This document shows, one piece after another, positions 1 to 41,487 of a stretch of 41,487 nucleotides of DNA (positions within the stretch are counted from its first letter, which is position 1; the number at the start of each line of letters is the position of its first letter). The DNA comes from a virus. A program made the translations under genes and the position numbers. A model generated the notes under the pieces. The model had not been told where the DNA came from. It saw only the letters and a list, made by a program, of their open reading frames with translations, and made no database searches. The stretch spans positions 1-41,487 of IMG/VR virus record IMGVR_UViG_3300022751_000008; one strand, written 5' to 3'.

Positions 1-127
1 TAAGCAAAATGTCTAGAACTGTTAAATGTGTATATGTTAATATTTTTAATATAAGATAGATTAGCTCCATATAGATCAGCTCCATGTAGATTAGCTCCAT
101 ATAGATCAGCTCCATGTAGATTAGCTC
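1..127. repeat. terminal direct repeat, left copy
   Basis: These 127 bases are identical to 41361-41487. The length equals a commonly used assembler k-mer, so this is most simply an assembly overlap of a circular contig rather than a biological terminal repeat. Joining the copies gives a 41,360-bp circle and restores one intact reading frame across the joint. Confidence 0.95.
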
Positions 128-410
128 TAGATAAATTAGCTCCATATAGATTAGCTACAGATAAATCAGCTCCATATAGATCAGCTCCATATAGATCAGC
201 TCCATATAGATCAGCTCCATGTAGATTAGCTTCAGATAAATCAGCTCCATATAGATCAGCTCCATATAGATCAGCTCCATGTAGATTAGCTTCAGATAAA
301 TCAGCTCCATGTAGATTAGCTCTAGATAAATTAGCTCTTTGTCCATCTTCTTCATTATTTAACCACTTCCTGTGCTTTTCTAATACTATAACTAATTGTT
401 CATTGTCCAT
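1..410 (-). CDS. pentapeptide-repeat protein, N-terminal part (continues across the circular joint)
   Basis: The start is the ATG at 410-408, preceded by AGGTGATGA. The N-terminus reads MDNEQLVIVLEKHRKWLNN. From about residue 26 to 118 follow A(D/N)LxG-type pentapeptides such as ANLSR, ANLHG, ADLYG and ANLSE. Such repeats fold into a right-handed quadrilateral beta-helix. The frame leaves the window at base 1 and resumes at 41360, ending at 41207, for 187 residues in all. The non-repeat C-terminal 70 residues contain ITIGCQTNSIEHWLENY, a tail I recall from other phage pentapeptide proteins. Some family members mimic DNA and inhibit gyrase, but nothing here proves that role. The near-identical 15-base units (CTCCATATAGATCAG type) are the coding repeats themselves. 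Confidence 0.9.
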   Translation of the reverse strand, partial: MDNEQLVIVLEKHRKWLNNEEDGQRANLSRANLHGADLSEANLHGADLYGADLYGADLSEANLHGADLYGADLYGADLYGADLSVANLYGANLSRANLHGADLYGANLHGADLYGANLSYIKNINIYTFNSSRHFA

Positions 411-414
411 TTCA

Positions 415-480
415 TCACCTCATATTGTTAATTAAACCTAACGTTGCCATTAAACATATAACCACTAGTATTAATATCAC
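415..480 (-). CDS. possible 21-residue hydrophobic peptide
   Basis: A GTG at 480-478 follows GGAGAT with a 5-nt spacer and opens a 21-codon frame. The product is almost entirely hydrophobic (ILILVVICLMATLGL, then INNMR), a possible single membrane helix. The GTG overlaps the TGA of the 40-residue gene upstream, and the stop lies in the ribosome-binding region of the pentapeptide gene. This suggests translational coupling. It is too short to be sure; a leader or coupling peptide is the alternative. Confidence 0.4.
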   Translation of the reverse strand: MILILVVICLMATLGLINNMR

Positions 481-599
481 AGTAAATCTCCTAAATATAA
501 ATTATCAAACTGCTCTAACATTTCTTGTGTTATATCCTCTTCGTGCTCTTCTTGATAGTCTTCTTCGTAAGATATCAAAGCCTCTTTTATGTATGACAT
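477..599 (-). CDS. small acidic protein, 40 aa, unknown
   Basis: The ATG at 599-597 sits behind a near-perfect AAGGAGATATACC ribosome-binding site. The product is very acidic (EEDYQEEHEEDITQEM) with no recognised domain. It is the first gene of the leftward operon that crosses the circular joint and continues through the pentapeptide, methyltransferase and DnaA-like genes. Small acidic first-transcribed phage proteins are often host-takeover factors; that is inference only. Confidence 0.7.
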   Translation of the reverse strand: MSYIKEALISYEEDYQEEHEEDITQEMLEQFDNLYLGDLL

Positions 600-627
600 G
601 GTATATCTCCTTGTTGTTTATAATGTA

Positions 628-653
628 ACTATAGCATAACTTATGGGTAAGTT
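628..653 (-). promoter_or_regulatory. leftward promoter region with operator-like palindrome
   Basis: Upstream of the leftward gene at 599, a -10-like TATAGT (complement of 628-633) lies beside the inverted repeat AACTTA-TGGG-TAAGTT at 638-653. No good -35 is seen at 16-18 nt, so the promoter may need an activator or be controlled at the palindrome. Two direct copies of ATTGTAAA, 11 bp apart, follow at about 663-682. Confidence 0.4.
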
Positions 654-704
654 GTGGGTTATATTGTAAATTTATTGTAAAGAAAAATAAATATTAAAAA
701 ATAC

Positions 705-733
705 TTGACAAGAGTATAAAAGTGTTATATAAT
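705..733 (+). promoter_or_regulatory. consensus sigma70 promoter for structured RNA and late operon
   Basis: TTGACA at 705-710 and TATAAT at 728-733 are both perfect and separated by exactly 17 nt. The predicted start is near 740, three bases before a 9-bp perfect hairpin stem. It is the only obvious promoter ahead of the rightward structural genes. Confidence 0.85.
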
Positions 734-739
734 ACTTTC

Positions 740-977
740 AATAGTGCCTGAAACATCGCCAGCATAAAGCAGCATTAAGACTGCTGCTGGCTCCCTCCTA
801 ATGTTCTCAGGCACTTTCTAGTTCATTACGTCAGGGCGTGCAGATCGGAACCAGTGACGGCCTTAGGGCATTAAGTACTGTTTATTCCCGACAAGGAATT
901 TGCTGCCGAGACTGTGAAAGCTGCCTTAGGCGTTGGAAGCGAAAAGGCAGAGCTTGCGGAGCAATCGCGGTAAGCAC
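740..977 (+). ncRNA. structured RNA of about 240 nt, unknown family
   Basis: This GC-richer block in an AT-rich genome folds almost end to end. Stem 1 is AGTGCCTGA 743-751 with 807-815, enclosing GCCAGC/GCTGGC and AGCAG/CTGCT. A three-way element closes with 841-848 against 906-914 and holds hairpins 852-880 (inner GCC/GGC) and 884-899 (ATTCC/GGAAT). CTGCCTT 921-927 pairs with 944-950, and GCTTGCG 952-958 pairs with 966-975. The large loop of stem 1 carries CCCTCCTAAT, complementary to Shine-Dalgarno sequences. No convincing reading frame with a ribosome site is present. Roles could be a free sRNA, a processed leader, or a put-like antitermination RNA for the late operon. The family is not recognised. 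Confidence 0.7.
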
Positions 978-1005
978 TTATCTAATAACTTAATAATAAG
1001 AATAA

Positions 1006-1686
1006 ATGAACCCTGAAGATAAATTACAAGAAACCCTTAGCGAACTCCTAAATCAACTGGATAATAATCAAAGTATTATTACTAATGTTGCTAAATCTTG
1101 GTCTAAAGTTTCATTCATTTCTAAAACATCTTTTAATATTTCTATTGTACTAGGTTTAGTATTTTGTGCTATGTTTGGCCCAGTGGGGCTTTTCATAGGA
1201 TTAGCTATAGCCGCTGCAGTATACGCAGGAACAACTCACTTACTCACTAATCACGCTAACAACAGTTACAATGAGCGAGTTAAGAACCGAGTACTGAGCT
1301 TAGGCAAGTTAATAACAGAAGTTACAGAAGATTTAAACACGATTAAAAGCGACTTAAGCAGTGAAGTTAGTCTTCTTAGAGAAGAGAACGTCTCTCTTAA
1401 AGACAACATACAAAGTCTTGATAACGCTTTAGTTAAAAATAAAAAATTATCTGTAATGTTAAAAACTATGGTGGATAACCTGTCTGGGCTAGCTATAGAA
1501 GACGGTCAATCAAGAGAGAAATTCCAAAACAATCTTAATCAGTTTCAAGAAAGTAATCAAGTGTACAGCAGCCTCTTAAATAGACAAGAGAGTCATCTAG
1601 TTAAGCTGGGATTATTTAGAAACGTCCCTGAAAGTAAAGAACAAGAAGAATCAACAGTTCAATTAAAATTAGTTAAAGGGTCATAA
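1006..1686 (+). CDS. membrane-anchored coiled-coil protein, 226 aa
   Basis: A hydrophobic region at about residues 45-80, with a central MFGP turn, looks like a two-helix membrane hairpin. Residues about 100-150 have heptad-like coiled-coil composition (VTEDLNTIKSDLSSEVSLLREEN). No enzyme motif is visible. It is the first gene after the structured RNA and has a poor ribosome-binding site (ATAAGAATAA before the ATG), unlike its neighbours, so translation may depend on the upstream RNA. With the next three genes it forms a membrane-protein block ahead of the terminases. A lysis or host-envelope role is inferred from position only. Confidence 0.65.
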   Translation: MNPEDKLQETLSELLNQLDNNQSIITNVAKSWSKVSFISKTSFNISIVLGLVFCAMFGPVGLFIGLAIAAAVYAGTTHLLTNHANNSYNERVKNRVLSLGKLITEVTEDLNTIKSDLSSEVSLLREENVSLKDNIQSLDNALVKNKKLSVMLKTMVDNLSGLAIEDGQSREKFQNNLNQFQESNQVYSSLLNRQESHLVKLGLFRNVPESKEQEESTVQLKLVKGS

Positions 1687-1802
1687 TGATAACAGCAATT
1701 ATTATATCATCAGTAGTAGGGTTTGGCTTAGGGTTTGGTTTCCACAATCAAATTGTTGAACTTTATTTGAAATCTAAAAGTAAAATAAAAGAGAAATTAT
1801 AA
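1686..1802 (+). CDS. small single-span membrane protein, 38 aa
   Basis: The ATG at 1686 overlaps the TAA of the preceding gene (TAATG), so translation is probably coupled. Residues 3-19 form a hydrophobic, glycine-rich helix (ITAIIISSVVGFGLGFGF) followed by a lysine-rich tail (KSKSKIKEKL). The shape fits a one-span holin, antiholin or other small membrane peptide. There is no family match from reading. Confidence 0.6.
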   Translation: MITAIIISSVVGFGLGFGFHNQIVELYLKSKSKIKEKL

Positions 1803-1805
1803 TAT

Positions 1806-2441
1806 ATGTGGTTCACTCTCTTAGTCCCTTTGTTGACAGGCATCTTCGGTAAAGATGGTGTTATCGGTAAGTATATATCTACTAAACAAGAGATTCAGCA
1901 GAAAGAACAAGACGCCAAGCTAGAACTAGCTAAGGCTAATATAGAACTAATTAAACAACAAGGTTCTGATGCTGTAGCTAGTGAAAAGAATAAGCTAGAC
2001 GCCACAAGCCAAGGTTTTAAGTTCGTAACATTCGTTTTAATAAACATCCCCGTTATTGTTATGGTGATTTCTCCAACAAAAGGGAGAGACATATTTGAGA
2101 ACTTTGCTTTAATCCCTGTTTGGTATGCCCAGCTTTACGCCGCTATATATGGCATCATTTGGGGAATTCCTGTGGTAGCTAATACAATGTCTAGTATCTT
2201 TGGCTCAATACAACAGGCTTGGGCAATGAGACAAGATAAAAAGATTGAAAGAATACAAGTGCTGGGTGAAGCCGGGCAGATAGGTAAAGATGCGGCTAAG
2301 AAAGAAATCTTCGATACAATGAAGAAAGCTGTCAACTTGAACGGATATACACAAGCACAAGTGGACATACTAAACCCAGTATTAGATAAAATACTAGCGG
2401 CACAAGTGACACCAGCGAGTAATACAACAATAAATAACTAG
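1806..2441 (+). CDS. putative holin-like membrane protein, 211 aa
   Basis: An N-terminal hydrophobic stretch (residues 2-14) precedes a charged helical segment (about 25-65, rich in K, E and Q) and two long hydrophobic segments at about 72-90 and 107-125. The layout resembles the 3-TM holin family described for gene-transfer-agent release (GTA_holin_3TM), including a short loop with aromatic residues between the last two helices. The C-terminal third is soluble and charged. A spanin-like gene follows it, which supports a lysis role. A structural membrane protein is the alternative. Confidence 0.5.
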   Translation: MWFTLLVPLLTGIFGKDGVIGKYISTKQEIQQKEQDAKLELAKANIELIKQQGSDAVASEKNKLDATSQGFKFVTFVLINIPVIVMVISPTKGRDIFENFALIPVWYAQLYAAIYGIIWGIPVVANTMSSIFGSIQQAWAMRQDKKIERIQVLGEAGQIGKDAAKKEIFDTMKKAVNLNGYTQAQVDILNPVLDKILAAQVTPASNTTINN

Positions 2442-2455
2442 TTAAGAAGGGTCTT

Positions 2456-2704
2456 GTGGAACATCAAATATGGGAATATATCAAGACTGTCATCACTGTT
2501 ATTATTGTCCCAGCGATTAGTGTTACTATATGGATGCTGCAAAAGAAGTCTAACGAGTTCGATGAACTACAACGAGAAGTAAATCAAATGAAAATAGAAA
2601 ACATGAGACTTACTACACAACTAGCTAACATCAATGAAAATTTAAAAGAATTAAAACATATGATGAATGCGATTCTTCGCCGCGAACGTAAAGACAAAGA
2701 TTAA
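2456..2704 (+). CDS. small membrane coiled-coil protein, i-spanin-like, 82 aa
   Basis: The GTG start at 2456 follows AGAAGG with a 5-nt gap. One transmembrane helix (about residues 8-28) leads into a heptad-rich coiled coil (about 33-72) and a basic end (RRERKDKD). This is the classic shape of an inner-membrane spanin or XhlA-type lysis accessory. No overlapping o-spanin lipoprotein frame was found, so the call rests on topology and position. Confidence 0.5.
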   Translation: MEHQIWEYIKTVITVIIVPAISVTIWMLQKKSNEFDELQREVNQMKIENMRLTTQLANINENLKELKHMMNAILRRERKDKD

Positions 2705-2705
2705 T

Positions 2706-3128
2706 ATGCCATTTAAAGCTAAAAGAACTGTATACAAGCCGCGCTTTGCTAAAGAGCTTAAAGAGGGGCTTAGATACAATAATGGATGGACTATAGAGCA
2801 GTGTTGCAAGTATTGGGGCACTACGAGAACATCTTATTATGATTGGAAGAAAGATATTAAAGAGTTTAGAATTGCTTGTGAGATAGGTGACCAAGACTTC
2901 TATAACTACTGTATCGAAAAAGGTTGGGATATGGTAGAAGGTAAGACTAAGGGTAATGCTGTAGTGTATGCCCTCTTAATGTCACATTTCCACGGTATAT
3001 CAGCCAAGACAGAAACTAAAATATCTCATGACGAACAAATACAAACAATTAATATTAACGTCATAGACAATAAAGCCCCTAAACTTATAGAAAACAAGAT
3101 AAAGATAATAGAACACGATGGCAACTAA
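2706..3128 (+). CDS. terS: terminase small subunit
   Basis: The ATG at 2706 (MPFKAKRTVYK) is chosen because the upstream in-frame ATG lies inside the previous gene. The 140-residue product has a helix-turn-helix-like segment at residues 28-60 (GWTIEQCCKYWGTTRTSYYDWKK) that would bind the packaging site, then a helical centre and an acidic or basic tail. It overlaps the large terminase gene by 11 nt, the usual small-large arrangement. TerS oligomers recognise pac or cos DNA and regulate the TerL ATPase. Confidence 0.8.
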   Translation: MPFKAKRTVYKPRFAKELKEGLRYNNGWTIEQCCKYWGTTRTSYYDWKKDIKEFRIACEIGDQDFYNYCIEKGWDMVEGKTKGNAVVYALLMSHFHGISAKTETKISHDEQIQTININVIDNKAPKLIENKIKIIEHDGN

Positions 3129-4425
3129 ACGCAGTTTAGATATCACAATGACAGAGCCTCAGGCAGAATTCCTAGCTCTTGATTGTAAATACCCGGCCTT
3201 CGTAGGGGGATTTGGTAGCGGCAAGACTGAGACAATGATCACAGCGGCTATTATAGATGCCAGCCACAGCAGTACATCAGTGATAGCTCTATATGAACCC
3301 ACGTTCGACCTAGTTAACTTAGTATTAGCACCTAGACTAGAGGCCAGACTTAGGGAATATGGGATAGCTGCTAATCACAATAAACAAGACCATATAATTT
3401 ACACCTCAGCAAGTCAGTTCGGTGATTTTGTATTTAGAAGCATGGATAAGCCCGAGCGTATTATTGCTTATGAAAGTTATAGATGTCACATAGACGAGTT
3501 AGACACATTAAAACAAAATCATGCTCAAGATATTTGGCGTAAGATATTAGGGCGTAACAGACAAGTTCCCAAAGACCTTTTAGATGTTCATAAGGTACAG
3601 AATAGTAAGACAGGTAAGCTAGAAGCATTCAATAGAGCAAGTGTGTATACAACCCCAGAGGGCTATCGCTTTGTTTATGACAGATGGAAGAAGAGGGCCT
3701 CAGACGATTACAGGATAGTGCACGCTGCAACCACCTCTAACCCTTTCGTAGAAGATAGTTACGTAGAAAGTTTAAGAGAAGAATACCCGGCTGAATTAGC
3801 AGAGGCTTATATACAAGGACAGTTCGTCAACTTAACCTCTGGTACAGTGTATAACGCTTACAATAGAGTGATACACAGAAGTCAAGAGGCAATAAGACCT
3901 GGCGAAAATCTATACATAGGTTGTGACTTTAACAAACGTAATTGTGCTTTCACCACATATGTGAAACGTGATGGTGGTAAATGGCATGCAGTAGATGAGG
4001 GGTCGGGAATATATGACACCTTCGAGATGATAAGAATTTTAAAAGAAAGATATTTTGGTCACACAATAGCTATGTATCCTGATGCCTCAGGTGCTAGTGA
4101 GAAGACTTCAGCGGCTAAGTCAGACATAGCATTATTAAGCGAAGCAGGGTTTCACATAAGAGCTAATAGGAAGAACCCTGGAGTAAGAGACAGGATTAAT
4201 GCCTCTAACAGAGCCTTCGGTGATGGCAGAGTGTTAGTGAATGATAGCAGATGCCCTAACGTAGCAAGATGTCTAGAACAACAAGCTTATAAAGACAACG
4301 GTGACCCTGATAAAGACTCGGGCAACGATCACCAGAACGATGCAACGACATACGTATTAGCATTTGAAATGCCAATCAGAAAGCCAGTGTTTAACATAGA
4401 TTTTGATTTCAGTTTCAGATCTTAA
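3118..4425 (+). CDS. terL: terminase large subunit
   Basis: The ATPase domain carries Walker A GGFGSGKT at residues 30-37 and Walker B CHIDELD at 123-129 with catalytic Glu127. The C-terminal RNase H-like nuclease has acidic residues Asp270 (IGCDFN), Asp322 (PDASG) and Asp408 (QNDA). The length of 435 aa is normal. The enzyme pumps DNA into the prohead through the portal and cuts the concatemer. The nuclease motifs look intact. The packaging mode (headful or cos) cannot be told from this protein alone. Confidence 0.95.
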   Translation: MATKRSLDITMTEPQAEFLALDCKYPAFVGGFGSGKTETMITAAIIDASHSSTSVIALYEPTFDLVNLVLAPRLEARLREYGIAANHNKQDHIIYTSASQFGDFVFRSMDKPERIIAYESYRCHIDELDTLKQNHAQDIWRKILGRNRQVPKDLLDVHKVQNSKTGKLEAFNRASVYTTPEGYRFVYDRWKKRASDDYRIVHAATTSNPFVEDSYVESLREEYPAELAEAYIQGQFVNLTSGTVYNAYNRVIHRSQEAIRPGENLYIGCDFNKRNCAFTTYVKRDGGKWHAVDEGSGIYDTFEMIRILKERYFGHTIAMYPDASGASEKTSAAKSDIALLSEAGFHIRANRKNPGVRDRINASNRAFGDGRVLVNDSRCPNVARCLEQQAYKDNGDPDKDSGNDHQNDATTYVLAFEMPIRKPVFNIDFDFSFRS

Positions 4426-4442
4426 CAGAAGAAGAATAATTA

Positions 4443-5813
4443 ATGTCAGTAGACTATACACTACCGGAATATAATCGTGCTGTTAAGAAGTGGGAACTAG
4501 TCCGCTCTATTATTGACAATGACGCTGGTCATTTAATTCCTGACGTTGACGTTAATGATATAGATAGAAGTATTAAATATAGAAACAACGCTATACTAAC
4601 TAACTTTACAGGGCTCACAAAGAATGGATTACAAGGTTTAGTATTTCTTAAAGAACCAGATATTAACCTACCTTCTCAGTTAGAATACATGAGAGAGGAT
4701 GCCACAGGCTCAGGTCTCAGCATGACACAGCTAGCACAGCAAGTTTGTGGTGAAGTGTTAGAGACAGGAAGACATGGCCTATTGGTTGACTTCCCACGTA
4801 ATGAAAACACCCTTACAATTTCTGATTTGGAAACTGGAAATTATGTAGCACGTATTCTTCCATATACAGCTGAAGCAATTATTAACTGGAGAACTGAGCG
4901 AGTTAATGGTAAAGTTCAATTAGTTCAAGTGGTATTGAAGGAATGTAAAGAAACAGTTTTAGAAGATGGTTTTGCAGTAGAGAAACTCGATCAATATAGA
5001 GTATTAAAATTAGTTAATGGCCAGTACTACCAAGAACTTTACGATGAAGAACAAGATTTAGTAGATATAGTACAACCTCTTAAAGTGGATGGCACCCCCC
5101 TCACTTACATCCCATTTGTGTTTGTAGGTGCAGAGAATAATGATCCTATTATTGACCCAGCTCCTTTGTATGACTTAGCAGTGTTAAACTTAGGTCATTA
5201 CAAGAATTCAGCAGACTTTGAAGAATCAGTATTTATATGTGGACAGCCTACAGTGGTTGTTTGCGTAGGTGACATACCAGCTGACCAATGGGTTGAGCTT
5301 AACGGTGGTAAGTTTAGATATGGGGCTCGTTCAGGTCATGTAGTAGGGTTAGGCGGTAATGCCTCTCTTCTACAAGCTAATCCTAACCAGTTAGCAGGGC
5401 AAGCTATGAAAGACAAGCTTGATCAGGCTGTAGGTGTAGGTGCTCGTGTGATCGCGGCAGCAGGCGCAGGCAGAGAAACAGCTGAAGGTGCTAGAATACG
5501 TTATTCAAGTCAGAACAGTGCTTTATATGTATTAACAAAGAACATGAACAGAGCCTTTATAGAAGTTATTAGAATGGCTTGTGATTTCACTAAAGACGCT
5601 GATAAATCAGAAGTAGATTTCGAGCTAAATGATCAGTTCTATGAAGATGGCGCGGATCCTCAATTGATAGCTCAAGCTATTATGATGTTAGATAGACAAG
5701 CATTGACAGTACAAGAGCTTAGAAATTACGTGTCAAGCACTGGGGAAGGTTTAATCACAGACCCAGAGCTGCAAGTAGAGATTGACGCTGTACAGAATGA
5801 TCCAACCGAATAA
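4443..5813 (+). CDS. portal protein, DUF4055 type
   Basis: This 456-residue protein lies directly after TerL. Its N-terminal segment (YRNNAILTNFTGLTKNGLQGLVF) and central text (QVCGEVLETGRHGLLVDFP) are typical of DUF4055 phage proteins that act as portals. Portals form the dodecameric ring at the head vertex that conducts DNA. The gene order terminase, portal, minor head protein, scaffold, coat supports the call. It overlaps the next gene by one base (TAATG). Confidence 0.85.
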   Translation: MSVDYTLPEYNRAVKKWELVRSIIDNDAGHLIPDVDVNDIDRSIKYRNNAILTNFTGLTKNGLQGLVFLKEPDINLPSQLEYMREDATGSGLSMTQLAQQVCGEVLETGRHGLLVDFPRNENTLTISDLETGNYVARILPYTAEAIINWRTERVNGKVQLVQVVLKECKETVLEDGFAVEKLDQYRVLKLVNGQYYQELYDEEQDLVDIVQPLKVDGTPLTYIPFVFVGAENNDPIIDPAPLYDLAVLNLGHYKNSADFEESVFICGQPTVVVCVGDIPADQWVELNGGKFRYGARSGHVVGLGGNASLLQANPNQLAGQAMKDKLDQAVGVGARVIAAAGAGRETAEGARIRYSSQNSALYVLTKNMNRAFIEVIRMACDFTKDADKSEVDFELNDQFYEDGADPQLIAQAIMMLDRQALTVQELRNYVSSTGEGLITDPELQVEIDAVQNDPTE

Positions 5814-6547
5814 TGTCTTTATACGACGATTTAATTAAGCATAAAATGCTTGTTCAGAAGTATGCTAAGAAGCAAGCTAATGAACTAAAGAAAGAAATGA
5901 AAGTGTTACAAGAGATGGCAGAGAAACAAATAAGGCTCTACGGTTATTTGAACATTAAACAAATAGCAGCTCTTAGAAAAGCAATGGAAAAGAACATAGA
6001 ACCAATAGTTAAAGAACAATTTAAAAAGCTTACACAGTTCTACAATTATGAGGCAAAGTTCTCCGCTAAAGTTCTTAAAAAGGATAAGAAAATTAAACAA
6101 GCTTTAGTTGTTCCAGAGCCTAAGCCTAAACAGATAGAAAAAGCACAAGTGGCATTCACATTAAATAAGCCACCAGTGCAGTTAAAGAAAGCTTACACAC
6201 AGTTTGTTCAGAAGAAAATAGACCAGACAGTACAAATACTAAGAGATGCTGAAGTTCAGAAACAAGATCCTTTAGATAGTATGCGTAATCTCTTCTTAGG
6301 CTTAGTGGCAGTGCAGAGTTTTATATTAGTGGGAAATGCGGTTAATACCACAATGAATGAGGCCCGCACAGACGTCATAGAAGCTAATAGCGAAGAGTTA
6401 GAGATAGAGCAAGTGCAGTGGACGGCTATATTAGATGAAGCCACCTGCGAAGACTGTGAGGCTTTGGATGGAGAGGTGTTTCCCTACGATGATTACCCAG
6501 ATTGTCCATATCATGCTAATTGTCGATGTGAGGTAGTGCCGATATGA
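5813..6547 (+). CDS. minor head protein, SPP1 gp7 / Mu gpF-like
   Basis: The lysine-rich helical N-terminus (residues 1-140) is followed by the signature C-terminal domain of the Mu F family: VQWTAILDEATCEDCEALDGEVF, then DCPYHANCRCEVVPI. Cysteines and histidine in this part could bind metal. In SPP1 and Mu relatives the protein is packaged in a few copies at the portal vertex and affects DNA ejection. It starts inside the portal stop codon. Confidence 0.85.
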   Translation: MSLYDDLIKHKMLVQKYAKKQANELKKEMKVLQEMAEKQIRLYGYLNIKQIAALRKAMEKNIEPIVKEQFKKLTQFYNYEAKFSAKVLKKDKKIKQALVVPEPKPKQIEKAQVAFTLNKPPVQLKKAYTQFVQKKIDQTVQILRDAEVQKQDPLDSMRNLFLGLVAVQSFILVGNAVNTTMNEARTDVIEANSEELEIEQVQWTAILDEATCEDCEALDGEVFPYDDYPDCPYHANCRCEVVPI

Positions 6548-6717
6548 GTAGATATCAAGACTGGCTATTAAAACAAGATAAAGAATTTATAAAATTGATA
6601 CACAGAGATAAAGTCCCTGATAACTACAGAAACGAAGATGTTGAGGGGATAAGCTTAGAAGAGCTAGAAGAGTTAGATAACCAGTTTATTAACAATGAGA
6701 AAATAGAAGATTTTTAA
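6544..6717 (+). CDS. small acidic protein, 57 aa
   Basis: The ATG overlaps the TGA of the minor head gene (ATGA). The product starts MSRYQDWLLKQDKEF and has an acidic C-terminal half (EDVEGISLEELEELDNQF). No domain is recognised. Its position between minor head protein and scaffold suggests a head-assembly accessory, but this is only context. Confidence 0.6.
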   Translation: MSRYQDWLLKQDKEFIKLIHRDKVPDNYRNEDVEGISLEELEELDNQFINNEKIEDF

Positions 6718-6737
6718 ACAACCCAGAGGGTGAATAA

Positions 6738-7391
6738 GTGAGCGAAGAAAATCAAGTAGTTGCTGAGCAACCAATTGAAGCAGTAGAACAAGTAGATTAC
6801 AAAGCTTTATATGAAAAGACTAAAGCTGATTTAGACACAGTAGCAGCTAAGAAAGACGAGCTGTACAAAGAAACAAAAGCTGCAAAAGCTGCTCGTGAGC
6901 AAGCTCTAGTAGACGCCAGAAGAATTGAAGAAGAAAAGGCCATGAAGGACGGGGAGTGGGAGAAAGTAATACAATCCACTAAGAAAGAAGCCGAAGAATT
7001 AAAGAAACAACTGCAAGATATTAAACACGCTAATAGGCGTGAGAAGTTACACATCGCAGCGTTGAAAGTAAGCCAGAGTTTGGCCGATGGAGACAATGCA
7101 GATTTGTTAAGTGATTTTGTTTTGAGGAATCTGGACAAAATGGCTGATGAGACAGGGTCACTGAGTGATGATGTTTTAGAAGCTGTTAAGAAAGAATTCT
7201 CATCTAATAACAAATATAAATCGTTATTGCGAGGCAGCAAAGCCAGTGGCGGAGATGCACAAGGTAACACTAATACTAAAGCTGAGCCAAGTATTAAGGA
7301 AATGAAGTATGATGATTTTAGCAAAATGGATGCATCTAAGCAGATGGAGTTTTCAAAGCTTGTTGCAATAGGTAAAGCTAGATTATCTTAA
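6738..7391 (+). CDS. head scaffolding protein
   Basis: The GTG start at 6738 has an AGAGGGTGA site upstream. The 217-residue product is highly charged and mostly helical, with a long coiled-coil core (about residues 20-105) and a low-complexity linker near 165-180 (SKASGGDAQGNTNTK). Position just before the coat gene and this composition are typical of internal scaffolds removed during head maturation. No protease domain is seen, so the scaffold may exit intact, as in P22. Confidence 0.75.
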   Translation: MSEENQVVAEQPIEAVEQVDYKALYEKTKADLDTVAAKKDELYKETKAAKAAREQALVDARRIEEEKAMKDGEWEKVIQSTKKEAEELKKQLQDIKHANRREKLHIAALKVSQSLADGDNADLLSDFVLRNLDKMADETGSLSDDVLEAVKKEFSSNNKYKSLLRGSKASGGDAQGNTNTKAEPSIKEMKYDDFSKMDASKQMEFSKLVAIGKARLS

Positions 7392-7424
7392 TAACAATAA
7401 TACTAATATAAAGAGAAATATAAA

Positions 7425-8585
7425 ATGGCAGATGGAAGTAACAGTTTTGGTAATCTAGTGATTGCCGCTCAAGTTAACCTTGATACTGTATTACGTGAGC
7501 AAATTGGTTTTATCCCAGCAGTATGGAAAAACTTAGAAGCTTCACAAGCAGCAATTGGTCAACAAATTCAATATCCTTTAGTCCCTGATTTGGTTCTGGA
7601 AGATGCTACAGCTAACTGTTGTGACGTACCTTGCCCAGAGTTAACTACTTGGGATAGCGCAACAATGACTCTTGACTACAACAAGGCGGTAGCATTCTGC
7701 TGGACTGGTGAAGAAGAGCTAGCAATACGTAATAGTCAACGTAGCGGTGTTAATGGGTTCCAAGGAACTCAAATGGACGAAGCAATGCGCTTAATCGTGA
7801 ACGCTGTAGAGCAATCTATTGCTGACCAAGCCCCTAACGCTTTACATTCATACACACCAATCAACGGTGGCATTCTTTTCAATCAACAATCTGACAACAT
7901 CAAAGATTTAGCAAATATTCGTAAGATTCTACACCGCGCTAAAGCTCCTGATACTGACAGACATTTGGTAATGGGTTTTGATGCTAGTGCTAATTTAGTT
8001 AACACTTACAACTTAACTCGTGCTAATGAGAATGCGTCTGATGCAACTCTTCGCCGTGGCGAAATGTTAAATATGTTAAACTTCGGTTTACACGAATCAT
8101 TCGCAGCTGATGCAGTAATCGAGTCTGGTGCAACTGGTACAGGTTATTTGGTTAATGGTGCAAGAGCGGCTGGTGTATACACTGTAACTGTAGACACTGG
8201 TACTGGTACTATTCCTGCTGGAACTCGTGTAACCTTCGCTGGTAATGCTGATAGCTACACTGTAGTGTCTTTTGCTGCTAACGTGATCACATTATCACAA
8301 GCTCTTACTGGTGCTGTAGCCGATAACGCGGCTGTAACTATAGATGCTGATGGCTATGCTCCACAATTAGCTTTCCAAAGACGTGCTATTGTATTAGCAA
8401 CTCGTGTACCTGCAATCGCCGGTGGCCGTGACTTAGCAACTAACCGTGCTTATATCACTGATCCAGTGAGTGGTCTTACAATGATGTTGTCTGAGTACCC
8501 TGGCTACCGTGCTATGAGATACGAACTATCTCTAGTTTGGGGAGTTAAAATGGTTAAACCAGAAATGGCAGTGTTGATAGCTTAA
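7425..8585 (+). CDS. major capsid protein, P22 coat-like
   Basis: The 386-residue protein starts MADGSNSFGNLVIAAQVN and contains text typical of the P22 coat family: REQIGFIPAVWKN, an insertion-like segment (IPAGTRVTFAGNADSYTVVS) and a C-terminus with YELSLVWGVKMVKPEMAV. The core would adopt the HK97 fold. A perfect intrinsic terminator directly follows, which would set transcript levels for the most abundant protein. Codon choice is richer in C and G at third positions than in neighbours, consistent with high expression. Confidence 0.9.
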   Translation: MADGSNSFGNLVIAAQVNLDTVLREQIGFIPAVWKNLEASQAAIGQQIQYPLVPDLVLEDATANCCDVPCPELTTWDSATMTLDYNKAVAFCWTGEEELAIRNSQRSGVNGFQGTQMDEAMRLIVNAVEQSIADQAPNALHSYTPINGGILFNQQSDNIKDLANIRKILHRAKAPDTDRHLVMGFDASANLVNTYNLTRANENASDATLRRGEMLNMLNFGLHESFAADAVIESGATGTGYLVNGARAAGVYTVTVDTGTGTIPAGTRVTFAGNADSYTVVSFAANVITLSQALTGAVADNAAVTIDADGYAPQLAFQRRAIVLATRVPAIAGGRDLATNRAYITDPVSGLTMMLSEYPGYRAMRYELSLVWGVKMVKPEMAVLIA

Positions 8586-8601
8586 TAAGTAATTTTCGAG
8601 G

Positions 8602-8624
8602 GCTCTCGCAAGAGAGCTTTCTTT
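8602..8624 (+). terminator. intrinsic terminator after coat gene
   Basis: GCTCTC (8602-8607), a GCAA tetraloop and GAGAGC (8612-8617) are followed by TTTCTTT. It lies 16 nt past the coat stop. As it sits inside the late operon it must be leaky or subject to antitermination for the tail genes to be expressed. Confidence 0.85.
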
Positions 8625-8645
8625 AAATTGTTTATAGGAATTAAA

Positions 8646-8939
8646 ATGAGACGCAGTGAGATAGAGACAATTAAAGTGAAGCATAAAGATGGTTATATGA
8701 TCATCAATAAAGTTGATTTCAATGATAAAGATTATGAACTGTTTGAAGAAGAAGTAAAACAACCAGAGCCTGTTGTCAAAGAAGAGAGGGTTGTCAAAGC
8801 TCCGGCTAAGAAGAAAAAGCCTGTCACAGCTAAACAACAAGACAAAGGTACACCAATAGCAGAGATTAATCAGCTTATAAATAATAAACCAGCTGTTAGA
8901 CCTAGAAAGGATGGTGATGCGCCTTATCTCAGAGAATAA
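8646..8939 (+). CDS. small charged head-region protein, 97 aa
   Basis: The ATG at 8646 (MRRSEIETIKVKHKDGYM) follows TAGGAATTAAA and is preferred to an upstream TTG. The N-terminus (about 1-35) looks like a small beta domain. The rest is a Pro/Lys/Glu-rich linker (KAPAKKKKPVTAKQQD). Such proteins are common after the coat gene and may decorate or assist the head. The function is not known. Confidence 0.6.
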   Translation: MRRSEIETIKVKHKDGYMIINKVDFNDKDYELFEEEVKQPEPVVKEERVVKAPAKKKKPVTAKQQDKGTPIAEINQLINNKPAVRPRKDGDAPYLRE

Positions 8940-9096
8940 AGAAGAACGATTAGCTATATGCCGAACTTGCCCTTTCTACAATGCAGAACGTAATAAATGT
9001 AAGAAATGTGGATGCCACATGGCTGTTAAAGCTTTGTACGCTAGAAGTAAATGCCCATTGAATAAATGGGGTTGTAAAGATTGCGAGGTTAAATAA
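8917..9096 (+). CDS. small zinc-ribbon protein, 59 aa
   Basis: The start is placed at ATG 8917, six bases after AGAAAGG; ATG 8911 is too close to it. Four or more cysteine pairs are visible: CRTC near residue 15, CKKCGC near 28, then a single Cys and a CKDC near the end. These probably bind one or two zinc ions. It resembles short phage zinc-ribbon proteins found between coat and connector genes; the role is unknown. Confidence 0.65.
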   Translation: MRLISENKEERLAICRTCPFYNAERNKCKKCGCHMAVKALYARSKCPLNKWGCKDCEVK

Positions 9097-9350
9097 TGAA
9101 ATATACTCCAGAGAATTGCGCAAGGTCTAAAATATTTTTGCAAGACAGCAACAATCCTGTAGGGTGGACTCAGATTAATCACGTCTTTGAGATTGATGAT
9201 GTGGAGAAAACGGTAAGTTTCTTCCCCACAAGTATAAAAGACATTCCCATACTAACAACAGACAACAATGTCGCACGATGTACTATAAATCCTGTAGGCT
9301 GCTACGTTGAATTAAACGAAAAGGTTTTAACTAAATGGCAACAATCGTAG
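9096..9350 (+). CDS. head-tail region protein, 84 aa, unknown
   Basis: It starts within the stop codon of the zinc-ribbon gene (TAATG) and overlaps the next gene by 16 nt. The product (MKYTPENCARSKIFLQD) seems mostly beta-strand and has no recognised motif. Tight overlap on both sides ties it to the head-completion block. Confidence 0.6.
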   Translation: MKYTPENCARSKIFLQDSNNPVGWTQINHVFEIDDVEKTVSFFPTSIKDIPILTTDNNVARCTINPVGCYVELNEKVLTKWQQS

Positions 9351-9838
9351 TAGAAACCGGGAGTGGTGATAACCCCTTGGCCAATAGCTACATATCAGAA
9401 GCTGAATTAGTTACGTATGCTGCTGATAGAGGTATTACATTGGTAGGCGCCCCATCAGTTCTTATAATAAGAGCAATGGATTATTTAGAATCACAATCAT
9501 TTAAAGGTTATAAAGCTAACAGCAATCAACCTCTTGAATGGCCTAGACGTGGTGTAATAATTGATACAGTGGGCTTTTGTGGTTGTGGCAGTTATTTACC
9601 TAGTGATGAAATTCCACAATTGCTTATAGATGCTTTAGCTGAGATTGCAATAGCTATAGATCAGGATGAAGACCCCACAGCTTCTGTGCAACCAGCTGTT
9701 AAAAGTGAAACAGTGGATGTAATTAGCGTGACATACAAGGACAATGCCTCTTCTGTAGTGATTAATAGAAAAATAGGCATAAAACTAAACAAATTATTAA
9801 GTAATTCAGGTGGAGCCTTTGTAGTGGTCAAGGGTTAG
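9335..9838 (+). CDS. head-tail adaptor, DnaT-like family
   Basis: The 167-residue product has the recurring pattern of the phage 'DnaT-like' or gp6-type connector family: LANSYISEAELVTYAADRG, then RAMDYLESQSFKGYK, then LEWPRRGV and PQLLIDALAEIAIAID. These proteins form the ring below the portal; despite the family label no ssDNA role is implied. The N-terminal sequence overlaps the previous gene. Confidence 0.75.
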   Translation: MATIVVETGSGDNPLANSYISEAELVTYAADRGITLVGAPSVLIIRAMDYLESQSFKGYKANSNQPLEWPRRGVIIDTVGFCGCGSYLPSDEIPQLLIDALAEIAIAIDQDEDPTASVQPAVKSETVDVISVTYKDNASSVVINRKIGIKLNKLLSNSGGAFVVVKG

Positions 9839-9888
9839 TTCTAAGCAACTTTAGCACCTACCCTTGGTGTTAGTACTACCAGCACCCC

Positions 9889-9915
9889 GATCGTTCAATA
9901 CAGAGCTTCTATGGA
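9889..9915. repeat. 27-bp repeat, copy 1
   Basis: The 27 bases from GATCGTTCAATACAG to TTCTATGGA are repeated exactly at 37239-37265. This copy lies in the 106-nt gap 9839-9944, an unusually long space in an otherwise overlapping late operon. The gap also holds GGTG/CACC inverted pieces. No reading frame of note is present. Confidence 0.85.
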
Positions 9916-9944
9916 GCTCATATTTAAGTACATAAGAGATATAA

Positions 9945-10298
9945 ATGTCATTTGCTACGAGAATGCAACAAACAGCAAGAACATTGCTTACAAAGTACGG
10001 TCAAGCTGTGTCTGCAAGCAGAGCAATAAATTCTAGCTTCGATGTGACAGATGGGACAGTGACAATTGGAACTCCATTAACTTATGCAGGCGTTTGCTAC
10101 CCCTCTAATTACAATCAAAATCAAATAGACGGGACAATCATTCAACAAGACGATATATTAATTATATTAAGAACAGACACAGAGCCTAAAGTTAATGATG
10201 TATTAACTACGGGTGGAAAAGCTTACACAATAATAAACATGCAGATAGTAACAGCTCAAGGTTTAGACATTATTTACAAATGCCAAGTGAGGCAATAG
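9945..10298 (+). CDS. head-closure-like protein, 117 aa
   Basis: The pattern of an N-terminal helix (SFATRMQQTARTLLTKYG) and then a small beta-barrel (QQDDILIILRTDTEPKVNDVLTTGGKAYTIINM) resembles phage head-closure or stopper proteins such as SPP1 gp16-like. It sits between the adaptor and an HK97 gp10-like gene, the usual order. It ends inside the start region of the next gene. Confidence 0.65.
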   Translation: MSFATRMQQTARTLLTKYGQAVSASRAINSSFDVTDGTVTIGTPLTYAGVCYPSNYNQNQIDGTIIQQDDILIILRTDTEPKVNDVLTTGGKAYTIINMQIVTAQGLDIIYKCQVRQ

Positions 10299-10675
10299 TG
10301 GCTGATGGATTTGATGCTTGGAACAAACAATTCACTGTTCAGGTGGATGTTTTAAAAGATGTCCAGGAAGCAGCTTTAGAAGATGCTGTGGGGGTTCTAT
10401 TCGGTGAGATAAAAGATAGAACTCCTATAGGTAATCCTGCTTTATGGAAATGGCCAGCTCCTGCTGATTATAACCCAGGGACATTGAAAGCCAGTTGGGA
10501 ACAACATAAACTAAGTCCCTTAGCATATGAGATAGTGAATAACCAACCGTATGCCTATAGAGTGGAAACAGGTTGGTCAACACAAGCTCCCGAAGGAATG
10601 ATGAGAATTTCAATAAAAGATTGGCCCTTTATATTAGACCAAGCAATGAAGAGGAATACACGTGGGGACGTTTAA
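10298..10675 (+). CDS. tail completion protein, HK97 gp10-like
   Basis: I place the start at GTG 10298, five bases after GAGG and overlapping the previous TAG. An ATG at 10280 lacks a ribosome site and would add six residues. The roughly 125-residue product has the gp10 pattern: ALEDAVGVLFGEIKDRTPIGNPALW, then GTLKASWEQH and NNQPYAYRVETGW. This family joins the head to the tail tube. Confidence 0.75.
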   Translation: MADGFDAWNKQFTVQVDVLKDVQEAALEDAVGVLFGEIKDRTPIGNPALWKWPAPADYNPGTLKASWEQHKLSPLAYEIVNNQPYAYRVETGWSTQAPEGMMRISIKDWPFILDQAMKRNTRGDV

Positions 10676-11057
10676 TAACATACAAAACGCTCTTAATACA
10701 AGGCTTGCTAATATATCAGGATTACCAGTTATATATTATCCAAATGATCAGAAAGAGCCTTTACAAAGCACTCCCTATTTAAGGCCTACACTACTGCCTG
10801 CTACAAGTCAATTATATACATTAAATGATGGAGATTACCATCAGGGCATATACCAAATAGATATATATAAACAATTAAAATTTGGTTCAGCCCCTGTTCT
10901 CTTAATAGCAGATGCAATAAGAGATGGTTTTAGAAGACAAAGCTTAACATCGAATGGGACAATAGTTCACATTCAAAATATTAGCATTTCACAAGCTAGA
11001 AAAGAAGAAGGCTGGTGGAGTTGCTATGTAGAAGTAAACTACCTTTGCGTAGCATAA
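10662..11057 (+). CDS. tail terminator protein, DUF4128-like
   Basis: The GTG start at 10662 overlaps the previous gene and follows GAGGAATACAC. The 131-residue product (NALNTRLANISGLPVIYYPN, then GIYQIDIYKQLKFGSAPVLLIADAI) matches the alpha/beta fold text of DUF4128 and lambda gpU-like tail terminators. These cap the tail tube and dock it to the head. Confidence 0.75.
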   Translation: MGTFNNIQNALNTRLANISGLPVIYYPNDQKEPLQSTPYLRPTLLPATSQLYTLNDGDYHQGIYQIDIYKQLKFGSAPVLLIADAIRDGFRRQSLTSNGTIVHIQNISISQARKEEGWWSCYVEVNYLCVA

Positions 11058-11090
11058 TAATCCACTAATAATTATAATAAAGGAAACAAA

Positions 11091-11504
11091 ATGGCAGCTC
11101 CAGCAATTAAAACCCAAGGCACTACGATCAGTATTGATGGTGCTGTATTTTTAGGTCATCAATCTATTTCAGGACTTGGTGGCGGCACAGCTAATAAAAT
11201 TGACACCACCACACTTCTCAGCACCTCTAAAGAGTACCGTATGGGTCTGCAAGATGAAGGCGACTTCACTCTTAATTTCATATGGAATCTAGATGACGCT
11301 GGCCAGGCGGCTATGATGGCGGCTAAAGCATCCCAAGAGACTGTTGAAATGATTATCACTCTTCCAGCTACAGACCCCACAGTTACTAAGAACGTCTGGA
11401 CTGGTAACGTTATTATTCTTCAGATGTCTTTAGACATTAATGCCGATAGCGTAGCTCAAGGTACAGCAACAATAGGTGTTACAGGTACGCCGGTTTGGAG
11501 TTAA
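11091..11504 (+). CDS. major tail tube protein
   Basis: The 137-residue protein begins MAAPAIKTQGTTISIDG and has glycine-rich beta-strand text ending with TATIGVTGTPVWS. It lies after the tail terminator and before the frameshifted chaperones, the standard place for the siphovirus tube subunit. A clean AAAGGAAACAA ribosome site precedes it. Confidence 0.85.
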   Translation: MAAPAIKTQGTTISIDGAVFLGHQSISGLGGGTANKIDTTTLLSTSKEYRMGLQDEGDFTLNFIWNLDDAGQAAMMAAKASQETVEMIITLPATDPTVTKNVWTGNVIILQMSLDINADSVAQGTATIGVTGTPVWS

Positions 11505-11505
11505 T

Positions 11506-11847
11506 ATGATTCTTAATAAACATCAAATTTTTGCATCAAATGATTTAAAGAATAAAGTCGTGGAAATGGAAGAGTGGGGAGGGGATGTTAAGATAAGAGT
11601 CATGTCAGCTGGAGAGCAACTGGCTCTTAACGACTTTCTTACTAATAACCCTAAAGACGAAGACATGGCTTTCCATTTTATATTAATGTGCTCTATTAAT
11701 GAAGATGGAAGCAAGATGTTTGATCAAGATGATATACCTCTCTTAAAAGCAAAGAGCGCTGAAAGCGTTATCAAGCTCTATCAAGAAATATTATCGTTAA
11801 ACAAACAGAAAGCCGATGATGTTGAAAACCTAGCAAAAAACTCCTAA
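11506..11847 (+). CDS. tail assembly chaperone, short form (gpG-like)
   Basis: The ATG at 11506 is preferred (GGAG five bases upstream) over a longer frame that begins inside the tail tube gene. The 113-residue protein ends soon after a slippery heptamer at 11835-11841. Reading the -1 frame there extends it into the next open frame, exactly as in the lambda G/GT pair. Such chaperones bind the tape measure and recruit tube subunits, and they are absent from the virion. Confidence 0.85.
   Translation: MILNKHQIFASNDLKNKVVEMEEWGGDVKIRVMSAGEQLALNDFLTNNPKDEDMAFHFILMCSINEDGSKMFDQDDIPLLKAKSAESVIKLYQEILSLNKQKADDVENLAKNS
11835..11841 (+). promoter_or_regulatory. -1 programmed ribosomal frameshift site
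   Basis: The heptamer A AAA AAC is in register with the upstream frame (codons GCA AAA AAC). A one-base slip back gives CTC CTA AGG CAT CCA, continuous with the frame of the gene at 11868-12080. The zero frame stops two codons after the heptamer. No obvious strong downstream hairpin was seen by eye. Confidence 0.85.
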
Positions 11848-11867
11848 GGCATCCATTAAGACAATTT

Positions 11868-12080
11868 ATGTTCTCTCTGGCAGTTGAGCTTAAGATGACT
11901 GTCAGAAGACTTGAACAAGAGATGGATGCTGCAGAGTTTATGGAATGGATAGCATACTACCAGACTAAAGATGAAAAACTCAAAGATGAGTTATTGGCTA
12001 AAATAGCAAACGAAACTTCAATAGAAGAAAGCAATGCCCAAGTGCGTGCATTCTTACAAGCATTAAGAAGAACTAAATAA
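11868..12080 (+). CDS. tail assembly chaperone frameshift extension (gpT-like)
   Basis: This frame is most likely expressed as the C-terminal part of a 191-residue fusion, join(11506..11841, 11841..12080). The -1 frame from the slippery site reads LLRHPLRQF and then this MFSLAVELKMTVRRLEQEM. The AEFMEWIAYYQTKDEK segment is the characteristic T-domain text of siphoviruses. The ATG at 11868 has no ribosome site, which supports frameshift-only expression. Confidence 0.85.
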   Translation: MFSLAVELKMTVRRLEQEMDAAEFMEWIAYYQTKDEKLKDELLAKIANETSIEESNAQVRAFLQALRRTK

Positions 12081-13646
12081 ATGGCAACAACTACATCAAC
12101 ATTAAAAACAGAGATTACAGCAGATAATAAGAAATTTATTGCTGCTACTCTTGAAGCCAGGGCTAAGGTAAAGCAGCTGGCTTTAGCTATACGTAATGAA
12201 TATGGCGTTGCAATGAAGGATGCCGAAAATTTGGCACGTAAAACATTTGCCAATACTAATTCTGCCTTAGCCAGTACACAGAAGCAAATATCCACAACCT
12301 CAAGCTTGCTGGGCGGGCTAAGTAAAAAATTTACAGCTTTCTTAGCTGTAGGAGCTTTGACATCCGGCTTTAAAAACATTTATCAAGATATAGACAGAAC
12401 GATAGCTTCTGCTGAAAAATTAGATATCGCGGTTAATAAATTTCAAGCTTTAGAATTTGCTGCTAAAAGGTCTGATGTAGAAATTTCAACATTAGAAAAC
12501 GGCCTTAAGAAATTAAGAAGCACTATTGCCACATCCCTACAAACCGGTAACGATCCATTTAAGCAGTTAAATTTGTCAGCTAAAGAGTTGTCAGAATTAG
12601 ATATAGTTGATGCCTACGTTAAACTGGGTGCTCAAGTTAAAAAGTCTAACTCTGAAATTGCTCAAGTGACTGCGGTTAATGGTATCTTTGGCTTAAAAGC
12701 TGGTCAAGAGCAATTGAATGCTTTTAGAAGTGATCTAGAAGGTGCCATAAACTACTACAAGACTAATATTGGCGGATTAAGTGAAGAGGATGTTTTAGGC
12801 TTCGCTAAACTTGATAAACAAGTAGATGAAGTTGGTGCCAAGATAAAAAACGATTTACAAAAAGGTATAATACAGCTCACACCCCTTATTCTTGATGCAA
12901 GCTCAGCTTTCGCATCGATGGCTAAAAATATAGGTAAAGGCTATTCTGTTTTAAAAGAGTTTGTTAACAGTGCAAGGGATTTAGCAGATTCGGCCTTAAG
13001 TGATAATACCCCCCAAGCTGACGTTAAGCCGGGACTATTTGTTAATGGCAAATCTTTTAAAGATCAACTGTCATCAATCCCATCATTTAGGGATGGGGCA
13101 AAAACACAAACTGCATCATTTATAGATGTCCCTACAGAATTAAATAAACTTGCTATAGCTGCAGCGGCTGCGACTGGCGGCCTAGACTCGTTGAGAAAAC
13201 AAGCATTGGATTTATTCGGTGTTAATACACCAGAGGCGAATGGTAAGAACTATTTACAATCTATATTAACAGATAAATCTAGGCCTCAAGCCATGGATGA
13301 GGGATTCAATAAAATAGCTAATGAAATACGAGATAGTGTTCTTAAAAACCCAGACAGTTCATATTTAGCGTCTAACAATGCAAGTAGGATATCAGAGTTA
13401 AAGAGGATAGCTAACACTTATGGTGGAAGATCTGATATAGATAATACTGGACAATTGAATGCAATCAAAGAAATTGAAAAAGGTTTAAAAGTTCTCAGTA
13501 CTACCCCACAAAAAGTCGATGTCGCAATAACAGTCGACAAGGAAGGTATTATTAAAGCGGTGGTAGCTAACAATCAATTCACCGAAGCAGTGATTCAAAC
13601 AGCGGTAGCAGCCGCGGACAACTCAGCAAGAGAGGCGGTACGATAG
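12081..13646 (+). CDS. tail tape measure protein
   Basis: The 521-residue protein starts immediately after the chaperone stop. It is largely helical and alanine-rich, with coiled-coil text (residues 20-75), a hydrophobic patch near 85-95 (FTAFLAVGALTSGF) and KLDIAVNKFQALEFAAKRSDVEISTLENG, a segment common in siphovirus tape measures. From the usual 0.15 nm per residue the tail would be roughly 75-80 nm long. No lytic transglycosylase domain is evident. Confidence 0.85.
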   Translation: MATTTSTLKTEITADNKKFIAATLEARAKVKQLALAIRNEYGVAMKDAENLARKTFANTNSALASTQKQISTTSSLLGGLSKKFTAFLAVGALTSGFKNIYQDIDRTIASAEKLDIAVNKFQALEFAAKRSDVEISTLENGLKKLRSTIATSLQTGNDPFKQLNLSAKELSELDIVDAYVKLGAQVKKSNSEIAQVTAVNGIFGLKAGQEQLNAFRSDLEGAINYYKTNIGGLSEEDVLGFAKLDKQVDEVGAKIKNDLQKGIIQLTPLILDASSAFASMAKNIGKGYSVLKEFVNSARDLADSALSDNTPQADVKPGLFVNGKSFKDQLSSIPSFRDGAKTQTASFIDVPTELNKLAIAAAAATGGLDSLRKQALDLFGVNTPEANGKNYLQSILTDKSRPQAMDEGFNKIANEIRDSVLKNPDSSYLASNNASRISELKRIANTYGGRSDIDNTGQLNAIKEIEKGLKVLSTTPQKVDVAITVDKEGIIKAVVANNQFTEAVIQTAVAAADNSAREAVR

Positions 13647-14261
13647 ATGTCAATCGCAACACTAACATTTAAATTCTATGATGATGCTGGGCTAACCACA
13701 CTCACTAATACGTTATTTCAACTAACACATCAAAGTGATTTCTCAGACAATCCTCAAAAGTTTAATAAATTCTTTGGCAGTAATAACTCTGCTAATAAAC
13801 TCCAAGCACAAGCCAGCCCAGGGGTTAATCAAATTACTCTTACACCCACAAGAATTCTTGCCACATGGGCTCTTACGACAGCCTATACGCTGGGGCAAAG
13901 AAGAAGACCTACAGTGGACAATAACTTCACATACGTTGTTACAACAGCTGGTGTAAGCTCAGGTACAGAACCCACATGGAATACCTCTTTAAATGGCTTT
14001 ACAACAGATGGCACGGTGGTATGGCAAACAATAAGCGCTGAACATCCTATTACAGAAATTAAGCTTGCCTTAACAGAGGCCGGGCTTGCTTCAGCTACAG
14101 GCGGCGCAGCCTTGAATATTGGTGCAACAATCAATGGTGGAGTTGCTAACGCCGTCAGCGTTTGGATACAAGTTGATAATTCAATAGCAACAGTAGGGAG
14201 CACAACTGGTGCACCAGAGCTGGGCATTTACATTAATGCTGTTCAAGAGAGTGCTATATAA
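13647..14261 (+). CDS. tail/baseplate protein with small beta module, 204 aa
   Basis: The N-terminal 80 residues are beta-rich (MSIATLTFKFYDDAGLTTLTN). Residues about 70-128 (ATWALTTAYTLGQRRRP, SGTEPTWNTSLNGFT, DGTVVWQ) match the W..Y..G / GTEPTW / DGTVVW module seen in many phage tail and fibre proteins, thought to be a carbohydrate-binding-like fold. It abuts the tape measure and overlaps the fibre gene by one base. Confidence 0.6.
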   Translation: MSIATLTFKFYDDAGLTTLTNTLFQLTHQSDFSDNPQKFNKFFGSNNSANKLQAQASPGVNQITLTPTRILATWALTTAYTLGQRRRPTVDNNFTYVVTTAGVSSGTEPTWNTSLNGFTTDGTVVWQTISAEHPITEIKLALTEAGLASATGGAALNIGATINGGVANAVSVWIQVDNSIATVGSTTGAPELGIYINAVQESAI

Positions 14262-15940
14262 TGCCAAGAATTTATGTAAATAATTTTAATACAACGTTGA
14301 GTGCTGCAATAGTCAGCACGGGTGCAACATCTATAACAATAGCAAGTGCTACAGGACTGCCTACATTAGCCACTGGCGAATATTATCTTCTAACAATAGA
14401 TGATGGTACAAATATTGAAATAGTGAAAGTTACGGCTCGTTCTGGTACAACATTAACAGTTGTTAGAGGTCAAGAGGGTACAACAGCTGCAACATTCGCA
14501 AGTGGTGTGGCTGTAGAAATGAGAGCCACAGCAGGTGGGATGGTGAACGTAGATGATGAGGGGAATTTCTACACTAACAATTATCATCCCGCCTTAACAT
14601 CTGTGGCCACGGCAGCTGGCACGACAACTTTGACAAGTGCAAGCACAGGTTTCTACAATTTCACTGGCTCCACTACACAAAACGTTAATTTACCTGTAAC
14701 CAGCACGTTAACATTAGGTCACAAATTTGTTATAAAGAATTCAAGCACAGGTACAGTCACAGTGCGGAGTTCTGGTGCTAATACAATACAGGCTATCACA
14801 ACAGGTAATAGTGCAATATTTACGTGTGTATTAATATCAGGTACAACAGCTGCTAGTTGGGTGGTGGAATATATAAGTTCATCAGGTGGGGGCGGTAGTC
14901 AGACACCTTGGACTTCTAACATAGACACGGGCGGTTACTATCTAGCCAATACGACCAATAGTTCAGGGGTTGATATTAGGGGGAATGCAACTGGCGCTAA
15001 CCCGATTACTTTAACCGCCTCTTATATTGATATTAAAAGAAGTGCCGGTAATGCAGCAGCTTCGGCCATTTACTTGTATGAAGCTCCTGCTAATGGTACA
15101 GACTATGTAGGAATTCAGACACCCACCAATATTACATCTTCATACACTATAACGCTCCCAGCGACAGGCGGGACAGGGTTCTTATATAGCACATCTAACA
15201 CATGGGCTCTTACAACTACACCAGCTCTTGGCACCCCTGCTTCAGGTACAATGACTAACGTTACTGGTCTTCCTCTTACAACAGGTGTCACAGGTACATT
15301 ACCAATTACTAATGGCGGCACAGGTAGGGCTACATCTACAACAGCTTATGGCTTGATAGCAGCAGGAACAACAGCTACAGGTGTTCAACAGACTATAAGC
15401 CCAGGAACTTCGGGACTTCCCTTAATATCAGCCGGAGCAAGTGCTTTAGCTTCATTTGGACAACTTAGTTTAACTGCTGGTGTAACAGGTGTTCTACCTG
15501 CCGCTAATGGCGGAACAGGGATTTCTATAAACCCTCAAATATCAGCTAGAATAACTACAAACCAATCTATCGCCAACGCCACTTTTGTTAAAATAGCTCT
15601 CGCAACGGAGAATTTTGATACTAATAATAATTTTGATAATGTTACAAATTACCGATTCTTACCAACTGTAGCTGGTAAATACTTCTTCTCTGCTGGAGTT
15701 GATATAAATGCTGCTGTTGATGCTTGTATTTTGAGGGCTTATCTATTTAAAAATGGCGCGGGACTTTTAGAATCGGGGATACAAACATCGGGAACAGGGC
15801 AACAGGGGGTTACAATCAATGGTGTTATTTCCATGAATGGTTCTAGTGATTATGTTGAATTGTATATATACCAAGCTACTGGAACAAGTCAAACGGCTAA
15901 TGCTAATAGTTACATGGTAGCCTATTGGATTGGAGCATAG
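14261..15940 (+). CDS. tail fibre / receptor-binding protein with C1q-like tip
   Basis: The 559-residue protein is rich in Thr, Ser, Gly and Ala. Repeated fibre motifs such as LPITNGGTG and LPAANGGTG (near residues 345-415) precede a C-terminal domain (about 425-559) with FDNVTNYRFLPTVAGKYFFS and MNGSSDYVELYIYQ, typical of C1q/TNF-like trimeric tips. The N-terminal segment would attach to the baseplate. It is the best candidate for host recognition. Short fibre-assembly-like genes follow it. Confidence 0.75.
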   Translation: MPRIYVNNFNTTLSAAIVSTGATSITIASATGLPTLATGEYYLLTIDDGTNIEIVKVTARSGTTLTVVRGQEGTTAATFASGVAVEMRATAGGMVNVDDEGNFYTNNYHPALTSVATAAGTTTLTSASTGFYNFTGSTTQNVNLPVTSTLTLGHKFVIKNSSTGTVTVRSSGANTIQAITTGNSAIFTCVLISGTTAASWVVEYISSSGGGGSQTPWTSNIDTGGYYLANTTNSSGVDIRGNATGANPITLTASYIDIKRSAGNAAASAIYLYEAPANGTDYVGIQTPTNITSSYTITLPATGGTGFLYSTSNTWALTTTPALGTPASGTMTNVTGLPLTTGVTGTLPITNGGTGRATSTTAYGLIAAGTTATGVQQTISPGTSGLPLISAGASALASFGQLSLTAGVTGVLPAANGGTGISINPQISARITTNQSIANATFVKIALATENFDTNNNFDNVTNYRFLPTVAGKYFFSAGVDINAAVDACILRAYLFKNGAGLLESGIQTSGTGQQGVTINGVISMNGSSDYVELYIYQATGTSQTANANSYMVAYWIGA

Positions 15941-15941
15941 A

Positions 15942-16259
15942 ATGAATATCAACGATATATTATTACTTAAATATCCAAACGCTAGTTTCTTAAAGGATAT
16001 ATTAATTTTTGATGATGGCAATGGCCCGTATATTAAAGAGTGGAACCTTGATACCCCTCAGCCTACAAAACAGGATTTAAATAACTGGGGAATTGAATTA
16101 GATTTAAAATACAGACAAGAATTGGCACGTCGAGCAAGAGTTTATCCTCCACTTGAAGTGCAATTAGATATGCAATACCATGATGCAACAGAGGGAACCA
16201 CTACTTGGGTTGATTCTGTAGAAGCTGTTAAACTTGCACACCCAATACCCGAGGAATAA
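15942..16259 (+). CDS. XkdW-like tail-associated protein, paralog 1, 105 aa
   Basis: The ATG at 15942 follows TTGGAG at 8 nt; an upstream TTG in frame is less likely. The N-terminus (LLKYPNASFLKDILIFDDGNGPYIKEWN) resembles the XkdW family found next to fibre genes. It shares YPNASFLKDI and the following D-G-GPYIK-W pattern with the next gene. It could be a fibre chaperone or a small fibre-associated protein. Confidence 0.6.
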   Translation: MNINDILLLKYPNASFLKDILIFDDGNGPYIKEWNLDTPQPTKQDLNNWGIELDLKYRQELARRARVYPPLEVQLDMQYHDATEGTTTWVDSVEAVKLAHPIPEE

Positions 16260-16261
16260 AA

Positions 16262-16549
16262 ATGAGCCTTACTGGACAAGCAATTAATTATTTACAACAG
16301 CAATACCCTAATGCAAGTTTTCTTAAAGATATTATATTACAAGACGATGGCCAAGGGCCTTATATTAAATACTGGGGGATCGGGCAAAAACCTACAGAAG
16401 CGGAAATAAACCTAGCGGCTTTAACAATGATTCCTAAATTAGCCTACCCTACAATTGAAGAACAGCTCCTTTGCCTTTATAATGACCAGAAGAATAATAC
16501 AAAAACACTCGTAGCAAGAATAGAAGCTTCTAATAAACCTATAATATAA
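16262..16549 (+). CDS. XkdW-like tail-associated protein, paralog 2, 95 aa
   Basis: It has the same N-terminal module as its neighbour (YPNASFLKDI, then DDGQGPYIKYW), so the pair arose by tandem duplication. The remaining part diverges (EQLLCLYNDQKNNTKTLVAR). It starts 3 nt after the previous stop. The role is unknown beyond the fibre-gene neighbourhood. Confidence 0.6.
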   Translation: MSLTGQAINYLQQQYPNASFLKDIILQDDGQGPYIKYWGIGQKPTEAEINLAALTMIPKLAYPTIEEQLLCLYNDQKNNTKTLVARIEASNKPII

Positions 16550-16557
16550 GATAACCA

Positions 16558-18573
16558 ATGCAAATAAATAGAGGTAAGATTAATAGTTTTGCTATCAATG
16601 CGGGTAATCCTGGCGGTATAATTGATACTGGCGTTGGTCTTATTCTCAGTTTTGAGCAAACAGTTGTTATACAAGGCGATGGTTTAGTCCTAAGCTTTGA
16701 ACAAACAGTCGTATTACTTACTAAAGGTGATGGCTTAATACTGACGTTTGAGCAATCGGTAATAACTGCTGGTAGCACTTTAATCTTATCATTTGAACAA
16801 ACAATTGTTAGTGATGTTCAAGCAGATTTCTTCACCCGCAACGGATGGTATGGGGTTATAACATTAGGTGGCGTTAGAATACCTGATAATCAATTAAGAG
16901 GTGTTTGGAAATACACACACAATGAATCTAATTCGGCTCTCTTTGACTTTGGCATACTCCCCACATTAGGTATTCAAGATTTATTTTCTTATCAAGGCAA
17001 AGTAGTTACATGTGACATACAGACATCACGTGGTATTAGACGTATATTTACAGGTAAGGTAGATATCCCTGAAGTGGATATTATGAATGAATATATCACT
17101 CTGCGTTGTACAGATAATCGTGAATTAAGAATGGCAAGTGGCGCTGTAGACCCTGGCACAATCGCTTTATATAGCACAACAGTGTTTGGTGAAGTTGTGG
17201 ATACAAAACAACAACTCGCAGACAGATTGACAGTGGTGCCATATAGTTTAGATTGGGATGGATATGGCCAAAGCTATTTCACCCCATGGGAACCTAAGAG
17301 CACACCAGATTTCACACTATCAGATGGTTATATTTATCGTAGAGACCCGTCAATTAGAATTGAATCGTCGGCTCAAGTCACTAATCAAGTGATAATTAAT
17401 TTTAAATATTCATATCAAAGATGGCATCAAGGAACAATAAACTATAATTGGGCAATCCCTTACAACGGTGGTACATTCCTTACTAAAGGCCCCACGCTTC
17501 TTCGTAAAGAGATGGTGGAACAAGCAATTAGCGGTGCTGGATGGCCTGTATATGGCAACATAGGATATACACCAATATTAGCAGCTGGTTTCTATCAAGT
17601 TAATGGTGCATACACAGCATGGACGACAAGGCAATCAACCGGTGTTTCTACCCAAAAGAAAGATGCATTCGGTAATGTTGTGTTGGACAATGCTGGAAAA
17701 CCAATTGTAGAATATACTGAAACATCATCTGTAGATTTAGCCCGTATTATGTGCTTTGGCGCGTCTTGGGTGGCATCTAACAGATGGTCTCAGAATATGC
17801 AAGAGAATTACACTCTCACAATAAATGCCCCACAATCTCAAGCAAGATATGGGGTGGTTACTAACACTGAAAATGTAACTCTAACAGACCCAGACAGCAG
17901 TGTTGAATGGGAAGGCAGTGACCCATCATCTTCAAGACCTGCTGGGATGGCTGTACCAGGCTTCACTAATCAAACTAATTCACTGGCTGAATTCAATAAT
18001 GCTACAATTGTATTAATTAATAGAGCTAGAACAAGAATACTTGCAGCACACAGAGATAGTAGGGTATCATTTGAACGCTCAATATGGCCTGAGATTGATT
18101 TAAGGCATACAGTGGAGGTGTCTACAACTCGTATTGATGCTAAAGGAAAAGTAGTTGGCATTACACACACAATGGATATTGGAACAGGTGATGCTTACAC
18201 AGGTGTTGATCTTGCCATATATCGAACTACAGGCTTACAGGTAGAGAGTTCGTTTGGCCCCCCTACTAGACCAGTGGACAGTACGGCAGTGCCATACCAG
18301 GGCTTTGTTGCGCTTGGTAGTCATTATGGAGAAGACCCAGATCAACCAGGAGCTGAACTGTGGACAGGGCACATAGGGAATATATGGAAAGATGTTAGGC
18401 TGTCTTCTGGATTTGGTGTTAATCATATCAGAACCACATATCCGGAGTCTTTCATAGTAGACACCCCGAGCATCCCTAGTAATTATAGAGATCAAAGGGA
18501 TTTAGGGGCAGCACAGAATTATAATGTATCAATACCATCTAACACATTAGTGTGGACAACAGTAGGTAAATAA
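16558..18573 (+). CDS. large tail-tip / baseplate hub protein, 671 aa
   Basis: The N-terminus holds four short repeats with an L-x-L-(S/T)-F-E-Q-(T/S)-(V/I) core; FEQ falls at residues 32, 47, 64 and 79. After this comes a large beta-rich region with hub-like text (FSYQGKVVTCDIQTSRGIRR, EYITLRCTDNRELR). No lysozyme or peptidase motif was found. Its size and its place after the tape measure and fibre suggest a central tail-tip or adsorption protein. It overlaps the next gene by one base. Confidence 0.6.
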   Translation: MQINRGKINSFAINAGNPGGIIDTGVGLILSFEQTVVIQGDGLVLSFEQTVVLLTKGDGLILTFEQSVITAGSTLILSFEQTIVSDVQADFFTRNGWYGVITLGGVRIPDNQLRGVWKYTHNESNSALFDFGILPTLGIQDLFSYQGKVVTCDIQTSRGIRRIFTGKVDIPEVDIMNEYITLRCTDNRELRMASGAVDPGTIALYSTTVFGEVVDTKQQLADRLTVVPYSLDWDGYGQSYFTPWEPKSTPDFTLSDGYIYRRDPSIRIESSAQVTNQVIINFKYSYQRWHQGTINYNWAIPYNGGTFLTKGPTLLRKEMVEQAISGAGWPVYGNIGYTPILAAGFYQVNGAYTAWTTRQSTGVSTQKKDAFGNVVLDNAGKPIVEYTETSSVDLARIMCFGASWVASNRWSQNMQENYTLTINAPQSQARYGVVTNTENVTLTDPDSSVEWEGSDPSSSRPAGMAVPGFTNQTNSLAEFNNATIVLINRARTRILAAHRDSRVSFERSIWPEIDLRHTVEVSTTRIDAKGKVVGITHTMDIGTGDAYTGVDLAIYRTTGLQVESSFGPPTRPVDSTAVPYQGFVALGSHYGEDPDQPGAELWTGHIGNIWKDVRLSSGFGVNHIRTTYPESFIVDTPSIPSNYRDQRDLGAAQNYNVSIPSNTLVWTTVGK

Positions 18574-19703
18574 TGGCCAATAATAATCGTTTTGCTGATG
18601 CAATAAGAAGGATAGTAGAACCTTTAATACCTGAGAGTTCAGGTGATGCATTGTTGCCTGGTAAAGGTGATCTAGAGGGTAAAAGAGGAGTTGGTTATGC
18701 AACAGCCTCTGGCGCTGTAGCCGGAGCCACTGGAGCTGTTGGACAGAAACTAACACCAGCTCAGCAAGCTATTGTTCGCACTGGAGGAGACGCAGCATCA
18801 GACGCAGCAGCGTCAGCCGCTCTGGACGCTCTAGGAGCTTCGGGAGGTGGTCAAGGCAGTTATGATGCTGATGATCTATTAGATGGCACAGATGGGCCTC
18901 TAGACCCTTCTACGGACAGTGGAAACTCTGACCAAGATAAAGTTAATGGTTCAGCGGAGAATCAATCAGGGACATCTAGTGGCGGTTCACGTTTATTAGA
19001 AATAACGGGGTTGAAGAAATGTGGGGACACATCAGGGAAGACGTACACTATCAGAACTGATGGATTCTACATACCACCTATTGGGTGGGATACAGCAGAT
19101 GACCCCCCTGAAGACCCAGATTGGCAAATAGGATACTATTGGGTTATGACATCTGGTTATGGAGGGGCTAATGATTTAAAAGGAGCCACTCCTACAGCAA
19201 CAGCTAAACTTTTACCCCCTGTACTCGATGGGGTTAACCCGGGGAATGCGCCTCATGTTTTTAAATACCTAACTTATGTATCACCAACACAGTACACAGC
19301 ACATTATGAAAGGCCGAATCTTCCATTCGGAGCACCTTTTACATCTACTACATCAAGAGTAGGATGCCCTGGGCCTGATCCTGATTTATGCCCTATAGTA
19401 GCGCCTGTTGAAACACAGTGGCCGACCACTAATACATCACAACTTTCTATGAACTCTGAAGGTCAATTTGTACCTAATCAATATGATACAGAAGTGGATA
19501 CAGAGTATTCTACACCACGCAGCACACTTTCCATGTGCACCTCTAGTGATCAACCCGTTCAGATAGCCCCGCTTAAGAATGGTGGCTTTGCATTATATAA
19601 AACATCTGGTGGAGCCCCTACGGGGACAGTGCAGCTCTACAACAGTGACAAAAGCAAAGCTGGGTATACTGATGGGACAGGGTTTAACGATTTAAAAGCT
19701 TAA
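18573..19703 (+). CDS. probable tail structural protein, 376 aa, unknown
   Basis: Residues 1-85 are helical and alanine/glycine-rich (ATASGAVAGATGAVGQKL), residues 85-140 are an acidic, Ser/Gly-rich linker, and the C-terminal 230 residues are beta-rich with several cysteines (CPGPDPDLCP, MCTSS). This mosaic is typical of the last gene of a tail module. The stop codon directly abuts the convergent endolysin stop with no spacer. Confidence 0.5.
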   Translation: MANNNRFADAIRRIVEPLIPESSGDALLPGKGDLEGKRGVGYATASGAVAGATGAVGQKLTPAQQAIVRTGGDAASDAAASAALDALGASGGGQGSYDADDLLDGTDGPLDPSTDSGNSDQDKVNGSAENQSGTSSGGSRLLEITGLKKCGDTSGKTYTIRTDGFYIPPIGWDTADDPPEDPDWQIGYYWVMTSGYGGANDLKGATPTATAKLLPPVLDGVNPGNAPHVFKYLTYVSPTQYTAHYERPNLPFGAPFTSTTSRVGCPGPDPDLCPIVAPVETQWPTTNTSQLSMNSEGQFVPNQYDTEVDTEYSTPRSTLSMCTSSDQPVQIAPLKNGGFALYKTSGGAPTGTVQLYNSDKSKAGYTDGTGFNDLKA

Positions 19704-20243
19704 TTATAAATAATCATTAGCATTGATAGAAACCCCACGGCTATATATTGGCTTATGTGTTGTGGGGCTTACAGGGAATAGATTAACTTTTCCATCACCA
19801 TATTTGCCATACACCATTAAATCAGCCTCTTTAGTTCTTCTTCCGATTATCTCCTTAGGTCTGTTGTACATTAATAGTAATTTACGTAAGTAGTCTTTGT
19901 TGTGTTCCCCTGAGTTTATTACTTTTATCAACGTTGCCTTCTTCACCCACCCCGTGCCTACGTTATAAATCCAACTAACCAATGCATCAAACATATGTTG
20001 TGGGACTTCTACTTTCAATCCATTATTAACAGCATTTTCATATTTAACTAATGACTTATCCAACAGTTCAAAAGCTTCTTTGACTGATATTTCTCTACCC
20101 CAAGGCATTTTGGCTATGTCTGGAATTTCACTCACTGTAGCACCAATGCCAATTGTCTTAACTCCCACGCTGTCTAAATAACAACTCTTCGCAACACCCT
20201 CCACCCCTGCTAAAAATATTTTCCCCTCTTTACTCATTCGCAT
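19704..20243 (-). CDS. endolysin, GH24 lysozyme
   Basis: The 179-residue enzyme has the T4-lysozyme triad Glu15, Asp24 and Thr30 with the same 9 and 6 spacing (GVEGVAKSCYLDSVGVKTIGIG). Later family text includes FDALVSWIYNVGTGW and GRRTKEADL. It cleaves the beta-1,4 link between MurNAc and GlcNAc. No signal peptide or SAR helix is present, so it needs a holin, most likely the gene just upstream. The ATG at 20243 sits 7 nt after AGGA. Confidence 0.9.
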   Translation of the reverse strand: MRMSKEGKIFLAGVEGVAKSCYLDSVGVKTIGIGATVSEIPDIAKMPWGREISVKEAFELLDKSLVKYENAVNNGLKVEVPQHMFDALVSWIYNVGTGWVKKATLIKVINSGEHNKDYLRKLLLMYNRPKEIIGRRTKEADLMVYGKYGDGKVNLFPVSPTTHKPIYSRGVSINANDYL

Positions 20244-20397
20244 TCTTTATTCCTATTTTTATTTCTGTTACATTAATTGCTATTGTACCCAGCACTATAG
20301 CTAGCCCCATATTATATGGAATAAGCATTATTAAATAAAACACCATCGATATAAAACCAATAGCCCCTAGTTTAGCTAACGTATTTATTAAACCCAT
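20230..20397 (-). CDS. putative class II-type holin, 55 aa
   Basis: The frame runs from ATG at 20397 to TAA at 20230 and overlaps the endolysin start by 14 nt. Two hydrophobic segments (about residues 8-26 and 28-42: GAIGFISMVFYLIMLIP, MGLAIVLGTIAINV) are followed by a short charged tail (KIGIKNANE). Size, topology and coupling to the endolysin support a holin role. No sequence family was recognised. Confidence 0.65.
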   Translation of the reverse strand: MGLINTLAKLGAIGFISMVFYLIMLIPYNMGLAIVLGTIAINVTEIKIGIKNANE

Positions 20398-20633
20398 AAT
20401 GCATTTTTTCCGTGTAATGGTTTCTTAAGAATAGCTATGTGCTGATTATTTACAAAATCAACCATCCTTTCCACTAATTTAGCCCTTTTACCTTCGGCTT
20501 CTTCCCTGTTTATGTAAACACCCTCTACTCTTCCATCCAAACCTAATCCTTCATTGCCACAACTATAAACAACATAAACATACGATCTAGTGATCCGCCT
20601 TGTAGACAACCATCCATTTAACGAATTCTTCAT
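20388..20633 (-). CDS. small protein in lysis cassette, 81 aa
   Basis: The start is ATG 20633 with TTAGGAGAATAGAG upstream; a longer frame would run into the previous gene. The text (RSYVYVVYSCGNEGLGLDGRVEGVYINREEAEGK) looks like a small soluble alpha/beta domain seen in many short phage proteins that begin with Y-V-V-Y. No catalytic motif is visible. Confidence 0.6.
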   Translation of the reverse strand: MKNSLNGWLSTRRITRSYVYVVYSCGNEGLGLDGRVEGVYINREEAEGKRAKLVERMVDFVNNQHIAILKKPLHGKNALWV

Positions 20634-20643
20634 CTCTATTCTC

Positions 20644-20904
20644 CTAATGAACCAATGAAGCAGGATCTTCCCCGCTACCTTCCCAATCCTGAGCATCGCT
20701 TTGCAAGCATGCTACATCCCACTCTAAACTCCACAGCCTATCCCTAAGCTTTTCTTCTGTACGTCTCCACAAGCATTTTAATTCTAATATATATTCTTCT
20801 ATTTCTGCGCCATGCGCATATAAATCCTTCTTGTATTTTAAGAGATCCATGTTGCTTAACTTATCCATTTCTTCTTGTGTTAGTATCTCAAAGCTAGTTT
20901 CCAT
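20644..20904 (-). CDS. small helical protein, first gene of lysis operon, 86 aa
   Basis: The ATG at 20904 follows an excellent AAGGGGAGAAC site. The protein is acidic and helical (SFEILTQEEMDKLSNMDLLKYKKDL, then a Trp-rich end). It is probably soluble and has no known family. A stem of 5 + 5 bp (CTTAT-ACGGC / GCCGT-AC-ATAAG) at about 20915-20946 ends next to the ribosome site and could modulate its translation. Confidence 0.6.
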   Translation of the reverse strand: METSFEILTQEEMDKLSNMDLLKYKKDLYAHGAEIEEYILELKCLWRRTEEKLRDRLWSLEWDVACLQSDAQDWEGSGEDPASLVH

Positions 20905-20960
20905 GTTCTCCCCTTATGTACGGCTCATAAATTCGCCGTATAAGCCTTAGTTATTAAGGA

Positions 20961-21000
20961 TTTACTTAGATTTACTTGAGTTTACTTTGAGCTACTCGTC
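20961..21000 (-). repeat. leader iterons, copy A (three exact TTTACTT at 10-bp period)
   Basis: On the + strand TTTACTTAGA, TTTACTTGAG, TTTACTTTGA and a diverged GCTACTCGTC follow one another at exactly 10-bp steps. The array lies about 30-70 nt downstream of the leftward lysis promoter, inside the transcribed leader. The same design, with the same AGA, GAG and TGA separators, occurs at 38364-38393. It may be a DNA operator read on one helix face or an RNA element. Confidence 0.75.
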
Positions 21001-21033
21001 GCTCTCGTGCCCTGAGCCCTTCGCCCTGAGTTC

Positions 21034-21063
21034 ATTATACTCATGGTTTTAAGGGTGTGTCAA
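21034..21063 (-). promoter_or_regulatory. leftward sigma70 promoter of lysis cassette
   Basis: On the minus strand TTGACA (21063-21058) and TATAAT (21039-21034) are perfect with an 18-nt spacer. The initially transcribed region has three GGG tracts (complement of 21010-21026), then the iterons. It is divergent from the rightward replication promoter at 21086. Confidence 0.8.
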
Positions 21064-21085
21064 GAACTATTTTAATTTATTTTTA

Positions 21086-21114
21086 TTGCTATTTTAAAAA
21101 CAATAGTTTATACT
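21086..21114 (+). promoter_or_regulatory. rightward promoter of replication operon
   Basis: TTGCTA at 21086-21091 and TATACT at 21109-21114 are separated by 17 nt, with the start expected near 21121. The first gene begins at 21143 after TAGGAG. The promoter is back-to-back with the lysis promoter, so the 238-nt interval could be a shared control region. Confidence 0.7.
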
Positions 21115-21142
21115 TGAATTATACAGACAATAGGAGCTTGCC

Positions 21143-21331
21143 ATGAGCCTGATAACGTTCTATCATTTTAACAAATACGGTAAGCAGGTTAAACTTAGCA
21201 CGGTGCATCAAAGAGATTTTGAGACTATGAAAATATTATTGTTAGAGGATAGTCAGACACTTGATATTGGGGATATTTATTACTTAGATGAATTTGGTAA
21301 TGAGATTCAATTAGATTATTATAATTCTTAA
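21143..21331 (+). CDS. small protein, first gene of replication operon, 62 aa
   Basis: A TAGGAG site precedes the ATG. The text (LITFYHFNKYGKQVKLSTVHQRDF, then IGDIYYLDEFGNEIQLDYYN) appears to contain two short beta-strand units with aromatic residues. There is no known family. First-expressed small genes often act on the host; that is not shown here. Confidence 0.6.
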   Translation: MSLITFYHFNKYGKQVKLSTVHQRDFETMKILLLEDSQTLDIGDIYYLDEFGNEIQLDYYNS

Positions 21332-21342
21332 GGGTGTTGGAA

Positions 21343-21525
21343 ATGAATATATTCGATAAATCAGAAAGAACTTATACAAAGAAGGAAATCAAACAGGTGT
21401 TGAGCTGTTGGGCAGAGGCAATAGACTCTAAGCTAGAGGAGACTTTTAAAAAAAATCCAGATTTAAAACTGTATCAAGAGACACAATATAAACTTCTAGC
21501 TATATTATTTGGTGTAGCAGAATGA
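21343..21525 (+). CDS. small helical protein, 60 aa
   Basis: ATG 21343 (MNIFDKSERTYTKKEI) is chosen since AAGGGTG lies 6 nt upstream; a TTG nine bases earlier is too near that site. The product looks helical (KQVLSCWAEAIDSKLEETF). It overlaps the next start by 4 nt. Function is not recognised. Confidence 0.6.
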   Translation: MNIFDKSERTYTKKEIKQVLSCWAEAIDSKLEETFKKNPDLKLYQETQYKLLAILFGVAE

Positions 21526-21770
21526 ACAAGGTGAGGGTTCATGAACGAATCCACAGCCCTTTGTTTTATGTACTAGTCGAACTGGCTTCTAATCAACACA
21601 ATGAAGCATATAAAGAGCTAAGACTGATAGCAGCGATAGTTAATTCAGGTATTGAGGATGAAGCATATTTAAGCAGTGAAACTTTTTGGGAGCATTGCTC
21701 ACTTCTGGGATTAACTGATGAGTTCGTTACACATTGCATTAACAGTTATAAAAGGAGTGGGCTTAAATGA
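21522..21770 (+). CDS. small helical protein, 82 aa
   Basis: It overlaps both neighbours by 4 nt (ATGA type). The protein (MNKVRVHERIHSPLFYVLVEL) appears all-helical and soluble, with no motif I recognise. Its position just before the M48 peptidase gene is the only clue. Confidence 0.6.
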   Translation: MNKVRVHERIHSPLFYVLVELASNQHNEAYKELRLIAAIVNSGIEDEAYLSSETFWEHCSLLGLTDEFVTHCINSYKRSGLK

Positions 21771-22303
21771 TAAATTTTTTATGTAAACTATTACTTGCTA
21801 TTATTTTAGATTTAGCTATAGTGTTAGGAGGGGTTGCGCTTTATTTACAAACCAATCAAACAAGAGAACAAAAGGATGACAGGATTAGAGAGATATACAA
21901 GCAAGTGGCGGCAGCAACAGGTGAATCTAATCAGATGAGGCCTTTAAAGATAGTAGATGCCCCTGTACTTAATGCTTATGCTAATACAAAAGAGATAGTA
22001 CTGTTTACCGGATTATCAAATAGTATGGATTCAGAGGATGAAATAGCAATGGTGTTAGCTCATGAGATTGCACATATTACACTGGGGCATGTTTACATAG
22101 AGGAGGATTTATCACCTCTTGAAATAAGTGTATTAGAGGGGCAGGCTGATAAAATGGGCGCTCTGTATATGATGAAAGCCGGATTTGATATCTGCAAAGG
22201 GCGAGAGCTAATGAAAAGATGGGAAAAATCCGGGGATTATTTAGGGGGAGATCACCCTAGTTATTCTTACAGGTATATGCAACTAAATATTAACTGTGAA
22301 TAG
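21767..22303 (+). CDS. membrane-anchored M48-family zinc metallopeptidase
   Basis: The 178-residue protein has one N-terminal membrane helix (about residues 4-26) and the zinc motif HEIAH at 99-103. The third ligand is expected at Glu124 in EGQAD (124-128), as in the M48 E-x-x-x-D pattern. Overall it is a minimal Ste24/BepA/HtpX-like domain that would face the periplasm or sit at the membrane. Catalytic residues are intact. Phage roles could include protein quality control or envelope takeover. It lies among early genes, not with lysis. Confidence 0.85.
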   Translation: MINFLCKLLLAIILDLAIVLGGVALYLQTNQTREQKDDRIREIYKQVAAATGESNQMRPLKIVDAPVLNAYANTKEIVLFTGLSNSMDSEDEIAMVLAHEIAHITLGHVYIEEDLSPLEISVLEGQADKMGALYMMKAGFDICKGRELMKRWEKSGDYLGGDHPSYSYRYMQLNINCE

Positions 22304-22313
22304 GCGGTGATAT

Positions 22314-22514
22314 ATGGACGTCGAACTACAAGCTTATGAATACGGTATACACAACGTTAGTTTCGAAGATATGGTGGAGTTAGGCCGTAAAGTTGTGATA
22401 GTATATAAACTCGAAGATAGAGCACACACTATAAGCTTTGATGAACTATGTTCATATATTAAAATGTTTATTAGTACGCCATTCGGGGTAAAGGCTCTAA
22501 AATATTATCGTTAA
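22314..22514 (+). CDS. small protein, 66 aa, unknown
   Basis: A GGCGGTGA site precedes ATG 22314. The acidic text (MDVELQAYEYGIHNVSFEDMVELGRK, then a hydrophobic middle) has no known motif. The stop is followed 10 nt later by the primase-helicase gene. Confidence 0.55.
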   Translation: MDVELQAYEYGIHNVSFEDMVELGRKVVIVYKLEDRAHTISFDELCSYIKMFISTPFGVKALKYYR

Positions 22515-22524
22515 GGAGAGGGGT

Positions 22525-24138
22525 GTGGCAGCTGAGAAGACAGACGACTATTATGATACTGCATGCCCTTTATGCCAGGAAGAAGGGTATGATACAGCAG
22601 AAGACAATTTAAGAGTATATGAGAGCGGTATAAACTACTGTATAGTGAGACACGGGAAAGTGGAGAAAGTGGCTCAGAGAGCTTCTACGGGCCTTACAAA
22701 GGCATTAAGAAAGGCGGACAAGAATATGACAGGATTAATAGATGGAGAATACACAGATATTAAGAGTAGAGGCATAAATAAGAAAACAGCCGAGTTCTAT
22801 GGATACATGGTGAACAAAGAAAAGGGTGTTCATGTAGCCAATTATTATGATGATGCTGGAACATTGAAAATGCAGCAGCTTAGAACAGCTGACAAACAAT
22901 TCCCTATTCTTGGGGATAAAAGCTTTAATGAGACATTATGGGGAATGCATAAGTTTGATCCTAATGAAAATGTATTCATCACTATTACAGAGGGCGGTAT
23001 AGACTGCTTGACAGTGGCTCAGGTATTTGACTGTAAGTACCCTATTGTAAGCTTACCCAATGGAGCACCTTCGGCATTCAAAGTATTGCAAAAGAATATG
23101 CACCTATTAAGTAAGTTTAAATATGTTGTGCTAGGTTTTGATAGCGATGAAACTGGTTATAAAGCCACTGAAGAGTGTATTAAACTTTTTGAACCAGGTA
23201 AAGTTAAGATCGCTAGATGGTTAGATAAAGATGCTAACGCTATGTTGTTAAACGGCAGAGAAGCAGAAATACGTAAATGTGTTTACAATGCAGTGTCTTA
23301 CATGCCAGCTCCTGTATTATCAGGTGATGCATTGATGGAGAGATTAAGTGGTTATAAATACGTAACTAAACCTTGGCCTTGGAGACAAGCTAATGAGTTA
23401 TTTAATCCTATTAAAAAACCTTCTGTAATTAGCATTGTCGCTAAGCCCAAGCGTGGTAAGACAGAATTCATGGCGGCAATCACTGCTCATGAGCTTTCAC
23501 AAGGAGGAAATGTCGCAATTATATCTGTAGAACAGTCCCCAGAGGAGACTTTTCTAAAGCAAGTGGGCAGTCAGATAGGTAAAGATTTATTGTCTTTAAC
23601 AGAAAACAGAGAGTTAACAGAAGAAGAAAAAGCTTGGTGTGAACCTTTTAAAGATAGAATAGTGATCTATGATCATGTTAATTTTGGACAAACTATTGAT
23701 TCTATTGTTAAATACATACCTTACATGGTGAGAGCCTTAAACTGTGAATACGTCGTATTAGATAACTTGTCAGCAAGTGCGAGTGCAAGTGGTGGAGATG
23801 AGCGTAAAGGATTGGATAAAGCTATGGCTGACCTAAAATCTCTTACTGTTAAGTATAATTTTACTCTGTTTAATGTTATGCATTTAAAAAGAGACAACAA
23901 TATGCTATCAGATGAAGATAATGATATACCGAATGTTGAACAAATCAGAGGGACTCAAGGGGTAGAAAGCTATAGTGACGTAGTTATAGGACTGCACAGG
24001 AACCCTGGTTCTGAGAATAAAATAATACAGAACACATTAAGTGCTCATGTATTAGCGGATAGAGCAAGTGGTAATAAGACAGGTAATAGTTTTAAATTAA
24101 GATATAATCCTAAAACTAAAATGCTCCAGGAGGGGTGA
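22525..24138 (+). CDS. bifunctional primase-helicase, T7 gp4-like
   Basis: The GTG start follows AAGGAGAGGG. A zinc-binding head uses Cys14, Cys17, Cys39 and probably His43, a CCCH set instead of four cysteines. The TOPRIM primase core has Glu156 (TEGGIDC) and Asp206/Asp208 (FDSDETG). The RecA-like helicase has Walker A AKPKRGKT at 306-313, with Ala in place of the first Gly, and later VLDNLSASAS and the sensor region NVMHLKRD. It primes and unwinds for the DNA polymerase encoded downstream. The length of 537 aa is close to T7 gp4. Confidence 0.92.
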   Translation: MAAEKTDDYYDTACPLCQEEGYDTAEDNLRVYESGINYCIVRHGKVEKVAQRASTGLTKALRKADKNMTGLIDGEYTDIKSRGINKKTAEFYGYMVNKEKGVHVANYYDDAGTLKMQQLRTADKQFPILGDKSFNETLWGMHKFDPNENVFITITEGGIDCLTVAQVFDCKYPIVSLPNGAPSAFKVLQKNMHLLSKFKYVVLGFDSDETGYKATEECIKLFEPGKVKIARWLDKDANAMLLNGREAEIRKCVYNAVSYMPAPVLSGDALMERLSGYKYVTKPWPWRQANELFNPIKKPSVISIVAKPKRGKTEFMAAITAHELSQGGNVAIISVEQSPEETFLKQVGSQIGKDLLSLTENRELTEEEKAWCEPFKDRIVIYDHVNFGQTIDSIVKYIPYMVRALNCEYVVLDNLSASASASGGDERKGLDKAMADLKSLTVKYNFTLFNVMHLKRDNNMLSDEDNDIPNVEQIRGTQGVESYSDVVIGLHRNPGSENKIIQNTLSAHVLADRASGNKTGNSFKLRYNPKTKMLQEG

Positions 24139-24617
24139 TGGAGAAGTGGATACCCGGTTACGAAGGTTTGTATAAAGCTACTAGTGAAGGTGAGATATAT
24201 TCTTCTATATCAGGTATTTACTTGAAATTAACAAAGGATAGGCTGGGGTATATGAGAGTACAACTTAAACGCAGGACTTACAAAGTGCATAGATTGATTG
24301 CAGAAACTTTTTTAGACGATTTTTATGACAAGCCCCAGGTTAATCATTTAGATGGGGACAAATCTAATAATAACCTTGAAAATTTAGAAATGACAACTAT
24401 CTCCGAAAACCTACGGCACGCCTTTAATACAGGTTTAATACGCAGAAAAAAGGGGGAGTTACATAACAGTAATAAGTTATTTAATGATGATGTGTCCATA
24501 ATAAGAGAGTTATATCATAAAAAATCTTTTACACAAAAACAATTAGGTCTTATATTTGGTGTAGGACAACCTCATATAAGTACAATAATCAGAAAGGCAG
24601 GTTGGAGCCATATATAA
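24138..24617 (+). CDS. HNH homing endonuclease with NUMOD4 domain
   Basis: ATG 24138 follows AGGAGGGGTG. The 159-residue protein has an N-terminal NUMOD4-type segment (EKWIPGYEGLYKATSEGEI), an HNH core (VHRLIAETF, then QVNHLDGDKSNNNLENLEM) and a C-terminal helix-turn-helix. It is wedged between primase-helicase and polymerase genes with overlapping starts and stops. Free-standing enzymes of this type spread by cutting phages that lack them. Confidence 0.9.
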   Translation: MEKWIPGYEGLYKATSEGEIYSSISGIYLKLTKDRLGYMRVQLKRRTYKVHRLIAETFLDDFYDKPQVNHLDGDKSNNNLENLEMTTISENLRHAFNTGLIRRKKGELHNSNKLFNDDVSIIRELYHKKSFTQKQLGLIFGVGQPHISTIIRKAGWSHI

Positions 24618-26437
24618 TGCCTATATTATACGATTTAGAAGCAAATGGCTTTTTAGAAACAGTAACAAAGATTCATTGTTGTGTGTTATACAATACAGAC
24701 ACAGGAAAGTATAAGAAATTTACTCCTGAAGACATTAATCTATTACCAAGTTTTCTAGACAAATGCACTAATTTGGTTGCTCATAATCAAATTGGGTATG
24801 ATTTAAAGGTTTTGAAGAAGATTTTTAATTATGAATACAAAGGTAAAATAGATGATACTCTTCTTTTGTCTAGAATTATATGGCCGGACAGGGAGGGTGG
24901 TAAAAACCCACATTCTATTGAGTCTTATGGTAATGAGTTCGGGGTACCAAAACCTTTGCATGAAGATTGGGAGGTGTTTTCAGAAGAAATGCTGCACAGA
25001 TGCACAGAAGATGTTAATATTTTAATAAAATTATGGGAAAAGATAAGCAGTAAAATAGAAGAAATGGGGATTCCAACCTCTGATTGGCAATTTATAACAG
25101 GCTTAGAGCATAAAGTGTGGAGAATTATAGAGGATCAGGCAGATTATGGATGGGAATTTAATCTCCAAAAAGCCTATGAACTTGTGGATATTCTAGATTC
25201 TGAAATTAAGAATACAGAAAATATATTACTGCCAAAATTGCCAATAACTGTCGTAAAGTCTGAAAAAGAAACTAAGGCTTTTACTAGTAAGGGTGATCCA
25301 GCAGCTATAGCCCTTAAATGGGTAGGCGATGAGGCCATTTTAGGGGGTAATTTCTCTAAAGTTAGATTTGAACCATTTAATTTGAACTCAGACAGCCAAG
25401 TTAAAGATTATTTGTTGCAGAAAGGGTGGGAACCCAAAGAATTTAATTTCAAAAAAGACAGATTTAATAAACCATTAAAAGATAAAAACAGAAAATTAAT
25501 ATTAACGTCACCAAAATTGCCCAAATCTGCGGAAGATTGGGAAGAGATAGCTGAACTTTTAGATAATGAAGACATAAAACTGCTGGTTAAGTATAATAAA
25601 ATGACTCATAGAAGATCTCAGATAAAAGGATTAATAGCAAAAGTCAGAGCTGACCACAGAATAGAGGCTCAGGCTAACACGTGTAGAACAAACACTGCCA
25701 GAATGACTCACAGGGTGGTAGTTAATATACCTAAAGCTAAGCCTGATGTTTATTTAGGAACAGAGATGAGATCTTTATTTGTTGCTTCAGCTGGTAAAAT
25801 ATTAGTTGGGTGCGATGCAGATGCTTTAGAAGCTAGGGTAGAAGGTCATTACATATATCCATATGATAAAGCCTCAGCTTTAGAACTTATAGAAGGTGAT
25901 ATACATACTAAAAATGCTACCAATCTTAATGTAACTAGGGATAAAGCTAAAACTATTAAATATATGATGTTATATGGGGGTGGGCCATCGAAGATAGTAG
26001 ATACTATGAAAGTTAGTATGTCTCAAGCGAAAGAGATTCATAGTAATTATTGGTCTTCTAACCCTGGGTTATTAGAATTAAAAGATAAATTAGAATACGA
26101 ATTTAATAATACGGGATTTATAAAATCGATAGATGGAAGGCCTCTTAGTGTTAGGTACAAGCACGCGCTGATAAATACACTGTTTCAATCCACTGGCAGT
26201 ATTGCTATGAAACTTGCGTTGTGTATTTGCCAGAAAGAGTTTGATTTACGTGGATTATACGCACCATTTATAGGCAATTTCCATGACGAGTTCGAATGCG
26301 AAGTTGATCCTAAAATAGCTCAAGAAGTGGCAAAAATACAAGAAGATTCTATACGTAGAGCTGGTGAATATTTTAAATTTAATATAGCATTATCAGGAAA
26401 AGCACAAATAGGGTATGACTGGTCTGAAATTCATTAA
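24617..26437 (+). CDS. DNA polymerase, family A (T7 gp5-like)
   Basis: ATG 24617 (MPILYDLEAN) is preferred to an upstream TTG because it leaves GGAG 9 nt away and overlaps the TAA of the endonuclease. The 3'-5' exonuclease has Asp6 and Glu8 (DLE) and Asp62 (YDLKV). Polymerase motif A has Asp400 (GCDADALEAR), motif B RDKAKTIKYMMLYG at 441-454 with Tyr449, and motif C HDE at 556-558. At 606 aa it is shorter than T7's 704 aa but keeps all catalytic residues. It replicates the phage genome. Confidence 0.95.
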   Translation: MPILYDLEANGFLETVTKIHCCVLYNTDTGKYKKFTPEDINLLPSFLDKCTNLVAHNQIGYDLKVLKKIFNYEYKGKIDDTLLLSRIIWPDREGGKNPHSIESYGNEFGVPKPLHEDWEVFSEEMLHRCTEDVNILIKLWEKISSKIEEMGIPTSDWQFITGLEHKVWRIIEDQADYGWEFNLQKAYELVDILDSEIKNTENILLPKLPITVVKSEKETKAFTSKGDPAAIALKWVGDEAILGGNFSKVRFEPFNLNSDSQVKDYLLQKGWEPKEFNFKKDRFNKPLKDKNRKLILTSPKLPKSAEDWEEIAELLDNEDIKLLVKYNKMTHRRSQIKGLIAKVRADHRIEAQANTCRTNTARMTHRVVVNIPKAKPDVYLGTEMRSLFVASAGKILVGCDADALEARVEGHYIYPYDKASALELIEGDIHTKNATNLNVTRDKAKTIKYMMLYGGGPSKIVDTMKVSMSQAKEIHSNYWSSNPGLLELKDKLEYEFNNTGFIKSIDGRPLSVRYKHALINTLFQSTGSIAMKLALCICQKEFDLRGLYAPFIGNFHDEFECEVDPKIAQEVAKIQEDSIRRAGEYFKFNIALSGKAQIGYDWSEIH

Positions 26438-26446
26438 AAATAATTG

Positions 26447-26475
26447 TTGACAAGTAGTTGATAATATGAGAGAAT
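26447..26475 (+). promoter_or_regulatory. candidate promoter for SSB gene
   Basis: TTGACA at 26447-26452 is followed at 17 nt by a weak GAGAAT; a TAATAT closer in is badly spaced. It lies in the 65-nt gap before the SSB gene and may boost SSB expression within the operon. Confidence 0.45.
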
Positions 26476-26502
26476 GATTTAAACACAATAGGAGAGGAAA
26501 CA

Positions 26503-27054
26503 ATGGCTGAGAAACAATTGGTAAAATTCGAAGGAGCTTCTTTATATGCTCAGGTATATCCAGGGCAAGAACGAGCTCCACACCCTGATGCTGTTAAAGA
26601 GAAACCAGATACAGCTAATGATAGAACATATAGTATTCAAGTGGAATGCTCTGAAGAGCTTTACAAGAAGCTTCGCAAGGCTGGTATTAGTCCTATGCAA
26701 GAACTTAAAGAAATTGATGGGAAGAACTATATTCGAATCAAAGGTACACACACTAAGACATATGCTGATAAGAAGACAGGTGAATTAATCACTTCACGAT
26801 TCAGCGATCCTGAAGTGGTAGATGCTGACGATAACGAGTTCACTGCATTAATTGGGAATGGTAGTAAGGTGCAAGTGATTGCTGAGCTTGTTGGATTTCC
26901 TGGTAAAACTCTGAAGGCTTTACGATTACAGAAAGTTAAAGTGTTAGAACATGTTCCTTATGAAAAACCAGAAAGTGATGACACAACTACAGTCGTGTTA
27001 GAAGAGGGCAGCAAAGAGCCTAGTACAGCTACAACAACAGAGAGTTTCTTTTAA
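26503..27054 (+). CDS. single-stranded DNA-binding protein, T7 gp2.5-like
   Basis: The 183-residue protein has an OB-like beta-rich body (VKFEGASLYAQVYPG, then KVQVIAELVGFPGKTLKALRLQKVKV). Its acidic, flexible C-terminus ends in Phe-Phe, the hallmark of gp2.5-type SSBs that contact polymerase and helicase. It lies directly after the polymerase gene and has a strong GGAGAGG site. Confidence 0.85.
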   Translation: MAEKQLVKFEGASLYAQVYPGQERAPHPDAVKEKPDTANDRTYSIQVECSEELYKKLRKAGISPMQELKEIDGKNYIRIKGTHTKTYADKKTGELITSRFSDPEVVDADDNEFTALIGNGSKVQVIAELVGFPGKTLKALRLQKVKVLEHVPYEKPESDDTTTVVLEEGSKEPSTATTTESFF

Positions 27055-27063
27055 GGAATCATT

Positions 27064-27813
27064 ATGGGACACTTCTACTCGCAGGACGGACAGCCGTGCT
27101 ACACTGTCCCAAACATTTCTAAGGGTGGGGAACGCAACACTACTGTCGCGGATGCAAGGAAGCTTGGTCTAGTTCCTTCAGTGACAGAACTTTTTAATCT
27201 TCTAGCCAAGGAGGGCCTCTTACGCTGGAAAGAGGATCACCTTCTCTCTGCTAGTTGGGAAATGATGTTTGAAGACCATAAAGACTTTGATGATTATAAA
27301 CGTAACATAAGAGCTAAAGTTAAAGAAAGAACAGATAAAGCCCCAAAACTTGGCTCTGAGATACATGACGAGCTAGAGCAATGGTATAAGGCTGGAGCTA
27401 ATACACCACCAGGGGGGAGGATAGAGCATGCAGTGTTTGCTGTTCGGGAACAAGTGGGAAAATCTGATTATGTGGCTGAGGAATCTTTCTATCATCCATT
27501 AGGGTTTGGGGGTAAGATTGACTTACATTGCAAAGAAAGAAATATTGTATTAGATTTTAAAACAAAAGATACAACAGATCTTAAGAAGATGAAAGGATAT
27601 GATGAGCATATAATGCAGCTAGTGGCCTATAGAGAGGGACTTAATATACCAACGGCTGAATGTTATAACCTGTTTATAAGTACACAAGATCCAAGCATTA
27701 TTAAACTAGTTAAATATACAGAAAGAGAGTTGCAGAGAGCTTGGGAAATGTTTAAATGTTTATTATGCTTCTGGCAACTTTCTAATAAGTTTGAGGTGAT
27801 AGAATATGAATGA
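27064..27813 (+). CDS. PD-(D/E)XK nuclease, Cas4/RecB-like
   Basis: The 249-residue protein has the PD-(D/E)XK core with Asp153 (GGKIDLH), Asp164 and Lys166 (LDFKTK) and a downstream QLVAYREG motif. An HDELEQWY helix lies upstream. Such phage exonucleases process DNA ends in replication or recombination and recycle host DNA. No four-cysteine iron-sulfur cluster typical of true Cas4 is seen, so RecB-type exonuclease is the safer label. Confidence 0.85.
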   Translation: MGHFYSQDGQPCYTVPNISKGGERNTTVADARKLGLVPSVTELFNLLAKEGLLRWKEDHLLSASWEMMFEDHKDFDDYKRNIRAKVKERTDKAPKLGSEIHDELEQWYKAGANTPPGGRIEHAVFAVREQVGKSDYVAEESFYHPLGFGGKIDLHCKERNIVLDFKTKDTTDLKKMKGYDEHIMQLVAYREGLNIPTAECYNLFISTQDPSIIKLVKYTERELQRAWEMFKCLLCFWQLSNKFEVIEYE

Positions 27814-28057
27814 TGAGACAGAAATAACAATGCCTGATTTTGAAGAATGGGCTATTAAATTAAGATGGGATGGAAGGCCTGAATATCAAGAAATTAAAAT
27901 AGCCTTACAGCAAGCTTTTGAGCAAGGCAGATCTCTTGGTAAAAGAGAGACAGAGAGTGAATGGTGGGCTGAACAAGACCATGCAATGATGGTGGCAGAC
28001 TTTGAAAGAGCTTCTCTAGAAGATTATTGGAAACAAAATGAAAACACCAAAGACTAG
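27806..28057 (+). CDS. small acidic protein, 83 aa
   Basis: It overlaps the nuclease stop by 8 nt and the next gene by 20 nt. The text is acidic and Trp/Glu-rich (EFEEWAIKLRWDGR-like start, ESEWWAEQDHAMM). The GRPEYQEIKIALQQAFEQGR segment resembles short phage proteins of unknown role. No domain is assigned. Confidence 0.6.
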   Translation: MNDETEITMPDFEEWAIKLRWDGRPEYQEIKIALQQAFEQGRSLGKRETESEWWAEQDHAMMVADFERASLEDYWKQNENTKD

Positions 28058-28406
28058 GTGTTCAGGGACAATGTCAGAGAGCGGCTTCTGGTCAATGATA
28101 CGGAGCCATTTAAGAAGGTTATCACTGCGTTGGAGGCCAAGGAATGAGTATCTTATTAGTGTTCGCAAACAAAACGATGGGTCTCAGGACAAACGAACTA
28201 AATTCATATACAGATGTGAGTTATGCACTGAGTGGTTTGCTAGGAAAGATGTTGAAATAGATCACAAGGTAGAGTGCGGCAGTCTTAAATGTGCTGGTGA
28301 TGTAGGTAGTTTTATAGAAAGATTGTTAGTGGAGTCTCACGGCTATAGATTACTATGCCGCAGCTGTCATAAAAATCGCACTAATGAATCTAGGAGAAAG
28401 AAATGA
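28038..28406 (+). CDS. HNH endonuclease
   Basis: The C-terminal 75 residues hold a zinc-stabilised HNH fold: RCELCTEWF, the VEIDHKVECG metal motif, then LLCRSCHKNRT. The N-terminal 45 residues are basic and may not all be translated. It could be a homing enzyme or a resolvase/packaging nuclease; such HNH genes are common next to phage replication exonucleases. Confidence 0.75.
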   Translation: MKTPKTRCSGTMSESGFWSMIRSHLRRLSLRWRPRNEYLISVRKQNDGSQDKRTKFIYRCELCTEWFARKDVEIDHKVECGSLKCAGDVGSFIERLLVESHGYRLLCRSCHKNRTNESRRKK

Positions 28407-28528
28407 CATTTTTAAAAGAGCTAGCAATAGGATTGGGGTTAACAGTCGGGTTTATTGTATTCATGATGATAGTGGTTTTAGTTGTCTGCTCCATTGTTCC
28501 GGCTATTTTAGGAGTGTTTGGGTTATGA
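28403..28528 (+). CDS. small membrane protein, 41 aa
   Basis: The ATG overlaps the HNH stop (ATGA), and AGGAGAAAG precedes it. A single long hydrophobic helix spans about residues 7-38 (IGLGLTVGFIVFMMIVVL). It reads in a different frame from a longer overlapping frame at 28384 and is supported by coupling at both ends (the stop overlaps the next ATG). The function is unknown. Confidence 0.65.
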   Translation: MTFLKELAIGLGLTVGFIVFMMIVVLVVCSIVPAILGVFGL

Positions 28529-28746
28529 CAGAGATAAAAGATATGAAAATTAGCATGACAGCTTATATAGACAATAAAAGTATAGAAGAGTTATACCCAG
28601 AAGATTTAAAAATAAGCGTAGAATTTAATAACGTGAGCACAATAAACGATTTTATGAATGGTGTTAGGTGCTTCGCAATAGCCGCTGGCTTTGCTGAAGA
28701 GTCCTTTGATCGATGGTGGAAAAAAGGGGATGGTTATGGCGGTTAA
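28525..28746 (+). CDS. small protein, 73 aa, unknown
   Basis: ATG 28525 (MTEIKDMKISMTAYIDN) overlaps the membrane-peptide stop (ATGA); an earlier in-frame start would lie inside the upstream coding region. The text (ELYPEDLKISVEFNNVSTINDF, then FAEESFDRWW) suggests a small alpha/beta domain. There is no known family. Confidence 0.6.
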   Translation: MTEIKDMKISMTAYIDNKSIEELYPEDLKISVEFNNVSTINDFMNGVRCFAIAAGFAEESFDRWWKKGDGYGG

Positions 28747-28981
28747 AAAGATGGGAAGAAATAAAAGGAAGGCAGCCAATGTTGCTTACTTAGCTGAGGG
28801 AAGAAGTAGAAATAATAAAGCTAAGAAAATAGCCAGGCATTTAAAACTTCATCCTAACGATGATCAAACAAAGAATGAACAAGGTAAGGCAGTTAATTAT
28901 ACTTCCACTAAGCCTGTGTATGACATATTAGGGCGATTGGTGGTGACTAAGACAAAGGCAGCCCCTACAAGGAAGAAGTAA
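28736..28981 (+). CDS. small basic protein, 81 aa
   Basis: ATG 28736 (MAVKKMGRNKRKAANVAYL) lies 6 nt after GGGG and inside the end of the previous gene. The product is very rich in Lys and Arg, consistent with nucleic-acid binding, with a C-terminal TSTKPVYDILGRLVVTKTKA segment. It ends one base before the phosphoesterase ATG. Confidence 0.6.
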   Translation: MAVKKMGRNKRKAANVAYLAEGRSRNNKAKKIARHLKLHPNDDQTKNEQGKAVNYTSTKPVYDILGRLVVTKTKAAPTRKK

Positions 28982-29758
28982 ATGACTATTAAACATTTAA
29001 TGATCCCTGATGTTCAAGCTAAGCCTGGCGTCCCTTTAGACCATCTTAAGTGGATAGGGGAATTTATTGTTGACAAACAACCCGATGTTATTGTATGTAT
29101 AGGAGACTTCGCAGATATGGAGTCTCTTTCTTCGTATGACAAAGGGAAGAAGTCTTTTGAAGGGCGGCGTTATAAAGCTGATATTGCCTCTGCTAAAAAA
29201 GCTATGGATTTATTGCTTGGCCCACTTCGTTCATACAACGATAAGGCTGTAGAGAACCACAGAAAGCAATATAAGCCACGTATGGTGATGACATTAGGTA
29301 ATCATGAACAAAGAATATCGAGGGTGACAAATGATAATCCTGAGCTGGACGGCGTTGTTAGTTATGATGATTTACCCTATCAAGATTGGGAAGTACACGA
29401 TTTCCTTAAACCGGTTATTATCGATGGTGTTTTATACGTGCATTACTTGTCTAACCCTATGTCTGGTAAACCCTACGCTGGGACTGCTCTTAATCAGTTA
29501 GCAAAAGCACAACAGAGCTTCTGTGTAGGGCACAAACAAACATTAGATATAGCTACTTATTTTAGCCCTATGGGTAAACAAACATGGGGTATTGTGGCAG
29601 GTGCTTGTTATCAACACGATGAAGACTACAAAGGGTATCAGGGCAATGCTCACTTCAGGGGTGTTGTAATGCTACATGATGTTCATGAAGGGCAGCATGA
29701 CCCTATGATAGTGAGTTTAAAATATTTAAAAGAGAGATATGGCAAGGAGAGTTTGTGA
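28982..29758 (+). CDS. calcineurin-like metallophosphoesterase
   Basis: The 258-residue protein has DVQ near residue 10 (the usual D-x-H has Gln for His), GDFADM near 43-48, GNHEQR near 109-114 and histidines later (GHKQ and HDVHEGQH). These bind a dinuclear metal centre. Phage members may process DNA ends or nucleotides; T7-like phages carry relatives near replication genes. The Gln substitution is seen in some phage members and may not abolish activity. Confidence 0.8.
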   Translation: MTIKHLMIPDVQAKPGVPLDHLKWIGEFIVDKQPDVIVCIGDFADMESLSSYDKGKKSFEGRRYKADIASAKKAMDLLLGPLRSYNDKAVENHRKQYKPRMVMTLGNHEQRISRVTNDNPELDGVVSYDDLPYQDWEVHDFLKPVIIDGVLYVHYLSNPMSGKPYAGTALNQLAKAQQSFCVGHKQTLDIATYFSPMGKQTWGIVAGACYQHDEDYKGYQGNAHFRGVVMLHDVHEGQHDPMIVSLKYLKERYGKESL

Positions 29759-29868
29759 TAATAGTGAAGATTGTCGCAGAGATTGAGAGGTTGCGTCCTG
29801 GGACAGAATTTGTATATAATAATAAATATTATGTAAGGACAGGTAACGGGTATATTTTATTGGGCTAA
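29755..29868 (+). CDS. small protein, 37 aa
   Basis: The GTG start overlaps the phosphoesterase TGA (GTGA) and follows AAGGAGAGTTT. The text (IIVKIVAEIERLRPGTEFVYNNKYY, then RTGNGYILLG) fits a tiny beta domain like short phage 'RPGxxF' proteins. It is the last gene before the large RNA and its stop overlaps no other gene. Confidence 0.6.
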   Translation: MIIVKIVAEIERLRPGTEFVYNNKYYVRTGNGYILLG

Positions 29869-29873
29869 CAGTG

Positions 29874-29902
29874 TTGACAAACAACAATAACATTGCTATA
29901 CT
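29874..29902 (+). promoter_or_regulatory. consensus sigma70 promoter for large structured RNA
   Basis: TTGACA at 29874-29879 and TATACT at 29897-29902 have a 17-nt spacer. The predicted start is near 29909. Together with 705-733 it is one of the strongest rightward promoters in the genome, and both drive structured RNAs rather than a gene directly. Confidence 0.85.
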
Positions 29903-29908
29903 GTAATT

Positions 29909-30486
29909 AATCCTTCACTGGCTTAAACACTCTTATTAACCGATTGATTTGTTAACGTTGATAATAGATGCATTAAGATAGGAACCAGCGGGGGAGAATA
30001 TGCCTGGTATACATAACTACCCGCCATATGGCCACATTAGGCGTTAAGAAGTGGATGAGAGAGGGATAATATGTGCTCGCAGTAGGTGAAAGCCCTGCAT
30101 TTTATATCTAGGACAGCGACCCTTTGGGTGATAGAGGCAGGCGAGAAACCTGGTCACAGAACAAAAATAAAACGGGCTGAGTAGTAAGTATCGATGATAT
30201 AAAACAAGTGAAGGAAAAGCTGCCTGGCATGCAGCGTCTTTGATCGGTAATCTGCCCGCCCTGTGTCTACAAGAGGCGTTAACCCGTAGCTAAGAGCCCA
30301 AGAGCTTGTAGCAGGTGAGAGCCCTGCACTTATTATGACAATCGCGGCGTGGACAGTGACACGCACCTGAGACATCATCACGTGACCCTCGGGCTAATAC
30401 AGGATTTACTAGGCGTGATACTTACGAGTGCAGGGCAGAGGCTGCACAAATGTATTAAGCGGGTGCAATTCCTGCCGATTGTCAAC
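29909..30486 (+). ncRNA. large ornate structured RNA, about 580 nt
   Basis: The 630-nt gap has no credible gene but is dense with stems. A long-range helix joins 29957-29965 to 30478-30486 (9 bp with one G-U) and closes the RNA. Inside are many hairpins with 7-8 nt loops: ACCC/GGGT at 30119-30129, CAGG/CCTG at 30138-30152, GCTGC/GCAGC at 30219-30235, GCAGG/CCTGC at 30311-30327, GCGTG/CACGC at 30347-30364, GTGCAG/CTGCAC at 30428-30447, and a T-arm-like GCGGG/CCTGC at 30459-30475. A module is repeated about 235 nt apart. Size, phage setting and style recall the GOLLD and ROOL giant RNAs; membership is untested. Confidence 0.8.
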
Positions 30487-30503
30487 CTTATTAGGAGGAA
30501 CAG

Positions 30504-30911
30504 ATGTCTGAAGAATTTAAAGTGGGGGAAAAGGTTTGGATAAGGGATGGTAGAGGTGGGGATACGTTTGCTGTAATTTATAGTTTAGATACTTTAGTTG
30601 ATCACTGTATTGTGCAATTTGACTGTGGAATAAAATCGGTTCAACATAAAAAGTGTATTAATAAATTAGTTAAAGAGTTTGACCCAGTAACAAAACCTCG
30701 TCATTATAATATTCATCCCAGTGGGGTTCAAGCAATAGAAATAACTGAACATATGAACTTTTGCATCGGAAACGCTGTCAAATATTTGATGAGAGCTGGA
30801 ATTAAAACAGAAGACCCGACAGAAGATTTACGAAAGAGTGTTTGGTATATAGAAAGAGAGATAGCTCGCCTTGAAAAACAACTGGCTGTAAAACATGGGG
30901 TGTATACTTAA
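30504..30911 (+). CDS. DUF3310 protein, possible nucleotide kinase
   Basis: ATTAGGAGG precedes ATG 30504. Residues 1-60 form a small beta domain (KVGEKVWIRDGRGGDTFAVIY). Residues about 60-130 match DUF3310: KPRHYNIHPSGVQAIEITEHM, then NFCIGNAVKYLMRAG. This domain occurs in T7 gp1.7, reported as a nucleotide kinase, and in many phage early proteins. The fused N-terminal domain could bind ligand or RNA. It starts 18 nt after the closing helix of the large RNA. Confidence 0.8.
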   Translation: MSEEFKVGEKVWIRDGRGGDTFAVIYSLDTLVDHCIVQFDCGIKSVQHKKCINKLVKEFDPVTKPRHYNIHPSGVQAIEITEHMNFCIGNAVKYLMRAGIKTEDPTEDLRKSVWYIEREIARLEKQLAVKHGVYT

Positions 30912-31246
30912 TGAACGAAGATGAGGAAGATTTTATATTTGATCAATTGGGGATTTGTTCTTGTGGTAATACAGGGAGACAAGTTGAAGTTTTAGTTAAA
31001 TATTTAAATGCACTAAACAGTAGTAATTTTGAAGATAAAAAACCTGGAGCTTTAAGAGTATTGATGGATAATCCAGAAATTATTTATGAGATATTGAACC
31101 ATTTTCTAGTGGAAAAGGATGTAGTAGAATATGGATCTTCAGTTACTCATGCTTGGTACTGCGACCCAAGAAACAATAAAGATTTTTTAAAAAGAGCAAA
31201 TAGTGTGTTAGATGCTTATGAGGATAATAATGACAAAACTGCTTGA
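30911..31246 (+). CDS. unknown protein, 111 aa
   Basis: It starts within the DUF3310 stop codon (TAATG). The text is acidic and helical (EDEEDFIFDQLGICSCGNTGRQ, then LRVLMDNPEIIYEILNHFLVEKD). A CSCG motif near residue 16 is the only notable cysteine feature; it resembles short phage proteins without assigned function. Confidence 0.6.
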   Translation: MNEDEEDFIFDQLGICSCGNTGRQVEVLVKYLNALNSSNFEDKKPGALRVLMDNPEIIYEILNHFLVEKDVVEYGSSVTHAWYCDPRNNKDFLKRANSVLDAYEDNNDKTA

Positions 31247-31496
31247 ATTTCCTAAGAAGATGCAAAACATTACTTGGACTGAAGCCATGGAACAAATGAT
31301 GAAGAATGGCGATGACAACACAAAGGAAACAGTGGTACGCAACATGCTTATAATTAGTGAGACACAAGATGATTACAGCTTTGGTATGTTAAACACTAAT
31401 GAAATACGGTCTATGCTAGGCACCATTGAATGTGTTAAAGGGTATTTAATAGATGTTTTAAGCATGCACAGTGAATATGAATTTCCAGAAGAATAA
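31230..31496 (+). CDS. unknown protein, 88 aa
   Basis: ATG 31230 (MTKLLEFPKKMQNITW) follows TGAGGATAAT; an earlier ATG would extend the overlap with the previous gene. The product is acidic and helical (EAMEQMMKNGDDNTKETVVRNM). A strong terminator follows 25 nt after its stop. Confidence 0.6.
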   Translation: MTKLLEFPKKMQNITWTEAMEQMMKNGDDNTKETVVRNMLIISETQDDYSFGMLNTNEIRSMLGTIECVKGYLIDVLSMHSEYEFPEE

Positions 31497-31520
31497 ATTC
31501 TTTACACATTCTTTACACTA

Positions 31521-31543
31521 AGGAGCTTTACAGCTCCTTTTTT
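31521..31543 (+). terminator. intrinsic terminator
   Basis: AGGAGCT (31521-31527), loop TTAC and AGCTCCT (31532-31538) are followed by a run of Ts. It would end transcripts that began at the large-RNA promoter. Its 3' arm, AGCTCCT, also resembles an anti-Shine-Dalgarno sequence. No good promoter was found between it and the next gene. Confidence 0.9.
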
Positions 31544-31587
31544 ATTGTCTATTATTTAAGCAAGAGAAGATAATAACGGAGAATGAA

Positions 31588-31782
31588 ATGAACAAAAGCT
31601 TAGCTCTACAATATTACAATATAGTGAGCTTTAGAGAAGATTTAGAATATTTATGTGATAATAAAGCAACGAACCGAATGGAAGATTTTGAAGGCACAAT
31701 TCACTGGGTGTTCAAAGATAGTAGTATGATGAGCTTAGACAAGTTGGGTGGTGTATTTATAGATGGAAGACATGTTAATTAA
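31588..31782 (+). CDS. small protein, 64 aa
   Basis: A CGGAG site precedes ATG 31588. The text (MNKSLALQYYNIVSFREDLEYL, then MMSLDKLGGVFIDGRHV) looks like a compact alpha/beta unit. There is no recognised family. Confidence 0.55.
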   Translation: MNKSLALQYYNIVSFREDLEYLCDNKATNRMEDFEGTIHWVFKDSSMMSLDKLGGVFIDGRHVN

Positions 31783-31795
31783 TAGGAGAATTAAA

Positions 31796-31948
31796 ATGGC
31801 CGCATTATATTTATTCATATTAGTAGCAGGGTGCATGATGATAGCCAGGCATGATAAACAAGCAGAAAACAAAGGCAAGCAGAGTGTTATAAATGAGAGA
31901 ATTAAACGTAAAATAGCTAAGAGCCATAAAATAGATGTGAGGGTGTAA
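31796..31948 (+). CDS. small membrane protein or lipoprotein, 50 aa
   Basis: ATG 31796 follows TAGGAGAATTAAA. The N-terminus is hydrophobic (ALYLFILVAGCMMIA) with VAGC as a possible lipobox ending at Cys13; the usual positive N-terminal residues are missing. The rest is basic and helical (KQSVINERIKRKIAKSHK). It could be a membrane peptide, or an o-spanin-like lipoprotein; the call is uncertain. Confidence 0.55.
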   Translation: MAALYLFILVAGCMMIARHDKQAENKGKQSVINERIKRKIAKSHKIDVRV

Positions 31949-31949
31949 T

Positions 31950-32126
31950 ATGAAGACAGTTAAAATTACTGCTGATGAGTGGTACCCTGTTTATTTTTTA
32001 TCCGACTATAGTGGAGCCTTAGTTGAAATAGAGGATAAAGATTTAGCTTGGATAGAGAAAGTTTTTAATGAGTTTGATGATGTTCAAGATTTTTTAATTA
32101 GTAAAACTAAAGGAGAGACATTATGA
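31950..32126 (+). CDS. small acidic protein, 58 aa
   Basis: The ATG at 31950 is two bases after the previous stop. Text: MKTVKITADEWYPVYFLSD, then an acidic helix (DLAWIEKVFNEFDDVQDF). It overlaps the Fis-like gene by 4 nt. The pattern resembles short phage proteins with unknown function. Confidence 0.6.
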   Translation: MKTVKITADEWYPVYFLSDYSGALVEIEDKDLAWIEKVFNEFDDVQDFLISKTKGETL

Positions 32127-32347
32127 CATTCGTAAGCGCAGCAGTATTAGAAGCAGTGGCTAAACGTGAAGTGGATACAACCGTAGTAATGCGTATAATT
32201 GAGAAAGAAGTGTTAACAGCTGTTATGAAGAGTGCTAAATACAATCAAAGCAAGGCAGCTAAATTGTATGGTGTAAGCAGAGGTACAATGAGAACAAAGC
32301 TTAAAGAGCATTTTGGTGATGAGTATGTAGGAACACGAGGAGAATAG
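32123..32347 (+). CDS. Fis-family DNA-binding protein, 74 aa
   Basis: Residues about 27-66 (EKEVLTAVMKSAKYNQSKAAKLYGVSRGTMRTKLKEHFG) have the Fis/NtrC C-terminal helix-turn-helix pattern; quoted in parts, NQSKAAKLYGVSR and GTMRTKL are the key strings. Host Fis is 98 aa, so this is a shorter version that keeps the dimerisation helix and HTH. A Fis-like protein could bend DNA at phage promoters or origins, or compete with host Fis. AGGAGAG precedes the ATG. Confidence 0.8.
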   Translation: MTFVSAAVLEAVAKREVDTTVVMRIIEKEVLTAVMKSAKYNQSKAAKLYGVSRGTMRTKLKEHFGDEYVGTRGE

Positions 32348-32349
32348 CG

Positions 32350-32562
32350 ATGGCTAAGACAACAGTGTATTTTAAGGACGGCTCGAAAGAGCCGGGTATT
32401 GTGGTAGAAGATATATGTATACATTGTGTAGAGCAAGAGATAGACGAGATAGAGAAATTTGTTGTAGAAGATGAGAATCATTTTGGTTTTGAAAGAATAG
32501 AATACACAGCAGAAGAGTATCTAGACCGTCTTCGTTATGAACGTGATGTTACAGGGGGGTAG
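32350..32562 (+). CDS. small acidic protein, 70 aa
   Basis: It follows the Fis-like gene by 2 nt. Text: MAKTTVYFKDGSKEPGIVVED, then an acidic region with CIHCVEQEIDE. Possibly a tiny beta domain with a Cys-His-Cys cluster. The function is unknown. Confidence 0.55.
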   Translation: MAKTTVYFKDGSKEPGIVVEDICIHCVEQEIDEIEKFVVEDENHFGFERIEYTAEEYLDRLRYERDVTGG

Positions 32563-32563
32563 T

Positions 32564-32713
32564 ATGTTGGCATTGTTTGGTATGGTATGTAATTTAATAG
32601 GTATATTTATAGGGTTCTCTGAATTTCATTCATGGCCTATAGGGGCTACCGTGATAATAATCAGTAATCTATTGTTTTTTATTATCGCTATAATTATTTT
32701 GACAGGAGGATAA
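32564..32713 (+). CDS. small two-span membrane protein, 49 aa
   Basis: ATG 32564 follows AGGGGGGTAGT. Two hydrophobic helices (about residues 3-18 and 26-47) flank a short polar loop (SEFHSWP). The stop lies in the GGAGG site of the next gene. A membrane role is clear; the function is not. Confidence 0.6.
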   Translation: MLALFGMVCNLIGIFIGFSEFHSWPIGATVIIISNLLFFIIAIIILTGG

Positions 32714-32716
32714 ACA

Positions 32717-32998
32717 ATGAATGACATTACTAAATATTATTGGTGCAAAATAGCGGCTCTTGTGTTATTCTTTACGTTAACAGCTTTTAATGCTAATGCA
32801 GGTGTTAGATGCCAGGGTAAGTTGTTTGATGAAGGTGACAGTGCTACTAGAATGATAGAGACATGCGGCAGCCCTAACAGGGATGATGGAGCTTATATTG
32901 AATATATCAATCTTAATGGCTGGCGTTATTTGATTCATATAGGCGGTGGCGGAGCTATTGATAGCATAGTGCAGAACCCAGCGTGGAGTGACAGATAA
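32717..32998 (+). CDS. exported DUF2845-like protein, 93 aa
   Basis: A Sec signal peptide is visible: basic start, hydrophobic core (IAALVLFFTLTAF) and cleavage after NANA at residue 28. The mature part begins GVRCQGKLFDEGDSATRMIE with Cys32 and Cys50 likely forming a disulfide, followed by CGSPNRDD. This resembles DUF2845, a small periplasmic SmpA/BamE-like repeat. It implies a Gram-negative host and an envelope-acting moron protein. Confidence 0.7.
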   Translation: MNDITKYYWCKIAALVLFFTLTAFNANAGVRCQGKLFDEGDSATRMIETCGSPNRDDGAYIEYINLNGWRYLIHIGGGGAIDSIVQNPAWSDR

Positions 32999-33711
32999 TG
33001 GAAAAGATAAGCGATTGTTGGCAAACCCCTGAATGGTTATTTGATGACCTTAATGAAGAGTTTAACTTTGATATTGATTTGTGTGCAACTGAAGATAATA
33101 GTAAATGTTCTTTATATGGAGCAGATTATTTAATTAATGAATTTAGTGATAAACATTACAATAATGTTAAAACAGAAACTTTTAAGTTATTTTGTGATAC
33201 ATACCAAATAAGCGTAGCGTTTTGTAATCCTCCATACTCTAACCCTAAGCCATTCATTGAAAAAGCCTGGGAAGACAGTCAATTCTGTCAAATCGTGTGT
33301 CTAGTTAAATGTGATCCTAGTACAAGATGGTGGTCTACTTTTTGGAATTATGAGGATGTTGAAGAGGATCGAGTTTGTCACATATGTAAAGGAAAAGGTC
33401 TAAACTCGTTTAATAATGAGGTTGAATGTAGGTTTTGCACGCAAGGTAAACAGTGGTTTCTAAAAGAGGACAGAGGCCCTAAACCCGGTTGTGAAGTAAG
33501 ATTTTTCCCTAAGCGTATTAAGTTTGACCCGCCCGAGGGTTTAAATTTAGATTGTGAATGTGTAGAAAAATTACATAAAGATTTTTCCCTGAGATTGAGA
33601 GTTTATGAACAAGGTTTAAAATGCACTAAATGCAAAGGGGCAGGTAAGAAAGTATTTTCAGGCCCAACATTCCCTTGTGCTTTGGTTATTATGGATCGAC
33701 GTAGCCTATGA
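32998..33711 (+). CDS. DNA N6-adenine methyltransferase (phage Dam family) with DnaJ-like zinc insert
   Basis: The N-terminus has the family signature WQTPEWLFDDLNEEFNFDIDLCA, and the catalytic motif NPPY is at 77-80. The 237 residues exceed the roughly 170 usual for the family. The extra part carries zinc knuckles: CHICKGKG at 127-134, CRFC at 144-147 and CTKCKGAG at 209-216, like the C-x-x-C-x-G-x-G repeats of DnaJ. It would methylate adenine in phage DNA, often to evade restriction. It overlaps both neighbours. Confidence 0.85.
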   Translation: MEKISDCWQTPEWLFDDLNEEFNFDIDLCATEDNSKCSLYGADYLINEFSDKHYNNVKTETFKLFCDTYQISVAFCNPPYSNPKPFIEKAWEDSQFCQIVCLVKCDPSTRWWSTFWNYEDVEEDRVCHICKGKGLNSFNNEVECRFCTQGKQWFLKEDRGPKPGCEVRFFPKRIKFDPPEGLNLDCECVEKLHKDFSLRLRVYEQGLKCTKCKGAGKKVFSGPTFPCALVIMDRRSL

Positions 33712-34127
33712 AATATTGTACTAAATGTAACGTAGAGAGATCTTTTAATATGTTTAGAAGGCATATTAACACAAAAGATAGGTTAAATACACACTGCAAA
33801 TCTTGTGAGAGAGATACACTTAAAAAATGGAGATTGAACAACCCAGAAAAGAAACGTATGCAAGAATGGCGGCACAATTTAAATTATGGATATAATATTA
33901 CACCTGATATATACTTGGAGTTGCTTAATAAGCAGGGCAACACTTGTGCTATCTGTTTTAAAATTTGTTGTACGGGTAGGAGCCTAGCAGTAGATCATTG
34001 TCATCGTACTGGAACTGTAAGAGGGTTGTTATGTTCTAAATGTAATATGGGGATTGGTCTATTTAATGATAATCCTGATGTATTAATTAGTGCTATAAAA
34101 TATATAATGGATAGGAGGAATTTATAA
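33708..34127 (+). CDS. recombination endonuclease VII-like HNH nuclease
   Basis: The 139-residue protein has an N-terminal zinc ribbon (CTKCNVERSFNMF, then HCKSCERD) and the endonuclease VII core: CAICF, then LAVDHCHRTGTVRGLLCSKCN and GLFNDNPD. T4 endonuclease VII resolves branched DNA; in small phages such genes also act as mobile homing nucleases. It starts within the methylase stop (ATGA) and sits beside a dUTPase remnant. Confidence 0.85.
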   Translation: MKYCTKCNVERSFNMFRRHINTKDRLNTHCKSCERDTLKKWRLNNPEKKRMQEWRHNLNYGYNITPDIYLELLNKQGNTCAICFKICCTGRSLAVDHCHRTGTVRGLLCSKCNMGIGLFNDNPDVLISAIKYIMDRRNL

Positions 34128-34213
34128 TGAATATAGAATTAAAGATATTAAATAAAGAGTTTTCACAAAGCACAGAAAGAGGGATCGGAGGTTTTAACAG
34201 CACTGGGAGATAA
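34127..34213 (+). CDS. 28-residue peptide carrying a dUTPase motif 5
   Basis: A TAATG overlap and the AGGAGG at 34112 support translation of MNIELKILNKEFSQSTERG-type text ending RGIGGFNSTGR. This is close to the conserved C-terminal motif 5 of trimeric dUTPases (RG-x-GGFGSTG). The other four motifs are absent upstream. It looks like the decayed or split-off C-terminal end of a dUTPase, possibly cut away when the neighbouring nuclease gene inserted. Independent function is possible but unproven. Confidence 0.6.
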   Translation: MNIELKILNKEFSQSTERGIGGFNSTGR

Positions 34214-34216
34214 TTT

Positions 34217-34669
34217 ATGACCGTAATAGTTTATGACGGAAAGACACTCGCTGCAGACTCTAGAATAACATGTGGAGGAAACATAACAACAGACAGTTAT
34301 AATAAAATACATGTTCTGAGGGGCTCGATAGACTATCTGGGAGATGAGCTGTTAGCTATAGGTGTCTCGGGTACAGCCTCTGATGTATTGAAGCTTATAG
34401 AGCATTTACAGAGCTCTGATTACCCTGTTAAAAAAATAGACCATGAAATACATGCTTTAATTGTAGGAAAGAAATATATTTATGAATTATATCCACACGA
34501 CAGTCATTTAATACGCTATAATAAGAAGACAAAGCTTGCAATTGGCAGCGGCGGGACAATAGCTAATAGCGTTATGATGCTTGGGCTAGATGCCAGTCAG
34601 GCTGTAAAGCATGCAATATCTATGAATGTGTATTGTGGCGGACGTGTTAGAACATGGAGTATGGGATGA
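34217..34669 (+). CDS. proteasome/HslV-like Ntn-hydrolase
   Basis: After removal of Met1 the protein begins with Thr (TVIVYDGKTLAADSRI), the N-terminal nucleophile of HslV and proteasome beta subunits. From Thr1, Asp13 and Lys29 are spaced by 16 residues, the same as Asp17 and Lys33 of E. coli HslV. GVSGTASDVLKLIEHL and AIGSGG near residue 113-118 also match HslV. The catalytic set appears intact. No HslU/ClpX partner gene is present, so it may pair with a host ATPase or act alone. Confidence 0.8.
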   Translation: MTVIVYDGKTLAADSRITCGGNITTDSYNKIHVLRGSIDYLGDELLAIGVSGTASDVLKLIEHLQSSDYPVKKIDHEIHALIVGKKYIYELYPHDSHLIRYNKKTKLAIGSGGTIANSVMMLGLDASQAVKHAISMNVYCGGRVRTWSMG

Positions 34670-34965
34670 GTCTAGATCTTAGGATAGGAAATAAAGGTTT
34701 TAATTACACTTATAATTTAGCCCCTGTTTGGTATCATTTTTACCCAAAAGCAGAGGGTATGGTGGATATAGAAGGGAAAACGGGAGCTGAAGCAGTTGGG
34801 AAACTGATAAATATTATAGAATGGATAGAAAATGATTATGAATATTTATTACAATTTAAACCAGATAATTATTGGGGTGATTTAGATGGTTTTTATTTAT
34901 GGTTGTGTGAGTTAAGATTAGAGTGTTTTAAACAACCTGATGAAACATGGGAGGCCGATAGATGA
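34666..34965 (+). CDS. unknown protein, 99 aa
   Basis: ATG 34666 (MSLDLRIGNKGFNYTYNLAPVW) overlaps the HslV-like stop as ATGA and has GGAG upstream. The text resembles a phage protein family with a G-A-(E)AV--L center (GKTGAEAVGKLINIIEWIEN) and Trp/Phe-rich tail. The function is unknown. Close coupling to the HslV-like gene suggests they may act together. Confidence 0.6.
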   Translation: MSLDLRIGNKGFNYTYNLAPVWYHFYPKAEGMVDIEGKTGAEAVGKLINIIEWIENDYEYLLQFKPDNYWGDLDGFYLWLCELRLECFKQPDETWEADR

Positions 34966-35150
34966 AAATAATGTTATTTATTCTATATTGGGGGCTTTCT
35001 CCGACAGGAGAAAGGCTTATACACATTAACACACATAAATATCCTTCAATGATAGAGTGTGAATTAGCAGCTAAGAATATTAATGATAGACATTTGATTG
35101 TTAATGGTGAGCCTGTGAAAGCTCGATGTTTTGAGAAATCTTTAAAATAG
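34962..35150 (+). CDS. small protein with hydrophobic start, 62 aa
   Basis: It overlaps the previous stop by 4 nt. The N-terminus (MKIMLFILYWGLSPTGERL) could be a short membrane or signal segment; the rest has three cysteines and resembles short phage proteins of the type I-x-x-Y-x-S-x-x-E-C-E-x-A. The function is not known. Confidence 0.55.
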   Translation: MKIMLFILYWGLSPTGERLIHINTHKYPSMIECELAAKNINDRHLIVNGEPVKARCFEKSLK

Positions 35151-35159
35151 GAGAGATAA

Positions 35160-35363
35160 ATGGAAAACCTTGGAAAATTGATAAGAGATCAAGCTATTAG
35201 TGGATTTAATGAAGTAACTCGTGTGGAAGTGATAGATGACAGCGGTAGGTGGTATGTTAAGAATAAATGTGTTGAGGTGGAATTACAATTGCAGGATGGC
35301 GGTAGGACACTAAAGATCTTCGTCACCAACCTCCCTAAGGATATAGATAATGAGCATAGCTAA
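35160..35363 (+). CDS. small protein, 67 aa
   Basis: A GGAGAG site precedes ATG 35160. Text: MENLGKLIRDQAISGFNEV, then beta-rich RWYVKNKCVEVELQLQDGGRTLKIF. It overlaps the next gene by 14 nt. No family was recognised. Confidence 0.6.
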   Translation: MENLGKLIRDQAISGFNEVTRVEVIDDSGRWYVKNKCVEVELQLQDGGRTLKIFVTNLPKDIDNEHS

Positions 35364-35505
35364 AGATGTAATGGATGATTTAAATATTGGTGATACATAC
35401 ACATATAATGGAAAGACATGGCTTAAGGTGGGGGAAAATAGATGGGCATTGGTGATAGAAGAGAGCGAAGTTGTTAATAAACAAGAAGAACGCACGATTC
35501 ATTAA
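35350..35505 (+). CDS. small protein, 51 aa
   Basis: ATG 35350 lies inside the end of the previous gene, after AAGGATATAGATA. Text: MSIAKDVMDDLNIGDTYTYN, then GKTWLKVGENRWALVIEESE, an apparent small beta-hairpin with Trp residues. The function is unknown. Confidence 0.55.
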   Translation: MSIAKDVMDDLNIGDTYTYNGKTWLKVGENRWALVIEESEVVNKQEERTIH

Positions 35506-35514
35506 GGGGGTAAT

Positions 35515-35691
35515 ATGCCTTATACAAAAGAGGAAATAGCTTTGTTAGACAGGGGGTATGAAGCGGGGTACGCAAGAGGGGTTAAAAGGGTGGTTTCACT
35601 AATAGACCATATGGGCTTTTGTCACGAAGACTTGGAGGAAGAAGAGAACTATCACGATAGTTTCTTTATAAACCCTTACGAGGAGAAGTAA
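35515..35691 (+). CDS. small acidic protein, 58 aa
   Basis: AGGGGGTAAT precedes ATG 35515. Text: MPYTKEEIALLDRGYEAGYARG, then an acidic tail (HEDLEEEENYHDSF). The GYEAGYARG piece resembles short phage proteins. It ends one base before the next ATG region, after AGGAG. Confidence 0.55.
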   Translation: MPYTKEEIALLDRGYEAGYARGVKRVVSLIDHMGFCHEDLEEEENYHDSFFINPYEEK

Positions 35692-35692
35692 G

Positions 35693-35968
35693 ATGTCTGA
35701 ATTTCAGCAACAAGCTAATGAGAAAGAGAGGCTGAGGCTTCATGCACGTGATTATACAAAGACATTGACATTGGTGCAGGATGAGTTCTATGGCATAGAT
35801 AATATGGACAAAACATCTAATGCTTATAAGATGTGTAGAGAGATAATCAAGAGCACAAGTTTTATGGTTTATGATGTAGAAGCTCAGGGTAAGATAGACG
35901 GTATAAAAATACAATATGAAATACAAGAACTCGAGAAGAGGCTCAGAATGCTTACAGGAGGTGTTTGA
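35693..35968 (+). CDS. small helical protein, 91 aa
   Basis: AGGAGAAGTAAG leads to ATG 35693. The product (EFQQQANEKERLRLHARDYTK, then IKIQYEIQELEKRLRML) is charged and helical, with a probable C-terminal coiled coil. The stop overlaps the next ATG (TGATG). Confidence 0.6.
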   Translation: MSEFQQQANEKERLRLHARDYTKTLTLVQDEFYGIDNMDKTSNAYKMCREIIKSTSFMVYDVEAQGKIDGIKIQYEIQELEKRLRMLTGGV

Positions 35969-36600
35969 TGACTAAATATAATGTAGGGGATAGGATAGAG
36001 TTTGATTTACAACTTGGTCATGGCATTGAATCTGGCACTATATTAGACATGAAAGGTGCTATTGATGACATCGAAGTGCTAAGAGATGCAGACGGTGGAG
36101 GATGGACTATAGATAAAAGTGACATTGTGAGCAAGCTTGCACAAGATGATGAGACAATGGTGAGTATTGATGACATTATAATATTAGGAGATAGGGATGA
36201 GGTGAATAAGAAGTTGTTGTTTGATAATGCTAGATTACTAGAAGACAATGACGCTATGCTGGCGGAGATAGTTCACTTGAAGGATAGAGTGCGTAAGCTG
36301 TTACATGAGAGCACAAAAAACAGCAGCCTGGAGACGATATTAACAGCTGAAAATGATAAACTAAGAAAGGATCTAAGCAACTCATGTTCACAACGGCTTG
36401 AAAGCAGAATCACTGAATTGCTCACAGCTAACGATGTATTAGAGGATGAGAAGGGTGAATTACAAGAGGAAAGAGATGAGTTATATGATAAATCTATGCA
36501 ACAAATGGAAGAGCGCAGTGTGTTAGTGGTGGAATACAGAGAGTTGGAACAAGAGAATAAAACATTAATGAAGGTAATACGTGAGATAGCCGGGAAATAA
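35968..36600 (+). CDS. coiled-coil protein, 210 aa, last gene of rightward operon
   Basis: ATG 35968 follows AGGAGGTGTTTG. Residues 1-65 look like a small beta-barrel (KYNVGDRIEFDLQLGHGIESG). Residues about 75-205 are a long, highly charged coiled coil (NARLLEDNDAMLAEIVHLKDR, then LEDEKGELQEERDELYDK). The stop codon falls inside the loop of a terminator-like hairpin. The function is unknown; the shape suggests an oligomeric scaffold or DNA-organising protein. Confidence 0.65.
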   Translation: MTKYNVGDRIEFDLQLGHGIESGTILDMKGAIDDIEVLRDADGGGWTIDKSDIVSKLAQDDETMVSIDDIIILGDRDEVNKKLLFDNARLLEDNDAMLAEIVHLKDRVRKLLHESTKNSSLETILTAENDKLRKDLSNSCSQRLESRITELLTANDVLEDEKGELQEERDELYDKSMQQMEERSVLVVEYRELEQENKTLMKVIREIAGK

Positions 36601-36613
36601 GCCGGCTGTTTTA
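36588..36613 (+). terminator. weak terminator at end of rightward operon
   Basis: AGCCGG (36588-36593) pairs with CCGGCT (36602-36607), with the stop codon in the loop and GTTTTA after it. The U tract is short, so termination may be partial or helped by ribosome release. Confidence 0.5.
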
Positions 36614-36690
36614 CTGAGTAGAAGTGATTAATAAAGGGTTGTTTTATTCCGCATGGAAACATTGATATTTGTTACATTAATCAATAATGT

Positions 36691-36702
36691 ATAGCATGCT
36701 AT
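36691..36702. other. 12-bp perfect palindrome
   Basis: ATAGCATGCTAT is fully self-complementary and lies 15 bp before the parS-like site. Just upstream ATTGAT (36661-36666) and ATCAAT (36680-36685) form another inverted repeat. Together they give a symmetry-rich non-coding segment. Confidence 0.6.
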
Positions 36703-36717
36703 GGGTTTACAAACACA

Positions 36718-36733
36718 TGTTCCACGTGAAACA
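36718..36733. other. parS: parS-like centromere site
   Basis: TGTTCCACGTGAAACA fits the chromosomal ParB/Spo0J binding consensus TGTTNCACGTGAAACA at every specified position. Its chance occurrence in 41 kb is far below 1 percent. It is in non-coding DNA, after the rightward operon. No ParA or ParB gene was recognised in the window, so a host ParB is the likely partner. Confidence 0.8.
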
Positions 36734-36826
36734 ATGGCATGTCAAGGGTGGCTGGGGCATGCTTAGGAGGGGGTATAGGATAGGTGTTTTTGGTATAAAA
36801 ACCACACCGTGACATTGATTTAAAAC

Positions 36827-36850
36827 TCTGGATAACTCGGATTATCGACA
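36827..36850. other. two DnaA-box-like nonamers, possible origin element
   Basis: TTATCCAGA (minus strand, 36827-36835) and TTATCGACA (plus strand, 36842-36850) each differ by one base from TTATCCACA and are 6 bp apart in opposite orientation. Single-mismatch boxes are common by chance in AT-rich DNA, so the weight comes from the pairing, the non-coding site near parS and the phage DnaA-IV-like protein. Confidence 0.35.
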
Positions 36851-36874
36851 CGTATATCTCGGAACAACACACAC

Positions 36875-36897
36875 AAAAAAGCCCCAATTAAGGGGCT
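36875..36897 (-). terminator. intrinsic terminator of leftward operon
   Basis: Read leftward, AGCCCC, loop TTAATT and GGGGCT are followed by six Ts. It closes the leftward transcript that carries the small genes 38093 to 36983. Just before it a hairpin closes with TTGGA/TCCAA at about 36913-36937. Confidence 0.85.
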
Positions 36898-36982
36898 GGT
36901 GCCTATCTCTTTGGACGCCTAGGCAAGCGCTCCAACCTGTACACATACCAAGAATAATATATGCACTGGCCCAATCTGTGTA

Positions 36983-37066
36983 TTATCCTATGCGTCTAGC
37001 TTGAGCCTTAGCTAACACCACTGCTAATCTCTCTTTGTTCTGTCTTAGTAGTTCGTTAATGTTCAT
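36983..37066 (-). CDS. possible 27-residue basic peptide
   Basis: ATG 37066-37064 follows TTAGGAGAACAAC and opens 27 codons (MNINELLRQNKERLAVVLAK, then AQARRIG), a basic helix. It has its own promoter at 37101-37128. A ribosome site this good argues for translation despite the length. The downstream 90 nt to the terminator is structured and could be a 3' sRNA. Confidence 0.5.
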   Translation of the reverse strand: MNINELLRQNKERLAVVLAKAQARRIG

Positions 37067-37100
37067 GTTGTTCTCCTAATGTTTCTCTCTTCTTACTTTA

Positions 37101-37128
37101 AGTATAGACAATGTGTAGAAGAATGCAA
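37101..37128 (-). promoter_or_regulatory. leftward promoter for the 27-residue peptide
   Basis: On the minus strand TTGCAT (37128-37123) and TATACT (37106-37101) are 16 nt apart. Transcription would run about 200 nt to the terminator at 36897-36875, so the unit is one small peptide plus a structured 3' part. Confidence 0.6.
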
Positions 37129-37238
37129 GGGAATATGTATATTTATTTATACAATCTATCGATTGTTACATAGAGCTCCATAGCTTGCATATAAGAAGAG
37201 CTAAGAAGTAGGCACTAGGGTAGCCTAGGGTAGTGATA

Positions 37239-37265
37239 GATCGTTCAATACAGAGCTTCTATGGA
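37239..37265. repeat. 27-bp repeat, copy 2
   Basis: It is identical to 9889-9915. The surrounding non-coding interval 37067-37400 holds two tandem CTAGGGTAG units at 37214-37232, a third CTAGGGTA near 37371, and GAGCTCCATAG near 37172, the complement of the CTATGGAGCTC that overlaps copy 1. No gene is seen in the interval. Confidence 0.85.
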
Positions 37266-37293
37266 AGGATTAGAGTGTATACTAATGTGTACC

Positions 37294-37308
37294 GGGGGCA
37301 TGTCCCCC
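37294..37308. other. GC-rich perfect hairpin GGGGG-CATGT-CCCCC
   Basis: A 5-bp all-GC stem in AT-rich non-coding DNA, followed by GGAGGGGGAGGGG at 37316-37328. There is no U tract on either strand, so it is not an intrinsic terminator. It might be a protein or replication structure. Confidence 0.5.
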
Positions 37309-37400
37309 ATTGATTGGAGGGGGAGGGGTTGTGCCCACGTAAAAATTGTCAATATAATTTAAATCTCACCTAGGGTATCATTATGTCCCTCCTAAAAATT

Positions 37401-37532
37401 TTAAATCAACCCAGCTTCTTGTAATAAATCTCGTATATTCTCTAATACGTCTGTAGCATCTAAATCACCAGAATAATATCTCTCAATCAAAACCTCAACC
37501 TCTTCTACATATTTCCAATCACTTTTCTTCAT
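37401..37532 (-). CDS. small acidic protein, 43 aa
   Basis: ATG 37532-37530 overlaps the TGA of the upstream 35-residue gene. Text: MKKSDWKYVEEVEVLIERYY, then SGDLDATDVLENIRDLLQEAG, an acidic helical protein. GGGGATAGTAGC precedes it. The function is unknown. Confidence 0.6.
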   Translation of the reverse strand: MKKSDWKYVEEVEVLIERYYSGDLDATDVLENIRDLLQEAGLI

Positions 37533-37636
37533 GCTACTATCCCCAATTCTCTAATAGCATAGAGCTGGTCTGGCTCACTCTGCCATTCTTCCATTTCCTC
37601 ATAAGCTTGTTTATTCATATCATATGCTTTAGTCAT
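37529..37636 (-). CDS. small protein, 35 aa, truncated paralog of its neighbour
   Basis: It starts inside the upstream stop (ATGA) and ends inside the next start. Text: MTKAYDMNKQAYEEMEEWQS, then EPDQLYAIRELGIVA. The EEW--x-P-x-LYAI-EL--V pattern matches the C-terminal third of the upstream 66-residue protein, so it is a partial tandem duplicate. Confidence 0.6.
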   Translation of the reverse strand: MTKAYDMNKQAYEEMEEWQSEPDQLYAIRELGIVA

Positions 37637-37833
37637 TCCACCAACTCCAATTCATGTATAGCATAAAGATCGCTAGGTCCATCCCGCCATTCTTCTTTGT
37701 CAACATAGGCAAGAGAGTTTTGTAATTCTACGTACTTCTCTGCTCTATCTTTGTCCATAAATACTTTTAAATAACAATCTTTCTCTTCTGAAAATAGTGT
37801 TGTATCATAAGAATAAACAGCATAGCATTTCAT
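37633..37833 (-). CDS. small protein, 66 aa
   Basis: Text: MKCYAVYSYDTTLFSEEKD, then VFMDKDRAEKYVELQNSLAYV and a C-terminus EEWRDGPSDLYAIHELELV. The VYSYD start and DKDRAEKYVE middle fit the small phage proteins in which a beta strand leads to an A-x-x-Y helix. It starts inside the stop of the previous gene. Confidence 0.65.
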   Translation of the reverse strand: MKCYAVYSYDTTLFSEEKDCYLKVFMDKDRAEKYVELQNSLAYVDKEEWRDGPSDLYAIHELELVE

Positions 37834-38093
37834 TATATTATTTCCCCTGTATTAACGTCTATTTCATACAATGATGTATTACGTTGTATTTCTAATGATT
37901 CTTCTGAATCATTTCTTGTATCTTCTACGTGTTTAAATACTAGCTCAAGCATCTGCCTGTTTACAGGCCCCATGTGATGAACGAATGCTTTATATATATC
38001 ATAAGCTTTGTTTTCTACAGTTATCCTCCTATGTGTATGTATTAAGAATAAGGCATCCTTTACAGACACTATATCAAATCTCATGTATTTCAT
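37833..38093 (-). CDS. small protein, first gene of leftward small-gene operon, 86 aa
   Basis: ATG 38093 follows TAGGAGGGATAA. Text: MKYMRFDIVSVKDALFLIHT, then HHMGPVNRQMLELVFKHVEDTR. Mostly helical, no domain known. It has a local promoter at 38115-38143 in addition to the leader promoter at 38432-38460. Confidence 0.6.
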   Translation of the reverse strand: MKYMRFDIVSVKDALFLIHTHRRITVENKAYDIYKAFVHHMGPVNRQMLELVFKHVEDTRNDSEESLEIQRNTSLYEIDVNTGEII

Positions 38094-38114
38094 TTATCCC
38101 TCCTATTTTAATAC

Positions 38115-38143
38115 ATTATAGCACGTATATTAATAATAAACAA
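38115..38143 (-). promoter_or_regulatory. leftward promoter of small-gene operon
   Basis: On the minus strand TTGTTT (38143-38138) and TATAAT (38120-38115) are 17 nt apart, placing the start near 38108 and leaving a leader of about 15 nt before the ATG at 38093. Confidence 0.65.
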
Positions 38144-38273
38144 CTAATTAACATTAAACATAGGGTAATAGGTTTATTCTCATTAAATAGGTAATATTGA
38201 CGTATAATCCTACATTAGTGGCTTTATTCCTATTACGCTGAGAATAGCTTAACACGTCTATAGCGTAGACAAT

Positions 38274-38295
38274 AAAAAAGGCACCCTTAGGTGCC
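38274..38295 (-). terminator. intrinsic terminator inside leader
   Basis: Read leftward, GGCACC, loop TAAG and GGTGCC are followed by six Ts. It ends the short transcript that begins near 38425. Genes downstream would need readthrough or the second promoter at 38143. Confidence 0.9.
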
Positions 38296-38363
38296 CTGTG
38301 TTTAAGCTTTAGCTTATGTTATTATATTTAATTATTATTTATATTAAATCTATGATATATAGA

Positions 38364-38393
38364 TTATTCTAGATTATTCTGAGTTACTCTTGA
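38364..38393 (-). repeat. leader iterons, copy B (10-bp period)
   Basis: On the + strand TTATTCTAGA, TTATTCTGAG and TTACTCTTGA follow at exact 10-bp steps, then a diverged GCACCCC. Units differ from copy A at 20961-20990, but the separators AGA, GAG and TGA fall in the same order, and both sets lie the same way between promoter and genes. Confidence 0.75.
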
Positions 38394-38396
38394 GCA

Positions 38397-38423
38397 CCCC
38401 AGAGACCCCTTCGCCCCTGCCCC
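38397..38423 (-). other. canonical G-quadruplex motif at transcript start
   Basis: On the minus strand four GGGG runs are separated by 2, 4 and 5 nt (CA, CGAA, TCTCT). This would permit a four-tetrad quadruplex in the non-template strand or in the nascent RNA. Copy A of the leader has only three GGG runs. Confidence 0.7.
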
Positions 38424-38431
38424 TGTAAACC

Positions 38432-38460
38432 ATTATATCCGATGTTTAGCCTCTTGTCAA
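38432..38460 (-). promoter_or_regulatory. consensus leftward sigma70 promoter
   Basis: On the minus strand TTGACA (38460-38455) and TATAAT (38437-38432) are perfect with a 17-nt spacer. It lies 32 bp after the upstream gene's stop and begins the leader RNA. Confidence 0.85.
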
Positions 38461-38491
38461 TACCCCAATTAATATTTATTTTTAACATCCG

Positions 38492-38752
38492 TTATTTATC
38501 AACAGTTAATCCCTCAAAACCACTTAGCACCCACGACAAATCAGCTTCATATTTCACTTTTAAGAAGGCTGCTTTAGCCAGTTCATCAATATTTGTGTAT
38601 TGGTCTGACAAATCCTGAAGATTCTCTCTCTTAATATGCCCAGCTATAGTGCTCTCTGGTTCTCCCTCGTAATACTCACTGGGATAAAAAGAGTAAGTGT
38701 GTCTGCCTTGTTCAACATATCTATAAATTGCTATCATTTTATTTTGTACCAT
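38492..38752 (-). CDS. small protein, 86 aa
   Basis: ATG 38752-38750 (MVQNKMIAIYRYVEQGRHTYS) follows AAGGGGAAAAGAG. The text (AIYRYVEQGRHTYSFYPSEYYEG, then IDELAKAAFLKVKYEADLSW) suggests a small alpha/beta protein. It is the last gene of the operon that crosses the joint. The function is unknown. Confidence 0.6.
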   Translation of the reverse strand: MVQNKMIAIYRYVEQGRHTYSFYPSEYYEGEPESTIAGHIKRENLQDLSDQYTNIDELAKAAFLKVKYEADLSWVLSGFEGLTVDK

Positions 38753-38897
38753 CTCTTTTCCCCTTAAATAATAAATAATTGTCTTCCACAACAATAAGCT
38801 CCGCTGTTTCTCCAGGATTCAATTGATGATTTGTATGCTCTGTTGTCTCTTCTTCCCCTACAAGCATGTTATTTTTATATATTCGTAGTATGTACAT
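38739..38897 (-). CDS. small protein, 52 aa
   Basis: ATG 38897-38895 follows GGAAGGAATAG. Text: MYILRIYKNNMLVGEEETTE, then LNPGETAELIVVEDNYLLF, an apparent small beta domain. It overlaps the next gene by 14 nt. Confidence 0.55.
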   Translation of the reverse strand: MYILRIYKNNMLVGEEETTEHTNHQLNPGETAELIVVEDNYLLFKGKRDGTK

Positions 38898-38942
38898 AAT
38901 TCTATTCCTTCCATATAAGCTCTCTATTGAGAGATAATTATT

Positions 38943-39296
38943 TTAAGCTAGGGATGTATCACCCACCTTACAATCTCCTCTTCCACGCCCCTTAATGGCC
39001 CTTAAATCACCATCTATTGCCTCCATTCTCAATGTATGTATGATTTCTTCAGCAATTGGCAGGTCTTTCCTGTTTCTTTCTTCAAAATATTTATAATTCT
39101 CATTAATTACAGAATGATTCTTGTTAAATTGTAAAGAAAGCTCATTAAAGCTTAAGGGTGTTACACAACGAGCAACATAATGCGCTATTTTCCTAGCTCT
39201 TACCACCCTCCTAAGTCTGCTATGAGATATTATAGACCCTTTTGGTATTTCAAACATTTCCTCTAATATTTTTATCACCTCCTTTACGATTCTCAT
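38943..39296 (-). CDS. DnaA domain IV-like DNA-binding protein, 117 aa
   Basis: Residues about 4-80 follow the DnaA C-terminal domain: a helix IKILEEMFEIPKGSIIS, the basic helix RRVVRARKIAHYVARCV, then SFNELSLQFNKNHSVIN in the place of the D-H-T-T-V signature helix. The AAA+ domain of DnaA is absent. It could bind DnaA boxes on the phage or host chromosome, either to start phage replication or to block host initiation. It starts in the previous stop (ATGA) behind GGAGGGAGAT. Confidence 0.75.
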   Translation of the reverse strand: MRIVKEVIKILEEMFEIPKGSIISHSRLRRVVRARKIAHYVARCVTPLSFNELSLQFNKNHSVINENYKYFEERNRKDLPIAEEIIHTLRMEAIDGDLRAIKGRGRGDCKVGDTSLA

Positions 39297-39490
39297 ATCT
39301 CCCTCCTGTGTGTTACAGATAGAAATTGCTTGATGGCATGTACAATTTCTAGTGTTTCCTTAAATCTCTCTGTACAGGTTAAAAGCTCCGCTTTGTTTCC
39401 TATCATGTACGTGCGCATAAATACCTCTGTTTCATCCATAGAATTTATTGCAACAATTCTTATAACAAACCACCCCGGTTCAATTTCCAT
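39293..39490 (-). CDS. small protein, 65 aa
   Basis: ATG 39490-39488 (MEIEPGWFVIRIVAINSMDE) follows AAGGAGAATAAC. Text continues METEVFMRTYMIG-like and a helical end (ERFKETLEIVHAIKQFL). No domain is known. It is coupled to the DnaA-like gene. Confidence 0.6.
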   Translation of the reverse strand: MEIEPGWFVIRIVAINSMDETEVFMRTYMIGNKAELLTCTERFKETLEIVHAIKQFLSVTHRREI

Positions 39491-39491
39491 G

Positions 39492-39677
39492 TTATTCTCC
39501 TTGGTCAAAAAGGGGAGATTCATCTATTAAATTTATAGCTGTTATAAGTCTGTCCCTATCTTCTAAGGGTAAATCTTTATATTTAACCCCATCTAAACTC
39601 TCTCTAATATCTTCTATTTTGTGTTTTAGATAGTAAAGCTCCGTAGTTAAACGTACGATTAATTGATCTTTATTCAT
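39492..39677 (-). CDS. small coiled-coil protein, 61 aa
   Basis: ATAGGAGCATAAA precedes ATG 39677. Text: MNKDQLIVRLTTELYYLKHK, then a charged helix (LPLEDRDRLITAINLID). It is likely a helical hairpin or coiled-coil dimer; no family is recognised. Confidence 0.6.
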   Translation of the reverse strand: MNKDQLIVRLTTELYYLKHKIEDIRESLDGVKYKDLPLEDRDRLITAINLIDESPLFDQGE

Positions 39678-39686
39678 TTTATGCTC

Positions 39687-39842
39687 CTATATATTCTTAT
39701 CTTTTATCATCTCTTCAGTTATCCAAATATTTTTTAATGGATGACTTTTCCAATTTTCGTAATTTTCAAAATATCTCTGAACATTATTTGGCAAATAACC
39801 CCAACCGCTGAGATTTCTTTTTATGCAATATAGAAATTCCAT
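39687..39842 (-). CDS. small protein, 51 aa
   Basis: ATG 39842-39840 follows AGGGGTATGAA, one base after the methyltransferase stop. Text: MEFLYCIKRNLSGWGYLPNN, then NYENWKSHPLKNIWITEEMI, with several Trp and Tyr residues. The function is unknown. Confidence 0.6.
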   Translation of the reverse strand: MEFLYCIKRNLSGWGYLPNNVQRYFENYENWKSHPLKNIWITEEMIKDKNI

Positions 39843-39843
39843 T

Positions 39844-40560
39844 TCATACCCCTATTCTTTCTTTTGCTATATTAAAATAACTTTCATCTTTTTCAATACC
39901 TATAAACCCTCTATTAAGATTCTTACATGCAACACCTGTTGTACCGCTGCCCATACAGAAATCTAGTACTGTGTCGCCTTCGTTGCTGTATGTTTTAATT
40001 AAATATTCCATAAGAGCTACAGGTTTTTGTGTGGGGTGGTAATATTCTCCTTGGTCTCTGGGCATTTCTAATATGTTTTTAGGGTATTGTTTATTCTCAG
40101 GTATGGATCGGGGACAAGATAGACTAAATTGCCCATAATTATCTGTTTTTGCTCTAGGCTTTATTGAGTGAGGTCTTATATTTTTAACTGGTTTATCTGT
40201 TATTTGATAATTATAACTGCACTGTTCTTTATAGAATATCGAGATTAGTTCGTACAATCTCATAGGTTGCTTTTTACAGTTAAGGTGACCGGTTGCTACA
40301 AGTTTATTCCATACCCAATCATATTTAAATTGTTTAATATTTGATACTCGCAAAACGCTGCTAAAAGGTTCCACGCCAAATAATACGATAGCCGTATTAG
40401 CTTTAACTATTCTTTTTAATTCTTTCCACATCCTTTCTAAATCAATAACTGTGTCCCATTTACAAGCCGTTGTACCATAAGGCATATCACACAATACTAG
40501 ATCAATTGAACTTTCCTGTAGTTTAGGGAACACGTTAAAACAATCATCGTGGTATAGCAT
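39844..40560 (-). CDS. DNA methyltransferase, beta class (N6-A or N4-C)
   Basis: The 238-residue enzyme has catalytic motif IV DMPY at 25-28, then a target-recognition region, HPTQKPVALMEYLI (motif X) and SAM-binding FCMGSGTTG at 201-209. The IV-before-I order marks the beta class. No cognate restriction enzyme gene is near it, so it is probably an orphan enzyme that protects phage DNA or alters gene control. It and the Dam at 32998 give the phage two methylation activities. Confidence 0.9.
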   Translation of the reverse strand: MLYHDDCFNVFPKLQESSIDLVLCDMPYGTTACKWDTVIDLERMWKELKRIVKANTAIVLFGVEPFSSVLRVSNIKQFKYDWVWNKLVATGHLNCKKQPMRLYELISIFYKEQCSYNYQITDKPVKNIRPHSIKPRAKTDNYGQFSLSCPRSIPENKQYPKNILEMPRDQGEYYHPTQKPVALMEYLIKTYSNEGDTVLDFCMGSGTTGVACKNLNRGFIGIEKDESYFNIAKERIGV

Positions 40561-40561
40561 A

Positions 40562-40843
40562 TTATACTCCTGGTAAAAGCTTATCTATCTTAGCTTGATT
40601 AAAATGTATTTTATAAACTGTCTCTAATACATCAGGATTACTTTGTTTATATGAATAAAACATCCATCCATACATTTGTCGCCCAATCAATTCATCGTTT
40701 TTAAATTTAGAATAATCTTGGCGTATTGTTTCATCATTAACAGCTACGCTGTGCATTTCTGAAAACCACCAATTTACTCTATGGTCTAATGTATAGCCTA
40801 TTTTAATCAATTCTTTAGCTCTGAAATAATATAAGACGCTCAT
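40562..40843 (-). CDS. unknown protein, 93 aa
   Basis: AATAGGAGGTGAATA precedes ATG 40843. Text: MSVLYYFRAKELIKIGYTLD, then QMYGWMFYSYKQSNPDVLE and NQAKIDKLLPG. Aromatic-rich, mainly helical, no known motif. It is directly upstream of the methyltransferase gene in the same operon, with one base between. Confidence 0.6.
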   Translation of the reverse strand: MSVLYYFRAKELIKIGYTLDHRVNWWFSEMHSVAVNDETIRQDYSKFKNDELIGRQMYGWMFYSYKQSNPDVLETVYKIHFNQAKIDKLLPGV

Positions 40844-40853
40844 TATTCACCTC

Positions 40854-41210
40854 CTATTGATTCTCCGGGTCAAAACTGCCATTATCAATGCTTACCACAA
40901 GCTTGCTCCACCATCTAAGAGCATCTCCATCATTGTCAGCACTCACCCACTCTCTCCAGGCATTGTCACCTATCATTCCATGATCTTTTTCTGAAACATG
41001 ATTTTTGATACAAAACACTAACAACCATTTCTCTACGTCTTGCTCACTGGCAGGTGTGCCCACCACTAAGTCAGCAAAATCAGCCCTAATTTGCCATTTT
41101 GTACGAGTCTTAACTGGTTTGCTCTTCGCCAATTGTTCATCTGCCCAAGAATTGTTTGGATCTGGCACAGAGTCAAGCATGTCAGAAATCCACTCACTAA
41201 AAGGTTTCAT
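40854..41210 (-). CDS. unknown protein, 118 aa
   Basis: ATG 41210-41208 (MKPFSEWISDMLDSVPDPNN) overlaps the pentapeptide stop as ATGA and has GAGGTG upstream; a GTG nine bases earlier is too near that site. The text is Trp-rich and acidic (EKWLLVFCIKNHVSEKDHG, then NAWREWVSADNDGDAL). No domain is recognised. Confidence 0.6.
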   Translation of the reverse strand: MKPFSEWISDMLDSVPDPNNSWADEQLAKSKPVKTRTKWQIRADFADLVVGTPASEQDVEKWLLVFCIKNHVSEKDHGMIGDNAWREWVSADNDGDALRWWSKLVVSIDNGSFDPENQ

Positions 41211-41487
41211 TTCACACACCTCATCAATTTAATCCAATTACCATAATTCTCTATTTCTTGCTCACTATAACTAGCCTCTTGTCCTATAGCTTTATAATTC
41301 TCTAGCCAATGCTCTATAGAATTAGTTTGACAACCTATAGTTATTAAACCATTAGCCATATAAGCAAAATGTCTAGAACTGTTAAATGTGTATATGTTAA
41401 TATTTTTAATATAAGATAGATTAGCTCCATATAGATCAGCTCCATGTAGATTAGCTCCATATAGATCAGCTCCATGTAGATTAGCTC
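41207..41487 (-). CDS. pentapeptide-repeat protein, C-terminal part
   Basis: This is the other end of the gene described at 1-410. Bases 41360 down to 41207 encode its last 51 residues; 41361-41487 duplicates the window start. The end includes MANGLITIGCQTNSIEHW, then SYSEQEIENYGNWIKLM. It stops at TGA 41209-41207, coupled to the next gene. Confidence 0.9.
   Translation of the reverse strand, partial: ANLHGADLYGANLHGADLYGANLSYIKNINIYTFNSSRHFAYMANGLITIGCQTNSIEHWLENYKAIGQEASYSEQEIENYGNWIKLMRCVK
41361..41487. repeat. terminal direct repeat, right copy
   Basis: Identical to 1-127; see the left copy. The two copies overlap the pentapeptide coding region, and fusing them yields one 188-codon frame, direct support for circularity. 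Confidence 0.95.

Follow-up and report, generated by a model that had tools for sequence, protein, structure and literature searches.

A tandem-duplicated candidate structured RNA with T-loop hairpins in a phage genome and its putative relatives in other phages

The 41,487-base IMG/VR virus record analyzed here (the window, whose positions serve as coordinates, + strand unless stated otherwise) contains at 29909–30490 a proposed structured noncoding RNA of about 580 nt, which is gene-free, GC-rich and internally duplicated, and carries covarying hairpins common to other phages. It is very probably a real conserved RNA, and we give about an even chance to the whole of our best explanation, namely that an undescribed family of phage leader RNAs has here an enlarged member, duplicated in tandem. 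The internal duplication is the strongest feature of the sequence and was missed by the original prediction, which had described a large structured phage RNA carrying a promoter of its own and closed by a 9-bp long-range helix, likened it to the class of GOLLD and ROOL by size and phage setting, and left open whether it is a member or a new family. Comparative evidence supports the large structured RNA with its promoter, but neither the closing helix nor membership of GOLLD or ROOL.

The RNA is made up of two tandem, diverged copies of a module of about 190 nt, module A at 29938–30121 and module B at 30171–30361. Their local alignment reaches a score of 82, whereas 300 dinucleotide shuffles averaged 31.6 and peaked at 55, and direct repeats of 31–45 nt with 71–79% identity recur within the RNA at a spacing of 220–235 nt. 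The blocks common to both modules are UGCCUGGYAURCA, CCCGCC-13 nt-AGGCGUUAA, AGGUGARAGCCCUGCA, and GGACAGYGAC, the last of which belongs to the region of the hairpin GCGUG-GACAGUGA-CACGC (30347–30364, pairing probability 1.00) and is repeated at 30111–30120. Where the modules differ, pairing is kept in places. The hairpin UAUG-CCUGGUAUA-CAUA of module A (29999–30015) becomes GCUG-CCUGGCAUG-CAGC in module B (30219–30235), two of its four pairs differing in both bases while the 9-nt loop is conserved; in module A this loop may pair with UACC at 30018–30021, forming a candidate pseudoknot. Both modules also contain a hairpin CGCC...GGCG followed by UUAA (30022–30047 in A, 30257–30282 in B), which entered the stem covariation comparison described below, and a signature hairpin of the form GNA-[GYNGG]-UGRRAGC-[CCNGC]-A with a 7-nt T-loop. 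The latter reads GCA-[GUAGG]-UGAAAGC-[CCUGC]-A at 30079–30099 and GUA-[GCAGG]-UGAGAGC-[CCUGC]-A at 30308–30328, so that the stem changes from GUAGG/CCUGC to GCAGG/CCUGC with pairing kept. Each copy has the arrangement G-N-A, 5-bp stem, T-loop UGRRAGC, and A, and they score 35.4 (A) and 36.2 bits (B) with R1, our covariance model of the T-loop hairpin, of which both are training members. A putative RNA in another contig, L209 (6280–7090, − strand), is internally duplicated too, with a score of 87 against a shuffle maximum of 63 and a repeat that includes AACCACCGUCCCGGCC.

Consistent with what had been predicted for the locus, no plausible gene is present between 29869 and 30503, where the ORFs are short, antisense, or devoid of a start and ribosome binding site, and the sigma70-type promoter TTGACA-17-TATACT at 29874–29902 matches 11 of 12 consensus bases, with a transcription start expected near 29909. 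Five sites in the 41-kb window, this one included, have at least 11 matches. The GC content of the stretch is 47% against 38% for the phage, within the top 0.8% of 580-nt windows. The genes around the RNA run left to right, in the order helicase-primase, DNA polymerase A, metallophosphoesterase (28982–29758, with a Pfam match just under the cut-off and a PHROG match), a 37-aa ORF, the RNA, and a DUF3310 gene (30504–30911; Pfam PF11753, E = 8e-12) preceded by a ribosome binding site, AGGAGG, at 30493. The 37-aa ORF (29755–29868) is plausible, overlaps the phosphoesterase stop, and lies directly before the promoter. No recognizable terminator was found between the RNA and the DUF3310 gene, and the 3′ end of the RNA, at about 30490, is approximate; no tRNA genes were found in the window. 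A second gene-free stretch, at 705–1005, is headed by a perfect TTGACA-17-TATAAT promoter (705–733), opens with a long hairpin, GUGCCUGA...UCAGGCAC (fold z = −1.76), and precedes the terminase genes; it has no Rfam match, and positions 629–1005 showed no similarity to the RNA at 29909–30490. Nor is the RNA similar to the 745 nt without an ORF of at least 60 aa at 36888–37632. Two perfect sigma70 promoters on the − strand, at 21063 and 38460, would give leftward transcripts with similar G-rich leaders (AGGGGCGAAGGGG and AGGGCGAAGGG).

The region had also been described as packed with stems, and stems with 7–8-nt loops are indeed present, but the whole fold is not more stable than that of shuffled sequences. 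Because its minimum free energy is ordinary (z = 0.24, 12 of 20 shuffles as good), the abundance of stems is no evidence by itself. The proposed closing helix, 29957–29965 with 30478–30486, is possible on paper, but 27% of shuffles yield an equally good one, and we rejected it as being at chance level; moreover, a perfect 9-bp partner for its 3′ strand exists at 30336–30344. That partner is the strand following the module B T-loop hairpin, a 9-bp complement of 30476–30484 (8% of shuffles as good), and this pairing excludes the closing helix. The corresponding strand after the module A hairpin (30100–30108) is a perfect 9-bp complement of 30196–30204, which alone is no better than chance. Such a helix directly after the T-loop hairpin is strong in contigs L331/L086, in E. 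coli PT62 and MB06232, and in L334, and at chance level in module A. The T-arm-like hairpin of the original prediction fared better, as the T-loop hairpin scan recovered it as a third T-loop hairpin, GCGGG-UGCAAUU-CCUGC at 30459–30475, with a similar hairpin in L086/L331. Across the RNA and 22 relatives, four T-loop hairpins were found in addition to those that define the sites (module B itself accounts for one), where shuffles gave 0.24, and since these further hairpins, in the window (30459–30475), L086, and L324, occur more often than in shuffles, docking of the T-loops can fairly be inferred. The long-range structure is putative, as no close relative of the whole RNA was found. Neither blastn in phages and plasmids nor nhmmer in 160 loci fetched by flanking genes returned a relative of the whole RNA, and pattern scans on the other conserved blocks gave only chance or coding matches, such as GESPA in capsid genes. 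The closest relatives by the mpe gene (L082 and L083) have no gene-free stretch of such size at the corresponding place, and the polymerase relatives of the window phage are distant.

The T-loop hairpin, by contrast with the whole RNA, does recur. A profile of both modules identified gene-free matches in L281, L209, and L086, the last being a contig fetched through its phosphoesterase gene (the product is 71% identical to that of the window) and not through the motif. The L086 stretch (3690–4472, − strand) is RNA-like, about 780 nt long and gene-free; TTGACA-17-TACTAT precedes it, and an 18-bp helix follows the hairpin. We then used a hairpin pattern with one stem pair left free, GYNGGTGARAGCCCNGCAYYT, which matched 24 IMG/VR stretches and was present in the gene-free DNA of 16 other IMG/VR contigs, gene-free status being judged by eye from frames, stops, ribosome sites, and terminators in GC-rich phages. 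The pattern fixed most stem bases at these sites, and only the free pair counts as evidence there. This pair is complementary in all 16 gene-free contigs (A-U, G-C, C-G, U-A, and one G-U) and in two of five distinct coding matches; the probability of 16 complementary pairs is about 1.5e-7 under independence and is estimated at about 2e-5 when related contigs are counted once (about 11 lineages). The free flanking bases at −3 and −1 are G and A in all 16 contigs and invariant in all 24 aligned sites. Over the T-loop stem, 99% of cells pair, and 13 cells carry changes in both strands, compared with 4.3 in shuffles. In a set of 84 loci retrieved through flanking genes, R1 matched only L086, itself a training member, and it also found an untrained copy in L328 (38.0 bits, D3-type loop UGGAAGC), 1.5 kb from the known copy. 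Genomes carry one or two copies of the element, and five IMG/VR sites lie 20–50 nt before an ORF. In L324 (151–174), a second T-loop hairpin accompanies the motif, both being upstream of a ribonucleotide reductase that matches a B12-dependent insertion domain. The pattern was not found in 398 Pseudomonadota genomes, an amount too small to prove phage specificity, and R1 gave one match over 120 Pseudomonadota genomes, in apparently coding DNA.

A blastn search with the hairpin extended these observations to named phages: about forty Pseudomonas phage records, mainly D3-like, Acidovorax phage AP1, Acetobacter phage phiAP1, and a Klebsiella phage, which in turn led to E. coli prophages. Particularly, in YA3 and Shamal the element is located between the Q antiterminator gene and the holin gene, where the authors of the YA3 study placed a late promoter, PP4, after Q and a tR′-like terminator 224 nt on (PMC7326022). 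D3, FBPa47, and phPA-G have it between tRNA-Met and tRNA-Gly, FBPa47 keeping about 140 nt between the two; in the enterobacterial prophages and the Klebsiella phage it lies between a LexA-family repressor gene and rdgC or parB, whereas in strain PT62 its neighbors include terminase and portal genes. The annotations of D3, YA3, Shamal, and the E. coli prophages show nothing or doubtful small ORFs at these places. In D3 (L369, 2428–2742), the annotated orf86 overlaps the RNA hairpin and may be a misannotated ORF over an RNA.

Not only is the T-loop hairpin present at these sites, but it is preceded at a distance of 12–40 nt, in the window modules, the D3-like phages, the enterobacterial prophages, and the uncultured phage L335, by an upstream element consisting of a GCC...GGC-type hairpin and UUAA. 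It takes the form CGCCU...AGGCG-UUAA in D3, AGCC...GGCU-UUAA or AGUC...GACU-UUAA-like in enterobacteria, and CGCA...UGCG-UUAA in L335, so that three of four stem pairs are changed on both sides while 100% of cells remain paired. Automatic alignment of the full core failed on its variable linker, and the hairpins were aligned separately. Most other IMG/VR sites showed no such upstream element. A single family probably unites the D3, enterobacterial, L335, and window sites; for these four groups, both window modules included, the claim is strong, and at the remaining IMG/VR sites it is weaker.

As to function, our first choice, tentative and falling short of an even chance, is an antitermination-like action in cis. 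One large structured RNA of about 580 nt would be made from its own sigma70 promoter as the untranslated leader of an operon starting with the DUF3310 gene. Its putative core, shared with the other members, would comprise the GCC...GGC hairpin, UUAA, a linker, G-N-A, the 5-bp hairpin with the 7-nt T-loop UGRRAGC, and A. The leader, folding in the wake of RNA polymerase, would have its T-loops docked in the manner of the tRNA elbow and would keep transcription going through untranslated or terminator-bearing DNA, much like the put RNA of phage HK022. In both size and sequence (5-bp stem, G-C closing pair, 7-nt loop UGRRA..) the shared hairpin conforms to a T-loop, and the sites occupy gene-free, leader-type positions. 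The genes downstream differ from site to site (DUF3310, rdgC, parB, holin, tRNAs, and uncharacterized genes), as expected of a general transcription element, and together with the leader positions and the one or two copies per genome this suggests a general element acting on its own transcript rather than a riboswitch. Against this explanation stand the ordinary stability of the window fold and the fact that nothing obvious is to be antiterminated, since no terminator is recognizable before DUF3310; in HK022 itself, moreover, R1 gave nothing convincing, its match of 18.9 bits falling within a tail gene.

A possible reading, which we rate next, is that of a stable trans-acting ornate phage RNA, GOLLD/ROOL-like or binding tRNA or the ribosome via its T-loops, that would be cut from a leader transcript or a tRNA array. 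The large size and the duplication of modules in the window and L209, the several T-loops per RNA, and the members inside or beside tRNA arrays (L321, L334, L323, L326, L330, and the D3-like phages) all fit it, GOLLD and ROOL being likewise often found near phage tRNA islands (PMC12286853); the sites inside arrays (L321, L334, the D3-like phages) weigh at the same time against a leader acting in cis. However, a separate RNA sits poorly with the missing terminator before DUF3310, with the many sites 20–50 nt before an ORF, and with an element whose size varies widely and of which only the 5′ core is shared (about 140 nt in FBPa47). The contig L334, which has 18 tRNAs, also carries a permuted tmRNA at 5965–6299 (− strand).

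We consider it rather unlikely that a convergent T-loop module has been put to use in phage RNAs of separate origin, in which case the window RNA would form no family with the other sites. The 24-nt hairpin is the sole feature common to all sites, in surroundings that differ in length and structure, and several of them may indeed share it by convergence; nevertheless, the recurrence of GCC...GGC and UUAA 12–40 nt upstream with compensatory changes (window, D3-like, enterobacterial, L335) and the invariance of the free flanking G and A argue against this. T-loops occur in cobalamin and TPP riboswitches, which, like the leader position and the ribonucleotide reductase with its B12-dependent domain match downstream of L324, would suit a riboswitch that senses a metabolite from within the 5′ UTR of phage genes. 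We regard this as improbable, as the downstream genes form no pathway and no riboswitch family, cobalamin included, was matched at the window or the related sites. Even less probable is a self-cleaving ribozyme related to twister-sister (RF02681), whose T-loop-like hairpin, GCCgGUGCAAGCCcGGC, is similar and gives a sub-threshold match in L324 (16.4 bits, far under the cut-off of 34, E = 1.4) aligned exactly on the T-loop hairpin: at E ≤ 10 no match of this kind appeared in the window, and the catalytic cleavage strand GCGCUCAU (opposite GCAAGG) was not found downstream in 25 of 25 sites, both window modules included, save for one copy with one mismatch in L321, inside a tRNA. Finally, GCN GGT GAR AGC CCN GCA reads AAGESPA, and pattern matches in capsid and other genes do encode GESPA, but the conservation can hardly be that of a protein, since nearby stops close the frame at gene-free sites (e.g., L281 and L086), the peptide changes while pairing is kept (ACCGG...CCGGU in E. 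coli), and the free codon bases covary.

The element occurs in the well-studied P. aeruginosa phage D3, in its relatives YA3 and Shamal, and in E. coli prophages, yet it is not in Rfam 15, and it is open to immediate testing in laboratory phages. If cis-acting, it would be another protein-free phage route to transcription control, comparable with put; if trans-acting, it would join the ornate phage RNAs and bring relatives of a size that permits study. In either case, the two-module form offers a natural comparison of two diverged copies. More speculatively, and doubtful at this point, it could represent a widespread unnamed class of phage leader RNAs in which docked T-loops capture a host component, RNA polymerase or the tRNA elbow, at operon starts, doubled here into a 580-nt two-module machine.

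Among known large phage RNAs, the window RNA resembles ROOL in being phage-encoded, about 580 nt long, and rich in stems and loops, and GOLLD in being a large phage RNA. It differs from ROOL in its two homologous tandem modules with T-loop hairpins, and from both in having no Rfam match and no tRNA in the window; GOLLD, whose expression rises at lysis in one host, often exceeds 800 nt (PMC12286853). With Rfam 15, no match reached the gathering score in the whole window, only chance matches to other families and none to ROOL or GOLLD appeared at E ≤ 10 in 29700–30600, and no family reached its cut-off at any related site (window, IMG/VR sites, named phages, and prophages). Judged from these sequence comparisons, the evidence favors a family not in Rfam over ROOL or GOLLD membership. 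Lambda Q acts through DNA and polymerase and not via a leader hairpin of this type. The likeness to the lambda 6S or late-leader RNA (pR′ to tR′) is one of position: the element of YA3-like phages fills the leader between the late promoter and a tR′-like terminator (PMC7326022). HK022 put is likewise a leader RNA, with putL just downstream of PL, and the enterobacterial members are in a PL-leader-like position; put is small, however, measuring about 70 nt, and the study describing it reports two stem-loops but no T-loop (PMC9378689). Finally, although any docking or tRNA binding is conjectural here, the 7-nt T-loops of the UGRRA form, two or more per RNA in some members, recall the double T-loop modules that dock the tRNA elbow in the T-box, RNase P, and the ribosome (PMC4810234).
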